A DNA stretch of 37,643 nt from a virus. Both the position numbers and the translations under genes were made by a program. The notes beneath the pieces were generated by a model. It was not told the DNA's origin. It did not search any database and saw only the letters and a list, made by a program, of their open reading frames with translations. The stretch covers positions 1 through 37,643 of IMG/VR virus record IMGVR_UViG_3300047629_000010; one strand, given 5' to 3'. Positions 1 to 37,643 of this stretch are shown here, piece after piece (within the stretch, counting starts at the first letter, position 1; every line of letters starts with the position of its first letter).

Positions 1-127
1 GAAGGTTCTGGGATCAACCGCGATTCCGGCGGGAACCTACCCTCTGACGATCAACTTCTCCAACCGCTTCCAAAGGCTTATGCCTCGACTTTTGAACGTG
101 CCGAACTTCGACGGGATTCTGATCCAC
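1..127. repeat. Terminal direct repeat (circular-contig overlap)
   Basis: These 127 bases are identical to the last 127 bases (37517..37643). The DUF5675 reading frame continues in phase from the right end into the left end. This is what an assembler leaves when it closes a circular or circularly permuted molecule, and 127 is a common largest k-mer. A true short terminal repeat of the packaged DNA is less likely but not excluded. Confidence 0.93.
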
Positions 128-322
128 TACGGAAACGATGCCGCTTCAACGGCGGGTTGCCTGCTTGTGGGCCACTACGACCCCGCCACTCCTGACTGGG
201 TTTCCGACAGCCGGGCGAATTTCGACGTGGTGTTTGACCGTTTGAGCAAACTAGCGGAGTTTGGGCCGATGACCATCACGATCACGGGCGGCCGACCTCT
301 CGAAGATGAGGCTGTGGCGTGA
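2..322 (+). CDS. DUF5675 family protein, 3' part (starts at 37398 across the junction)
   Basis: This is the C-terminal 106 residues of a 146-residue protein whose start codon is at 37398. Joined over the overlap, the protein reads as DUF5675: a short beta-rich N-terminus, then IPAGTYPL, a LLNVPNFDGILIH segment and a GCLLVG segment. The family is common in phage lysis regions but has no established activity. The stop overlaps the GTG of the putative holin gene. The internal ATG at 80 is not the real start, because the frame is open back through base 1 and homologous text continues upstream. Confidence 0.85.
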   Translation, partial: KVLGSTAIPAGTYPLTINFSNRFQRLMPRLLNVPNFDGILIHYGNDAASTAGCLLVGHYDPATPDWVSDSRANFDVVFDRLSKLAEFGPMTITITGGRPLEDEAVA

Positions 323-627
323 ACCCCGAAGAAGGCGCGCTTTTACAGCGGATCGCCCAGAAGCTCGACGACCACGTTGAGAGCTATAAGACGGACCGCG
401 TTGAAGAACGGGAGGATCGCCGAAAGTGGCGGGATGACTTTCAGGAGGATGTTCAGAAGGAAATCAAGAACGTCGCGGACCGGGTAGCTTCCATCGAGGA
501 AAGCGTGGGGCCTATCGTCGGCCTTCACAAGTTCGGGATGAATCTCTTGAAGTTCACGGGGGCCAGCGGACTCGCTTCGGGGGTTCTCTGGCTCTGGCAT
601 CATTTCAATCAGAATCCGAAACCCTAA
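319..627 (+). CDS. Putative holin: coiled coil plus C-terminal membrane segment
   Basis: This 102-residue protein starts at a GTG that overlaps the preceding stop (GTGA). About 65 residues are strongly charged with heptad-like spacing (residues 5 to 70). They are followed by one hydrophobic stretch, roughly residues 76 to 95 (LLKFTGASGLASGVLWLW), and a short tail. An N-terminal coiled coil with one C-terminal membrane helix is the XhlA/hemolysin-type holin-accessory layout. The gene lies between a DUF5675 gene and a probable cell-wall peptidase, which supports a lysis role. The function is inferred from layout and neighbours, not from a conserved motif. Confidence 0.6.
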   Translation: MNPEEGALLQRIAQKLDDHVESYKTDRVEEREDRRKWRDDFQEDVQKEIKNVADRVASIEESVGPIVGLHKFGMNLLKFTGASGLASGVLWLWHHFNQNPKP

Positions 628-637
628 AGGAGCCTTC

Positions 638-1225
638 ATGCAAACATCCACGAAAGACGGCTTTCTCGGAACCTTGAGATCAGGCGATATCGCGCTGATA
701 TCATCGAAGAATCTTTTCGCCACCATCGAGAGTTGGTACGCGAAGAAGTTCAACGAAGGGTCGGTTCTGGCCTCGCACGGGCTCTACCTTCGGGAACCTC
801 CTCGAATCGCCGAAGCGAATGGCCTCTGGGTTTCCAACGATTCCAGCGTCATTAAATATATCGGGGACACCACAAAATGCTGGGTTTTCCGGTACTCAGG
901 AATCACACCTGAACAGGTGGCCGAGATGAACGCCGCCGCCGATATGGCGGTGGATGCGGGGGGCCATTATTCCATTGGCGGGATCTTGGAGTTTGGACTC
1001 CAATTCTTCGGGATCAAAAAGCATCTCTCGAACGAGAATGGGGTTTTCTGTACGAAATTCACAGGAGACCTGATTACGCTGGCGGGGCTTCCGTATGTTC
1101 CGGGGAAGCAGACCTTCGAGGTGGACCCGACGGCCCAGCTCACATGGTTTCTGGGTGATGGGGCGAAAGCAGGGTGGGTTCTCGTGGCCTCTTACGACGG
1201 GGCGCAGAACTATCTGATCGCCTGA
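638..1225 (+). CDS. Permuted papain-like (YiiX/NlpC-P60 type) peptidase, probable lysis enzyme
   Basis: This 195-residue protein has the hallmarks of circularly permuted NlpC/P60 (YiiX-like) cysteine peptidases. It has an early SGDIALIS strand (about residue 15), a histidine in SHGLYL (His47), and much later a cysteine in GVFCTKF (Cys138). That is the His-before-Cys order of the permuted fold. No signal peptide or cell-wall-binding repeat is visible, so access to peptidoglycan would need the upstream holin. It ends the late gene block, just before an inverted repeat and a new promoter. An amidase or esterase acting on another substrate is possible. Confidence 0.68.
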   Translation: MQTSTKDGFLGTLRSGDIALISSKNLFATIESWYAKKFNEGSVLASHGLYLREPPRIAEANGLWVSNDSSVIKYIGDTTKCWVFRYSGITPEQVAEMNAAADMAVDAGGHYSIGGILEFGLQFFGIKKHLSNENGVFCTKFTGDLITLAGLPYVPGKQTFEVDPTAQLTWFLGDGAKAGWVLVASYDGAQNYLIA

Positions 1226-1245
1226 TTCCTTCCTGAATCTTTCCT

Positions 1246-1266
1246 GAAAGTTCGTTCTGAACTTTC
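1246..1266 (+). terminator. Perfect hairpin after the lysis genes, possible terminator
   Basis: GAAAGTTC (1246..1253), loop GTTCT and GAACTTTC (1259..1266) form an 8-bp stem, followed by TTAAAATAG. It sits 20 bases after the lysis peptidase stop and just before the next promoter. The stem is AT-rich and the T-tract is poor, so termination would be weak. It could instead be a protein-binding site. Confidence 0.45.
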
Positions 1267-1278
1267 TTAAAATAGTTC

Positions 1279-1307
1279 TTGCCAAACTTACCTAACATAG
1301 GTAAGTT
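1279..1307 (+). promoter_or_regulatory. Sigma70-like promoter P1, predicted leaderless transcript
   Basis: The -35 box TTGCCA (1279..1284), a 17-base spacer and the -10 box TAAGTT (1302..1307) are followed after 6 bases by ATG at 1314. With the usual distance from -10 to start site, transcription would begin at about the A of the ATG. There is no Shine-Dalgarno before the ATG. The same design recurs at 6952 and 14133. Confidence 0.65.
1285..1307. promoter_or_regulatory. 10-bp perfect inverted repeat inside promoter P1 (probable operator)
   Basis: AACTTACCTA (1285..1294), spacer ACA and TAGGTAAGTT (1298..1307) are exact reverse complements. The palindrome begins right after the -35 box and ends with the -10 box, so a bound dimer would block RNA polymerase. 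No obvious HTH repressor was recognised here; the regulator could be a small phage protein or the host. Confidence 0.6.
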
Positions 1308-1313
1308 ATCGGC

Positions 1314-1460
1314 ATGAGCAAAACAAAACAATTCACACTCTTGACAGCTTTTTGTCGCCGATGCGGTGCCGAATGGTATCCGCGCAAAGCCAATCCATTG
1401 ATGTGTCCCGCATGCAAATCTCGCCTCTGGAAAACTCCTCGAAAGGCGGTGAAGCCGTGA
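1314..1460 (+). CDS. Small zinc-ribbon protein, leaderless first gene of early operon
   Basis: This 48-residue protein has two CxxC knuckles, CRRCG (residues 14 to 18) and CPACK (31 to 35), separated by a basic WYPRKANP stretch and followed by RLWKTPRK. This is the small phage zinc-ribbon layout. It resembles the 41-residue protein at 6987 (CLRCHHKWTPRK..., CAGC), which also directly follows a leaderless promoter. The ATG is chosen because it is 6 bases after the -10 box. Its stop overlaps the next GTG. A nucleic-acid-binding or regulatory role is inference. Confidence 0.72.
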   Translation: MSKTKQFTLLTAFCRRCGAEWYPRKANPLMCPACKSRLWKTPRKAVKP

Positions 1461-1615
1461 AACCCGACCACTACAAATGGCTCTGGTGGCTGTTCTGGGG
1501 CCTCGCAACGGACGCGGCGAAAGCGGGGAACCTCAAACTGGAAAGCGTCTACCGGGACAACATGACGCAGTTTCACGAGAAGCATCAGGCGATGATTGGG
1601 CTGAGGAAGATATGA
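1457..1615 (+). CDS. Small hypothetical protein, Trp-rich
   Basis: A 52-residue ORF starting at a GTG that overlaps the preceding stop and ending over the ATG of the next gene (ATGA). The N-terminal third is aromatic (HYKWLWWLFWGLA) and could be a short membrane-associated helix. The rest is polar and helical. No family was recognised. The main support is its place in the chain of overlapping genes. Confidence 0.55.
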   Translation: MKPDHYKWLWWLFWGLATDAAKAGNLKLESVYRDNMTQFHEKHQAMIGLRKI

Positions 1616-1896
1616 ACGAAACGATCTGGGACATGGCGGGGATGGGCCAGATGGAATTCTCTCGCCTTCCGTGGCCTGAGAAGTCCAAGCTCTTGAGACG
1701 CCACAAGGGAGTCGGGATCGCCGACGTTTGCGCGGGATGCGGCTTGAGGCTTCACGATGCGCGAGAGCAACGGAGACTCGCCAGTCTGCCGCCCCAGCTT
1801 CGGAATCATCCTTTCGGCCTTCTCTTCGCGGAGTTTTACAAGGATCAGGCCGAGGTCAAGAGATTCAAAGCCAGTTTTCCGGGGGCGGCGATTTAA
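1612..1896 (+). CDS. Hypothetical protein with CxxC motif
   Basis: A 94-residue protein starting at an ATG that overlaps the preceding TGA. It has an ADVCAGCGLRL segment near residue 45, one half of a possible zinc knuckle. The rest is mixed helical, ending KRFKASFPGAAI. No family was recognised. It is followed by a 110-base leader region before the annealing protein gene. Confidence 0.6.
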   Translation: MNETIWDMAGMGQMEFSRLPWPEKSKLLRRHKGVGIADVCAGCGLRLHDAREQRRLASLPPQLRNHPFGLLFAEFYKDQAEVKRFKASFPGAAI

Positions 1897-1929
1897 GAAC
1901 GAGTCGGGGCTGAAGCCTCGCCGTTCACC

Positions 1930-1978
1930 CCGTCCGACGACTTCATAAACGGCCTTGCAGGGCAGAGGCGTCGGGCGG
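1930..1978 (+). other. Stem-loop in the leader of the ERF gene
   Basis: CCGTCCGACG (1930..1939) can pair over 10 bp, with one G-U, with CGTCGGGCGG (1969..1978). The 29-base loop can form a small inner GCC/GGC hairpin. It lies 28 bases before the ERF start codon. There is no T-tract, so it is more likely an mRNA leader structure than a terminator. The function is unknown. Confidence 0.45.
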
Positions 1979-2006
1979 TCACTTTACGAAAATCCAAGGA
2001 GAAAAA

Positions 2007-2702
2007 ATGCAACTTCAATCAGAAAGCATCGGGAAAATCAGCACAGACCTCACCAAGTTCCAAGCGCAGATGAAGGGCGTTAAAAGAACATCCGAGAATC
2101 CGTTCTTCAAGTCGTCTTACGCGGACCTCGCCGAAGTCTGGGACGAGATTCGGGCGGGTCTGGCTGGATGCGGCCTTTCCGTGGCCCAGCGGTGCGACTC
2201 TGACGAGTTTGGGGTGTATCTCGTGACCACGTTGGGCCACGTTTCCGGCGAATGGCTGGCAGGGAAGCTGAAACTCACCCCCGTCAAGCCGAACGACCCG
2301 CAAGCCTTGGCGTCAGCTCACACCTACGCAAGGCGGTATGAGCTGATGGCGATCACCGGACTGGCCCCGATTGACGACGATGGAAATGCGGGGTCAGACA
2401 GGGCCGGGGATAGTCAGAGCCGCCCCCCGTACCAATCGCCCGCCAAATCGAGTCCTAGGCCCGCTGTAGACGATCAGAACCAGACCGGGGAATATCTCCA
2501 CACATCCAAATTCCAGCTGTCGGACCCGATAACCTCAAAAAAGGGAACGATCTACTGGAAAGCGATGGACGCGAACCAAAAGACCTTTTACGTCTGGGAC
2601 AACCCAATCTGCGCGGGGTTACAGGTGGCGGCGGGGGGTCTTATCACCGTGAAGATTCGGGAAGATGGGAAATTCCCTACGATCATCGAGATACCGGAAT
2701 GA
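2007..2702 (+). CDS. erf: ERF family single-strand annealing protein
   Basis: This 231-residue protein has the ERF (essential recombination function) N-terminal domain over roughly residues 5 to 130. It includes the segment NPFFKSSYADLAEVW, a GCGLSV strand, and the LASAHTYARRYELMAITGL helix with its conserved Tyr/Arg residues. A Gly/Ser/Pro-rich linker (about 135 to 160) and a C-terminal beta domain follow. Proteins of this family bind single-stranded DNA and anneal complementary strands, and can help circularise or recombine phage DNA. The start has a clear upstream AAGGAGAA. No exonuclease partner was seen. Confidence 0.9.
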   Translation: MQLQSESIGKISTDLTKFQAQMKGVKRTSENPFFKSSYADLAEVWDEIRAGLAGCGLSVAQRCDSDEFGVYLVTTLGHVSGEWLAGKLKLTPVKPNDPQALASAHTYARRYELMAITGLAPIDDDGNAGSDRAGDSQSRPPYQSPAKSSPRPAVDDQNQTGEYLHTSKFQLSDPITSKKGTIYWKAMDANQKTFYVWDNPICAGLQVAAGGLITVKIREDGKFPTIIEIPE

Positions 2703-3010
2703 ACAGGCCCGGGAGCCAAAACGCCGGGCTAGAGCAAAGCCTCGACCAGTTGCCCGACCTCGTAGCCGACGCCCTCCAAGCATGGCGACTGGCCTCACTG
2801 GAACGGGAAAAGCTGGAAGCCCTGCTTTACTTGAGGTTCAAAGGCGGGGAAGGGAAAAAGACTTCCGACGAGATCAAGGCGATGGTGAGAAGCGACGGAG
2901 AGCGTTACACGAAATGTCTGGCAGAGCTTTTGGCAGAAACCAATTACCAACGTCTACTAGAGCGGCTGTATTCCGTTAAGAAGCTGGCGGCCCTTCGGAC
3001 GGCCTTCTAG
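2699..3010 (+). CDS. Hypothetical helical protein downstream of erf
   Basis: A 103-residue protein whose ATG overlaps the erf stop. It is largely helical, with LEREKLEALLYLRFKGGEG followed by KKTSDEIKAMVRSD, then a second helix pair. The layout resembles small phage proteins often found beside ERF or RecT genes, which suggests a recombination accessory role, but no domain is certain. Confidence 0.65.
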   Translation: MNRPGSQNAGLEQSLDQLPDLVADALQAWRLASLEREKLEALLYLRFKGGEGKKTSDEIKAMVRSDGERYTKCLAELLAETNYQRLLERLYSVKKLAALRTAF

Positions 3011-3012
3011 CC

Positions 3013-3177
3013 ATGTTCATCGTCTGGATCTTCTGCGCCGTTAGCATGGTTGGCGGGATTGTCATGGGAGAGAGGGACAAGAAAGTCGTTCCTGCGGTTT
3101 ACGACATGGCCTGTTCTTGTCGCGATGACCGAGGAAGATTGATTGATCCGTTCGAGATCAAGGAGGCAAGGAAGTGA
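3013..3177 (+). CDS. Small single-pass membrane protein
   Basis: A 54-residue protein with an N-terminal hydrophobic segment (residues 2 to 19, FIVWIFCAVSMVGGIVMG) followed by a charged tail containing CSCRDD. It starts two bases after the previous stop without a strong ribosome-binding site, so translation probably depends on coupling. Its stop overlaps the next GTG. No family was recognised. Confidence 0.55.
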   Translation: MFIVWIFCAVSMVGGIVMGERDKKVVPAVYDMACSCRDDRGRLIDPFEIKEARK

Positions 3178-3344
3178 ACAACAGCGAACGAAGGATGATC
3201 GAAGAAGAAGCGAGGGATCGGGCGGCGGCAGAACGCAAGAAGCGCGAACGTTCCAGAGAGGCCGCGCGTCATGCGGTGAGACTTCGGGAATCAGCGGCAG
3301 AGGATCGGGAAGAGTGGAAGGGCGATAAGCCCGAAGGAGCCTGA
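3174..3344 (+). CDS. Small highly charged coiled-coil protein
   Basis: A 56-residue ORF starting at a GTG that overlaps the previous stop. Nearly the whole length is an Arg/Glu/Ala-rich helix (EEEARDRAAAERKKRERS and similar). The composition fits a coiled coil or a nucleic-acid-associated helix. No family was recognised. An ATG at 3195 is an alternative start. Confidence 0.5.
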   Translation: MNNSERRMIEEEARDRAAAERKKRERSREAARHAVRLRESAAEDREEWKGDKPEGA

Positions 3345-3348
3345 CCCC

Positions 3349-3804
3349 ATGAAACCAGACAAAGACACGGCAGAGCTTTACTGCACGAAATGCGGAACGA
3401 TCTTATGCGGTGGCCCGCAATCGGCGGTACAAAACATCCCGCTTCCCAATGCTTGTCCCGCGAACGAACACGCATGGACGGTTCTCACGCCTGATCATAT
3501 GAAAGACCCGGCAGACAAAGACACGGAAGGGAGGGGGACGGCCACGAGAATTGGGGCTTGTGAATACTGCGGAGAAAAATCCTTTGCCAACCGTTTCTTA
3601 CACCCAGAATGTTTGAACGAGATCAGCAAGCGGCTCAACAGCTTCGACTCCCTGAAGTCCGAGAGAGACGCTTTGAGGGGGGCGCTGGAAAGAATCAGGG
3701 AGACCATCGTTCCCTGTAACTCAAGCATGACCAGCGGGCAGGCGGCGGCAGAAATGCGTCGGATCGCACATGAGGCCCTCACGGGGGAGAAGAACAATGG
3801 CTAA
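3349..3804 (+). CDS. Zinc-ribbon plus coiled-coil hypothetical protein
   Basis: A 151-residue protein with a CTKCG knuckle at residue 12 and a second CEYCG knuckle near residue 70. A helical region, LKSERDALRGALERIRE, follows, and the C-terminus is RRIAHEALTG. The C-terminal module resembles that of the next gene (ERDRYMAALERI ... AKEALT), so the two may be partial paralogues. No function is known. Confidence 0.6.
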   Translation: MKPDKDTAELYCTKCGTILCGGPQSAVQNIPLPNACPANEHAWTVLTPDHMKDPADKDTEGRGTATRIGACEYCGEKSFANRFLHPECLNEISKRLNSFDSLKSERDALRGALERIRETIVPCNSSMTSGQAAAEMRRIAHEALTGEKNNG

Positions 3805-4135
3805 CGCTACAGATACGCCGTGGTACGTCGACAGCCTTCGGGACCGCGTTGCGCTTGGATCAACGAACGGGCCGTTTCCGGCTGGATCAGTGGATGCCCT
3901 ACTTACAGCCTATGACGCCCTCCTTGCCCGAGCGGAGGCGGCGGAGAAGGAGCGAGACCGCTACATGGCCGCGCTTGAGCGTATCACCAAAGAACATATC
4001 AATTACGATGAAGTGCGTTCCGACGGATCGACTTACGGAATTGGTGTAGTGGACGGCCATCGGTGCGCGGCGAATGTCGCCAAAGAAGCCCTCACCCCCA
4101 CCCCCGAACCTACAAGAGAGAAGGAGGCGAAGTAA
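3797..4135 (+). CDS. Ead/Ea22-like small accessory protein
   Basis: A 112-residue protein whose ATG lies 8 bases inside the end of the previous gene. It has an N-terminal head with WYVDSLRDR, an alanine-rich coiled coil (LLARAEAAEKERDRYMAALERI), and a C-terminal ANVAKEALTP tail with a Pro/Thr run. This architecture is common among dispensable early phage proteins of the Ead/Ea22 type. The exact family is not certain. Confidence 0.6.
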   Translation: MANATDTPWYVDSLRDRVALGSTNGPFPAGSVDALLTAYDALLARAEAAEKERDRYMAALERITKEHINYDEVRSDGSTYGIGVVDGHRCAANVAKEALTPTPEPTREKEAK

Positions 4136-4139
4136 GCAA

Positions 4140-4370
4140 ATGCACACAACGAAATCCTGTAAGCAAAACAGTACGGTTGATCCGGGTTGTTTCTTTTGCG
4201 GCGGCCCTTATGAATCGTCGCTTATCTACGAGTGCGGCAATAACGCAGAGCTGACCGCCGCTGTTGATATGTGCGCTCCGTGTTGGCAAGCGTTCGAGGA
4301 CGATGAGGACGGTTTCAAGGAGCGTCACGCCAAGGATTTCGAGACGATCGAAAACGAGCTGGCCCGATGA
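4140..4370 (+). CDS. Small putative zinc-binding protein
   Basis: A 76-residue protein with CFFCGG near residue 17 and CAPCW near residue 45, two CxxC pairs that could bind one zinc. An acidic helical C-terminus follows. The stop overlaps the next ATG. No specific family was recognised. Confidence 0.58.
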   Translation: MHTTKSCKQNSTVDPGCFFCGGPYESSLIYECGNNAELTAAVDMCAPCWQAFEDDEDGFKERHAKDFETIENELAR

Positions 4371-4723
4371 CCCCGCCCCAAGGAGATTCGGGAGAGAGCG
4401 TTTCAAATCCTGAGAAAAATTACACCACACAGGTTTCCGAAGAAATTCTCGCTTGTCGAAAATCCTGTGCTGAACAGGGTAAAGAATGTCGTTATAGCGG
4501 GATCGACGCGGTAGGGGCCGTGATGTACCTCGAAGGACGCTCCTCCCGAGACGAAGAGGTGAAGGCGCTGGGAAGGAAGGTGGCGGCGTATCGGCAGACG
4601 GCAATAAATCAAGCCACCGTCGATTGTTCCTGTCATAGCACGGGAGATTCAAAAAGTTGCTTGGCGATGTGTACTCAAGAAGTCGACGCCGAAGCCCAGC
4701 GGATCATAGAGGCCGGGAAGTAA
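4367..4723 (+). CDS. Hypothetical Cys-rich protein
   Basis: A 118-residue protein that overlaps the preceding stop (ATGA). It contains at least six cysteines in pairs (ACRKSC, DCSC, CLAMC) within helical, charged sequence. These could form disulphides or bind metal. It closes the early operon and is followed by the structured RNA element. No signal peptide is visible and no family was recognised. Confidence 0.55.
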   Translation: MTPPQGDSGESVSNPEKNYTTQVSEEILACRKSCAEQGKECRYSGIDAVGAVMYLEGRSSRDEEVKALGRKVAAYRQTAINQATVDCSCHSTGDSKSCLAMCTQEVDAEAQRIIEAGK

Positions 4724-4732
4724 ATAAGATTT

Positions 4733-4867
4733 GCGGTGGCGGCGTGGAAGGACACGCTATGACAAGCTAGGCGACTAGCGACAGGAGAGCGTAATCAAGT
4801 GCCGCTGAAAGGCGTACCGCTCGAAGCTCGGAAAGTCGCCAAGCCGGTATCAAGCCCGGCCCACCGC
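4733..4867 (+). ncRNA. Structured, tRNA-like RNA element
   Basis: GCGGTGG (4733..4739) pairs with CCACCGC (4861..4867), giving a 7-bp closing stem. Directly before the 3' strand, with no unpaired base, lies a T-arm-like hairpin: GCCGG (4843..4847), loop TATCAAGC, CCGGC (4856..4860). GCGT/ACGC (4742..4745/4754..4757) forms a D-arm-like hairpin. GGCGACT (4770..4776) can pair with AGTCGCC (4834..4840), enclosing GAGCG/CGCTC. The text resembles a class II (Leu-like) tRNA, but there is no anticodon arm, the T-loop has 8 bases and the total is 135. It is tRNA-derived or tRNA-mimicking; the function is unknown. Confidence 0.5.
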
Positions 4868-4901
4868 ATCAATTTCTCTAATACTCAGTGTGAGGTGAAG
4901 T

Positions 4902-5294
4902 GTGAATCTAAAAACAGATCAGCGTCGTTACAAGATTTTCGAGGATGAATCCTACGCCGTCGAAAAAGAGCCGGGCAAAACATCGGAAGCGTGGCGCTAC
5001 TACGAACTGCGCGGGAACAACGGCTACATCTACTCCTATTCGGCGGACTTTCTCGGTGTCGTTATCACGGCTCCGCGCGTGACCGAAAAGGTAAAAAAGG
5101 CGTTCGATTGGCCGGTTCTCCAGTCGGGAACCGATGAAACGACCTTCAAGGTCCCCGATAACCATTTTGAACACGCCGCCCGATTCGTGAAACCGAGGCG
5201 AAAACGCATCGTAAGCCCGGGCGCCGCGTTACGCCTCGCCAAGTTTCAATTTAAACCGTCTGAGGCGTCTGATGGGCGGGAAGTGCCGCTTTGA
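4902..5294 (+). CDS. Hypothetical protein
   Basis: A 130-residue protein starting at GTG, with AGGTGAAG just upstream. The sequence is mixed alpha/beta: an N-terminal strand region around YKIFEDESYAVEKE and a YSYSADFLGVV core. The C-terminus is basic (KPRRKRIVSPGAALRLAKFQF). No conserved motif was recognised. It is the first gene after the structured RNA element. Its stop overlaps a TTG start for the next gene. Confidence 0.6.
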   Translation: MNLKTDQRRYKIFEDESYAVEKEPGKTSEAWRYYELRGNNGYIYSYSADFLGVVITAPRVTEKVKKAFDWPVLQSGTDETTFKVPDNHFEHAARFVKPRRKRIVSPGAALRLAKFQFKPSEASDGREVPL

Positions 5295-5425
5295 AGTTCT
5301 GGCTCTCCCTCGCCACCCTCTACGCCCTCTTCCTCTTCGGTGTCTACCGGGAGGCGGTCAGGTACACACCGGGGATCGCGGTTTGGGTTCAGGTCAACGA
5401 CGGCCTCCACAAACTTAAGAAATAG
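5291..5425 (+). CDS. Small membrane protein (TTG start)
   Basis: A 44-residue ORF using TTG, which overlaps the preceding TGA (TTGA), the coupling pattern used throughout this genome. Residues 2 to 18 (KFWLSLATLYALFLFGV) form one membrane segment. The rest is short and amphipathic. No family was recognised. Confidence 0.5.
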   Translation: MKFWLSLATLYALFLFGVYREAVRYTPGIAVWVQVNDGLHKLKK

Positions 5426-5460
5426 CTTGCAACGCGCGGGGAAGTTTCCAAAAATAAAGC

Positions 5461-5592
5461 GTGACCCGATCCTATCCCCATCAAAATAAACACGCTTCGA
5501 CGACAGTTTTTGATCGTCGGTGCGGCCATGGATTGGGTCACGCCACCTCGGCCCCCGACGGTCATCTTTCTTTCAAGGATATTCAAGCGTGA
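5461..5592 (+). CDS. Possible small ORF upstream of the replication gene
   Basis: A 43-residue GTG ORF whose stop overlaps the GTG of the next gene (GTGA). Its sequence includes RRCGHGLGH, which recalls a short Cys/His phage protein class, but the typical C-terminal cysteines are missing. A loose promoter-like pair (TTGCAA at 5427, N17, AAAAAT) ends 5 bases before it. Evidence is weak; it may be leader sequence. A hairpin (5498..5519) lies inside it. Confidence 0.3.
   Translation: MTRSYPHQNKHASTTVFDRRCGHGLGHATSAPDGHLSFKDIQA
5498..5519. promoter_or_regulatory. 6-bp inverted repeat upstream of the replication gene
   Basis: CGACGA (5498..5503) and TCGTCG (5514..5519) are perfect complements around a T-rich 10-base spacer. 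The site lies 70 bases before the replication gene start. It could be an operator or an mRNA hairpin. No T-tract follows. Confidence 0.35.
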
Positions 5593-6260
5593 AAATAAAG
5601 AACTGGTCCAAGTTCCAGCACTTTAAAGATCGCCGCCCTCCTTGGATCAAACTCTACCGCGACATTCTGGACGATCTGGCATGGCACGAACTCCCCGCCG
5701 AAGCCGCTAAAACGCTTGTCATGCTCTGGCTGATTGCCAGCGAAGGGGTCGATGGTGAACTTCCGGCTGTTGAGGTCCTCTCCTTTCGCCTTCGGATCAA
5801 CCAAAAGAAGCTAAATGAAACACTCTCAATGCTTTCCGAATGGTTGGAACGGCGTGATATCAACGCGATATCAGAACGATATCAAAGTGATCTACCAGAG
5901 ACAGAGACAGAGACAGAGACAGAGACAGAGACAGAACTCTCGTCGCCTAACGGCTCCGTTGTTCCGTCTTCCGCCGGCCCAACCCCTGAGCATCTTTTTA
6001 GCCTGTGGAATGAGAAGGCTCATCCGAACTTGCCACGTGCCGACATTCTGAACGACCGGCGCAAAAACAGCGCCCGACGCCGCCTTAGAGACTATCCATC
6101 TCGTTCTTTTTGGGAATCCGTGATCGAAAAAGTCAACCGTTCGAAATTTCTGACAGGAGAATCCGGCGGCTCCCGCAACTTCAAATGCACCTTTGACTGG
6201 ATTTTGAACGAAACGAATCTCATCAAGATCGTGGAGGGAAATTATGACGGAAACCGCTGA
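5589..6260 (+). CDS. Phage replication-initiation-like protein
   Basis: This 223-residue protein begins at GTG 5589, with AAGGA nine bases upstream; an ATG at 5520 lacks a comparable site. The N-terminus reads KNWSKFQHFKDRRPPWIKLYRDILDD, typical of phage replisome-organiser/DnaT-like proteins, and a winged-helix-like region covers about residues 25 to 90. An acidic Glu-Thr repeat linker lies near residues 103 to 117. The C-terminal half (WNEKAHPNLP..., FKCTFDWIL) resembles the C-terminal domain of phage replication proteins that recruit host helicase. No helicase or polymerase gene was found nearby, so replication probably uses host enzymes. Confidence 0.65.
   Translation: MKIKNWSKFQHFKDRRPPWIKLYRDILDDLAWHELPAEAAKTLVMLWLIASEGVDGELPAVEVLSFRLRINQKKLNETLSMLSEWLERRDINAISERYQSDLPETETETETETETELSSPNGSVVPSSAGPTPEHLFSLWNEKAHPNLPRADILNDRRKNSARRRLRDYPSRSFWESVIEKVNRSKFLTGESGGSRNFKCTFDWILNETNLIKIVEGNYDGNR
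5898..5936 (+). repeat. Hexanucleotide tandem repeat (GAGACA)n
   Basis: About six copies of GAGACA run head to tail inside the replication gene and encode alternating Glu-Thr. The 6-base unit keeps the frame whatever the copy number, so slippage would only change linker length. It lies between the N-terminal and C-terminal domains. Confidence 0.85.
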
Positions 6261-6783
6261 TGTACTGAAAGAGATCAAGCGCCTTGCTTCTCCCAAGGAA
6301 GCTCCGTGGGAATGGAAAACCTGCCCGACCTGCCGGGAGATGTTTCCCGATGCCGATCCGATTTCATGGGATTGGATGAACCTCCGACCATGCCCATTCT
6401 TTCTGGGGATTCAGAAGCATTTCGCCGAAGTCTGCGTGAACTGCGCGGAGAGCGTTCAGGTATTTCCCTGGTTGGCTGAGAAATACCCGATCCCAATGGT
6501 TCATCTCGATATCGACGACAGAAAAACCTACCTCAGAGGCGGGAGCTACCTTCGTCCTGTCGCCTTTGTGGAAGCGATGGAAATGAAATTCATGGTGACA
6601 TCAGCCAGCAACTATAAGATACACGTCCGCCGCATGGGATCTTCGGACCCGCTGAAAGAATACGACAACACTTTTCAGGCGTGGTTGGCGATTCGCGCTA
6701 ACATCGAGAAAGGCGACGATCCGAAACTGACAGACGATTGGGGAGCGCGGCCAGCGGTGACGCATCGGAGAAAGAAGCCATGA
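6244..6783 (+). CDS. Hypothetical protein with N-terminal zinc-ribbon
   Basis: A 179-residue protein overlapping the preceding gene by 17 bases. Residues 23 to 62 contain CPTCRE and then CVNC, a possible zinc site. The middle and C-terminal parts (about 85 to 170) are an alpha/beta region without a recognised motif. Its place after the replication gene suggests a replication or early accessory role, but no function can be given. Confidence 0.6.
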   Translation: MTETADVLKEIKRLASPKEAPWEWKTCPTCREMFPDADPISWDWMNLRPCPFFLGIQKHFAEVCVNCAESVQVFPWLAEKYPIPMVHLDIDDRKTYLRGGSYLRPVAFVEAMEMKFMVTSASNYKIHVRRMGSSDPLKEYDNTFQAWLAIRANIEKGDDPKLTDDWGARPAVTHRRKKP

Positions 6784-6947
6784 CCGAGAAGAATTCATTC
6801 TGCGAAACCTGTTTCGAGAAGATGGTAAAGCGCCCAGATACATACCCGGAACAGAACCAAATTGTTCATTGGATGACTCAGCTCGAAGCCCAACAGCACT
6901 ACGACTTACACGGCGGGACGCACAACGTCAGGAAGATTTCTGAATAA
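6780..6947 (+). CDS. Small CxxC protein
   Basis: A 55-residue protein whose ATG overlaps the preceding TGA. It has FCETCFEKM at the N-terminus and two later histidines in YDLHGGTH, which could complete a zinc site. It is the last gene before promoter P2. The same frame is open further upstream, but the overlap and neighbouring spacing favour this start. Confidence 0.55.
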   Translation: MTEKNSFCETCFEKMVKRPDTYPEQNQIVHWMTQLEAQQHYDLHGGTHNVRKISE

Positions 6948-6951
6948 TCTC

Positions 6952-6980
6952 TTGCCAATCGGGCAACATTTTGCCAAACT
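6952..6980 (+). promoter_or_regulatory. Sigma70-like promoter P2, predicted leaderless transcript
   Basis: The -35 box TTGCCA (6952..6957), a 17-base spacer and the -10 box CAAACT (6975..6980) are followed after 6 bases by ATG 6987. No Shine-Dalgarno is present. TTGCC/GGCAA (6952..6956/6962..6966) form an inverted repeat and TTGCC recurs at 6971. The 10-mer TTGCCAAACT (6971..6980) also occurs at promoter P1 (1279..1288), although in a different register. Confidence 0.58.
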
Positions 6981-6986
6981 CGAACC

Positions 6987-7112
6987 ATGAAAATAAAACT
7001 ACCGACTGTAAAGTGCCTCAGATGCCACCATAAGTGGACCCCTCGAAAGAATTTCCTCCCGAAGCGGTGCGCGGGTTGCCTGTCGAGGAATTGGAGAAAG
7101 GAGAAACCATGA
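6987..7112 (+). CDS. Small zinc-ribbon protein, leaderless first gene of accessory operon
   Basis: This 41-residue protein carries CLRCHHKWTPRK followed by CAGC and a basic tail (RNWRKEKP). It is the same layout as the 48-residue protein at 1314, including the W.PRK stretch between the knuckles. The ATG is 6 bases after the -10 box and has no ribosome-binding site. It ends over the ATG of the next gene. It is probably a DNA- or RNA-binding peptide; a role in regulating the two operons is inference. Confidence 0.7.
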   Translation: MKIKLPTVKCLRCHHKWTPRKNFLPKRCAGCLSRNWRKEKP

Positions 7113-7822
7113 AAGCTTTTTTGAATGATGAGAAGGTCAAGGAACAATATCTCGGGCGCGTTCGCGCTCATGCGGCGGCTGACCAGTTGGTGAAAGGCCA
7201 GTACTGGAAGGACGGGAAGGGTTGCGCGGTTGGTTGCACCATCCACTCGAACGATCACTCAGCCTATGAATGCGAATTGGGAATCCCCCGAAGTATCGCT
7301 CGTCTCGAAGATGGAATCTTTGAAGGACTCCCGAACGATCTGGCGCAGACGTGGCCAGATCGGTTTTTGTCGGCCATTAAAATTGGCGCTGATCTGTCTC
7401 AGGTAACGGCGAAGTTCATGCTCTGGCTTTTGGCTGATCCGAAAGATGGAGTGATTAGGTTCGCCAAGAAAGAGAAAACGAAAGCGGCTATACAAATAGT
7501 GATCGACCTTTACGAGCGGAAGCTGAAAGGTGACGAACCAACAAGTGCGGAATGGATAAAAGCAAGAAACGCCGACGCCGCCGCCGCCTACGCCGCCGAC
7601 GCCGCCGACGCCTACGCCGCCTACGCCGCCTACGCCGCCGCCGACGCCGCCTACGCCGCCTACGCCGCCGACGCCGCCGACGCCTACGCCGCCTACGCCG
7701 CCTACGCCGCCTACGCCGCCGACGCCTACGCCGGCGGCGGCGCCGACGCCTACGCCGCCCGACATGCTCACTACGTTCGTATGTCCGAAAAACTTCTTGA
7801 GTTACTACGAGACGCGGCGTGA
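7109..7822 (+). CDS. Phage protein with Ala-Tyr/Asp low-complexity repeat domain
   Basis: This 237-residue protein starts at an ATG overlapping the previous stop, after a GGAGAAA site. Residues 1 to 150 form a folded domain, with QLVKGQYWKDGKGCAVGC at about 29 to 46. This N-terminus recurs in environmental phage proteins that also carry alanine-rich repeats. Residues about 153 to 217 are made almost only of Ala, Tyr and Asp (units such as AAYAADAADAY), encoded by GCC, TAC and GAC. A short helical C-terminus (YVRMSEKLLELLRDAA) follows. The function is unknown. Confidence 0.7.
   Translation: MKAFLNDEKVKEQYLGRVRAHAAADQLVKGQYWKDGKGCAVGCTIHSNDHSAYECELGIPRSIARLEDGIFEGLPNDLAQTWPDRFLSAIKIGADLSQVTAKFMLWLLADPKDGVIRFAKKEKTKAAIQIVIDLYERKLKGDEPTSAEWIKARNADAAAAYAADAADAYAAYAAYAAADAAYAAYAADAADAYAAYAAYAAYAADAYAGGGADAYAARHAHYVRMSEKLLELLRDAA
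7567..7760 (+). repeat. GCC/TAC/GAC codon-scale low-complexity repeat
   Basis: About 190 bases consist of GCC codons with TAC or GAC every second or third codon, plus a short GGC run near 7731. It encodes Ala with Tyr or Asp. The opposite strand reads as long poly-Arg or Gly/Val frames, which are artefacts. Copy number may be misassembled. Confidence 0.9.
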
Positions 7823-7935
7823 AACCGTTCGCGTGTTGCGACTGCCGGGCAGAATTCGGAATCCGCTTTGTAGCGGTCCTCCACGCTTTCTTTACTCGGC
7901 ATCTGATGATCGAAAAACAAGGAGAGAAGAGATGA
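7819..7935 (+). CDS. Possible tiny CxxC protein overlapping the pilin-like gene
   Basis: A 38-residue ORF with GTG overlapping the previous stop and a TGA overlapping the next ATG. That double coupling is the rule in this genome. The N-terminus has FACCDCRAEFG. Its end is encoded by the first copy of the repeated leader cassette (7898..7928). It may only serve to deliver ribosomes to the next start. Confidence 0.42.
   Translation: MKPFACCDCRAEFGIRFVAVLHAFFTRHLMIEKQGEKR
7898..7928 (+). repeat. Leader cassette copy 1 (of three)
   Basis: A 31-base segment beginning GGCATCTGATGAT and ending in a GGAGAG Shine-Dalgarno recurs identically at 8331..8361. A diverged copy is at 8954..8981. Each lies just before a start codon (7932, 8364, 8988), so the three genes share a duplicated ribosome-binding region. 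Confidence 0.85.
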
Positions 7936-8324
7936 AAAAAGGTTTCACGCTTATTGAGCTGATGATTGTCGTGGCGATTATTGGGATTCTGGCGGCGGTC
8001 ATCGTCCCGAGTGTCGGTGTGATCACGATCATGCCGCACTACTCCGACGGAGAGCGGACGGGCGTTGTCGTCAAGTTGAGTAAGAAGGGCGTCGTCTGGA
8101 AAACGTGGGAAGGCGCGATGAACATCGGGTCAATGTCTACGGATGGGAACGGTGTTGCGGTTCCGACGGTGTTCGAGTTTTCGGTGAAGGACGATGCGCT
8201 TGCCGAAGAAATTTCCGAATCGGCGCGCGCCGGGAAAAGGGTCACGCTTGTTTATGAACAGGCTTTGATGCGCTCGCGGCGAGATGGGGACACGCCCTAC
8301 CTGATCGTGTCGGTTAAGAAGTGA
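7932..8324 (+). CDS. Prepilin-signal fusion to a bacterial YSDG/KTWEG envelope domain
   Basis: This 130-residue protein begins MKKGFTLIELMIVVAIIGIL. That is a full type IV prepilin leader: cleavage after Gly4, Phe at +1, Glu at +5 (Glu9) and a roughly 20-residue hydrophobic helix. Residues 37 to 130 do not look like a pilin head. They match a conserved bacterial membrane-anchored protein family marked by YSDGERTGVVVKLSKKG and VWKTWEG, sometimes mislabelled 6-phosphogluconate dehydrogenase. The phage product should be processed by a host prepilin peptidase or stay anchored in the inner membrane. Its start has a strong GGAGAG site in the repeated leader cassette. Confidence 0.82.
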   Translation: MKKGFTLIELMIVVAIIGILAAVIVPSVGVITIMPHYSDGERTGVVVKLSKKGVVWKTWEGAMNIGSMSTDGNGVAVPTVFEFSVKDDALAEEISESARAGKRVTLVYEQALMRSRRDGDTPYLIVSVKK

Positions 8325-8330
8325 CTCTGG

Positions 8331-8361
8331 GGCATCTGATGATCGAAAAACAAGGAGAGAA
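8331..8361 (+). repeat. Leader cassette copy 2
   Basis: Identical over 31 bases to 7898..7928, and again placed directly upstream of a start codon (8364). It contains the Shine-Dalgarno AAGGAGAG. A tiny reading frame (ATG at 8339, MIEKQGEKNV) passes through it and stops just inside the next gene. Confidence 0.85.
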
Positions 8362-8363
8362 AA

Positions 8364-8726
8364 ATGTCTGAAAAAGTACGAGTTCAGGAGTTGACGATTG
8401 ACGGCGAGGTGTACGTTCCGAAGAACAGTGTTCCCGTTGTTGAAGGGGATTACTTCATCGTTCGCACTTATTCCGCTGGTGTGTTCGCTGGCGAGATCGT
8501 GAGCAGGAACGGGAAAGAAGTCGTGATGAAGAACGCGCGGCGGTTGTGGTACTGGACGGGCGCGGCTTCCCTTTCTCAGTTGGTTGTCGAAGGAACGAAC
8601 AATCCTTCTCAGTGTAAATTCCCCGTCGCCGTTCCGCGCGTGGAGTTGACTGAGGCCATCGAGATTCTTGACGTGACCGCGAAGGCCCGAAAGAGCATCG
8701 AGAGCGTGAAGATATGGGAAGCGTAG
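8364..8726 (+). CDS. DUF6948-like phage protein
   Basis: A 120-residue protein with the recognisable core FIVRTYSAGVFAGEI, then VVMKNARRLWYWTGAASLSQL and a CKFPVAVP segment. This pattern matches the phage family I know as DUF6948. It has no established function and is often found next to glycine-rich repeat ORFs, as here. The gene ends inside the start of the Gly-Ser/Asp repeat ORF. It uses the second leader cassette for translation. Confidence 0.72.
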   Translation: MSEKVRVQELTIDGEVYVPKNSVPVVEGDYFIVRTYSAGVFAGEIVSRNGKEVVMKNARRLWYWTGAASLSQLVVEGTNNPSQCKFPVAVPRVELTEAIEILDVTAKARKSIESVKIWEA

Positions 8727-8962
8727 AAGCCAACGGGTCCGGGTCCGGGTCCGGGTCCGGGGACGGGTCCGGGGACGGGTCCGGGTACGGGGACGGGGAC
8801 GGGTACGGGTACGGGTCCGGGGACGGGTCCGGGTCCGGGGACGGGTCCGGGTCCGGGGACGGGTCCGGGTCCGGGGACGGGTCCGGGTCCGGGGACGGGT
8901 CCGGGTCCGGGGACGGGTACGGGTCCGGGGACGGGTCCGGGGACGGGTCGAAGGGCATCTGA
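8714..8962 (+). CDS. Gly-Ser/Asp/Tyr repeat protein
   Basis: This 82-residue ORF consists almost entirely of Gly alternating with Ser, Asp or Tyr (for example GSGSGDGSGDGSGYGDG), encoded by GGG with TCC, GAC or TAC. It begins at an ATG inside the previous gene and lacks a clear ribosome-binding site, so it may be translated by coupling. Similar repeat ORFs follow DUF6948-like genes in other phages as I recall, which supports it being real. It should be disordered; a sticky or phase-separating role is speculation. Confidence 0.6.
   Translation: MGSVEANGSGSGSGSGDGSGDGSGYGDGDGYGYGSGDGSGSGDGSGSGDGSGSGDGSGSGDGSGSGDGYGSGDGSGDGSKGI
8737..8949 (+). repeat. GGG-TCC/GAC/TAC codon-scale low-complexity repeat
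   Basis: About 210 bases alternate GGG with TCC, GAC or TAC. A recurring larger unit is GGGTCCGGGTCCGGGGAC. As in the repeat at 7567, the variable codons include TAC and GAC. Copy number may be unreliable in a short-read assembly. Confidence 0.9.
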
Positions 8963-8981
8963 TGATTGAGAAGGGGAGGGA
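8954..8981 (+). repeat. Leader cassette copy 3 (diverged)
   Basis: It shares GGCATCTGATGAT with the copies at 7898 and 8331, then diverges (TGAGAAGGGGAGGGA) but keeps a strong Shine-Dalgarno. The start codon at 8988 follows. Confidence 0.7.
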
Positions 8982-8987
8982 GTGAAA

Positions 8988-9233
8988 ATGGATATTGGAG
9001 AAAAGATCGGGACTACGTTGTTGACGATTGCGGTGCTGATTGTGATGACTCTTGGAGTGATTGCAATCACGGCGGATCATTCCACACAGAGATACTACGT
9101 CGGTGAATCTGGCCGGGGATTTGTCGTGATGGGCCAAATTCTTTGGCAACCGGACGACACGGTGTTTACGACGGACGATATCGAAAAAGCTGTCCGCATC
9201 TGTTCCGCGCTGAATGACGGAATGAAGAAGTGA
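8988..9233 (+). CDS. Small single-pass membrane protein
   Basis: An 81-residue protein with a membrane helix at residues 6 to 27 (KIGTTLLTIAVLIVMTLGVI), followed by a roughly 50-residue soluble domain. That domain contains YYVGESGRGFVVMGQILW and FTTDDIEKAVRICSAL. ATG 8988 is preferred over GTG 8982 because it is correctly spaced from GGGGAGGG. No family was recognised. It follows two other envelope-directed or repeat proteins under similar leaders. Confidence 0.65.
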   Translation: MDIGEKIGTTLLTIAVLIVMTLGVIAITADHSTQRYYVGESGRGFVVMGQILWQPDDTVFTTDDIEKAVRICSALNDGMKK

Positions 9234-9273
9234 CCCCCACGCGCCCCATTCTTCTGAACAGGGAGGGAAGTCG

Positions 9274-9753
9274 ATGAGCGAGAGCAACGAAAAAGAAATG
9301 GCCGATGCCTTGGAAGTATTGACGAATGGCTCGGAGGAGGATCTCCGCGATCTTAAATTGCCGTGGCCTGAGACGGAAGAGGAACTTCTGTCGATCATTC
9401 GGGCGGTGACGAAACGCCGACAGGACTACGGGACGTGCGTCTACGCCATGAGCCTTTCGGCGGTCGCCGCCTTCTACTACGCCTCGTCGCTGTTGGGTGT
9501 GAGTGGATTTCAGGCGTCATGCGCGGACTTGGACATTATTCGACGAACGCGGCACATCGAACTGTTCCGCATCCTTCACACCGAGGACTTGCTGTATCCG
9601 CAGTATTGCGACGACGAGCATTTCCCAACGTGGCAGATGATGCTCGAAAAGAACAAGGACTGGTTCAGCAAGAAGGCAAAAGAGCGTCTTGCGGATGGTG
9701 GCGCGATGCACCCCAACGTTAAAGCGCATCTGGAAAAGTTGGCATCCCGATGA
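9274..9753 (+). CDS. Conserved phage hypothetical protein
   Basis: This 159-residue protein has the segments CVYAMSLSAVAAFYYASSLL, VSGFQASCADLDIIRRTR and EDLLYPQY, a recognisable set seen in many phage accessory proteins of unknown function. GGGAGGG precedes the start. The C-terminus is basic and helical. Its stop overlaps the next ATG. Confidence 0.7.
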   Translation: MSESNEKEMADALEVLTNGSEEDLRDLKLPWPETEEELLSIIRAVTKRRQDYGTCVYAMSLSAVAAFYYASSLLGVSGFQASCADLDIIRRTRHIELFRILHTEDLLYPQYCDDEHFPTWQMMLEKNKDWFSKKAKERLADGGAMHPNVKAHLEKLASR

Positions 9754-9977
9754 AAACCCCTCTTCTGATCGTTGCGGTGGTGTTGGGGATGGCGGCGATT
9801 GTTTGGGCTTATCCCGGCAAGGTAGATATTCGTAACCCGCAAGAATCCCAGTTAACGACGATATGGGGCGGCGATTTCCCTTTGGCGCGTGGAGCATTTC
9901 TACGAGATACCGAAATCGGATTACGGTCGGATGGCGTTGTCGTGTGGCGGGACAAGCCGCCAAAGAAATCGAAATGA
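9750..9977 (+). CDS. Small exported or membrane-anchored protein
   Basis: A 75-residue protein with an N-terminal hydrophobic segment (KTPLLIVAVVLGMAAIVWA) and a possible signal peptidase site after VWA. A roughly 50-residue polar domain ends KPPKKSK. It overlaps the preceding stop (ATGA). No family was recognised. It is one of several envelope-directed small proteins in this operon. Confidence 0.6.
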   Translation: MKTPLLIVAVVLGMAAIVWAYPGKVDIRNPQESQLTTIWGGDFPLARGAFLRDTEIGLRSDGVVVWRDKPPKKSK

Positions 9978-10014
9978 ACCTCACCGACACTCACAGGAAA
10001 AGGAGAGAGGGGAA

Positions 10015-10143
10015 ATGAACTACTGGCTGTGTATTTTGGCGCACGACTGGATGGCATGGGCGGCGTTTCTCGGAAAGTACGAGGAACGTCTACAGGTTCG
10101 CCAATGCCGACGATGTGGACTTCGGCAGGAGAAATCCCAGTGA
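10015..10143 (+). CDS. Small CxxC protein
   Basis: A 42-residue protein with a strong upstream GGAGAGAGGGG. The N-terminus is aromatic (YWLCILAHDWMAWAAF) and the C-terminus has CRRCGLRQEK, a layout common in tiny phage proteins with one zinc knuckle and a CxxHxW-like start. Its stop overlaps a downstream GTG. Confidence 0.58.
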   Translation: MNYWLCILAHDWMAWAAFLGKYEERLQVRQCRRCGLRQEKSQ

Positions 10144-10178
10144 ACCCCCGCACCCCCTCAGTGAAGAAGGGAAGGGCA

Positions 10179-10343
10179 GTGAAGATAAATTGGCGAAGAG
10201 TGTGGGAAAAGAAAAATTCTGCTTGTTGGGTCAATTACTGTCGATCTTACGGCTGTAGACACGAAGTTCTGGCTATTCATAGAGAAATCGAAAGACAATT
10301 AAATATCCCCACCGTCCCACGAGGGAAGAGGGGGAAGACTTGA
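10179..10343 (+). CDS. Small basic hypothetical protein
   Basis: A 54-residue protein starting at a GTG that follows GAAGGGAAGGG. An earlier GTG at 10140 in the same frame is possible through coupling. It contains CWVNYCRSYGCRHEVL and a basic tail. No family was recognised. Its stop overlaps the next TTG. Confidence 0.5.
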   Translation: MKINWRRVWEKKNSACWVNYCRSYGCRHEVLAIHREIERQLNIPTVPRGKRGKT

Positions 10344-10495
10344 AATATCTGCCTCTTGCGATGACGACAATTCTTTATCTGGTTGTGTGGAACTTCGGAG
10401 TGCAACGTCCCGCAACCGTTCGTGATCTTGGTTTTTGTGCGTTTTCTATTTGCGCGAGTTGCCTTTTCGCTATGGCAAAGGAGCCACGCCCATGA
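10340..10495 (+). CDS. Small two-helix membrane protein (TTG start)
   Basis: A 51-residue ORF using TTG, overlapping the preceding TGA, with GGAAGAGGGGGA upstream. Two hydrophobic stretches (LPLAMTTILYLVVWNF and GFCAFSICASCLFAMA) are separated by a short QRPATVRD loop. The stop overlaps the next ATG. A holin-like or envelope role is possible but not supported further. Confidence 0.5.
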   Translation: MKYLPLAMTTILYLVVWNFGVQRPATVRDLGFCAFSICASCLFAMAKEPRP

Positions 10496-10734
10496 CCGAC
10501 ACCAACGAGGCAGGGCGCCCGCTGAAAGAAGTGGCGGCGCAGATGGCCCTTTCTGTCGCTGACTGCGACGACTGCGGCGCGACACTCTGTGGAAGAACGA
10601 TGGAGATTCGTGGGGCAATCATCGAAGGCATGAAGGCCGCGCTGGAACGGGCGAAATCCAACCGCACCGCTGATTGCGTGAATTGTCAGGGAGCGGATAT
10701 CTGGATCGACAAGGAAATCGAGGCACTGAAATGA
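10492..10734 (+). CDS. Small Cys-rich hypothetical protein
   Basis: An 80-residue protein overlapping the previous stop. It has CDDCG near residue 25 and CVNCQ near residue 65, which could form one zinc site, around a helix (IRGAIIEGMKAALERAK). The stop overlaps the next ATG. No family was recognised. Confidence 0.58.
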   Translation: MTDTNEAGRPLKEVAAQMALSVADCDDCGATLCGRTMEIRGAIIEGMKAALERAKSNRTADCVNCQGADIWIDKEIEALK

Positions 10735-11108
10735 GCGAAAGCTGGAATAAAAACCCTTCTGAAAAGCATGATCCGACCCCACCCCGAGGACCGGAAGAGA
10801 AGGGGCATATCGTTTGCGAATGGTGCGGGCGCATTGATTGTCCAGAATCCGACGAGTTCGGATGCGAGAACGAACCACAACCGGATGTGCAGACCATGAC
10901 ACCGGAAGCCCACAAGCGCCTTCTCAGCGAAAAGAGCGCCAAAGGCGCGGGGTTGGGCGAGTTCCTTCCCGAGCCTGAATACTGCGGAGTTTCTTTCTTC
11001 CGCGAGGATATCGGATGTCGGTCGGTGTGTGGACGAATCAGGGGGCATAAGGGCGAACACTCGTGGTTCCGCGATCCCACCCCCTCATCTGATGGAGGCG
11101 AGAAGTGA
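10731..11108 (+). CDS. Hypothetical Cys/His-rich protein
   Basis: A 125-residue protein overlapping the previous stop. It contains CEWCGRIDC and, near the C-terminus, CGVSF, CRSVCGRIRGHKGEHSW. The last segment resembles a small zinc-finger module with C..C..H..H spacing. No known function. It is one of a series of small metal-binding-like proteins in this operon. Confidence 0.58.
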   Translation: MSESWNKNPSEKHDPTPPRGPEEKGHIVCEWCGRIDCPESDEFGCENEPQPDVQTMTPEAHKRLLSEKSAKGAGLGEFLPEPEYCGVSFFREDIGCRSVCGRIRGHKGEHSWFRDPTPSSDGGEK

Positions 11109-11398
11109 AGAACAACGAGCAGACAATTCTGGATGCTTTCAACATCTTGCCGGGAGAGCGGGGGCGTCTGTCCGGCTGGATGGAGAAGGGCATCACGGAT
11201 TCGATAGCCGCCCTCGACGCCAAGGACGAACAGGTGAAGGCTCTGGTTGAGGCGGCGAGAGAGGCAGAGGATTGTCTTTCGGTGGATATGGCGTTCGGAG
11301 AAATTCCGATTAACCCAAAACGGGCGCGGATGGTTCTAGCTAAAGCCCTGAAGCCCTCCCCCCTCGACAGCGCGAACACGAAGGAGAGCGAGCATTGA
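11105..11398 (+). CDS. Ead/Ea22-like small accessory protein
   Basis: A 97-residue protein starting at a GTG that overlaps the preceding TGA. It has a central helix (IAALDAKDEQVKALVEAAREAEDCL) and a C-terminal KALKPSP tail like the genes at 3349 and 3797. It is probably part of the same loose family of coiled-coil accessory proteins. No function is known. Confidence 0.58.
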   Translation: MKNNEQTILDAFNILPGERGRLSGWMEKGITDSIAALDAKDEQVKALVEAAREAEDCLSVDMAFGEIPINPKRARMVLAKALKPSPLDSANTKESEH

Positions 11399-11577
11399 GC
11401 TTTTCAAGAAGCATCAGGCTTTATTGTGATTTGAATTTCGGTGATTGTGCTTCCTACGTTGCGCCCGAAGATACATCCCCGAAAGAGCTTCGGCGTCAAG
11501 CCGCTGAAGATGGCTGGATTAGAAAAGACGGCTGGGACATTTGTCCGAATTGCCGTGAGAAGAGGGAACGACCATGA
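11395..11577 (+). CDS. Small zinc-ribbon protein (TTG start)
   Basis: A 60-residue protein starting at a TTG that overlaps the previous stop and follows AAGGAG. It has CDLNFGDC near the N-terminus and CPNCREKRE at the end, with a W..RKDGWDICPNC segment typical of short phage zinc-ribbons. The stop overlaps the next ATG. Confidence 0.58.
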   Translation: MSFSRSIRLYCDLNFGDCASYVAPEDTSPKELRRQAAEDGWIRKDGWDICPNCREKRERP

Positions 11578-12089
11578 CCGACATGACGCCTGAGAAAGCG
11601 AAAGAGCTTGTGGACAACTGGACCGGCGGCGGCCTCATGGATTTTTTCAAATGGGCCAAGGCTCAAGGCTTCCTCGAAGGCCACGCCTACCGCAAGGCGC
11701 AAGAACCTTTCGCGTTGGCTGACGCCCGTGAGATCAATGACAAGCTGGGATCGGAAATCGGAATTCAGCGTAGTGTCATCGACGAACTAGGGAAACGGAA
11801 CGCTGAACTTCAATTGGACAATGGCCGCTTGAAAGACGCCCTCGCCGCAGAGCGCGAGCGGGCGGGGAAGCTGGTGGAGGCGTTGGAAAATATTTCTAAA
11901 GGCAAATGTGATTGCTGGGAGGGTTGCGGAAGTTGCTTTAACTGGCTTGTTACTCAGGCAGAAGACGCCCTCGCCGCCCACCGCCAGACCAAGGAGGCGA
12001 AGCCGTCTTGCGCTTGCGGCGAGCCTTCACCGGATAGTCTCGTCGTTCATCGCACCGATGGCCCTTGCTATCTGAGGCCGAGAGAATGA
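11574..12089 (+). CDS. Coiled-coil and Cys-rich accessory protein
   Basis: A 171-residue protein overlapping the previous stop. A long helix from about residue 45 to 110 (EINDKLGSEIG..., AAERERAGKLVEALENI) leads into a CDCWEGCGSC cysteine cluster. Then comes a DALAAHRQTKEAK tail like other small proteins here, and a final CACG..C segment. No function is known. Confidence 0.6.
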   Translation: MTDMTPEKAKELVDNWTGGGLMDFFKWAKAQGFLEGHAYRKAQEPFALADAREINDKLGSEIGIQRSVIDELGKRNAELQLDNGRLKDALAAERERAGKLVEALENISKGKCDCWEGCGSCFNWLVTQAEDALAAHRQTKEAKPSCACGEPSPDSLVVHRTDGPCYLRPRE

Positions 12090-12244
12090 CCGACCGTCGC
12101 CAACGCCCCCGCCACATCCCCTTGGCTTGCCAACTCAGGCTTTGCAGGCCCGCAGAAGGCATCTACCGTTGCGCTACGTGCGCGAGAATCGTTTTCAGGG
12201 CATCTACTCCGATCCCGACTTATCGGCCCTTAAAAGCGTTATGA
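12086..12244 (+). CDS. Small Cys-rich protein
   Basis: A 52-residue ORF with its ATG overlapping the previous stop and its TGA overlapping the next ATG. It has LACQLRLCRP and YRCATCARIV, four cysteines arranged as two pairs, and a high Arg content. Double coupling and the zinc-knuckle layout support it. No family was assigned. Confidence 0.5.
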   Translation: MTDRRQRPRHIPLACQLRLCRPAEGIYRCATCARIVFRASTPIPTYRPLKAL

Positions 12245-12447
12245 GCGAGTTTAAAAAGCAGGCTGAAGAACTGAGGGAAATCCGTGTCTATACCCGTGAG
12301 GGAGAATTTTCTATCTATGAACTGGTTGAGCGGTCGAATTCTTATGCGACGCTTCTCGAAGCACAAGTCAAAGTGACCATGCAGATGAATTTCAACAACA
12401 AATGCCCGACCTGTGGGACCGATTTGAAGCCTTGGCGGGAAAGATGA
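12241..12447 (+). CDS. Small zinc-knuckle hypothetical protein
   Basis: A 68-residue protein starting at an ATG that overlaps the previous stop. It has an N-terminal helix (SEFKKQAEELREIRV), a helical middle (SNSYATLLEAQVKVTMQM) and a C-terminal CPTCGTDLKPW knuckle. Its stop overlaps the start of the NinG-like gene. No family was recognised. Confidence 0.55.
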   Translation: MSEFKKQAEELREIRVYTREGEFSIYELVERSNSYATLLEAQVKVTMQMNFNNKCPTCGTDLKPWRER

Positions 12448-12902
12448 TCCGTCGAAAACCCCCCCTCCGCAAAGTCGGCCTCCGGGCGAAGTCTCTGGGG
12501 CTGAGGAGGTCGAAGGGGCGAACCAACTACAAAGAGCGGCTTTGGAAGGTGTTCAGCGAATTTATCCGTCGTAGAGAAGCCGATCCGCACACGGGCCTAG
12601 TCGCTTGTGTGACCTGTGGAAAGCAGGATCACTGGAAAAACATGGACGCGGGCCACTACCATGCCCGCACGACAGGGCTTGCCCTTTACTTCCACGAGGC
12701 GAACGTGTGGCCCCAATGCACCGGCTGTAATAGGTTCCGTCACGGAAATATCCCGGCTTTCTCGCTTTTCTTACAGAACCGATTCGGCCCGGGGATTCTT
12801 CCAGAGCTGGACGAGATACGAAGGACGTTCCGGAAGATCAGCGAGACGGATTATTTGGAGCTAATCGCTGAGTATCAAAAGAAGTTGGAGGCGTTGCCGT
12901 GA
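12444..12902 (+). CDS. ninG: NinG/Rap family recombination protein
   Basis: This 152-residue protein matches the lambda NinG (Rap) family. It has a basic N-terminus, CVTCGKQDHWKNMDAGHYH (about residues 55 to 73), then NVWPQCTGCNRFRHGN (about 90 to 105), and a helical C-terminus. The Cys and His residues form the zinc-containing HNH-like fold of this family. Rap is a structure-specific endonuclease acting on branched recombination intermediates, so it could work with the ERF annealing protein at 2007. ATG 12444 overlaps the previous TGA. The C-terminus (TDYLELIAEYQKKLE) also fits. Confidence 0.85.
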   Translation: MIRRKPPLRKVGLRAKSLGLRRSKGRTNYKERLWKVFSEFIRRREADPHTGLVACVTCGKQDHWKNMDAGHYHARTTGLALYFHEANVWPQCTGCNRFRHGNIPAFSLFLQNRFGPGILPELDEIRRTFRKISETDYLELIAEYQKKLEALP

Positions 12903-13117
12903 GAGCCAAGACCCGTCCACGAGGCACGAAGCACCTCTGCCTTTTGCAGATCGCCGTCAGTCAACGCATGAAGGACTACGCGACTTTGAAAGCGATTCAA
13001 GCGACACGCGAAAAGGGTAAATTCGTTTCGGTTTCTGACTGGTGTCGGAAGAAGCTGTTCCCGAGAGATTGGGGGTCGGAATTTCAGTGGTTGAAGATGA
13101 ACCCGGAGGAAAAATGA
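12899..13117 (+). CDS. Small basic hypothetical protein
   Basis: A 72-residue protein starting at a GTG that overlaps the previous TGA. It is basic and helical (KDYATLKAIQATREKG, DWCRKKLFPRDWGSEFQWL). No recognised domain. Its end overlaps the next start. Its position after ninG suggests DNA metabolism or regulation, but this is only positional. Confidence 0.55.
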   Translation: MRAKTRPRGTKHLCLLQIAVSQRMKDYATLKAIQATREKGKFVSVSDWCRKKLFPRDWGSEFQWLKMNPEEK

Positions 13118-13425
13118 CACGCATCGAATTTTCGAAACAAGAAAAAGCCCCCTTGTGGTGTCAGAAAAACATTCAGCGCATGATGGGGATGATTCTTCGC
13201 GATAAGCGCATGGGGCGTCCGGTTCCGCTTGAAGTGAGAATGTCGAAAGAAGCTTTGGACTATTTCAAATCGTTCTTGAAATCCGAGGCGTATTACTTCG
13301 ATCCTCTTCTCCCAAAGATCGACTTCATGGGCGTTTCGGTGTTTTACAGCGAAAAACTTCCTCCCTTCACCTTCGCCACCACGCGCCTCTCCGATCAGGC
13401 GGCAAAATTGGTGATCCGCAAATGA
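13114..13425 (+). CDS. Hypothetical protein
   Basis: A 103-residue protein with an ATG 12 bases after CGGAGGA and a coupling overlap at both ends. It has a helical N-terminus (WCQKNIQRMMGMILRDKRMG) and a beta-rich C-terminus (FMGVSVFYSEKLPPFTFATT). No family was recognised. The frame is open further upstream, but the ribosome-binding site fixes the start here. Confidence 0.6.
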   Translation: MTRIEFSKQEKAPLWCQKNIQRMMGMILRDKRMGRPVPLEVRMSKEALDYFKSFLKSEAYYFDPLLPKIDFMGVSVFYSEKLPPFTFATTRLSDQAAKLVIRK

Positions 13426-14123
13426 GCCGACCCCTATGGGACAAGATCGCCGACCGATTCCGCTGGCGAGATAATTTCACTCGAACGGAATGGCTCAAGA
13501 AATACCACGACTTCGCCCACGATCAACGGGAATTTCTTTTTTTGAGCATCGCCCGTTTCTGCCACATCAACCGCCCGATTGAAGGGTACTATTTTGAATT
13601 TGGGTGTCATGAAGCCAATACGATGCGCCAAGCGTGGAGACATACCCGGCACCTGTTTAACTGGACGTATGTGGCTTTCGATTCTTTTGAGGGATTTCCG
13701 GAACCCAGTGCAGAAGACAGGTCCGAAGTGTTCCAGAAAGGACGATGCGCCACGAGCGAAGTGGAGTTCATCCGCCGCGTGACAAAAGCTGGGATGCCTC
13801 GGGAAAGACTGTTGACCGTTCCGGGGTTCTATGAAAATTCCCTGAACGATTTCGCCAAATTCCATCTCCCCAAGAAAGCCGCGGTGATCTATATCGACTG
13901 CGACCTGTATGTTTCGACGAAAACCGTTCTGGATTGGATCGTCCCATTCTTTCAGAAAGGAACCATCATTGTTTTCGATGACTGGCAGTGCTATTCCGGC
14001 GATCCGATGAAGGGTCAAAAGCGGGCATGGAGTGAATTTACCGAAGCGCATCCGACCCTTTGTTTTGAAGAATGGATTTCCACGAACGAGGCGAAAGCGT
14101 TTATTTATTTGGGGTCTGTTTAA
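13422..14123 (+). CDS. TylF/MycF-type SAM-dependent O-methyltransferase
   Basis: This 233-residue protein fits the TylF (macrocin O-methyltransferase) family. The SAM-binding strand is FEFGCHEANT (residues 58 to 67), followed by YVAFDSFEGFPEP (83 to 95), where the family places an acidic SAM-ribose contact. The metal-binding acids are in YIDCDLYVST (157 to 166) and IVFDDW (183 to 188). Family members methylate sugar or small-molecule hydroxyls. In a phage it might modify a host glycan, a nucleotide or a virion component; the substrate is unknown. It is the last gene before the late promoter. Confidence 0.8.
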   Translation: MSRPLWDKIADRFRWRDNFTRTEWLKKYHDFAHDQREFLFLSIARFCHINRPIEGYYFEFGCHEANTMRQAWRHTRHLFNWTYVAFDSFEGFPEPSAEDRSEVFQKGRCATSEVEFIRRVTKAGMPRERLLTVPGFYENSLNDFAKFHLPKKAAVIYIDCDLYVSTKTVLDWIVPFFQKGTIIVFDDWQCYSGDPMKGQKRAWSEFTEAHPTLCFEEWISTNEAKAFIYLGSV

Positions 14124-14132
14124 AATAACCCT

Positions 14133-14161
14133 TGAAATCCATCCGTTCCCGGCCTAAACTT
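14133..14161 (+). promoter_or_regulatory. Sigma70-like promoter P3 for the late genes, predicted leaderless transcript
   Basis: The -35 box TTGAAA (14133..14138), a 17-base spacer and the -10 box TAAACT (14156..14161) are followed after 8 bases by ATG 14170. There is no Shine-Dalgarno before that ATG. This is the strongest match of the three promoters of this design and it precedes the packaging and virion genes. Confidence 0.7.
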
Positions 14162-14169
14162 CCCACGAA

Positions 14170-14508
14170 ATGCCAAGAGACTGGAAGAAAGGCGAGAGCG
14201 GCAACCCGATTGGGACGGTTAAAGGTCTGCACAGCAAGCGGGCCTTTCGCCTCTACGACCTGCTGAACAACGAGGGGTTCGAGTTCGCCTCCGAAGCCAT
14301 CAAGGCTTTCAAGGCGCTCCCGGACGGCAAGAAGTGGGAAGAGTTGAAATGTCTCTTGCCCTACATCGTCCCGACCCTCGTTCCCGCTGACCCTGAGCCT
14401 GCCTCGACCCCCGAAGATTCCCGCAAATCTGCTGAGGCGACCTTGAAACTCATGCGCGAGCTGGAAAACTCCGCGATCAACCCACGCGCCGAAGGCTCCG
14501 ATGCCTGA
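14170..14508 (+). CDS. terS: Putative small terminase subunit (DUF5681-like N-terminus)
   Basis: This 112-residue protein begins PRDWKKGESGNPIGTVKG, the (K)KGQSGNP-type motif of DUF5681 proteins, which lie beside large terminases. The remaining helical region, with an acidic Pro-rich stretch and a helical tail, would suit an oligomeric small terminase. It overlaps the large terminase gene by 8 bases. It is the leaderless first gene after promoter P3. The small-terminase function rests on motif and position. Confidence 0.7.
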   Translation: MPRDWKKGESGNPIGTVKGLHSKRAFRLYDLLNNEGFEFASEAIKAFKALPDGKKWEELKCLLPYIVPTLVPADPEPASTPEDSRKSAEATLKLMRELENSAINPRAEGSDA

Positions 14509-15976
14509 GGTTCTTGACGGCTACACCGAAGCTCAGATTTCGGAGGCCGTCCGTCAGTTCTGGAAGATAGGGCGACTCAAATACAAGCTCCAACCCCGCC
14601 AGAGAGAAGCCTACGAAGCGATCAAGAGCGCCCCTTTCATCGAAGAGCCTTACGTTTTGGTAGCGACGCGTGGTTTCGGGAAAACCTTCATCGACTGTAC
14701 CATCGCGCTCGAAGCCACGCGCCGACACAGAAACGCCAATGTCTTAATCATCTCCTCGACTCTCAAGAAGCTCCGCACCATCGTTCAACCCGCTTTTGAC
14801 ACCCTGCTCGAAGATTGCCCACCGGAGTTCCAGCCGAAATACGACCGGCAGGATTCCGTCTATGCGTTCCCGTCGGGTGTCAATGTTCACCTCGTTGCCG
14901 CAGAAAAAGGACACATCAAGGACATTCGCGGAATTCACAACGTGGTACTGGTCATCATCGACGAAGCCGGATTCTTTGGCGACGAAGATGATTCATTTCC
15001 GTTGGATCAGGTCATCGAGAACATCATCAACCCGATGTTCGTTCGTTCGGAGGTCCGGGGAAGGGTCATCATCACGACAACCCCCCCAGATACGCCAAAC
15101 CATCCAGTGAAGAAATACTGGGAAGCCGCCAGTCTCGTGAAGTGTACGGCGACCTTCGACATCTACCAATCCGACCTGCCCCCGGAACGGATCGAAGAAG
15201 AAAAGAGACGGTGCAAAGATCCTCTTGCATGGCGCAGAGAACGGCTTTGCGAGTGGGTTGTGGACGAGTCCCGCCTGATTATCCCGGAATGGAAATCAGC
15301 CCTGTACGTTCAGGAAGTCGAGAAAGACCCGTTCTTCGAGTTCTACCACAAGTATCAGGCTCTCGACACGGGGGTCCGGGACTTCACGATCAACCTTCAT
15401 GGGTACTACCATTTCAAGCGCGCCGCGCTCGTTTTGGAGGATGAAAACCTCCTGAAAGGGGAGATGGTCCGAACCGACCTTCTCGCCACGGAAATCAAGG
15501 CCAGCGAAGTCAGGCTGGGGTATAAGAAGATCCACCGAAGAATCGGCGACAACAACAACCTGATTATCCTTCAAGACCTGTCGGGAATTCACGGCCTGCC
15601 CTTCATCCCGACAACCAAGGACGAACTGTTCGCGATGGTGAATGAAGTTCGTCTGTGGATCAACGCTGGGCGTCTGTTCGTCCATCCCCGCATGGTCTAC
15701 ACGATTGGATGCTTGGAAAACGGCATCTGGACGAAAGACCACAAGGAGTTTGGGCGTTCGGCGACGTTCGGCCACTTCGACGCCCTCGCGGCCCTCTGCT
15801 ACCTCATCCGTCACATCGACACGAACACGAACCCGATTCCCCCGCTTCTCGGTCTATCTCAAAACACGCACTCAATCCCCGCAGAGAAGCAGGCGACCAA
15901 GACCTACAACACGTTGAAAGGCGCGCTCGGGATCAAGAAGCAGTTGAGCGCAACGCAGGGCGTATGGCGACGGTAA
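14501..15976 (+). CDS. terL: Large terminase subunit
   Basis: This 491-residue protein is the ATPase/nuclease that cuts and pumps phage DNA into the prohead. Walker A is ATRGFGKT (residues 55 to 62), Walker B VLVIIDEAG (149 to 157) and the coupling motif ITTTPP (190 to 195). A RNase H-like nuclease domain starts at about residue 285 with ALDTGVRDFT; its further acidic positions include LQDLSG and the later FDALAALCYL helix. The size is normal for the family. ATG 14501 lies within the end of the small-subunit gene. Confidence 0.93.
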   Translation: MPEVLDGYTEAQISEAVRQFWKIGRLKYKLQPRQREAYEAIKSAPFIEEPYVLVATRGFGKTFIDCTIALEATRRHRNANVLIISSTLKKLRTIVQPAFDTLLEDCPPEFQPKYDRQDSVYAFPSGVNVHLVAAEKGHIKDIRGIHNVVLVIIDEAGFFGDEDDSFPLDQVIENIINPMFVRSEVRGRVIITTTPPDTPNHPVKKYWEAASLVKCTATFDIYQSDLPPERIEEEKRRCKDPLAWRRERLCEWVVDESRLIIPEWKSALYVQEVEKDPFFEFYHKYQALDTGVRDFTINLHGYYHFKRAALVLEDENLLKGEMVRTDLLATEIKASEVRLGYKKIHRRIGDNNNLIILQDLSGIHGLPFIPTTKDELFAMVNEVRLWINAGRLFVHPRMVYTIGCLENGIWTKDHKEFGRSATFGHFDALAALCYLIRHIDTNTNPIPPLLGLSQNTHSIPAEKQATKTYNTLKGALGIKKQLSATQGVWRR

Positions 15977-16305
15977 ACCAACACGAAGCCATGTCAAATA
16001 CGCAGACAGGGGGGAAGATTCAGAAAATACCTGTCAACGATTCTAGCTTTCTACAGGAATTCGTGTATGATAGCGGCAATTTGACATTGACGGTGACCAT
16101 GAAAGACGGGGGAACGTACACGCACTACTTCATTTTCCCCGTCGTGGTTCAGCAGTTGATCGAGTCGCCTTCAAAGGGATCGTTCTATGCGAAGAACATC
16201 AAAGGCAAAGGCCCCTCACAAAGGATCATTTCTAAGACGGTTGGCCGCAAACCGTCAACTCAAACAAATAAAAAACACCGGGAGAACACAAATGGAAAAC
16301 GCTGA
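15964..16305 (+). CDS. KTSC domain protein
   Basis: This 113-residue protein overlaps the end of terL by 13 bases. Residues about 40 to 85 read as a KTSC domain: VYDSGNLTLTVTMKDGGTY..., a central aromatic HYFIFPVVVQQLI, then SPSKGSFYAKNIKGK. KTSC is a small beta-rich domain found in phage and lysyl-tRNA-synthetase-linked proteins, with no settled activity. The C-terminus is basic. An ATG at 15991 is an alternative start. Confidence 0.75.
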   Translation: MATVNQHEAMSNTQTGGKIQKIPVNDSSFLQEFVYDSGNLTLTVTMKDGGTYTHYFIFPVVVQQLIESPSKGSFYAKNIKGKGPSQRIISKTVGRKPSTQTNKKHRENTNGKR

Positions 16306-16603
16306 AACGCCGCAACACGTCACCGATCCGACCAGAATCGAAAACATCAAGGCCACGATCTACACGATTGAGGGCCTTTTTCACGCCGTCAATGCCGCCT
16401 CGTTCCCGCTGTCTTGGCACGATGCGGTAAAGCGCGGCATGAATTTCATGAACGGGATGCACACCCAACTTTTGACTCAGCTCCCCCCCGAAGTCGTAGC
16501 GGCGATTCGGGCGAACCCGAACGAGCAAGCCCCCGCACAAGCCCCGGCAACGGCCTCAGAAGCCCCTCAGACGAACGAAAGCCCCATTCAGGTGGTGAAC
16601 TAA
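16292..16603 (+). CDS. Hypothetical protein with Ala/Pro-rich tail
   Basis: A 103-residue protein with GGGAGA upstream of the ATG. A helical N-terminal part (ATIYTIEGLFHAVNAASF, MNFMNGMHTQLLTQL) is followed by a disordered tail with APAQAPATASEAP. It lies between terminase and portal, where phages often encode small head-associated proteins. No family was recognised. Confidence 0.6.
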   Translation: MENAETPQHVTDPTRIENIKATIYTIEGLFHAVNAASFPLSWHDAVKRGMNFMNGMHTQLLTQLPPEVVAAIRANPNEQAPAQAPATASEAPQTNESPIQVVN

Positions 16604-16604
16604 C

Positions 16605-16904
16605 ATGGGCTGGCCCAAAGGCGTTCCCCGAGGCGATGAGAAGAAACAGCGCAACCACCGCAAAGCCCTCGACGCTCACCCGATTGTCGATCTCCGCAAG
16701 TTCGATATCGTCATCACCCTCGAACATCTGCACGATGGCCCCTTCGCCGGACTCTGGCAACTCGGCAGGCTTCATTCGAACGGTCAACTCGAAGTTCTCA
16801 CCGACGCCAACTCCAAAGCTCAGTGCCTTCAAATGGCCATTCACGAGATCCAGCGGGCCGGGGTGGATCACGCCTCAACAATCCCCGTCGGTTTGACCGA
16901 TTGA
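16605..16904 (+). CDS. Hypothetical protein
   Basis: A 99-residue protein one base after the previous stop. It begins GWPKGVPRGDEKKQR, a basic motif resembling the KG.P.G start of packaging-associated proteins such as the DUF5681-like gene at 14170. A mixed alpha/beta domain (FDIVITLEHLHDGPFAGLWQLG) follows. The function is unknown. Confidence 0.6.
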   Translation: MGWPKGVPRGDEKKQRNHRKALDAHPIVDLRKFDIVITLEHLHDGPFAGLWQLGRLHSNGQLEVLTDANSKAQCLQMAIHEIQRAGVDHASTIPVGLTD

Positions 16905-16906
16905 AC

Positions 16907-17200
16907 ATGGCTACTTTAAACGGAATCGGCCAGAAAATCCCGGACTTGACCCTTCTTCCCGAAGAAGCCGCCCACGTCCGAAAGATCGTCTCTCTGGCCT
17001 ACCCAGAAAAGTACGAAGTTCTCATGCGCCTCAACCACGAAGACTTCCGAACGTGGCTTTACGGGCAGGACCCGCTCGTCCAGTTGGTGCGTTCAGGAGA
17101 TGAACATTTCAAGAATCTTCTGAAATATCAACGTTCTAAGTCATTTTGGCAGAAAGTCTTTGATGCCGTGTGGAGGTGGTCCAATGGGTTTGGTTACTAA
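16907..17200 (+). CDS. Hypothetical protein
   Basis: A 97-residue helical protein (LPEEAAHVRKIVSLAYPEKYEVLMRL, FRTWLYGQDPLVQLV) with a basic, Trp-rich end. The gene starts two bases after the previous stop and its end overlaps the next gene by 17 bases. No family was recognised. It lies in the packaging region. Confidence 0.58.
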   Translation: MATLNGIGQKIPDLTLLPEEAAHVRKIVSLAYPEKYEVLMRLNHEDFRTWLYGQDPLVQLVRSGDEHFKNLLKYQRSKSFWQKVFDAVWRWSNGFGY

Positions 17201-17489
17201 AATCGGCCTTTGGCTCGACAAACGCTTCCCTGAAAAGGTTAGCGCTGAAGAGGTTTGGAGCAATATCTCGAAACTTTCTGAAGTTTGCGCCGAAGCGAAA
17301 TCCCTCGGAAGTTCGGCCCATTCCGAGATCGCCGACCTGAAAGAACGCCTCTCGAAAGTCGAAGCCTTGAACGCTCAGATGGCCGACCAGATCAAATCCG
17401 TCCGCGACTTCGCGCAGATCAAATCCAGAGTTGTTCCGTCGGCTCCGAACGGCCAGCTTCTTAAAACACCCCCCGGCATCGCCCGATGA
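17184..17489 (+). CDS. Coiled-coil hypothetical protein
   Basis: A 101-residue protein with GGAGGTGG just upstream. Residues about 20 to 75 are a coiled coil (EIADLKERLSKVEALNAQMADQIKSVRDFA), and a short flexible tail follows. The stop overlaps the portal ATG. It could be a head-associated or regulatory protein. No family was recognised. Confidence 0.6.
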   Translation: MGLVTKIGLWLDKRFPEKVSAEEVWSNISKLSEVCAEAKSLGSSAHSEIADLKERLSKVEALNAQMADQIKSVRDFAQIKSRVVPSAPNGQLLKTPPGIAR

Positions 17490-19561
17490 CCCGATACATC
17501 GACCTCCAACCCGTCAAGGACACCGACCTCGAAGAATACTTCGCGGCGCAGGACGTTGACGATTGCGTGTCGATGACGATTGAGAAGATCGAAGAATATT
17601 ACGCGGAGATGAACCGCACGGGCCGGATCAACCTTTACCGGAACGCTTTCGTGAAGTTCTATCAGGGCTTCATTCTGAAAGGTGCCGTCTATCATTCCGG
17701 GCAGGAAGGCGAACTGCTGAACAGCTACGAGAACCACTACGCGAACCTCATCACGCACATGGTGAACATGGTCTGCCAGCAGAAACTCAGCTACGAGCCT
17801 CAGGCCGTGACTTCCGAAGGCTTGGCCCTCGACCAGTTGAAGCTCGCCAAGGGTCTGCTGTACCAGTATGCGAACCGTCCGGATATTGACCTTGACGGCA
17901 AGCTCCGTACCGCCGCAGAGATGTCTCAGGTGTTCACCGAGTGTTACGTTTTCGTTCTCTGGGACAAGCACAAGGGCCGTTTGATCGCGACCGACGTTCA
18001 GGAAGGCGAGGACGGAGAACAGACGCAGGGGCCGCAGATCAAGGAAGGCGAGAACATCATCGAAGTCGCCAGCCCGTTCGACGTGATCGTGGACACGACC
18101 CTTCCTTCAAACGCTCAAAAGAAGTGGGTCATCTACCGGAGATGGGAAAACAAGTTCGACCTCGCCGCAGAATACCCGGATTGGTCGGCTGAGATCGTCC
18201 ACTTGACCTCTGGCGGGATGGTTCAGGACACGCAGTTGACCTATTCCATCTCCCAAAGCTCCGACCTTTTGCCGGTTTACTACCTGTTCCACGAGAAAAG
18301 CGCCGCTGTTCCTGAGGGACGGCTGACCAAATTTATCGATTCCCGCATCATCTTGGCCGATGGCGATTTGGGCTACCGCGAGATGCCCGGATACCGGATC
18401 GCCACGCGCGAGCTTTGGGGTTCGCCTTACGGCTACTCCCGGGCTTGCGACCTTTTGCCGATTCAGGAGACGATTGACCGCTTGGTAAGCGCCATCATCA
18501 CGAACCAGCTCACCTTCGCAACCCAGAACATCCTCATCTCGAAAGGCTCGGACATCCAGTGGGAGAACCTCTACGGTGGTTTGAACGTGATCGAGTGGGA
18601 TTCCAGCATGGGAGAGGCTGGCAAACCGGCGGCCTTGCAACTCACCTCGACGCCGCAGGAAGTGTTCACGTTCTTGGACCGTTGCGTCACCACGATGGGG
18701 ACGCTGGCGGGGATCAATGAGGCCATCAAGGGCAACCCGGATTTGATGCTGAAAGGTCAAGTCTCCGGCGCGGCTCTGGCGCTCATGTCCTCCAACTCCA
18801 TCCAGTTCAACAACGACTTTCAGAAGGCTTACGTTCGCCTCGCTGAACAGGTCGGCTCCGCTTTGCTCCACAACGTGCAGGACTTCGGGTTCGTGGACAT
18901 GGGCAACGGCAAGTCATCCACCCGGGAAGGAATGAGCCTGTCGGCCACGAACAAATACTACCGGCGTCCCTTTGGTCAGAAAGACCTCTCGAACGTCGAT
19001 AAAGTGATCGTGCGCTACGGAAATCCCCTTTCCCAGACGACCTCGGGCCGGATGCAGATCGCGGAGTACGCGAAAGACATGGGCTTGGTCAAAACCGTGG
19101 CTGACCTGCTTGAAGTGATGGAGACAGGGACCCTGGAACCCGCTCTGGACGCCCCAGAAGCCCAAATGCGGCTCATAAAAGAAGAAAACGAGGAGATGAT
19201 GCTTGGGAACGTTCCGCCCGTTCTCTGGGCCGACGACCACGTTACGCACATCCCCGAACATCTGGCCAAGATCGCCAATCTGGACGTGAGAAAAGACGCG
19301 AAGATCATTCAGGCGTGCAAGGCGCACGTGGATCAGCACGTCCAAGCCCTTCGCACGATGGACCCGATTCTCGCGGGCCTGCTTCATCAGCCCATCATCC
19401 CCCCGCCCGCGCCCCCTGCCGCTCCTCCGGCACAACCGAGACCCGCTGGACCTATGCAGTCCCATCCGGTCCCATCCGGTCCCCCGGCGCGTCCGGGGAT
19501 GCCCGCTCAGAACAACGCCGGTTTGCCTCAGAGCGTCCCGATGCCCGTGGGCGCACCTTAA
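17486..19561 (+). CDS. Portal protein
   Basis: A 691-residue protein at the normal portal position, after the terminase and before the scaffold and capsid genes. Its length and composition match podovirus-type portals: a long alpha/beta body (about 1 to 590) with segments such as YENHYANLITHMVNMVCQQ and RELWGSPYGYSRACDLLPIQ, then a C-terminal Pro/Ala-rich disordered tail (about 630 to 691). The portal is the 12-subunit ring through which DNA enters and leaves. The motif evidence is modest; the assignment rests on size, order and overall pattern. Confidence 0.82.
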   Translation: MTRYIDLQPVKDTDLEEYFAAQDVDDCVSMTIEKIEEYYAEMNRTGRINLYRNAFVKFYQGFILKGAVYHSGQEGELLNSYENHYANLITHMVNMVCQQKLSYEPQAVTSEGLALDQLKLAKGLLYQYANRPDIDLDGKLRTAAEMSQVFTECYVFVLWDKHKGRLIATDVQEGEDGEQTQGPQIKEGENIIEVASPFDVIVDTTLPSNAQKKWVIYRRWENKFDLAAEYPDWSAEIVHLTSGGMVQDTQLTYSISQSSDLLPVYYLFHEKSAAVPEGRLTKFIDSRIILADGDLGYREMPGYRIATRELWGSPYGYSRACDLLPIQETIDRLVSAIITNQLTFATQNILISKGSDIQWENLYGGLNVIEWDSSMGEAGKPAALQLTSTPQEVFTFLDRCVTTMGTLAGINEAIKGNPDLMLKGQVSGAALALMSSNSIQFNNDFQKAYVRLAEQVGSALLHNVQDFGFVDMGNGKSSTREGMSLSATNKYYRRPFGQKDLSNVDKVIVRYGNPLSQTTSGRMQIAEYAKDMGLVKTVADLLEVMETGTLEPALDAPEAQMRLIKEENEEMMLGNVPPVLWADDHVTHIPEHLAKIANLDVRKDAKIIQACKAHVDQHVQALRTMDPILAGLLHQPIIPPPAPPAAPPAQPRPAGPMQSHPVPSGPPARPGMPAQNNAGLPQSVPMPVGAP

Positions 19562-19571
19562 AGGAGATCCC

Positions 19572-19982
19572 ATGAAACGTCTAATCGCTCTCATCGCCCT
19601 TCTTAGCCTCGCTTGTCCGGTTCACGCCGCCACGTCTTACGGGCTGTCCTTCGACACGGAAACTGGTCTTGTCGTGGTTTCCACGGCCAGCGCAACAAGG
19701 CTTTTCACGAAAGCCACGGGTCAGGGAATCACCAAGCGAGTCATCATCAACAACACGGGGTTCAACCTGTTCCTGTCCAGCTACTCCGTGACGATGACCA
19801 CAACCCCGCCAACGACCGTCGGACAGACCACAGGTGCTTTCTACGTCCCTCCGACCACTTCGATCACGTTGGACGGCTCCGGTTCGCCTTACGTGGGCGA
19901 TCTCTGGGGTATTCTGGCCTCAACCTCAAGCACGGGTGTCGCGGCGACCGCAACCGCTGTTGGGAGAGTCGGCGTCCGGTGA
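19572..19982 (+). CDS. Secreted or envelope-directed protein in the head-gene block
   Basis: This 136-residue protein has AAGGAG before the ATG and a clear Sec signal peptide: basic KR, a hydrophobic core (LIALIALLSLACPVHA) and a probable cleavage site at HA/AT, after about residue 19. The mature part is Thr/Ser-rich and beta-like (VVVSTASATRLFTKA, VIINNTGFNLFLSSY), resembling small capsid-decoration or spike proteins. A signal peptide is unexpected for a virion protein. It is followed by two more signal-peptide genes within 2 kb. Confidence 0.68.
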   Translation: MKRLIALIALLSLACPVHAATSYGLSFDTETGLVVVSTASATRLFTKATGQGITKRVIINNTGFNLFLSSYSVTMTTTPPTTVGQTTGAFYVPPTTSITLDGSGSPYVGDLWGILASTSSTGVAATATAVGRVGVR

Positions 19983-20863
19983 AGTTCGCCGCCTTCATCG
20001 CGGCTCTGTTCCTCTCGCCTGCCGCCTTTGCCGGCGGGACGGGAAGCGGGTCGGGACTCGATACCGTGTCCGTCTCTGGCGCGCTTGTGGGTGGAGGTGG
20101 ACCGGGTATCGACAATCTCGCGCCGACGGGTGTTGTGATCAGCCCACCGCCGCCTCCTTTTACGCCCGCGTCGCTTTCAGGTATCACGGCATTTTGGGAC
20201 TTCAATAATTCTTCATCTCTCAGTGGCAGCGGCGGGTTTATCTCTCAAGTGGCCGATACGATTGCCGGTCACAACATGGTGCAGGCCAGCGGACCCAATC
20301 AACCGCAGGCAGGGTCCGGCGGCGGATTCAACAATCGGAATTACGCGATTTTCAGCAGCGCGGCTTTTCGGTTCATGCAAGCGGCCAGCTTTGCGGTGTT
20401 TGGAAGCAATCAGTTTTCGATTGCCTGTCGAGTCACTGGCGCGGTTCAGCAAAATAAAATGGTTTTGGGGCGCGGAGCGATAGGAACCTCCTGTGAATTC
20501 TTCCTTGGAACTGGAAACACGGGACAGACGAAAATCCGCTACGAAGTCAGTGACGTTGTAAATGGAACGATTTTGGAATCAGCCGGGGATGCTTACAACA
20601 GCACATGGCAAACCCTCGTCGTGACGTGGGACGGGACCACGATGAATATGTACGTCAACAGCACGACGCCCGATGCGAACTCTTCCAATCCTTCCCCGGC
20701 TCCCGTGACAACGACGACGAATCTTGTGGACATGGGCGCGCGCGATAATGGAAGTGGCATGTCTCCGGGTAACTATTTCACGGGGAGCATCGAATATGTC
20801 GCGACGTATAACCGGGCTTTGAATGCCACGGAAATCGGGCAATTGATCAACTACGGTAGCTAG
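19979..20863 (+). CDS. Signal-peptide LamG/concanavalin-like protein
   Basis: A 294-residue protein starting at a GTG that overlaps the previous stop. Residues 1 to 18 form a signal peptide (KFAAFIAALFLSPAAFA, cleavage before GG). A Gly- and Pro-rich linker follows to about residue 65. Residues about 70 to 290 form a LamG-like jelly roll with GITAFWDFNN, WQTLVVTWDGTTMNMYVN and a final GSIEYVATYNRALNATEIGQL. That final segment is the standard ending of LamG-type domains. Such domains bind glycans or proteins. Confidence 0.8.
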   Translation: MKFAAFIAALFLSPAAFAGGTGSGSGLDTVSVSGALVGGGGPGIDNLAPTGVVISPPPPPFTPASLSGITAFWDFNNSSSLSGSGGFISQVADTIAGHNMVQASGPNQPQAGSGGGFNNRNYAIFSSAAFRFMQAASFAVFGSNQFSIACRVTGAVQQNKMVLGRGAIGTSCEFFLGTGNTGQTKIRYEVSDVVNGTILESAGDAYNSTWQTLVVTWDGTTMNMYVNSTTPDANSSNPSPAPVTTTTNLVDMGARDNGSGMSPGNYFTGSIEYVATYNRALNATEIGQLINYGS

Positions 20864-20875
20864 AGGAGAAAATCA

Positions 20876-21238
20876 ATGATTGTTTCCATGAGAGAAGATC
20901 AGCAGGCCAGACTCAGTATCGCGCTTTTCGCCAATCCGCTTCCCGGAGAAGCGCAGAACCAGCCCGCCAATGCCGGCGGTGTTCCGGTCTGGACGCTCGC
21001 GCAGGATTTCGGGGGTTCTGTTCTCACTCCAAATGCTGATGGACTTGGGGCCTTGTTCGTTCCAGGACCGATTGCGGCGGGACAGAGCAGCGCGCAGGCG
21101 ACGGTCAGCGTGGTTGCGAACGGGATCATCGGCGCTACCGTCCCGAATGTGACCGAGAATTTCATCATCACGGTCAACGCGCTGTCGGTGGAGATCATTC
21201 GCAGCAGCTTCATATTGGAGCTGAAACCGGGACTTTAA
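20876..21238 (+). CDS. Ig-like beta-sandwich structural protein
   Basis: A 120-residue protein with AGGAG eight bases upstream. It has no signal peptide. It reads as an Ig-like or similar beta-sandwich (GAQSSAQATVSVVANG-like text near AGQSSAQATVSVVANG, then NFIITVNALSVEIIRSS). It may be a decoration or accessory head protein. No precise family was recognised. Confidence 0.55.
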   Translation: MIVSMREDQQARLSIALFANPLPGEAQNQPANAGGVPVWTLAQDFGGSVLTPNADGLGALFVPGPIAAGQSSAQATVSVVANGIIGATVPNVTENFIITVNALSVEIIRSSFILELKPGL

Positions 21239-21306
21239 AATTCAAGAAGATTTGCGGGAGGGTTCGCTACCCTTGGCGTGTTAAGCGCACCGCAGGCCCA
21301 TCTTAA

Positions 21307-21347
21307 CGGGGCTGTTTCCCTTCCAAGGGATTCAGCCCCGTTTTTTT
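21307..21347 (+). terminator. Strong intrinsic terminator
   Basis: CGGGGCTG (21307..21314) pairs with CAGCCCCG (21333..21340), and CCCTT/AAGGG forms an inner extension. Seven T residues follow directly (21341..21347). This is the best intrinsic terminator in the window. It lies in a 147-base gap between an Ig-like gene and the next signal-peptide gene. It suggests graded expression or a second promoter within the late region. Confidence 0.88.
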
Positions 21348-21385
21348 GGTGCAGACGCACAAATTGCAGATACAGGAGAAAGAAA

Positions 21386-21760
21386 ATGAAACGTTTCCTT
21401 GCCTCGGTAGCAGTCGTTTTGGCTCTGGCCGGAGTTTCTTACGCGGGATCACAGTACAACTGGGGAACCTCGTTCGGGGGAGCATGGCAGACGCCGGACG
21501 ACACCGCCACGACCATCGGACAGCCGGTCCAGATCGGCGGCGGGTCCGCTGTGGCTCGTGCCGGTGGTGACGCTCTGACGCTCTACAGCCGCACCTTGGC
21601 TCAGATCTTGGTTCTGACCCCGGAAACCACGGGCCAGATCCTCTACTGTTCCAACTGCGTCAACACGGCGGTTGTGGTTTCGACGGGTTCGACGGCTCCG
21701 GGCCAGTGGGCGGGCGTGTTCAACTCGACGGGTACGGTGAGCCTGGTGGCTCCGAAGTAA
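21386..21760 (+). CDS. Signal-peptide protein before the scaffold gene
   Basis: A 124-residue protein with AGGAGAAAG before the ATG. It has a Sec signal peptide (KRFLASVAVVLALAGVSYA, cleavage before GS). The mature part is Gly/Thr/Ser-rich and beta-like, with one CSNC pair (LYCSNCVNTAVVV). It resembles the 136-residue protein at 19572 in size and composition (TETTGQIL..., APGQWAG). It is the first gene after the terminator and lies just before the scaffold gene. The function is unknown; an exported decoration or attachment factor is possible. Confidence 0.65.
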   Translation: MKRFLASVAVVLALAGVSYAGSQYNWGTSFGGAWQTPDDTATTIGQPVQIGGGSAVARAGGDALTLYSRTLAQILVLTPETTGQILYCSNCVNTAVVVSTGSTAPGQWAGVFNSTGTVSLVAPK

Positions 21761-21782
21761 AAATCAGGAAAACCGGGAGGAA

Positions 21783-22748
21783 ATGAACATGGCAGACACA
21801 GCGACGATACCGACAGGAACGGATGCACCGGCGATTGAAGCCGGGAAAGGGTCTGGGGCCGCGCCAGAGGGGGGAATTACCCCTTCGGCGGCTCCAACCC
21901 CGAAACCCGGCGAACGCCTCTACACGGTCAAGATAAACGGCAAGGAAGAACAGTGGCCGGAATCGAAGGTCTTGGAGAGAGCGCAGAAAGCCGAGGGGGC
22001 TGAGAAGGCGATGGAACGCGCCAACGAGATGGAGCGGGCCTTTACCCGCTTCGTCCAACAGGCGCAGGACCCGAAAGAGCTTCTGAAGCTCTTGGACTCG
22101 CCGGGCATCAAGTATGACGAGGAAAAGCAGGAAGCCCTGATGACGGCGATGCTCAACTCCAAGAATCCCCGCATCCTGACGGCGGTCAAACGGTGGATTT
22201 ACGAGAACGAGATAGAGCCTTCGACCCTCGATCCGAAAGACCGGAAGATCCGGGAACTCGAAGCTTTCAAGAAACAGCAGGAAGCAGACGAACTCGGGCG
22301 CACCAACGAGCAGAAAGAGAAAGCGCGGCAGGCGGCTATTGAGAAATCATGGAACCACTACCGCACCGAGATCGGCAAGGAGTTGACCGCTGTTGGTCTA
22401 CCTTTGAAAGAAGCAACCGTCGCTCGAACAGCCCGTTACGCGCTCTTGCAGAAAAGGGCCGGTGTCGCGGTGGACCTGAAGGACTGCGCGGCCCGCGTCA
22501 AAGCGGACATGATCGCGGAATTCATCGAAACGCAGAAAGACGTTTCCGATGACAACATTCTGGACATCGTTGGCGAGGACATGGCGAAGCGGATCAACTC
22601 CGCTTTCCTGAAACGCATCAAGAAGACGCAAGGCGACGAAACCGCGCCCAACGTGGTCGGACAGCGGCGGGCGAACAAGCCCAAGGAAAGGACCAAGGAA
22701 GAGATTCGCCAGTGGAGAAAGAATCTCGACCGAGGAATCATCGACTGA
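21783..22748 (+). CDS. Putative scaffolding protein
   Basis: A 321-residue, very charged, mostly helical protein immediately before the capsid gene, the standard position for scaffolds. The N-terminus is disordered and Pro/Ala-rich, then a YTVKINGKEEQWPESKVLERAQ segment common in phage scaffold-like proteins. Long helices rich in Glu, Lys and Arg continue to a basic tail (RRANKPKERTKEEIRQWRK). The ATG at 21789 is an equally possible start. Scaffold proteins direct prohead assembly and then leave. Confidence 0.72.
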   Translation: MNMADTATIPTGTDAPAIEAGKGSGAAPEGGITPSAAPTPKPGERLYTVKINGKEEQWPESKVLERAQKAEGAEKAMERANEMERAFTRFVQQAQDPKELLKLLDSPGIKYDEEKQEALMTAMLNSKNPRILTAVKRWIYENEIEPSTLDPKDRKIRELEAFKKQQEADELGRTNEQKEKARQAAIEKSWNHYRTEIGKELTAVGLPLKEATVARTARYALLQKRAGVAVDLKDCAARVKADMIAEFIETQKDVSDDNILDIVGEDMAKRINSAFLKRIKKTQGDETAPNVVGQRRANKPKERTKEEIRQWRKNLDRGIID

Positions 22749-22757
22749 ATTTAAACA

Positions 22758-22824
22758 GGGACTCGCACGGCTCGCGATATCCCCAAGACATGAGCCGAAA
22801 GGGACTCCGAAGGTTGGATATCCC
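22758..22824 (+). repeat. Imperfect direct repeat GGGACTC-N-GATATCCC upstream of the capsid gene
   Basis: GGGACTC, 11 bases, then GATATCCC occurs at 22758..22783. GGGACTC, 9 bases, then GATATCCC recurs at 22801..22824. GATATC is itself palindromic. The pair sits in the 110-base gap before the capsid start. It could be a protein-binding or mRNA structure element. No promoter boxes of the P1 to P3 type were seen here. Confidence 0.55.
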
Positions 22825-22858
22825 GCAGAGAAGAAAATCTTAAAAAAGGAGCCAATCA

Positions 22859-23002
22859 ATGGCACAGTCAAGCATCGAAACTACCACAACGCTAAACGGC
22901 CTCTATAAGGAGGTCTATGCGGACAGAATCAAGGATCTTGTTCCGGAGTCGGACATCTTGCTGAAGATGGACAACTTCGTTTCTAAAGATCAGCGTGAGG
23001 GT
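22859..23002 (+). CDS. Major capsid protein, exon 1 (residues 1 to 48)
   Basis: AAGGAG precedes the ATG. This exon encodes AQSSIETTTTLNGLYKEV... up to DQREG. Read on, it hits TGA at 23009. The 3' part of the capsid gene is open from 23771 in a compatible phase. Joining 23002 to 23771 gives ...DQREG-NKYHQPVIL..., the expected text of an N4gp56-like major capsid protein, total 428 residues. The exon ends in T23002, as the 5' splice site of a group I intron requires. Confidence 0.85.
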
Positions 23003-23770
23003 GGAATCTGATATAAAGGCATATGGCAACAGCGAAATATCATCGAGAGTGGAGAATGAAAAACCCTGAGAAATCGGCGGCATACCAGCGGGATTACAAG
23101 AAACGTAATTTCGCCAAATTGCAGGCGTATCAGAAAGCCTATCGCGCCGCTCATCAGGGTCGTCATAATGAGACGAACGAGGTCTGGAAGAAAAACAATC
23201 CAGAGCTTCATAAAGAGCTACAGGCTTTTTATCGAGGCACCCTCCGGGGCCGTTATTCTCATTGCAAGTCGTCCGCGAAAACTCGCGGGATTCCTTGCAC
23301 TCTCACCTTCGAGCAGTACGCGCTCGTAGCGACGGAGCATTGTTACTATTGCGACGATCTGCTGATTGGGATTCACGGTACGGGGCTTGACCGCATTGAC
23401 GCACAAAAAGGTTATACCGCCGACAACGTGATTCCCTGCTGTTTCCGATGTAATCGGGTGAAAGGCCACGATCTGACCGTTGAAGAAACGAAGGTCATGG
23501 TGGACGCCCTCCTGAAGTATCGAAAGAAATTGCCCTCAATAAATCCCGAAATATCGGTGGATAGCCCACCAGCGAAAGCTGAGGCCAATACCGAGATAAT
23601 CCAACTTCCAACAAGGTTGGGCATCGTAGAGCGTAGCTGTGAAACTCCTGAGAGGGAGAATATAACCAGCCACGAGTCCGGGACACCGCCTACCAGCGGT
23701 GAAAATGTACGCCAGACTGCCGAGTAATCGGTAGAGGCGGAGATAAAAAACTCCGCGTGAATACGAATCG
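23003..23770 (+). mobile_element. Group I intron in the major capsid gene, carrying an HNH endonuclease
   Basis: The intron is 768 bases. The exon 1 end TGAGGGT (22996..23002) pairs over 7 bp with GCCCTCA (23532..23538), with the required wobble T23002.G23532: this is P1. The three bases before it, ATT (23529..23531), pair with AAT (23771..23773), the start of exon 2: this is P10. The intron ends in G23770. The 3' part is highly structured: GGTGG/CCACC (23556..23570), CAGC-GAAA-GCTG, CACCGC/GCGGTG, CCGA-GTAA-TCGG (23720..23731) and GCGGAG/CTCCGC (23737..23756). I could not place P3/P7 by eye, so the subclass is open. Confidence 0.85.
23023..23727 (+). CDS. Intron-encoded HNH homing endonuclease
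   Basis: A 234-residue protein. Residues 1 to 70 are basic helices with repeats (YHREWRMKNPEK, YQRDYKKRN) that probably bind DNA. Residues about 105 to 150 hold the HNH site: HCYYCDDLL, GTGLDRID and GYTADNVIPCCFRCNRVKG, with the zinc cysteines and the catalytic region. The enzyme would cut intron-free capsid genes near the insertion point and so spread the intron. The last about 70 residues run through the intron core and look unlike protein, so function probably needs only the first 165 or so. Most of the ORF lies in the P1 loop. Confidence 0.85.
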   Translation: MATAKYHREWRMKNPEKSAAYQRDYKKRNFAKLQAYQKAYRAAHQGRHNETNEVWKKNNPELHKELQAFYRGTLRGRYSHCKSSAKTRGIPCTLTFEQYALVATEHCYYCDDLLIGIHGTGLDRIDAQKGYTADNVIPCCFRCNRVKGHDLTVEETKVMVDALLKYRKKLPSINPEISVDSPPAKAEANTEIIQLPTRLGIVERSCETPERENITSHESGTPPTSGENVRQTAE

Positions 23771-24913
23771 AATAAATATCACCAGCCGGTCATCCTCGCG
23801 CTTCCCTCGGGAGCGACATGGGGAGTCGGAGTTGTAACTCTGGTCAACGCAATTGCCTCCCAGATGGGAGACGCGCAGATTCAGGGTTCGGCCATCACGC
23901 ACCGGGATCTTCTCGCTTACGACGCGGCGGCGAAAGCGGCCAAAGGCGGAAAGCAGAGCTTCGCGGAAGCGACTTCGCTGATCGTCAAGAACCTCGTCAA
24001 AGCAACGTCGAAGTTCCTCGAACTCGACCTCCTGTACGGAGGCGGTGGACTCGTCCAGACCTCGACCATCGCGGCGACCAGCGCCACGACCTCGACGGTG
24101 ACGATCACCTACAACACGTGGGCGCCGGCCATCTTCTCCGGCATGGAAAACGCTCAGGTGCAGTTCTACAACGCGGGCGCTCTCGTTTCTTCGGGCGCGG
24201 ATTCCGTGTTCACGATCACCAGCATGAACATCGTCCCGGCGTCATCGACGGTCGGTGGAACTCTGCTCGTGACCGGAACGCCTACGGGCACGACCACGCT
24301 TCAGGCGCTCTCTGGAACCACGCTCGACGTGTTCTGGAACACCGCCTTCGGCAACCAGATGACGGGCCTGAAAACCATCCTGACCACGACCTCGGGGAAC
24401 CTGTTCAACGTCAACATGAGCAACTTTGCTCTGTGGCAGTCGAACATCTTCGACGTGGCCTCGACGCAGTTGACCTTCGGCAAACTTCAGGCGGCCATTG
24501 CGCTTGGTGTCAACCGGGGACTGGAAACGGACTCCATCACGCTCATCAGCCCGAACACGTTCGCCAACTTGGTGGACGAGCAGGCGGGCGCGCGTCTGTA
24601 CGACAGCTCGTACAGCGGTGCGAAGGGCGAGAATGGATTCCGGAAGCTGGAATTCTTCGGTCCGAACGGCGTGAACACGATCCAGCCTCATATCTTCATG
24701 CATCAGGGTGAAGCGATGATTCTCCCTGAAGATGAAGTGACGCGGATGGGTCCGGTCGAGAGTGTGACCAACACGCTCCCGGGTATGCCCGGAGACTTCT
24801 TCGTTCAGTCGCAGACGTACGCGGCTTACGAACTGCGTTGCTACGCGAATCAGGCCATCTTCATTGAAGCTCCGGCTCATGCCGTCTTCCTGAAGAACAT
24901 CACGAACGTCTAA
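23771..24913 (+). CDS. Major capsid protein, exon 2 (residues 49 to 428)
   Basis: The frame is open from 23771 and encodes 380 residues starting NKYHQPVILALPSG. It contains GDAQIQGSAITHRDLLAYDAAAKA, a helical ATSLIVKNL region, an insertion rich in Thr/Ser, and a C-terminal AIFIEAPAHAVFLKNI. These match the N4gp56-like HK97-fold capsid family. No in-frame start precedes it until ATG 23864, which would remove the conserved YHQP segment. So the protein must be made from a spliced mRNA, not as a separate piece. The product forms the icosahedral shell. Confidence 0.85.
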   Translation, partial: NKYHQPVILALPSGATWGVGVVTLVNAIASQMGDAQIQGSAITHRDLLAYDAAAKAAKGGKQSFAEATSLIVKNLVKATSKFLELDLLYGGGGLVQTSTIAATSATTSTVTITYNTWAPAIFSGMENAQVQFYNAGALVSSGADSVFTITSMNIVPASSTVGGTLLVTGTPTGTTTLQALSGTTLDVFWNTAFGNQMTGLKTILTTTSGNLFNVNMSNFALWQSNIFDVASTQLTFGKLQAAIALGVNRGLETDSITLISPNTFANLVDEQAGARLYDSSYSGAKGENGFRKLEFFGPNGVNTIQPHIFMHQGEAMILPEDEVTRMGPVESVTNTLPGMPGDFFVQSQTYAAYELRCYANQAIFIEAPAHAVFLKNITNV

Positions 24914-24928
24914 ACATTAACCCGGCGT

Positions 24929-24966
24929 GGGGCCTGTCGTCTGACCTCCCGGTTACGACAGGCCCC
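24929..24966 (+). terminator. 12-bp GC-rich hairpin after the capsid gene
   Basis: GGGGCCTGTCGT (24929..24940) and ACGACAGGCCCC (24955..24966) are perfectly complementary around a 14-base loop. No T-tract follows, so this is not a canonical intrinsic terminator. It more likely stabilises or processes the abundant capsid mRNA. A smaller GGGAC/GTCCC hairpin lies just before the next ribosome-binding site (about 24987..25000). Confidence 0.65.
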
Positions 24967-25014
24967 CTCCGCTGGGCCAATTTAAGGGGACATTCGTCCC
25001 AAGGAGAAAACATC

Positions 25015-25548
25015 ATGGCGAATTCAGTTTTCAATCTGACGGTGACGACGAACAACAACGCGGTGACGAAAGGCTTGGTCCCGATTGCGGGAGATAATTA
25101 TCTGCCGTTGACGAAGATCAAGCACTTCTTCACGAAAGCGGTTCTGGGCGTCTGGAATTCCAGCACTTATGTCACAACGAACATGGTGGCAGCCACGGGA
25201 ACGATCACGTTCTCTTCCATCGCCAACAATGACACGGTGACGGTGAATGGCCGGGTCTACACGGCCAAGACTTCCGGGGCCACGGGCCTTCAGCAGTTCA
25301 ACATCGGCGGATCGGACACAGCGGCGGCGACGAACTTTGCTCTGGCGGTCAACGCGGACACGTCAATTCTCGTGGCGGGTGTCGTGAAAGCGGCGGCGGT
25401 GGCGGCTGTGACCACGATCACGAGCCTCGTTCCCGGAAATATCGGAAATCTCTCGACGATTGCGATATCCGCTCACGGTTCCGTCTCCGGCGCGAATCTC
25501 ACCGGCGGGTCTCAGGGGTCCAGCGGGACGATCACGCACGGCCTCTAA
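25015..25548 (+). CDS. Phage structural protein
   Basis: A 177-residue protein with AAGGAGAA before the ATG. The C-terminal 110 residues carry a recurring phage structural segment: GTITFSSIANNDTVTVNGRVY, then TAKTSGATGLQQFNIGGSD, and finally LVPGNIGNLSTIAISAHGSV. The N-terminus (NSVFNLTVTTNNNAVTKG) differs. Its location after the capsid gene and beta-rich composition suggest a head-decoration or tail-fibre-associated protein. Confidence 0.68.
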   Translation: MANSVFNLTVTTNNNAVTKGLVPIAGDNYLPLTKIKHFFTKAVLGVWNSSTYVTTNMVAATGTITFSSIANNDTVTVNGRVYTAKTSGATGLQQFNIGGSDTAAATNFALAVNADTSILVAGVVKAAAVAAVTTITSLVPGNIGNLSTIAISAHGSVSGANLTGGSQGSSGTITHGL

Positions 25549-25557
25549 GGGGGTTTC

Positions 25558-27117
25558 ATGTCCACCGTCGTCACACTGAACGGAATTAACTACTCCATCC
25601 CCTCCTACAACGACAAGGGATGGGCGCAGGGAACCGGGAACCTGTCGGCCTACCTTGTCGCCGTGGCGACGGCGCTTAACGGGGGTGGAGGTGGAGGTGG
25701 GATGCCGTTGATCGACATCGTTTCCGTTACGGGAACGAGCCAGAACGTCATCAACGGCAAAACCTACCTCGTGGCGACGGGAAGCCACGCCGTCAGTCTC
25801 AATATGCCCATCCCCGCCTCGAACAACTGGTTCTGGGTCAAGGACGTTTCCAACAATGCTTCGGTGAACAACATCACCCTCATCCGTCACGGGACCGAAC
25901 AGATCAACGGTGTCGCGGCGAACAAGGTGCTGAACATCTCCGCCGGGGAATGGCTGTTTGCCTGTGACGGGACGAATTGGTTCATGCTTCGTGATCCCGA
26001 AGCCCTGAATCCGTTCAAGTCATCGAATCAACTCGTGTTCACGCCCGGATCGTTCACGACGACATTGAATGCGCCCGCTCCCTCGGCGGCCCGAGTCATC
26101 ACCTTGCCGGACCTTGGCGTTGATGGAGCTGTGGTTCTGGATCACGGCGCGCAGACGTTGGCAGGGGCCATGACGCTGACGGCGGGCGCGGTATTTTCCA
26201 GCACGGCTCTTTTCAACGGCGTGGCGACCTTCGCCGCTGTTCCGGTGTTCTCCGTCGTCCCGACCTTCTCAGCCGGTATCGGGTCCACGTTCATGGGATC
26301 ACCGGGGACGCAAGGGATTCTCACTTTCTACTCTCCCACCGCTTCACGAGGGCGGGGACGGCTCCTGATTTCCGACAGCGGGGGTTCAAATCTTGATGCG
26401 GTCGTCACCCTTCAGATTGAGGGGAGCAACGTTTCTGACCAGACCGTAAGCATTCCCGCCAATGCAACTGAACTTGTCGGAATAACCGGAGTCCAGACGA
26501 TCAGCGGAACCAAGACGTTTACCAGTCTGACGATGGGCGGGAACATCACCGCCGGAGGGTTCAAGCTTACCGGATTGGCGAATGGATCGGCCAGCACCGA
26601 TTCCGTGGCATATGGACAGATCAGCGGGCTTGTCTCCGTCATCACAGGTGAAGTGAAGATGTGGCCGACCGCTTCGGCACCGACGGGATATCTCTTTTGC
26701 GACGGTTCGGCGGTCAGTCGGACGACCTATTCGGCTCTTTTCGCGGTCATCTCGACGACATGGGGAGCGGGCGACGGTTCGACGACCTTCAATGTTCCCG
26801 ATATGCGGAGCCGGTCTCCGGTTGGCGTGGGAACGGGTTCGGGATTGACCGCCAAGGCTCTCGCCTCGAACTACGGGCTGGAAACCGTGACCATTCCGTC
26901 TATCACGACGACCTTGGCGAACATCGGCGCACCGTTCGGAGGAAGTGCCGCCGCTCAGGTGGTCACAGACAGCGCGGGAGTGGCGAATGGTCTTTATACA
27001 TCGCAAGCAGGTGCGGACACGCTCCAACAGCGAAGCGTTGTGTCCAACACCATCGCTTCCCAGAACGTTTCTTCGCTTCCACCGACGGTGGGAATCAACT
27101 TCATCATAAAAGTCTAG
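25558..27117 (+). CDS. Tail fibre protein with phage tail collar domain
   Basis: A 519-residue protein. The N-terminus (VTLNGINYSIPSYNDKGW, then a seven-Gly run near residue 43) is of the kind found in phage tail fibres and may attach to the virion. The middle is repetitive beta sequence (LTAGAVFSSTALFNGVATF). Residues about 360 to 430 are a tail collar domain: GEVKMWPTASAPTGYLFCDG, then TTWGAGDGSTTFNVPDMRSR. It ends in a Ser/Thr-rich C-terminal region. It should bind a host surface receptor. Confidence 0.85.
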   Translation: MSTVVTLNGINYSIPSYNDKGWAQGTGNLSAYLVAVATALNGGGGGGGMPLIDIVSVTGTSQNVINGKTYLVATGSHAVSLNMPIPASNNWFWVKDVSNNASVNNITLIRHGTEQINGVAANKVLNISAGEWLFACDGTNWFMLRDPEALNPFKSSNQLVFTPGSFTTTLNAPAPSAARVITLPDLGVDGAVVLDHGAQTLAGAMTLTAGAVFSSTALFNGVATFAAVPVFSVVPTFSAGIGSTFMGSPGTQGILTFYSPTASRGRGRLLISDSGGSNLDAVVTLQIEGSNVSDQTVSIPANATELVGITGVQTISGTKTFTSLTMGGNITAGGFKLTGLANGSASTDSVAYGQISGLVSVITGEVKMWPTASAPTGYLFCDGSAVSRTTYSALFAVISTTWGAGDGSTTFNVPDMRSRSPVGVGTGSGLTAKALASNYGLETVTIPSITTTLANIGAPFGGSAAAQVVTDSAGVANGLYTSQAGADTLQQRSVVSNTIASQNVSSLPPTVGINFIIKV

Positions 27118-27126
27118 GAGGTCATT

Positions 27127-27411
27127 ATGCAGGACGCAGACGACGAAGCACTTTCAAAAATCATGGGCGACATGGACGACATGGAATCAAAACGGGTCTA
27201 CGGAAAACCTGAAGATGCCTCGAAGGGCGTTTCCATCACCATTTCCGTGATGCCGAACGGACAGGAAGAATTCAAAGACGGCGATCACGATCCGGCCATG
27301 TGTGGTGGAGGATGCGCGTACCACAAAGGCGGTGTTGTCGAAGCTCCGACGACAGAGGACGATTTCCAGCTCCCGCCGTTCATGCGAAAGAAGGCGAAAG
27401 GGGCCATCTAA
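27127..27411 (+). CDS. Small hypothetical protein in the tail block
   Basis: A 94-residue acidic protein with GGAGGT before the ATG. It has helical N-terminal text (DEALSKIMGDMDDMESK), a strand (VSITISVMPNGQEEF) and a CGGGCAYHKGG segment with two cysteines and a histidine. No family was recognised. It lies between the tail fibre gene and the connector-like gene. Confidence 0.6.
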   Translation: MQDADDEALSKIMGDMDDMESKRVYGKPEDASKGVSITISVMPNGQEEFKDGDHDPAMCGGGCAYHKGGVVEAPTTEDDFQLPPFMRKKAKGAI

Positions 27412-28359
27412 GTGGTTGCGGCCCCGGATTACACAGTCGACGGCCTCGTCACCTCGCTTCGGAACAAGTATGTGACGCCCGCCAGCCAACAACTCTTTCA
27501 GGATGCGGACGTGGTTCGCTTCTTGGATGAAGAGATGCGGGCCGACATCATCCCCGTCATCGAAAGCGCGGGGTCGGAATTCTTCGTTCAGAACTTCGAC
27601 ATCAAGGTGACGGGACAGGCCAGCTACACGATCCCCCAGAGATCGGCGGGGGCCGTTCTTCGGGACGTGGTTTTCGTGGACACGCAGGGCAACGAGATCG
27701 ACATGCAACAGCTTTCCCCGGTGCAGATCAAATCCACGTTTCCCTTCGGATTCCAGCTTCCGCTCTACACGTTCGGTTACTACGTCGCTGACGATCAGGT
27801 CTTTCTCTATCCTCAGCAGGCCATCAACGCGACGCAATACACGCTTCGATTGAAAATCTTCCGTCGCCCGAACAACCTGACGCTTTCGATCAACTGCGGC
27901 CAGATCACGAACATTTCTGGAAACGTTCTGACCCTCGGAAACCTTCCCACAGACTGGACCACCGGAACGGTGTTCGACATCATCCAGAACTTCCCGCAGT
28001 TCAACTCCATCGTCGATGGGGCCACGATCACGAACGTCAATTCTCTCTTGACGAAGATCACGCTCACAACCGTTCCCTCAGGTTTGAAAGTCGGCGAGTG
28101 GGTCTGTCCCACGCTCATGACATGCGTTCCTCAGTTACCCTACGAGGCGTGGTCTTTGCTCGTGTGGCGCGGTGTCCTGACGCTCTCCGATTCTCTCGGG
28201 GATTCTCAAGGCACGCAGCTCGCGGAAAAGAGATACGCCGACGCGAAACAAAAGCTGATTTCCCTGATTGAACCGCGCGTCAAAGGCGGGACGAAGAAGG
28301 TTGTGAACCGGAATTCGCCCTATAGTTTTGGAACGCTTGGGACACCCTTCCTCCGATGA
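27412..28359 (+). CDS. Head-tail connector-like structural protein
   Basis: A 315-residue protein starting at GTG immediately after the previous stop. It begins with a helical segment (LVTSLRNKYVTPASQQLFQDADVV) and continues as a beta-rich body (FDIKVTGQASYTIPQR, YYVADDQVFLYPQQ). It ends with helices and a basic tail (RYADAKQKLISL). The place before the nozzle-like protein and the N-terminal helices fit podovirus head-tail adaptor proteins. This is inference from layout. Confidence 0.65.
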   Translation: MVAAPDYTVDGLVTSLRNKYVTPASQQLFQDADVVRFLDEEMRADIIPVIESAGSEFFVQNFDIKVTGQASYTIPQRSAGAVLRDVVFVDTQGNEIDMQQLSPVQIKSTFPFGFQLPLYTFGYYVADDQVFLYPQQAINATQYTLRLKIFRRPNNLTLSINCGQITNISGNVLTLGNLPTDWTTGTVFDIIQNFPQFNSIVDGATITNVNSLLTKITLTTVPSGLKVGEWVCPTLMTCVPQLPYEAWSLLVWRGVLTLSDSLGDSQGTQLAEKRYADAKQKLISLIEPRVKGGTKKVVNRNSPYSFGTLGTPFLR

Positions 28360-30854
28360 TGACGATGACGCTCAACAATTTGGGCCTGTTCACTTACGCC
28401 AACTCGCTCAGTCAGGTTCCCCCGGGCGCGATGCTCGCGGCCTTGAACGTCGTGATCGACAAGCCGGGGATTGCAGAGACTCGTCGAGGGATGGATCAGT
28501 TCGGCACCCTGCTTTCCACGCCCATCTACAAGATGTTCGCGTTCCAGAATCGTCTGCTCGCGCACCATTCCAACTCTCTGGCCTATGACTCCGATGGAAA
28601 CGGGACGTGGGTTGATTACGCGGGAACGTTCGTCGCTCCGACGGGCGAAAGGATGAGATCGACGCAGGCGAACAAGAATTTCTACTTCACCACGAACAAC
28701 GGCGTCTACAAGATCGACACGCTGACGAACAACCCCTATCCGGCGGGAGGGATCGCCGCTTTGGACGTGACCGCTTCCGCGACGGGATCTTCTGGATTTC
28801 TGAACGACACGTCCCAGTGCGCTTACCGGATCACATGGGTCTACACGGACGCGGAAAACAATCTGATCGAAGGCGCGCCGTCGATGGCGGCTTCTTTGTC
28901 GAACAACAGCGGTCATGCGGTGAACGCTTCGGTGACATTCACGGTTCCGCAGGGCGTGACGACGGCTTTCTCGTACCGCGTTTACCGGACTCCGCAGACG
29001 GGATCGTTGTCGATTCCTCCCGGAGACACATTCCAGCTTGCGTTCGTGGGCCAGCCGACAGGCGGGCAGATTTCCGCGCTCTCCGTGACGATTACGGACG
29101 TGACGCCGGATTTGCTTCTGGGACTCACGCTTTATACGTCCCCCGGCCAGCAGGGAGAATTCCAGACGAACAACCCGCCTCCCCTCTGTAAAGACCTCTG
29201 TACGTTTCTTGGGATGACGTTTTATTTCAACTGCTCGACGTTGCAGAGCTTCTACACGGCGTTGATTTCCGTCGGTTCACCGAATGGAATTCAGGTGGGA
29301 GATACATTCACGATTGTCCTGAACAACGGAGGAGGGCCGACGCTGACGTACACGGGCGCTTCGTCCAACAACTTCGCTTCTCAGCAGTTCAAGGTGGACA
29401 CCTCGGGAACCGTCGCCACGAACATCGACGCGACCGCGAGAAATCTCGTGGCCGCCATCAACCAAGATCCCACGAATTCCAAGGTCTACGCCTATTACAT
29501 TTCCGGTTTCACCGAGCTTCCCGGCCAGATCGTGTTACAGAATAGGAACCTGTTCGATATCGCGTTCCTGCCGAACTGTTCTCGTACCGGCGTGTTCTCG
29601 AATATCACTGACGGAACCACGCCTTCGACGAACAACACGGTGAAGAATGGCGTCTATGTCTCCAAGGTTTCCCAACCGGAAGCGGTTCCGACCGTGAACT
29701 TGATTTTCGTCGGCTCAGGGGATCAGGATATTTTCCGGGGATACGCGCTTCGGGATGCCGTGATCGTGGAATCTGCCGGAGGTGTGTTCCGGATCACCGG
29801 AACCAGCCCCGATTCTCTCGTGGTCACTCCGTTCGATAACACGGTCATTCAGTTCGGCAACGAAACCGGCGTCCCCCTGAACAACTCCGTTTATTCCTTC
29901 ACGTCTCAGGGCATTGTCTCCATCACGGAAAGCGGGTCCCAGATCATGTCCAGAAACATCGAAGGCGATTTGCTCCAACTCTCGACGCCCCAACTTTATC
30001 CGTCGTTCAAGTCTATCGCGTTCGGCGTTTCTTACGAATCCGACCGGAAATACATCCTTGCCTTGGCTTCGGGAACGAGCGACACGGTTTCTACCCTTCA
30101 GTTCGTCTACAACTGGATCACGCAGGCTTTCTCGACGTGGGACTTCTCCATCACGGCGGGCATCGTGAATCCCGCGACGAACCTTCTCTACTTCGCAGGA
30201 GACGATGGGCAGGTTCTTCAAGAGCGCAAGACCTATACCTTGACTGATTACGTGGACCGCCACTGGTCCGTGGCGATTCTCAGCAATGCGGGCCTCGTCA
30301 TCACGCTCGATTCCGTGGCTCACGCGCAGGTGGGATACTTTCTGGCGCAGGGTGTGGGTTCGGGATCGGTCCAGCTTTCCTCGGAGATCACCGCCGTCGA
30401 TACCGTCGCCAAGACCGTGACCGTGACGGACCTTCTCAACTGGACCGACGACACCGCAGGCATTTACCAGCCGATTGACTCCCAGATCACCTACTGCCCC
30501 CTGACTTGTGGATACCCGAACTTCATCAAGCGGTTCCAGCCCGTCATCCAGTTCATTTTCTCAGAATCGACTTTCGAGGAAGCGACAGTTTCGTTTACGA
30601 CCGATTTCTACACGACCGCCGAGAGCGTGACGCTTTCCCCGAACCTCTCTGGAGGATGGGGGACGTTCCCGTGGGGGACTCTGCCGTGGGGTGTCGCGGG
30701 GACGCCGCTTCAACTCATTCCGACGTATTTGACCAAAAACACCACGCTCGGACACTGGCTGAATATCTCGGTGGAGCTTCGGCAGGCGTTCCAGAATTTA
30801 TCGTTAAATGGGTGCAGTGGCTACTTCGACATTATTGCAGAACGGAGCCGATAA
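28356..30854 (+). CDS. Tail nozzle / stabilisation-like structural protein
   Basis: An 832-residue, almost entirely beta protein with overlapping ATGA start. The N-terminal text (LNNLGLFTYANSLSQVPPGAMLAALNVVIDKPG, with GxxxTRRG) is the phage stabilisation / nozzle pattern: 'gain of ALNV..D.PG..ETR'. Several beta-propeller-like repeats follow (LLAHHSNSLAYDSDG, NFYFTTNNGVYKIDT, YILALASGTSD). In podoviruses such proteins close the DNA channel below the adaptor. It is the largest gene in the window. An HNH gene follows one base after its stop. Confidence 0.75.
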   Translation: MMTMTLNNLGLFTYANSLSQVPPGAMLAALNVVIDKPGIAETRRGMDQFGTLLSTPIYKMFAFQNRLLAHHSNSLAYDSDGNGTWVDYAGTFVAPTGERMRSTQANKNFYFTTNNGVYKIDTLTNNPYPAGGIAALDVTASATGSSGFLNDTSQCAYRITWVYTDAENNLIEGAPSMAASLSNNSGHAVNASVTFTVPQGVTTAFSYRVYRTPQTGSLSIPPGDTFQLAFVGQPTGGQISALSVTITDVTPDLLLGLTLYTSPGQQGEFQTNNPPPLCKDLCTFLGMTFYFNCSTLQSFYTALISVGSPNGIQVGDTFTIVLNNGGGPTLTYTGASSNNFASQQFKVDTSGTVATNIDATARNLVAAINQDPTNSKVYAYYISGFTELPGQIVLQNRNLFDIAFLPNCSRTGVFSNITDGTTPSTNNTVKNGVYVSKVSQPEAVPTVNLIFVGSGDQDIFRGYALRDAVIVESAGGVFRITGTSPDSLVVTPFDNTVIQFGNETGVPLNNSVYSFTSQGIVSITESGSQIMSRNIEGDLLQLSTPQLYPSFKSIAFGVSYESDRKYILALASGTSDTVSTLQFVYNWITQAFSTWDFSITAGIVNPATNLLYFAGDDGQVLQERKTYTLTDYVDRHWSVAILSNAGLVITLDSVAHAQVGYFLAQGVGSGSVQLSSEITAVDTVAKTVTVTDLLNWTDDTAGIYQPIDSQITYCPLTCGYPNFIKRFQPVIQFIFSESTFEEATVSFTTDFYTTAESVTLSPNLSGGWGTFPWGTLPWGVAGTPLQLIPTYLTKNTTLGHWLNISVELRQAFQNLSLNGCSGYFDIIAERSR

Positions 30855-30855
30855 A

Positions 30856-31317
30856 ATGCCCTTCAAAGACCCCATTAAGAGACGAGAATATCACAGAGAA
30901 GCGACCCGACGTTTTCGAGAGAAGAACCCCGAACGTGCCAGAGAATTGGGCCGTATCAGCGACCGGAAGCGCTATCACAAGAGGCGCGCGGCGCAAAAAA
31001 TCTATCAACTTGAATGGCAACGGAAAAACAGGATAAAAAATCGTCTTTATAGCGTGAAATGGTTGTATGGCCTGACGCCAGTTGAATATGACCGTCTCTA
31101 TCAGGTTCAACAGGGTGCGTGTGCAATTTGCCATCGACATCAAACAGATATCAAAAGAACACTTCAAGTCGATCATTGCCACAAAACTGGACGGGTTCGG
31201 GGCCTTCTTTGTCTCCAATGTAATCTGTACGTGGGAGCTTTTGAGCGCGGCCAAAACCTGACCGTCGCCGTTCTCGTTGATCAGATCAAAAAATATCTGG
31301 ATGGACCGAATGGGTAG
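30856..31317 (+). CDS. Free-standing HNH / endonuclease VII-like homing endonuclease
   Basis: A 153-residue protein. Basic N-terminal helices (KRREYHREATRRFREKNPERA) are followed at about residues 70 to 140 by YGLTPVEYDRLYQVQQGACAIC, LQVDHCHKTGRVRGLLCLQCN. This is the recombination endonuclease VII fold: four zinc cysteines and a DHCH catalytic core. The flanking genes are both complete, so it is not in an intron. ATG 30856 is chosen because an in-frame ATG at 30808 lies deep in the nozzle gene. The end overlaps the downstream tail gene. Confidence 0.85.
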   Translation: MPFKDPIKRREYHREATRRFREKNPERARELGRISDRKRYHKRRAAQKIYQLEWQRKNRIKNRLYSVKWLYGLTPVEYDRLYQVQQGACAICHRHQTDIKRTLQVDHCHKTGRVRGLLCLQCNLYVGAFERGQNLTVAVLVDQIKKYLDGPNG

Positions 31318-31723
31318 CCTTCCTACCGTCCACCGATTCTACAGCGAGGATTACAAGACCGCGCCCCAGTGGTTCCAAGAGCAATTCTTAAAGACGCTCA
31401 ACCTCTACACCGACCCGATTTACAACATTCTCAATGCCGGTGTGGACGTGAGAACGAACACGAGCGAGGAGCTTTACTCATTCACGATCTCCAATGCGTC
31501 GGCAACCCCGGCGAACAACGCGCTCACCTTCACGCCTCAAAAGTTCGTGGGAAAGCCGAATGGAATCATCATCGGTCAGTGTTTGGCGAACACGCCGACG
31601 GTGACACCGATTGGCGCTCCGGTGACTTTGGATTGGGTTTTCATCGGTTCTCAGGTGAAAATAATTGCTGTCTATGGTCTTTCAGCAGGAATCTCATACA
31701 ATTTCTTGGTTCGCATCTTTTAA
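31301..31723 (+). CDS. Small structural protein after the HNH gene
   Basis: A 140-residue protein. Starts at 31301 or 31310 are both possible and both lie inside the end of the HNH gene; neither has a Shine-Dalgarno. The protein has a helical N-terminus (YKTAPQWFQEQFLKTLNLYTDPIY) and a beta-rich C-terminus (GIIIGQCLANTPTVTPIGAP, WVFIGSQVKIIAVYGL). It probably belongs to the tail. The endonuclease insertion seems to have replaced its original ribosome-binding region. Confidence 0.65.
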   Translation: MDRMGSLPTVHRFYSEDYKTAPQWFQEQFLKTLNLYTDPIYNILNAGVDVRTNTSEELYSFTISNASATPANNALTFTPQKFVGKPNGIIIGQCLANTPTVTPIGAPVTLDWVFIGSQVKIIAVYGLSAGISYNFLVRIF

Positions 31724-31732
31724 GGGGGACTC

Positions 31733-33112
31733 ATGGCGTTCGTCATTGATGAAGGACAACAGCAGGGCGCACAGGGGCAGGCCGGATCAGCCGGACCGAT
31801 GGCCCAGCAAGCCCCCATGACCACGAGCGCCCCGGGAGCCGGTCCCGGGAAAGGCACCGGAACGCCCGGGGGAACCTCTGTCGCCCAGCAACAGCCCTTC
31901 ACGAATCTTCAAGCCTATCTGACGGCCAACGCGCCCCAGATCAACAATCAGGGCCAGCAGGTGGCAAACCAGCTTTCTACGCAGTACGGACAGGCCACGG
32001 GAGCCGTGGATCAGGCCGCCCAGAACGTTCAGGGACAGGTCACATCCGGAACCACCGCCCCAGATCAGGCTCTGGTCAATCAGGCCGCCCAGAATCCCAC
32101 TCAGTTCGTCACCGACCCGAACAACGTGGCCGCGTTCCAGAAACAGCTTGCGGGCGGTTATTCCGGCCCCGCGAACATGGAAGGCACGACCCAGTACGGA
32201 ACAGCGGCCAAAGCGGTTCAGGATGCCGTGACGCAGGCGAATCAGGTGGGAACGACCTCTGGGCTGGAAAACTACGTCCGGGGCACGGAAACGAATCCCA
32301 CGCAGGGCGAAAGTATGCTGGACACGGTTCTCCTCCAAGGCAATCCCAATGCGATGCAGACCGTCCAGAACGCTGCCCAGCCGTTTGCGGGCCTGAACGA
32401 CTATCTGGGACAGGCGACCACGAAAACGGACGCTCAGATCCAAAAGGCGATAAACGACGCCCAGACGCAAGCGCAGGCGGTTCAGGCGCAGTTTACGGGG
32501 GCCGGGGGAGTTGTGCCTGCTTGGGAACAGGGGATTCAGGCCAACGTCACCGCGCAACAGGCCCAAGCCCAACAACAGGCCGCGCTCGACAAGCAGGTTT
32601 TGACCTCTCAGGGGATTCCGGCGGGGACCACACCCGCCCAGATGAATCAGATCGCCGCCGACTTCGGAATGAGCCTGCCGGACCTCCAAGCCTATCTGAC
32701 GAAGGTCAGTGCGGCAGAGGCGGGGTATACACCCCCAACGCCCGGCACCTCTTCCACCGGTTCGCCAGTCCATGTGGTCCCGAATCCGACCCTTTCCCCG
32801 GTTCCCGGCATGGCCCCTGTAGATCTGACGCAGTTCGCCACGTTTCAGACGCCGCAATATGCCATCAATCCCGGGAACGTGGCCACGTCTCAGGACTACG
32901 CGGAACAGCAGGCGTTGACTCAGCTTCTCGGGAATTCCCCGGGCTTTCTGAACCCCGCGAACGCTTCGCAGGCGGGGACGGCTTCAACCGACCTGCTGAA
33001 GTTCAGCACACCGCCGGAAGTTCAGGCGCAGATTGACCAGATTCTAAGGCAGATCGCCTTGCAGAAAGCACAGGCCAGCCCGCCCCCGAGCGGTGTTCTC
33101 GGAATTTCTTAA
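31733..33112 (+). CDS. Gln/Ala-rich internal virion (ejection) protein 1
   Basis: A 459-residue protein with GGGGGA before the ATG. It is very rich in Gln, Ala, Asn and Thr with few cysteines, mainly low-complexity helical sequence (GQQVANQLSTQYGQATGAVDQAAQNVQ, QAQAVQAQFTG). Together with the next three genes it occupies the position of podovirus ejection proteins, between tail genes and lysis genes. No motif proves the role. Confidence 0.6.
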   Translation: MAFVIDEGQQQGAQGQAGSAGPMAQQAPMTTSAPGAGPGKGTGTPGGTSVAQQQPFTNLQAYLTANAPQINNQGQQVANQLSTQYGQATGAVDQAAQNVQGQVTSGTTAPDQALVNQAAQNPTQFVTDPNNVAAFQKQLAGGYSGPANMEGTTQYGTAAKAVQDAVTQANQVGTTSGLENYVRGTETNPTQGESMLDTVLLQGNPNAMQTVQNAAQPFAGLNDYLGQATTKTDAQIQKAINDAQTQAQAVQAQFTGAGGVVPAWEQGIQANVTAQQAQAQQQAALDKQVLTSQGIPAGTTPAQMNQIAADFGMSLPDLQAYLTKVSAAEAGYTPPTPGTSSTGSPVHVVPNPTLSPVPGMAPVDLTQFATFQTPQYAINPGNVATSQDYAEQQALTQLLGNSPGFLNPANASQAGTASTDLLKFSTPPEVQAQIDQILRQIALQKAQASPPPSGVLGIS

Positions 33113-33123
33113 AGGAGCCAACC

Positions 33124-34374
33124 ATGGGATTGCTCGATATTTTGACGGGTGGGGAGAACAACAAGGCCGCAGACGCACTGAAACACGCGGAGGAAGTGAT
33201 CTCCGGGGTTGCGACTCCGACGCAGGCCCAACTCACCCTTCCCCAGCTTCAACAGTACGTCAACGCGGGATTGATGACCCCCGCGCAGGCGACCGCCGCG
33301 CTTCAAGGCTCGAACGCTTTCAACAACGTCAACGTGGACCCCTCCTCGATGGAAGCGGAACAGCACGCGCTCTCTCAGTTGCAGGGCATCGCCGACAAGG
33401 GCGGGATGGACGCCCAGAGCCAAGCCGCCCTTTCTCAGGCTTTGAATCAGGTCCAGACGCAGGAACATGGCGCGCAGGGGGCCATTCTGGATCAGATGGC
33501 GCAGAGAGGTATCCCGACTTCCCTGATGGGGACCGCTTCGGCCCTCGCCAATGCCGGGAATGAGAGTCAGAGCGCGAACCTTTCCGCCACTCAAGCCGCC
33601 GGGGACGCGGAACAGAGAGCGTTGCAGGCTTTGGAGCAATCCGGCCAGCTTGGGGGTCAGATTCACGGCCAGCAGTATCAGGAAGCCGCGAACAAAGCCG
33701 CCGCGCAGAACGCCATCAACCAATGGAACGCCCAGACGCAGACGGGGGTAAACGTTGGAAACGCCGGACTCGCCCAGCAAGCCAACGCCTACAACGCCCA
33801 GAACGCGCAGGACGTGGCCAACGCGAACACCGGAACCTCGAACGCTCGGACGCAGTACAACGCCCAAGTGCCAGAAACCGTGTTCCAGAACAACCTCGGG
33901 AAAGCCAATGCTATCGCCGGGGTCAACCAACAGCAGGCGAATCAGGCCACGAATGCGGGCAAGCAAAATGCGGGGCTTATCAGCGGGCTTATCGGCACCG
34001 GGGCGACTCTCATGGCTCCTCAGCTTGCGCCGGTCATGGCGGCGAGTCAGGCCGGAACCGGTTATCAGAACGGACCTCCCGCCAGCGCGAATACCCAGCA
34101 GTACGCGCCCGCAGGATACGATCACGGCGGAAAGATTCCCGGGCATCCAATGGTTCCCGGCGATTCTCCGAAGAATGACTTCGTACACGCGATGCTCAGT
34201 CCGGGCGAAGTGGTTTTGCCTCGTTCCGTCGCGTCGAATCCTTCCGGTGCCAAGGATTTCGTACAGCATTTGATGAGCCAGAGACGGCCCGCGCCGAGAG
34301 GCGTTCACCCTGATGACATCCATGCCGTCATGGAAGCCCTGACCCGGCGACGGGCAGGACAGGAGGCCGCGTAA
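33124..34374 (+). CDS. Gln/Ala-rich internal virion (ejection) protein 2
   Basis: A 416-residue protein with AAGGAGCC before the ATG. It is long Ala/Gln/Asn helical sequence (residues 1 to about 280). After that comes a motif common in phage internal and tape-measure-like proteins: HGGKIPGHPMVPGDSPKND, then VHAMLSPGEVVLPRSVA. The C-terminus is basic. The stop overlaps the next ATG (TAATG). The 'LSPGEVVLP' segment is the best support for an internal virion role. Confidence 0.7.
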   Translation: MGLLDILTGGENNKAADALKHAEEVISGVATPTQAQLTLPQLQQYVNAGLMTPAQATAALQGSNAFNNVNVDPSSMEAEQHALSQLQGIADKGGMDAQSQAALSQALNQVQTQEHGAQGAILDQMAQRGIPTSLMGTASALANAGNESQSANLSATQAAGDAEQRALQALEQSGQLGGQIHGQQYQEAANKAAAQNAINQWNAQTQTGVNVGNAGLAQQANAYNAQNAQDVANANTGTSNARTQYNAQVPETVFQNNLGKANAIAGVNQQQANQATNAGKQNAGLISGLIGTGATLMAPQLAPVMAASQAGTGYQNGPPASANTQQYAPAGYDHGGKIPGHPMVPGDSPKNDFVHAMLSPGEVVLPRSVASNPSGAKDFVQHLMSQRRPAPRGVHPDDIHAVMEALTRRRAGQEAA

Positions 34375-35294
34375 TGGCTATCAACGACGATCAGGACGAA
34401 CAGGTCAAGAAGCTGATTGCGGGTCAGATGGGGCCAGAAAGTTCCACGACCGACAATTCCACCGCCGACTCTGACGCGGAATTGGCCGACAAGGTAGCCG
34501 ACTCTCACCCCGGCCACACCCCGGCCAGCATTGACCAATGGGTACAGGGCCAAGAGAAGCAGGTGGATCAGTACGGCCCGGAACAAGAAAAAGCCGTGAT
34601 TAACAATATCATTCAGAATCGGAACTCTTTTCAGGGTAGGGCCGCCAATGCAGGGGCGGGTCTCGCGGACTCCATCATGCAGGGCGTGGCCCAGCAGGGA
34701 TCAGGGCATTTCCAAGAAGCCTTGAACCAGCGGCAGAACCAGACCGAGCAACTGGCGGCCAATGCGGTTCCTCAATTGGCATCTCTGAATAAGTCGAACA
34801 TGGGTGAGAAGCAGGCGCTTGAAGGCATAACCTCCGGTTCACCTTTGGGGGCCAGCAAAGCCGCCGCCCTGAAACCCATCCTTCAACAGCTCTACCCGGG
34901 CAAAACAGACGCGGAATACGCGGCCATGCTTCAAAACCCGGAAGCGACGGCGGCGAATCTGGGGATTCCCGCTTCGGTGCTGGAATCCAAGGCGAAATTG
35001 GCCGAAACGCATCTGGAAAACGAACTCCGCAGAGACACCCTCGGGGCCACGATCCAGAACAACGCCGCCGAACGCGAACAGGCGAGAAATGTTCTGGCCC
35101 AGACGACCAAGCAGGAAGAGACGAAAAATGAGCTTGAGCATCCCGTGATGATGGAGCTTAAAAAGCTGTTCGGGGCCAGCGAATCCGCTACGCCGGATGG
35201 TCGGGTGACGGTCATTTCTCCTGACGGTAAAACGGGTCACATTCCAGCTTCTCAACTGAAAGACGCCTTGGCCAAGGGGTACAAACAACCATGA
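34374..35294 (+). CDS. Internal virion (ejection) protein 3
   Basis: A 306-residue protein whose ATG shares a base with the previous stop. It is acidic at the N-terminus, then helical with many Ala, Gln and Lys (EKQVDQYGPEQEKAVINNII, ETHLENELRRDTLGATIQNN). The C-terminus is a short beta segment (DGRVTVISPDGKTGHIPASQL), a pattern seen at the end of some phage structural proteins. Position and composition suggest an ejected core protein. Confidence 0.6.
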   Translation: MAINDDQDEQVKKLIAGQMGPESSTTDNSTADSDAELADKVADSHPGHTPASIDQWVQGQEKQVDQYGPEQEKAVINNIIQNRNSFQGRAANAGAGLADSIMQGVAQQGSGHFQEALNQRQNQTEQLAANAVPQLASLNKSNMGEKQALEGITSGSPLGASKAAALKPILQQLYPGKTDAEYAAMLQNPEATAANLGIPASVLESKAKLAETHLENELRRDTLGATIQNNAAEREQARNVLAQTTKQEETKNELEHPVMMELKKLFGASESATPDGRVTVISPDGKTGHIPASQLKDALAKGYKQP

Positions 35295-36712
35295 GCGATG
35301 GGATCGACTTCCAGCCAGCGGGCGGGGACGGGATCGACTTTCAGGCCCAGCCCAGCGCCATAGAATCAGCGGTCCACGGGGTTGTGAACAACGTCCCCGG
35401 TGGCCCTCAGATGGCCTCAGGACTCGATACGCTGGCCGGAAAGATGGGTTTGCAGGTTCCGGGCTTGGCCCCGAACAAACCGACGTATTCCGAGAATCTG
35501 GCGAAGAATAACGCGAACATGGCGGCAGGGAAGGCCGCGCACCCCGTGGCGTATGGGGCGGGAGCCGTGACGGGGGCGCTTGCACCTTTGGCCGTTCCCG
35601 GTGTCGGGGAAGCGATGGAAGCCGCGCCCGTCGCCACGAACGCCGCGATTGGAGGCATCGACGCCATCTCCAACAAGGATTTGACCAAAGACCCAGCAGG
35701 AACCGCGAAAGCCGCGCTGGAAGGCGGTTTGGTCGGCGGGGCCGTCGGAAAGGCGGGGGAAGTGGTTGGGGATGCGGTTCACGGAGCCGCGCAGATGGGG
35801 AAACGCCTCGAAGCCAACGCCACCGCCAACGCGCTCGACCTCGGAACCTATGGCGTCCGGAAGCTGACCAAAGGCGACGAAAACCCCGAAGAAGTCTTGA
35901 ACGCTTTGAACGAGAAAATCAACAAGCTCATTCCTAATTTCATTCAGCTTTCCGATACGTCGGCGTCGAAGTATCAGAAACTCCTCACGGCGAAAGAGAC
36001 GGCAGGGGAGGCCATTGGTCACGTTGTGGACACGACAGCGGAAAAACTTGGCGGGAAGATCCCAGAAGTCGATGAAGCTATTCAGGATTTGAAGGCGGCG
36101 ACCTTGAAATATAACGGGATGACCTCTCAGCGGAACGCCGACGCCCGCGCTGAATTGACCGACCTCTCGACCCGCATGGAAGCCTTGCAGAACGCCGGGA
36201 AACTGGATTTCCGCGCCCTTCAAGACCTCAAAAGCGATTTGGGGCAGGCGTACCACAATCCGAACCTTCAAAATCACGGGATCGACCAAGCCTATGGAAT
36301 TCTGAGCGACACGATGGACAAGATTCTCGACCGAACGACCATTGAAACGCCATCGCTCAAGGGAGATTTCGACAAGGCCAAGGAAGTCTACAAGCTCACC
36401 TCTACTTTGATGCCCGCCATGAAGCGGGGAACGGCGCGAGAGGTTGCGGGTGTCGGAGGTGGGTTGACCTCCGCTGGCTTGGGCGTGGCGGCCATGCTCG
36501 GTCATCCAGCCGCCGCAGGAATCGGCTACGCGGGCAAAACCGCCGCGAAGCTGGCCGCGCCTGATTTGGCCCCGAACCTCGCGTACAGGACGATTCAGGC
36601 GGCGAGGAATCTGCCGTCGCTTCCCGCAGGAACCGGACAGGCTTTGCCGCAGGAAATCAACGACCTCGTAAATTCTTGGATCGCCAACCACCGGAAAGGA
36701 GAACAGCCATGA
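35291..36712 (+). CDS. Internal virion (ejection) protein 4
   Basis: A 473-residue protein overlapping the previous stop (ATGA). The N-terminus contains two near repeats of GDGIDFQ. An Ala/Gly-rich region with hydrophobic stretches (AYGAGAVTGALAPLAVPGVG, about 85 to 105, and GGLTSAGLGVAAMLGHPAAA, about 390 to 410) surrounds a long helical middle (200 to 370). Amphipathic or hydrophobic helices of this type are expected in proteins that cross the host envelope during genome injection. No catalytic motif was seen. Confidence 0.62.
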   Translation: MSDGIDFQPAGGDGIDFQAQPSAIESAVHGVVNNVPGGPQMASGLDTLAGKMGLQVPGLAPNKPTYSENLAKNNANMAAGKAAHPVAYGAGAVTGALAPLAVPGVGEAMEAAPVATNAAIGGIDAISNKDLTKDPAGTAKAALEGGLVGGAVGKAGEVVGDAVHGAAQMGKRLEANATANALDLGTYGVRKLTKGDENPEEVLNALNEKINKLIPNFIQLSDTSASKYQKLLTAKETAGEAIGHVVDTTAEKLGGKIPEVDEAIQDLKAATLKYNGMTSQRNADARAELTDLSTRMEALQNAGKLDFRALQDLKSDLGQAYHNPNLQNHGIDQAYGILSDTMDKILDRTTIETPSLKGDFDKAKEVYKLTSTLMPAMKRGTAREVAGVGGGLTSAGLGVAAMLGHPAAAGIGYAGKTAAKLAAPDLAPNLAYRTIQAARNLPSLPAGTGQALPQEINDLVNSWIANHRKGEQP

Positions 36713-37401
36713 GCAACCACGTAACCCAGAACGCAGACGGAAGCGTGACGATTTCCACGGATGGGGCGGCGACGATCACGGTCAACTCGGTTGCGCCCGC
36801 GCCGGTTCCGACTCCTACACCGGCGCCTACACCGACGCCGGTCCCGACTCCAACCCCCGCGCCTCAGCCCGGAGGGACCACCGTCGTTCTACAGAACATG
36901 ACCGAAGTGAACCCGGGTCACTACCGCTCGAACAATCTGGGCGTGGACCAGAAATGTTACGTCCAGCTTCGACTCGCCAGCGCACCCCAGAAATTGGCGC
37001 GCCTCACCTGCCGCCGTCTGACCAACGTGATCCCCGATGGAAAGCTGAACCTGAAAACCATGAGAGCGTGGCCGGAATCCGGATACCCCGATGACTACGT
37101 TGCCCGGGGAATCAACGAAGGAGCCGAGAAGTTCACCACCGAGAACCCGACGGCCAGCGGCTATTTCTCTATCCCTTGGAAAAATGGCGTCTGGATGAAC
37201 GAAGTCTACGAGTTTGACTACGCGAACAAGAAAGTCACGATCACGATTGACGGGATGGTCTGGACTCAGGCGTGGAACTTCGGGACGTTGAACCGGACGC
37301 AGTTCGGGGTTCAACTCGTTTGCGCCAATCCGAACTCAGGCGCGGAGCTTCCCATCGGTTCTTACGTCGAGTTTGATTCCCTGAAATTGGAATACGCATG
37401 A
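36709..37401 (+). CDS. Pro/Thr-linker protein with LamG-like C-terminal domain
   Basis: A 230-residue protein with AAAGGAGA before the ATG. Residues 1 to 27 form a beta segment (NADGSVTISTDGAATITVNS). A Pro-Thr-Pro-Ala linker covers about 30 to 58. Residues 60 to 230 form a jelly-roll-like domain (VYEFDYANKKVTITIDGMVW, SYVEFDSLKLEYA) resembling concanavalin-type lectin folds, without the textbook ending. No signal peptide is visible. It lies between ejection and lysis genes and could be a virion-surface glycan binder. Its stop overlaps the next ATG. Confidence 0.65.
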   Translation: MSNHVTQNADGSVTISTDGAATITVNSVAPAPVPTPTPAPTPTPVPTPTPAPQPGGTTVVLQNMTEVNPGHYRSNNLGVDQKCYVQLRLASAPQKLARLTCRRLTNVIPDGKLNLKTMRAWPESGYPDDYVARGINEGAEKFTTENPTASGYFSIPWKNGVWMNEVYEFDYANKKVTITIDGMVWTQAWNFGTLNRTQFGVQLVCANPNSGAELPIGSYVEFDSLKLEYA

Positions 37402-37643
37402 ACGTCATCACCGTCCAACGGAAGTTCTTCACCGACAAGACCACGGTAGGATTGTTGTCCATCGGTGGGCTTTCCGTTTGCGACACGCTGGAACCCACCT
37501 GCCGAGCGGATGGGGTGAAGGTTCTGGGATCAACCGCGATTCCGGCGGGAACCTACCCTCTGACGATCAACTTCTCCAACCGCTTCCAAAGGCTTATGCC
37601 TCGACTTTTGAACGTGCCGAACTTCGACGGGATTCTGATCCAC
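37398..37643 (+). CDS. DUF5675 family protein, 5' part (continues at base 1)
   Basis: ATG 37398 overlaps the previous TGA (ATGA). The frame encodes NVITVQRKFFTDKTTVGLLS and runs in phase through the terminal overlap to the stop at 322, giving a 146-residue DUF5675 protein on the circle. It is the first gene of the lysis module, followed by a putative holin and a peptidase. Confidence 0.87.
   Translation, partial: MNVITVQRKFFTDKTTVGLLSIGGLSVCDTLEPTCRADGVKVLGSTAIPAGTYPLTINFSNRFQRLMPRLLNVPNFDGILIH
37517..37643. repeat. Terminal direct repeat (right copy)
   Basis: This is identical to 1..127. Removing one copy gives a 37,516-bp circle. Confidence 0.93.

Follow-up and report, generated by a model that had tools for sequence, protein, structure and literature searches.

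An unannotated tRNA-like element in a viral genome

What is the structured element that sits in a short gene-free gap of a viral genome and resembles a tRNA at its ends but not in its middle? The question is raised by positions 4733-4867 of a 37.6-kb virus record (IMGVR_UViG_3300047629_000010), the whole of which (37,643 nt) was analysed and is hereafter called the window. An earlier note had described a 7-bp closing stem, a D-arm-like hairpin and a T-arm-like hairpin stacked directly on the closing stem, with an alternative structure instead of the anticodon arm, and had considered a tmRNA-like RNA, a decayed tRNA-Leu, a tRNA mimic or a processing signal. The observation itself is confirmed and was understated, whereas its interpretation as a whole is partly supported. 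The element indeed occupies a gene-free gap, which is 178 nt long and lies between two ORFs of the plus strand, for neither of which convincing relatives were found in the homology searches made. Its parts are as follows.

4724..4901, plus strand: gene-free gap with the element, between ORF 4367-4723 and ORF 4902-5294, each on the plus strand
4733..4739, plus strand: closing (acceptor-like) stem, 5' strand, 7 bp, GCGGTGG; its partner is 4861-4867
4740..4741, plus strand: linker CG, 2 nt, in the place of tRNA positions 8-9; in the family, C in 99% and G or A in 100%
4742..4757, plus strand: D-arm GCGTG-GAAGGA-CACGC, 5 bp with a 6-nt loop; near-invariant in the family, save one A/T loop position
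4758..4841, plus strand: variable core, 84 nt, similar to none of the other cores compared
4770-4776/4834-4840, plus strand: long arm in the core, with inner hairpins, as predicted by a folding program
4842..4842, plus strand: A directly 5' of the T-arm; A in 99% of members
4843..4860, plus strand: T-arm GCCGG-TATCAAGC-CCGGC, 5 bp with an 8-nt loop; loop WATCAAGN near-universal in members, stem pairs 1-3 covary
4861..4867, plus strand: closing stem, 3' strand, CCACCGC, stacked straight under the T-arm; CCA not encoded

The closing stem and both hairpins are thus present as described. For the D-arm of the window, the folding program adds a sixth pair that draws on the linker, while the family D-arm consists of 5 bp after a 2-nt linker. 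The predicted fold of the complete element has an energy of -58.3 kcal/mol (z -3.3), which was equaled by 1 of 200 shuffles, and the opposite strand folds more weakly. Since the bare tRNA-like topology, searched with a loose descriptor, is also frequent in shuffled sequence (approximately 8 matches per strand), folding alone is no proof of the element; this proof is supplied by its relatives. Neither ARAGORN nor Rfam, both of which the earlier note had proposed as checks, matched the window element to tRNA, tmRNA or any other family.

A hairpin within the core, AGCTAGGCGACTAGCGACAG (4765-4784), has an exact 20-nt match in unannotated gaps of Kayfunavirus genomes (Dev2, 483-502; SFP20; GW1). 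With an E of about 2 and the frame absent there, this match is probably due to chance. Elsewhere in the window, an ORF at 7500-7820 carries a long Ala-Tyr-Asp repeat (AAYADAADAYAAYA...), encoded by repetitive DNA that is open in several frames, and an 82-aa ORF at 8714-8962 consists almost entirely of Gly-Ser/Gly-Asp repeats (GSGDGSGDG...), with long ORFs on the other strand as well. An ORF at 7764-8324 has the N-terminal signature of type IV pilins, which is unusual for a phage, and two ORFs among the structural genes (23023-23727 and 30808-31317) are candidates for free-standing HNH endonucleases, which they resemble.

A family of phage elements with a constant frame

Searches for DNA identity with the whole element gave no matches at normal thresholds. 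A blastn search with the gap at E values up to 10 returned short pieces of the D-arm or the T-arm in five phages. Their hosts are Komagataeibacter, Caulobacter, Pseudanabaena and Acidovorax, and each of the places is unannotated and has the same frame combined with different closing stems and different middles. A DNA pattern search for the D-loop and T-loop then identified at least 100 viral contigs and at least 100 bacterial genome contigs, and these matches split cleanly into a group with the pairing of the frame and chance matches without it. The resulting family comprises at least 150 distinct members in phages and prophages. A covariance model (R1) built from 46 relatives, with the window left out, matches 4733-4867 with 78.2 bits (E = 3e-15) and nothing else in the window.

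These homologs refute the view that the locus is a decayed class II tRNA, such as the tRNA-Leu considered earlier, or a chance structure. Although a loose topology of this kind is common in shuffled sequence and the outline of a class II tRNA is similar, we give this view practically no weight in the face of the match to an independent model, the covariation described below and the conservation, in at least 150 phages and prophages, of features that are not those of a tRNA: a T-loop of 8 nt, the D-arm and the lack of an anticodon arm. The extra T-loop base noted earlier is a trait of the family, and the absence of the anticodon arm likewise holds across the family.

Among 153 distinct members, the pairing frequency of the closing stem is 0.92-0.99 at exactly 7 positions and then falls to 0.77, 0.62 and 0.58. 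The linker reads CG or CA, and GCGTG-GAWGGA-CACGC occurs as the D-arm with next to no variation. GCCGG, GCAGG and GCTGG, each paired with its complement, account for most T-stems, which enclose the 8-nt loop WATCAAGC; throughout the family, the T-arm follows directly on the closing stem without a gap. The frame is near-invariant in sequence even in stems where pairing alone would suffice. CCA, which is added enzymatically in many bacteria, is encoded one nucleotide after the closing stem in only 5 of 148 members. Furthermore, in 113/148 members positions -1 and 73 form a pair, unlike in a normal pre-tRNA, which makes end processing of the tRNA type doubtful. In one group of members with CCATCA upstream (L119, L124, L132, L309, L332, L333 and others), an outer inverted repeat (CCATCA...TGATGG), which is conserved, lengthens the closing stem to about 15-18 bp, while the inner 7 bp vary from member to member.

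The family is absent from Rfam 15, and no description of it was found in the open-access literature, a search outside of which most subscription papers lie. It is apparently a new viral RNA family that had gone unnamed until now, apparently since the constant segments are short and an unrelated core interrupts them.

The frame is conserved as an RNA

In order to count base pairs, 148 members were used that had been picked regardless of their closing-stem or T-stem pairing. All 7 closing pairs are formed in 121 of these, and at least 6 of 7 in 141, with positions 1-6 of the stem using all four Watson-Crick combinations. The formal covariation count was based on 43 distinct frames, nearly all from this unfiltered list, plus the window. 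Within these frames, each of the 7 closing pairs changes on both sides, the covariation score is 0.586 (0.127 in shuffles, and 0.06-0.15 when the strands are slid), and 97.4% of the cells are paired, compared to 74.4% in shuffles. Pairs 1-3 of the T-stem covary as well. The absence of covariation had been named beforehand as an outcome that would speak against a functional element; its presence in the closing stem of the homologs bears out the expectation that the element is likely functional.

G-U pairs outnumber A-C pairs 46 to 15 (p = 9e-5), a bias expected of an RNA from this strand but neither of DNA nor of the opposite strand. Taken together, the substitution patterns show the frame to be conserved as RNA on this strand, under strong selection on its pairs. 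Between the D-loop and the T-loop, no covariation was detected (p = 0.47). A GG in the D-loop is invariant, and if one A is taken as inserted, the T-loop reads T-psi-C-A-A-G-C; in tRNA, G18 and G19 of the D-loop interact with T-loop residues 55 and 56 (PMC4810234). Since the loops do not covary, a tRNA-like elbow contact is assumed from this resemblance.

The core is exchanged between phages

The core, which extends from the D-arm to the T-arm, is 48-145 nt long (median about 83), and 132 of 158 elements, the window among them, have a core without a relative in the set. Two viral contigs, L333 and L109, are 95% and 98% identical over the 60 nt on either side of the element and share identical closing stems and T-stems, but their cores are unrelated, with 51% identity against a background of 53% and lengths of 51 and 70 nt. 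Unrelated cores were found in 18 of the 27 pairs in which at least one flank is at least 75% identical. Moreover, a few cores recur under different closing stems (L143/L343, 92% identity; L157/L207, 85%; L331/L333, 88%). At the level of sequence, these comparisons show cassette-like swapping of the core between phages, with the frame and the genomic surroundings left in place.

As to the content of the cores, GNRA hairpins are present in 22 of them compared to 9.6 in shuffles, and a canonical tRNA T-arm lies inside 9/156 (0.28 expected). The core of L114 contains a full tRNA-Ser(GGA) (59.8 bits), another core a tRNA-like sequence (34.9 bits), and the two matches that ARAGORN returned for 153 elements each correspond to a tRNA-like sequence inside the core. 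The element lies at 2230-2384 of L114, which belongs to a 62-kb virus record (G011); this record also encodes a TROVE (Ro60-like) protein at 40103-40693 and is alone in this among the 60 virus records searched. Where cores are related, pairs have changed on both sides in 13 cases and on one side in 8, and are broken in 18, of which 14 fall in one poorly alignable trio. The folding energy of the cores is slightly better than that of shuffles (mean z -0.48; reverse complement, -0.40), and given this weak signal, many cores may be little structured. A fold common to the cores was not seen, matches between a core and the rest of its own locus were absent, and none of the cores could be linked to a target.

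Genomic context and distribution

All annotated members that were examined are intergenic. Annotated phages with a member include Caulobacter phage DMCA, Komagataeibacter phage phiKX2, Acidovorax phage AP1 and Alcaligenes phage QDWS595. Within 1 kb, tRNA genes on the same strand were found for 17 of 148 loci compared to 5 of 435 control windows, whereas the corresponding numbers for the opposite strand are 3/148 and 6/435. When longer ORFs are counted, 166 neighbors lie on the same strand and 101 on the opposite one. The nearest downstream proteins include the terminase large subunit, endolysins and RecT/ERF proteins, the nearest upstream proteins NusG-like antiterminators, integrases and proteins without known function. 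Among the nearest proteins, no constant neighbor or partner gene was found.

These surroundings bear on the possibility that the element acts in cis within a longer phage transcript, in processing, in antitermination or as a leader structure for neighboring genes. Such a role would fit the window copy, which is placed between two genes of the same direction, as well as the NusG-like antiterminators, the commonest upstream family (4/91), and the scarcity of terminator-like sites, which follow only 9/153 members. However, the first gene downstream points the other way in 50 of 136 loci and varies in identity among phages, and the exchange of the core alone would be left unexplained. We consider a role in cis rather unlikely, and the cis processing signal suggested earlier unlikely as well, because the next gene is so often on the opposite strand.

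A DNA-level site for cassette exchange, folded as single-stranded DNA and acted on by a recombinase in the manner of an integron attachment site, would account for constant ends around exchanged and mostly unrelated inserts, and some members do adjoin an integrase or transposase. Integrase neighbors are few, however (2/97 and 2/91), there is usually one insert per phage, the orientation of the element follows neighboring genes and tRNAs, and the excess of G-U over A-C pairs argues against DNA, which renders a site of this kind distinctly improbable.

Most phages carry one copy; two were found in L331 and L110. In L331, the elements are arranged in tandem (5274-5374 and 5476-5577), about 100 nt apart and with different cores, and the second has a deviant T-loop, TATCCAAC. 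The model scan identified the element in 10 of 200 genomes in the family of an Acetobacter and in 13 of 200 in the family of an Alcaligenes, i.e., in roughly 5-6% of the sampled genomes of two bacterial families, in addition to over a hundred viral contigs. In the stretches searched of phages related to the window by their terminase or replication protein, the element was absent, which makes it an accessory in the lineage of the window's phage.

Comparison with known RNAs

The frame shares with tRNA (RF00005) the 7-bp closing stem, the 2-nt linker, the D-arm and the directly stacked T-arm. In contrast to tRNA, the family has an unrelated core of 48-145 nt instead of the anticodon arm with its 7-nt loop, an 8-nt T-loop WATCAAGN in nearly all members instead of the 7-nt TTCRANY, and a position -1 that is usually paired with 73; the frame scored negative as a tRNA with both ARAGORN and Rfam. 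Few members encode CCA, which many bacteria supply enzymatically. tmRNA likewise combines tRNA-like ends with a long insert that replaces the anticodon arm. The tmRNA-like outline proposed earlier holds in this respect, but every other feature tested speaks against it: in the window, neither a match to the tmRNA model nor a tag reading frame was found, the ORFs around the element being short and unrelated, and the family core is unrelated between phages. Canonical tmRNA, moreover, lacks a D-stem.

The RNAs "species 1" (rnaC) and "species 2" (rnaD) of phage T4, 139 and 119 nt in length, are encoded together with tRNAs, and the 3' end of rnaC is a canonical tRNA T-arm. Unlike the family, rnaC has a T-loop of the ordinary 7 nt (TTCGAAT) and no counterpart of the conserved D-arm, and R1 found no match among the T4 tRNA-cluster RNAs (L345). 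The engineered tRNA scaffold is a laboratory vector in which a foreign RNA replaces the anticodon stem. It has the same design of constant acceptor, D and T arms around an arbitrary insert, but it is man-made and uses ordinary tRNA arms, whereas the family is natural and phage-borne and has arm sequences of its own.

The bacterial Y RNA YrlA, a partner of Ro60/Rsr, is a modular RNA in which one domain is similar to the acceptor arm, D-arm and T-arm of tRNA and whose 5' and 3' ends pair as a stem (PMC8394870). It is similar to the family in architecture only, with a basal stem bearing tRNA-like D and T arms and a length of 90-150 nt, and differs in that core exchange is unreported for YrlA in PMC8394870. 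The Y RNA families in Rfam gave no match, including at permissive thresholds applied to three members, and Ro60/Rsr (PF05731/TROVE) was found in only 2 of 98 carriers, one of 60 virus records, where the search covered the viral sequence, and one of 38 bacterial genomes. Without an Rfam match and with the Ro60 gene missing from nearly all carriers, membership in the Y RNAs was rejected. YrlA is thus nearest in architecture, and T4 species 1 is nearest in setting, not in sequence. Finally, the yjdF riboswitch is a bacterial RNA with an overall tRNA-like shape (PMC9142559). It acts in cis and its ligand domain is conserved, whereas the family has no conserved downstream gene or core. While tRNA-like RNAs as such are known, the combination of a constant tRNA-like frame with an exchanged core is apparently new in design.

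A candidate scaffold for interchangeable RNAs

Which part of the element is the active one? We consider it close to an even chance that the element is a free-standing phage RNA that serves as a natural tRNA scaffold for interchangeable payloads. The element would be transcribed as a free RNA, its D- and T-loops would meet to form a tRNA-like elbow, and the compact fold would protect the RNA, which may thereby become a client of host proteins that handle tRNAs. The core would be the payload, a small structured RNA and sometimes a whole tRNA, that acts on targets of the host or of rival phages; its rapid exchange would reflect different hosts or an arms race, and a dedicated phage protein would not be needed. 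We prefer this reading in view of the unit-like behavior of the cores and of the whole RNAs among their contents.

The main alternative arises from a conservation of the frame that exceeds what base pairing by itself would demand. As a tRNA mimic or decoy, the constant frame would be the active part and would tie up a host protein that binds the tRNA elbow, such as a tRNA-targeting defense nuclease, a modification enzyme or PNPase, and the core would be filler that varies freely or in order to escape recognition. The near-invariance of the frame, including stems that need pairing only, the enrichment beside phage tRNA genes, and cores with weak folding energy and no common fold would all be in line with a decoy. 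For mere filler, however, exchange as a whole unit, recurrence in other frames, compensatory changes and the presence of whole tRNAs would be unexpected, and we regard a decoy, with any of these host proteins as its partner, as unlikely, if less so than an action in cis.

Returning to the payload reading, its wider form would be a tRNA-like chassis that phages share and onto which functional RNAs, whole tRNAs included, are loaded and exchanged as cassettes, i.e., a modular payload system directed against hosts or their defenses without a dedicated protein; this form we put forward tentatively, as falling somewhat short of an even chance. The frame/core design gives the long-standing puzzle of the tRNA-associated stable RNAs of T4 something concrete to be compared with. 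If the core is the payload, the family would be the natural counterpart of the laboratory tRNA scaffold, and phage RNA effectors could be read from genomes by locating the frame and excising the core, with core exchange making their targets testable through the comparison of hosts.

Follow-up and report, generated by a model that had tools for sequence, protein, structure and literature searches.

A prepilin-type leader as the probable anchor of a bacterial envelope domain in an uncultivated phage

Type IV pilins are defined by an α1-C half-helix and a β-meander head, and their α1-N half is the main assembly interface (PMC4471445). A prepilin N-terminal motif can by itself insert a protein into the membrane and leave the remainder periplasmic; the peptidases that process prepilins are promiscuous (PMC4471445). 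According to their abstracts, two phage proteins inhibit type IV pili by binding to components of the machinery: PfsE of Pf4, which binds PilC (PMC8764522), and Tip, which binds PilB (PMC8143254). In the literature that we searched, no relevant description of a phage prepilin fusion was found. The sequence-only reading of a viral genome of 37,643 nucleotides (IMG/VR record IMGVR_UViG_3300047629_000010, here called the window) proposed such a fusion, and we compared it with the known systems by profile searches, structure prediction and genome comparison.

The translation of the fusion gene begins MKKGFTLIELMIVVAIIGILAAVIVPSVGVITIMPHYSDGERTGVVVKLSKKGVVWKTWEGAMN (130 amino acids), and AAGGAGAG lies directly 5' of its ATG, giving an open frame with its own ribosome-binding site (Table 1). 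The proposal that this protein carries a complete type IV prepilin leader was borne out by both leader models, with scores of 34.4 bits for Pfam N_methyl (1.4e-8; curated cut-off 21.2) and 37.4 bits for TIGR02532 (1.4e-9; curated cut-off 16.3). A basic leader ending in Gly is followed by Phe (the position of Phe/Met in class III signals) and a hydrophobic tract of about 21 residues, and Gly-1, Phe1, Glu5, Gly14 and Pro22 of a full class III (prepilin) signal peptide are all present. Across the six frames of the window this motif, together with its hydrophobic tract, appears a single time, and 150 triplet shuffles gave no instance of it. A tblastn search of isolate phages with this leader gave no match, the low-complexity filter of BLAST probably masking it, and no prepilin peptidase gene was found in the virus record.

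Table 1. Features of the fusion gene and its surroundings (window positions)
Feature	Position	Strand	Basis
First copy of the 31-nt repeat (includes a ribosome-binding site), ahead of the fusion gene	7898..7928	+	
Prepilin-leader/OB-domain fusion protein P0001, 130 aa	7932..8324	+	leader models, bacterial-family HMM, AlphaFold
MKKG leader, with prepilin peptidase predicted to cut after Gly4	7932..7943	+	sequence, TIGR02532
Pilin-type α1-N TM tract F1..P22 (FTLIELMIVVAIIGILAAVIVP) with E5, G14, P22	7944..8009	+	sequence, N_methyl, TIGR02532, model helix 7-23
Short linker SVGVITIMP, replacing the pilin α1-C half-helix	8010..8036	+	pLDDT < 50 at residues 29-33, helix absent
OB-like domain, YSxGxRxG...KTWEG family, residues 36-130	8037..8321	+	family HMM, alignment, AlphaFold, PDB matches
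Second copy of the 31-nt repeat, 100% identical to the first, ahead of the DUF6948 gene	8331..8361	+	
Neighbour gene DUF6948	8364..8726	+	PF22253 2.3e-30
Third copy of the 31-nt repeat, degenerate (68%), ahead of the gene for a small membrane protein	8954..8984	+	
Neighbour gene, 83 aa, one plain N-terminal TM helix	8982..9233	+	

The remainder of the protein belongs to an envelope family with the pattern YSxGxRxG...KTWEG, which was seen in Bacteroidota, Acidobacteriota and Pseudomonadota and matched no Pfam or NCBIfam domain model. Using residues 36-130 and one plasmid relative (Bernardetia) as queries, we took 80 of 173 loci from 84,980 species genomes, and extra members were obtained from samples of the phyla of one betaproteobacterium and one acidobacterium. 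An HMM built from the first set of bacterial members only scored the phage domain at 1e-29 to 1e-32, upholding the claim of an in-frame fusion to a known bacterial membrane-anchored domain within a phage genome. The phage domain aligns over its full length with the family at about 35-50% identity, and G40, R42, G44, S50, G53, KTWEG at 57-61, Y108 and G119 are invariant in 41 of 41 rows including that of P0001. In the bacterial tree it sits on a long branch (1.66 changes per column). The sequence-only reading had also held that the family is normally anchored in another way, and this was the case: 96 of the 97 bacterial members inspected have a plain N-terminal TM anchor, the remaining one is cut by a contig end, and a prepilin start was found in none of the 97. 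The fusion protein also has an N-terminal hydrophobic helix, as the tethered family does, but one of the prepilin type, which would place the domain outside the cytoplasm.

The only other phage member found is encoded by MT835492.1, from a human faecal sample (HMM 4.6e-15; around 59.2-59.5 kb), and it begins with a lipobox, LTSC (MKKIFIFLVAMACLTSC). The search of phage databases for the same fusion, which had been suggested as a check, turned up no second case, its sole phage relative being this lipoprotein. PHROG gave weak matches to the domain only (phrog_35243, 0.0016), and scans of IMG/VR with three alignments, made with narrow peptide patterns that leave absence unproven, found none. By topology rules, the three tethers now seen on one domain (plain TM, lipoprotein and prepilin) would all place it outside the cytoplasm. 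Prepilin peptidase was searched for in six family-holding genomes; two betaproteobacterial genomes and one acidobacterial genome had one match each, and three genomes of Bacteroidota/Chlorobiota (G008, G009 and G010) had no match, from which it appears that the ancestral role of the domain needs no prepilin peptidase. Because the domain has a plain TM anchor in Bacteroidota genomes in which no prepilin peptidase was found and a lipoprotein signal in another phage, what is conserved appears to be its membrane tethering and not a link to pili.

The AlphaFold model of the fusion protein, a confident fold prediction from 41 sequences (mean pLDDT 81, and about 90 for the larger part of the barrel), has a helix at residues 7-23, a low-confidence linker at 29-33, and then b37-52, b58-70, b76-85, a88-100, b103-111 and b123-129. 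These elements form a five-stranded barrel in the order b1-b2-b3-alpha-b4-b5, as in an OB fold. The best PDB matches of the model are OB-fold SSBs, with modest TM scores of about 0.45-0.5 that speak for likeness at the fold level only, and many of the viral structure matches are likewise OB-fold single-strand-binding proteins with modest TM scores. We read this likeness as a resemblance of predicted folds and not as evidence of DNA binding. The α1-C half-helix and the β-meander head of pilins are absent from the model, which accordingly lacks the α1 of about 50 residues packed on a β-meander head that marks a whole pilin or pseudopilin.

The virus record encodes a terminase (phrog_2, 4e-25), a portal, a tail fibre and an ERF recombinase, and its identical 127-base ends (window 1-127 and 37517-37643) probably denote a closed circular assembly. 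Relatives of the terminase were found in G003, L026 and L027 (59-60% identical) and in G004 (39%), all of which have the head and tail module in common with the record; neither a prepilin-leader ORF nor a match to the fusion protein was found in these four, two of which (L026 and L027) are fragmentary. The fusion gene sits in a variable region upstream of the terminase, where it resembles, as we infer, a cassette between direct repeats; in L026 the DUF6948 gene and the Gly-rich repeat stretch after it are present and the fusion gene ahead of them is missing. The number of perfect 31-nt repeat pairs of this kind expected by chance is 0.00, and the repeat was not found in other IMG/VR contigs. 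Three nearby genes are headed by this repeat (GGCATCTGATGATCGAAAAACAAGGAGAGAA), which bears a ribosome-binding site. Directly after the DUF6948 gene, window 8726-8960 is a GC-rich tandem repeat (GGGTCCGGGGAC...) with Gly-Ser/Asp-rich coding, and a similar stretch occurs in L026. The ORF at 7034-7822 ends in a C-terminal Ala/Tyr/Asp repeat (AAYAADAADAYAAY...), and its N-terminal part has relatives in L170 and L171.

A leader scan of IMG/VR, which used the pattern MKKGFTL only, returned 32 contigs. Eight of them (L119, L120, L124, L139, L140, L142, L144 and L145) carry cellular-type pseudopilins and may be host DNA, and about 20 other contigs of uncultivated phages, several with clear phage genes, have prepilin leaders on short, mostly unrelated domains. 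At 13 of these latter loci, as a raw count, a Band_7/SPFH gene lies 0-1401 bases upstream on the same strand (L001, L003, L004, L118 and L121, one family; L009/L010; L014; L018/L019; L005; L015; L021). At least six lineages that look separate show this pairing of an SPFH (prohibitin-like) gene with a small prepilin-leader ORF, and the C-terminal parts of the small proteins are for the most part unrelated. Relatives of one leader-paired SPFH protein are carried by 52 isolate-phage records, and no prepilin leader was found among the neighbours of the SPFH genes in the eleven regions read (14 fetched). For three other phage proteins with a prepilin leader, the C-terminal parts had no match in isolate phages. 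One six-contig phage family (L114-L118 and L121) joins the leader to a C-terminal domain rich in Cys (such as CIKKCTREN..ESLxxFCIKExC), and in two viral contigs of 251 and 323 kb (L141 and L143) a small domain that contains His and Cys (GHDIIHHPDCPCF) has a prepilin-like leader.

Taking these results together, we consider that the fusion is probably an inner-membrane-tethered periplasmic OB-domain accessory (moron-like) protein that uses a pilin-type start as its anchor. Replacement of the anchor is the most economical reading because the motif alone inserts, the peptidases are promiscuous and the record has no peptidase gene. It is supported by a leader over the cut-offs of its models, a domain score of 1e-29, an OB-like fold without a pilin head and the three types of anchor, as well as by the other uncultivated phages that likewise attach prepilin leaders to small unrelated domains. 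In the proposed mechanism, KK would remain cytoplasmic, the α1-N helix would cross the membrane and the OB domain would be periplasmic (N-in/C-out), a topology equal to that of the plain TM anchors of the bacterial relatives. The prepilin peptidase of the host, on which processing would depend since the record has no peptidase gene, would remove MKKG and perhaps N-methylate the new end. Our guess as to function is that the tethered OB domain itself might alter the host envelope in infection, for example in superinfection exclusion, without joining a pilus. Glu5 matters in filament assembly and is costly within a plain TM anchor. A counterpoint to anchor replacement is that every pilin signature including Glu5 is kept, whereas a mere anchor would have no need to retain Glu5 unless the acquisition was recent.

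The sequence-only reading suggested that the protein may be inserted into host type IV pili or type II secretion systems, for instance to block pilus function and superinfection. The cleaved protein could enter a type IV pilus or a T2SS pseudopilus, or jam the assembly platform; such entry or jamming is conceivable since Glu5 and the full α1-N, with Phe1, Gly14 and Pro22, are kept, and phage blockers of type IV pili exist in PfsE and Tip. However, nothing beyond the leader speaks for it, the model has neither α1-C nor a pilin head, and the domain uses other anchors elsewhere, including in genomes without a detected prepilin peptidase. In addition, the known phage blockers target PilC or PilB and are not presented as pilin mimics in their abstracts. 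We thus regard the proposal as possible but unsupported, and unlikely. The Band_7 genes 0-1.4 kb upstream at 13 other IMG/VR prepilin-leader loci would favour a role as one subunit of a membrane complex of the phage, comparable to the small proteins with prepilin anchors near phage SPFH/Band_7 genes, but no Band_7 gene was found in the window record and the C-terminal domains differ, which makes this very unlikely here.

Two further explanations concern the origin of the gene. Capture of a bacterial gene that serves no selected function in the phage would fit the lack of the gene in the closest phage relatives (G003, L026, L027 and G004, partly fragments) and its position between direct repeats, which resembles that of a removable cassette; the conserved residues of the domain are nevertheless intact despite the long branch, so that the gene is no recent copy and has been retained, and we judge such a passive capture quite unlikely. 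The sequence-only reading had itself raised the worry of an assembly chimera. The record is derived from a metagenome and no second record with the same fusion was found in the searches made, and the 5' end of a host pilin gene might have been joined to another gene during assembly or annotation. The worry is weakened by the perfect repeat at both ends of the fusion gene: with an identical 31-nt sequence on either side, the second copy preceding the DUF6948 gene and a decayed third one the gene at 8982, both ends are tied to phage DNA. The open frame with its own ribosome-binding site, the 127-bp identical record ends expected of a closed assembly and the prepilin leaders seen independently on small domains in other contigs also argue against such an artefact, which is highly improbable. 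GC3 is 0.62 in the leader versus 0.72 in the domain, but only 29 codons are involved, too few to bear on a junction artefact.

Anchor replacement suggests that pilin starts serve phages as borrowed, ready-made anchors for envelope domains. More broadly, though this is less likely than not, phages may repeatedly use prepilin leaders as exchangeable membrane anchors for small envelope-acting domains, with processing by the host peptidase and with an SPFH scaffold partner in several uncultivated lineages, the window protein being a variant without SPFH. If true, a phage envelope protein under the control of the host prepilin peptidase would tie host takeover to pilus/T2SS biogenesis, and no description of such a link was found in the literature searched. 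The comparison of plain TM, lipoprotein and prepilin anchors makes the question of anchor only versus filament route directly testable, and a recurrent pairing of SPFH and prepilin-anchored proteins would indicate a phage membrane system undescribed in the literature found.

Among the known systems, the bacterial YSxGxRxG...KTWEG family has the same domain and shares the G, R, G, S, G and KTWEG positions with the phage protein, and differs from it by its plain TM anchor. The MT835492.1 lipoprotein is also phage-borne and has the same domain tethered outside the cytoplasm, but its lipobox LTSC takes the place of the prepilin leader. As far as their abstracts go, PfsE and Tip are small phage proteins acting on host pili, and the analogy, which follows the idea of the sequence-only reading, is a functional one. 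A prepilin-type signal on a non-pilin domain was reportedly described by Szabo et al. in 2007 for an archaeal, sugar-binding case; it resembles the phage protein in this combination but is cellular. Type IV prepilins and pseudopilins share the MKKG leader, F1, E5, G14, P22 and the hydrophobic α1-N with the phage protein; where they continue into α1-C and a pilin head, the phage protein has an OB-like domain instead.

Follow-up and report, generated by a model that had tools for sequence, protein, structure and literature searches.

A predicted group I intron with an internal HNH gene in the major capsid gene of an uncultured phage

The split capsid gene

The window, that is, the whole stretch of viral DNA analysed (37,643 nucleotides, IMG/VR record IMGVR_UViG_3300047629_000010), carries a major capsid gene in two exons (Table 1). 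Exon 1, read directly from the sequence, opens with ATG 22859 downstream of a ribosome-binding-like AAGGAG, and its last base is T23002. Left unspliced, its frame meets an in-frame TGA at 23009–23011, and the exon 2 frame is open from 23771 with its earliest in-frame start codon at ATG 23864, as the original prediction had described. Hence, judging by the frames, a full-length capsid protein requires splicing, which had also been claimed.

Table 1. Features of the capsid locus (window coordinates)
Feature	Position	Strand	Description and evidence
Major capsid gene, exon 1	22859..23002	+	48 codons, ending in KDQREG; aligns with residues 1–48 of L002/L003
P1, 5' strand	22996..23002	+	TGAGGGT; 7 bp with GCCCTCA at 23532–23538, including U.G at the splice site
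Group I intron (predicted)	23003..23770	+	768 nt, terminal G23770; exact gap relative to intron-less alleles and match of covariance model R1
HNH endonuclease ORF	23023..23727	+	234 aa; starts in the P1 loop and crosses the core as far as P9; HNH domain at about residues 73–168
Internal guide sequence	23529..23538	+	AUU (P10), then GCCCUCA (P1); same arrangement in relatives
P3, 5' strand	23544–23548	+	hand fold, standard pairs
P4	23554–58/23590–94	+	hand fold; strands conserved in the JCL1032 intron and L084
P5 with GAAA loop	23564–23585	+	hand fold
P6	23595–23625	+	hand fold
P7, 5' strand	23629..23635	+	G-A(bulge)-GCGUA; pairs with UACGCC at 23708–23713; covaries in the family, model R1
P7.1 and P7.2	23636..23670	+	P7.1 (GCUG/CAGC) around P7.2 (CUCCU/GGGAG), and conserved AAUAUAA; hand fold, covariation, R1
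Segment with the CACGAGU motif	23671..23713	+	hand fold, covariation, R1
P3, 3' strand	23679–83	+	hand fold; P3 partner test
P8	23684–89/23696–701	+	hand fold, R1
J8/7, then P7 3' strand	P7 3' strand at 23708–13	+	J8/7 is AAAAUG; hand fold, R1
P9 hairpin	23717–23734	+	hand fold, covariation, R1
P9.1 hairpin	23737–23756	+	loop AUAAAAAA; hand fold, covariation, R1
Major capsid gene, exon 2	23771..24913	+	380 codons and stop; full-length match to L002, L003 and L004

The search for intron-less relatives yielded two, L002 and L003, which are 81% and 78% identical to the window over exon 2. Both are gapless at the junction, reading CGCGAAGG(A/T)AACAAATACCATCA(A/G), with AAAGAACAGCGCGAAGGTAACAAATACCATCAG across it in L003, where the window has CAGCGTGAGGGT, 768 nt, and then AATAAATATCACC. 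Hence the insert is 23003–23770. The protein alignment by itself also permits borders one nucleotide over (23001/23769). In group I introns exon 1 ends in U (T in the DNA) and the intron ends in G, and by this rule 23002/23770 was chosen over the shifted pair. The split of the capsid gene at T23002 and G23770 is thus borne out by the intron-less alleles, and the joined protein proposed at the outset, REG-NKYHQPV, is what both relatives encode straight across. Their structural genes are syntenic with those of the window, and neither has the HNH gene at the capsid site.

The major head protein family PHROG 14242 is matched by 24 of 28 capsid relatives, and exon 2 alone gives weak family matches. 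The predicted structure of the L002 protein (pLDDT 82, pTM 0.83) matches HK97-fold phage capsids (Foldseek, E down to 2.7e-9); on this model, the capsid family of the window belongs to the HK97-type fold. Of the original label, an N4gp56-like major capsid protein, the major capsid part stands on PHROG 14242 and the HK97 fold, and the N4gp56 part is unsupported: family profile searches gave no N4gp56 match to the window capsid or its relatives. NF033394 (capsid_maj_Podo) gave a sub-threshold match, 30 bits against a cut-off of 80. No capsid relative was found in the bacterial and archaeal genomes searched, and among the deposited phages the sole match was Silvanigrella phage CP017838.

The guide sequence and the catalytic core

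Both pairings claimed for the splice sites are present: the 7-bp P1 with the wobble at the splice site, and P10 between ATT at 23529–23531 and exon 2 AAT at 23771–23773. GCCCTCA occurs anywhere in 3.8% of shuffled introns; when only the 35 nt immediately 5' of P3 are considered, the figure drops to 0.15%. In all seven capsid introns whose ends could be joined, the one in the window included, exon 1 ends in T, P1 has 7–8 bp with a U.G pair, and the last base is G.

A complete group I fold (P1, P10, P3–P8, P9 and P9.1) can be drawn by hand with all pairs standard. This includes the P4–P6 domain, whose P4 strands recur in the JCL1032 intron considered below and in L084, and P7 with its bulge and G-C guanosine site, the P3/P7 pseudoknot, P8 and a purine-rich J8/7. 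P3 has only 5 bp and P7.1 only 4 bp. The P7.1/P7.2 helices between P7 and P3 are present and covary; P7.2 is nested in P7.1, unlike in the description of group IA2 introns (PMC3428280). A placement of the 3' strand of P7 at CCAGCC was dropped, as GAGCGUA/UACGCC taken for P7, with CCAGC in P7.1, fits better and is confirmed by the family. A group II intron is ruled out, since an in-frame GUGYG...AY is impossible at these borders. A loose group I descriptor was discarded as evidence: it fitted 0.3% of shuffles, yet also some 10% of natural tiles. Since it does not discriminate, we sought relatives of the intron.

The intron family and its covariance model

The motif AAUAUAA...CACGAGU is common to the window intron and two capsid inserts of relatives. 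A scan with AGAATATAA-N(4-7)-CACGAGT-NC produced at least 120 stretches. In the 74 distinct cores among the matches listed, the P7 strands on either side of the motif pair with each other, and a swap in the bulge is compensated, A-C-bulge going with U and G-A-bulge with C. The window has the second form.

From 42 aligned cores, leaving out the window and the known capsid-gene introns, we constructed the covariance model R1. In this alignment 96% of the cells are paired, and the covariation is 0.70, compared with 0.185 for shuffles, which do not preserve relatedness, and 0.07–0.15 for slid versions of the structure, which do. In the window R1 matches 23625–23763 over its full length (95.3 bits; E 1.4e-18, roughly calibrated) with zero non-standard pairs, and this is the sole match in 37.6 kb. 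The scores of other capsid introns are 134 bits (L067), 127 bits (L047) and 51–56 bits (L045, L033 and L034). P3, which a nested model cannot hold, was tested apart: its partner is present in 33 of 72 members, whereas shuffled partners gave 6 on average and 13 at most. By inspection, R1-family introns also sit in terminase, tape measure and polymerase-like genes, and a consensus-like query of the family matched 49 deposited phage records. BLASTN of the window core against phages gave no match, and an exact 21-mer of the core was absent from the viral contigs searched.

The Rfam group I scan of 23003..23770, named beforehand as a test that could refute the intron, came out negative. RF00028 gave no match at any threshold tried (up to E 10) in the window, the insert region or the core alone, and all other Rfam families yielded nothing relevant in these three either. 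A match to RF00028 is the output of a detection model and not a biological criterion. When the same model was applied to 12 loci holding family members, L067, L084, L095 and L098 being among the loci scanned, four scored 66–82 bits and the others gave nothing at the gathering cut-off; the capsid insert of L057 itself scores 81 bits. The four scores tie the R1 family to group I. RF00028 misses the window intron because it detects this subfamily poorly, and the family seems to be under-represented in that model.

The miss would also suit an HNH gene inserted with no ribozyme around it. The capsid would then be made from two pieces, begin at the internal ATG 23864, or be translated by ribosomes that bypass the insert; HNH genes inserted out of frame and lacking any detectable intron have been reported (PMC11855218). 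We consider this very improbable in view of the full covarying group I core (E 1.4e-18), P1 and P10 in their places, and the exact empty alleles; moreover, a protein started at 23864 would lose the N-terminal arm and 31 residues of exon 2. Equally improbable is a decayed or non-splicing intron, or an assembly chimera, which would leave the phage devoid of a functional capsid. The locus does come from a single metagenomic record, but every R1 helix is intact, the HNH frame and both exons are open, the syntenic structural genes are intact, and a 127-bp terminal repeat points to a closed genome. Taken together, the intron-less alleles, the covariance model, the covariation and the JCL1032 relative strongly support, at the level of sequence, a group I intron with the borders in Table 1.

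The HNH gene and the proposed mechanism

The HNH ORF matches PHROGs 3322, 1035 and 3118 (E 6e-14 to 7e-12) and has no match in Pfam. Relatives identified by the HNH protein amount to one distant locus. The gene occupies the P1 loop, and its frame runs on through the guide, P3–P8 and the 3' strand of P7 to a stop in the P9 loop. With the gene in that loop, the guide is displaced to intron position 530, 529 nt away from the splice site, compared with positions 9–16 in the six relatives where a guide was found.

A long same-strand ORF over the core was seen in only 3 of the 74 family cores among the matches listed, a count that may be biased as these cores were picked for short loops; such an overlap is thus ruled out as a trait of the family. 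Other group I cores with overlapping ORFs have been described (PMC3984707, PMC3428280), and a review states that the expression of such ORFs is under tight control (PMC3984707).

With near certainty, the capsid gene is split between codons 48 and 49 by a mobile group I (possibly IA-like) intron that would be removed by splicing and spread by HNH-dependent homing. The borders, the architecture, the HNH domain and the empty alleles are observed; catalysis, splicing in the cell, cleavage and homing are what these features lead us to infer. In the proposed course of events, the exon 1 end UGAGGGU would pair with the guide at 23532, a guanosine bound in P7 would attack after U23002, and the freed end of exon 1 would then attack after G23770, joining REG to NKYHQPV in a capsid protein of 428 residues. 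The HNH protein is most likely a homing endonuclease that would cut intron-less capsid alleles, the intron then being copied by repair. Besides the miss by RF00028, the following speaks against this account: P1 has to close over a large loop; the HNH frame covers the core, which could be disturbed by translation; and P3 and P7.1 have few base pairs.

The HNH frame holds the guide and the whole core, from P3 to the 3' strand of P7, and a ribosome would unfold the ribozyme. From this one may imagine that synthesis of the HNH protein and splicing of the capsid mRNA exclude each other, forming a translation-controlled switch; we regard this as unlikely, and if true, it would control when the capsid is made. 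The checkpoint role of splicing suggested in the original prediction is an idea based on the dependence of the capsid on splicing alone.

Comparison with known introns

One close parallel is the intron in the terminase large subunit gene of Lactobacillus delbrueckii phage JCL1032. This gene, annotated with two exons (EU409559), scores 101 bits with R1, and its intron belongs to the same RNA family, with the same P4 strands, P7 with the G-A bulge, P7.1, CACGAG motif, P8 and P9.1. Its exon 1 ends in AACGGT, facing the guide GCCGTT. Unlike the window intron, it resides in a terminase gene, has no internal ORF and carries the guide near its 5' end; its P7.2 region is shorter, and P7 has GCAUA instead of GCGUA. 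JCL1032 is reported to have two self-splicing group I introns (Riipinen and Alatossava 2004, as cited in PMC6669764), and, to judge by the annotation of the record, these two probably include the terminase intron.

Mycobacteriophage LittleE and lactococcal phage Tuc2009 are known examples of phages with an intron in the capsid gene (PMC3706429). LittleE, from Cluster J, has an intron of about 820 bp with an endonuclease gene in its major capsid gene; its splicing was shown by RT-PCR and protein sequencing, and its type is graded "most likely a group I" (PMC3706429). Compared by description and not by sequence, it resembles the window intron in that the exon ends in U and the intron in G. However, the LittleE endonuclease is encoded on the opposite strand, unlike the HNH ORF of the window.

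The DNA polymerase gene of cyanophage Pf-WMP3 has a group IA2 intron with the HNH enzyme I-PfoP3I (PMC3428280). There the ORF spans P6a–P7.2 only, whereas in the window it extends from the P1 loop to P9, and P7.1 and P7.2 are joined by GUA, whereas the window has P7.2 inside P7.1.

Since introns in capsid genes of phages are already known, the window adds a further well-supported example. The gene that its intron interrupts, in an uncultured phage, is essential and presumably expressed at a high level. The mildly unusual points are just two, the HNH gene overlapping the core and the multi-site capsid hotspot.

The capsid insertion hotspot

The capsid alignment covered 71 viral loci, found via N-terminal peptide patterns and hence not an unbiased survey, and ten of these contain inserts (L033, L034, L043, L045, L047, L048, L055, L057, L067 and L074). 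The ten lie within about 30 codons (approximately codons 47–75) at six or more positions. The window insert follows codon 48; those of L033 and L034 are in codon 51, those of L043 and L048 follow codon 52, that of L055 is in codon 55, and that of L067 follows an E-N-G aligned with Gly62. The L057 borders fit codon 50, and a guide searched for in this insert was not found. The L074 insert, apparently breaking the gene after codon 54, runs off the contig.

The endonuclease types, as judged from translations, differ among the inserts: HNH/endonuclease VII-like, GIY-YIG-like and others. As both the sites and the endonucleases differ, several intron lineages have entered one short stretch of the capsid gene, which has thus been invaded repeatedly. 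We found no prior report of such a hotspot in a literature search that reached few subscription journals.

The insert of L047 (1188–2959, about 1770 nt) contains GIY-YIG-like and HNH-like ORFs and an R1 core at 1920–2052. From its sequence, two tandem introns may interrupt this capsid gene.

Many members of a large phage intron family escape the standard Rfam group I model and are recovered by the family-specific one. Therefore, capsid genes interrupted by such introns are probably annotated, wrongly, as broken or truncated.

Genome context

An exact direct terminal repeat of 127 bp is found at 1–127 and 37517–37643 of the window. Therefore, the record probably represents a complete genome of about 37.5 kb, circular or terminally redundant.

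An endonuclease VII-like gene (30808–31317) is situated between two tail-region genes; it has the same place in the L003 genome and is absent from the L002 genome. By its sequence, it is probably a free-standing homing-type endonuclease. An ORF at 7932–8324 has a type IV prepilin N-terminal signal (Pfam N_methyl, E 1.4e-8), which is unusual for a phage. Two low-complexity coding repeats were observed, one Ala/Tyr/Asp-rich, at 7500–7800 inside the ORF 7034–7822, and the other at 8714–8962, Gly-Ser-Asp-rich on the plus strand and Pro-rich on the minus strand.
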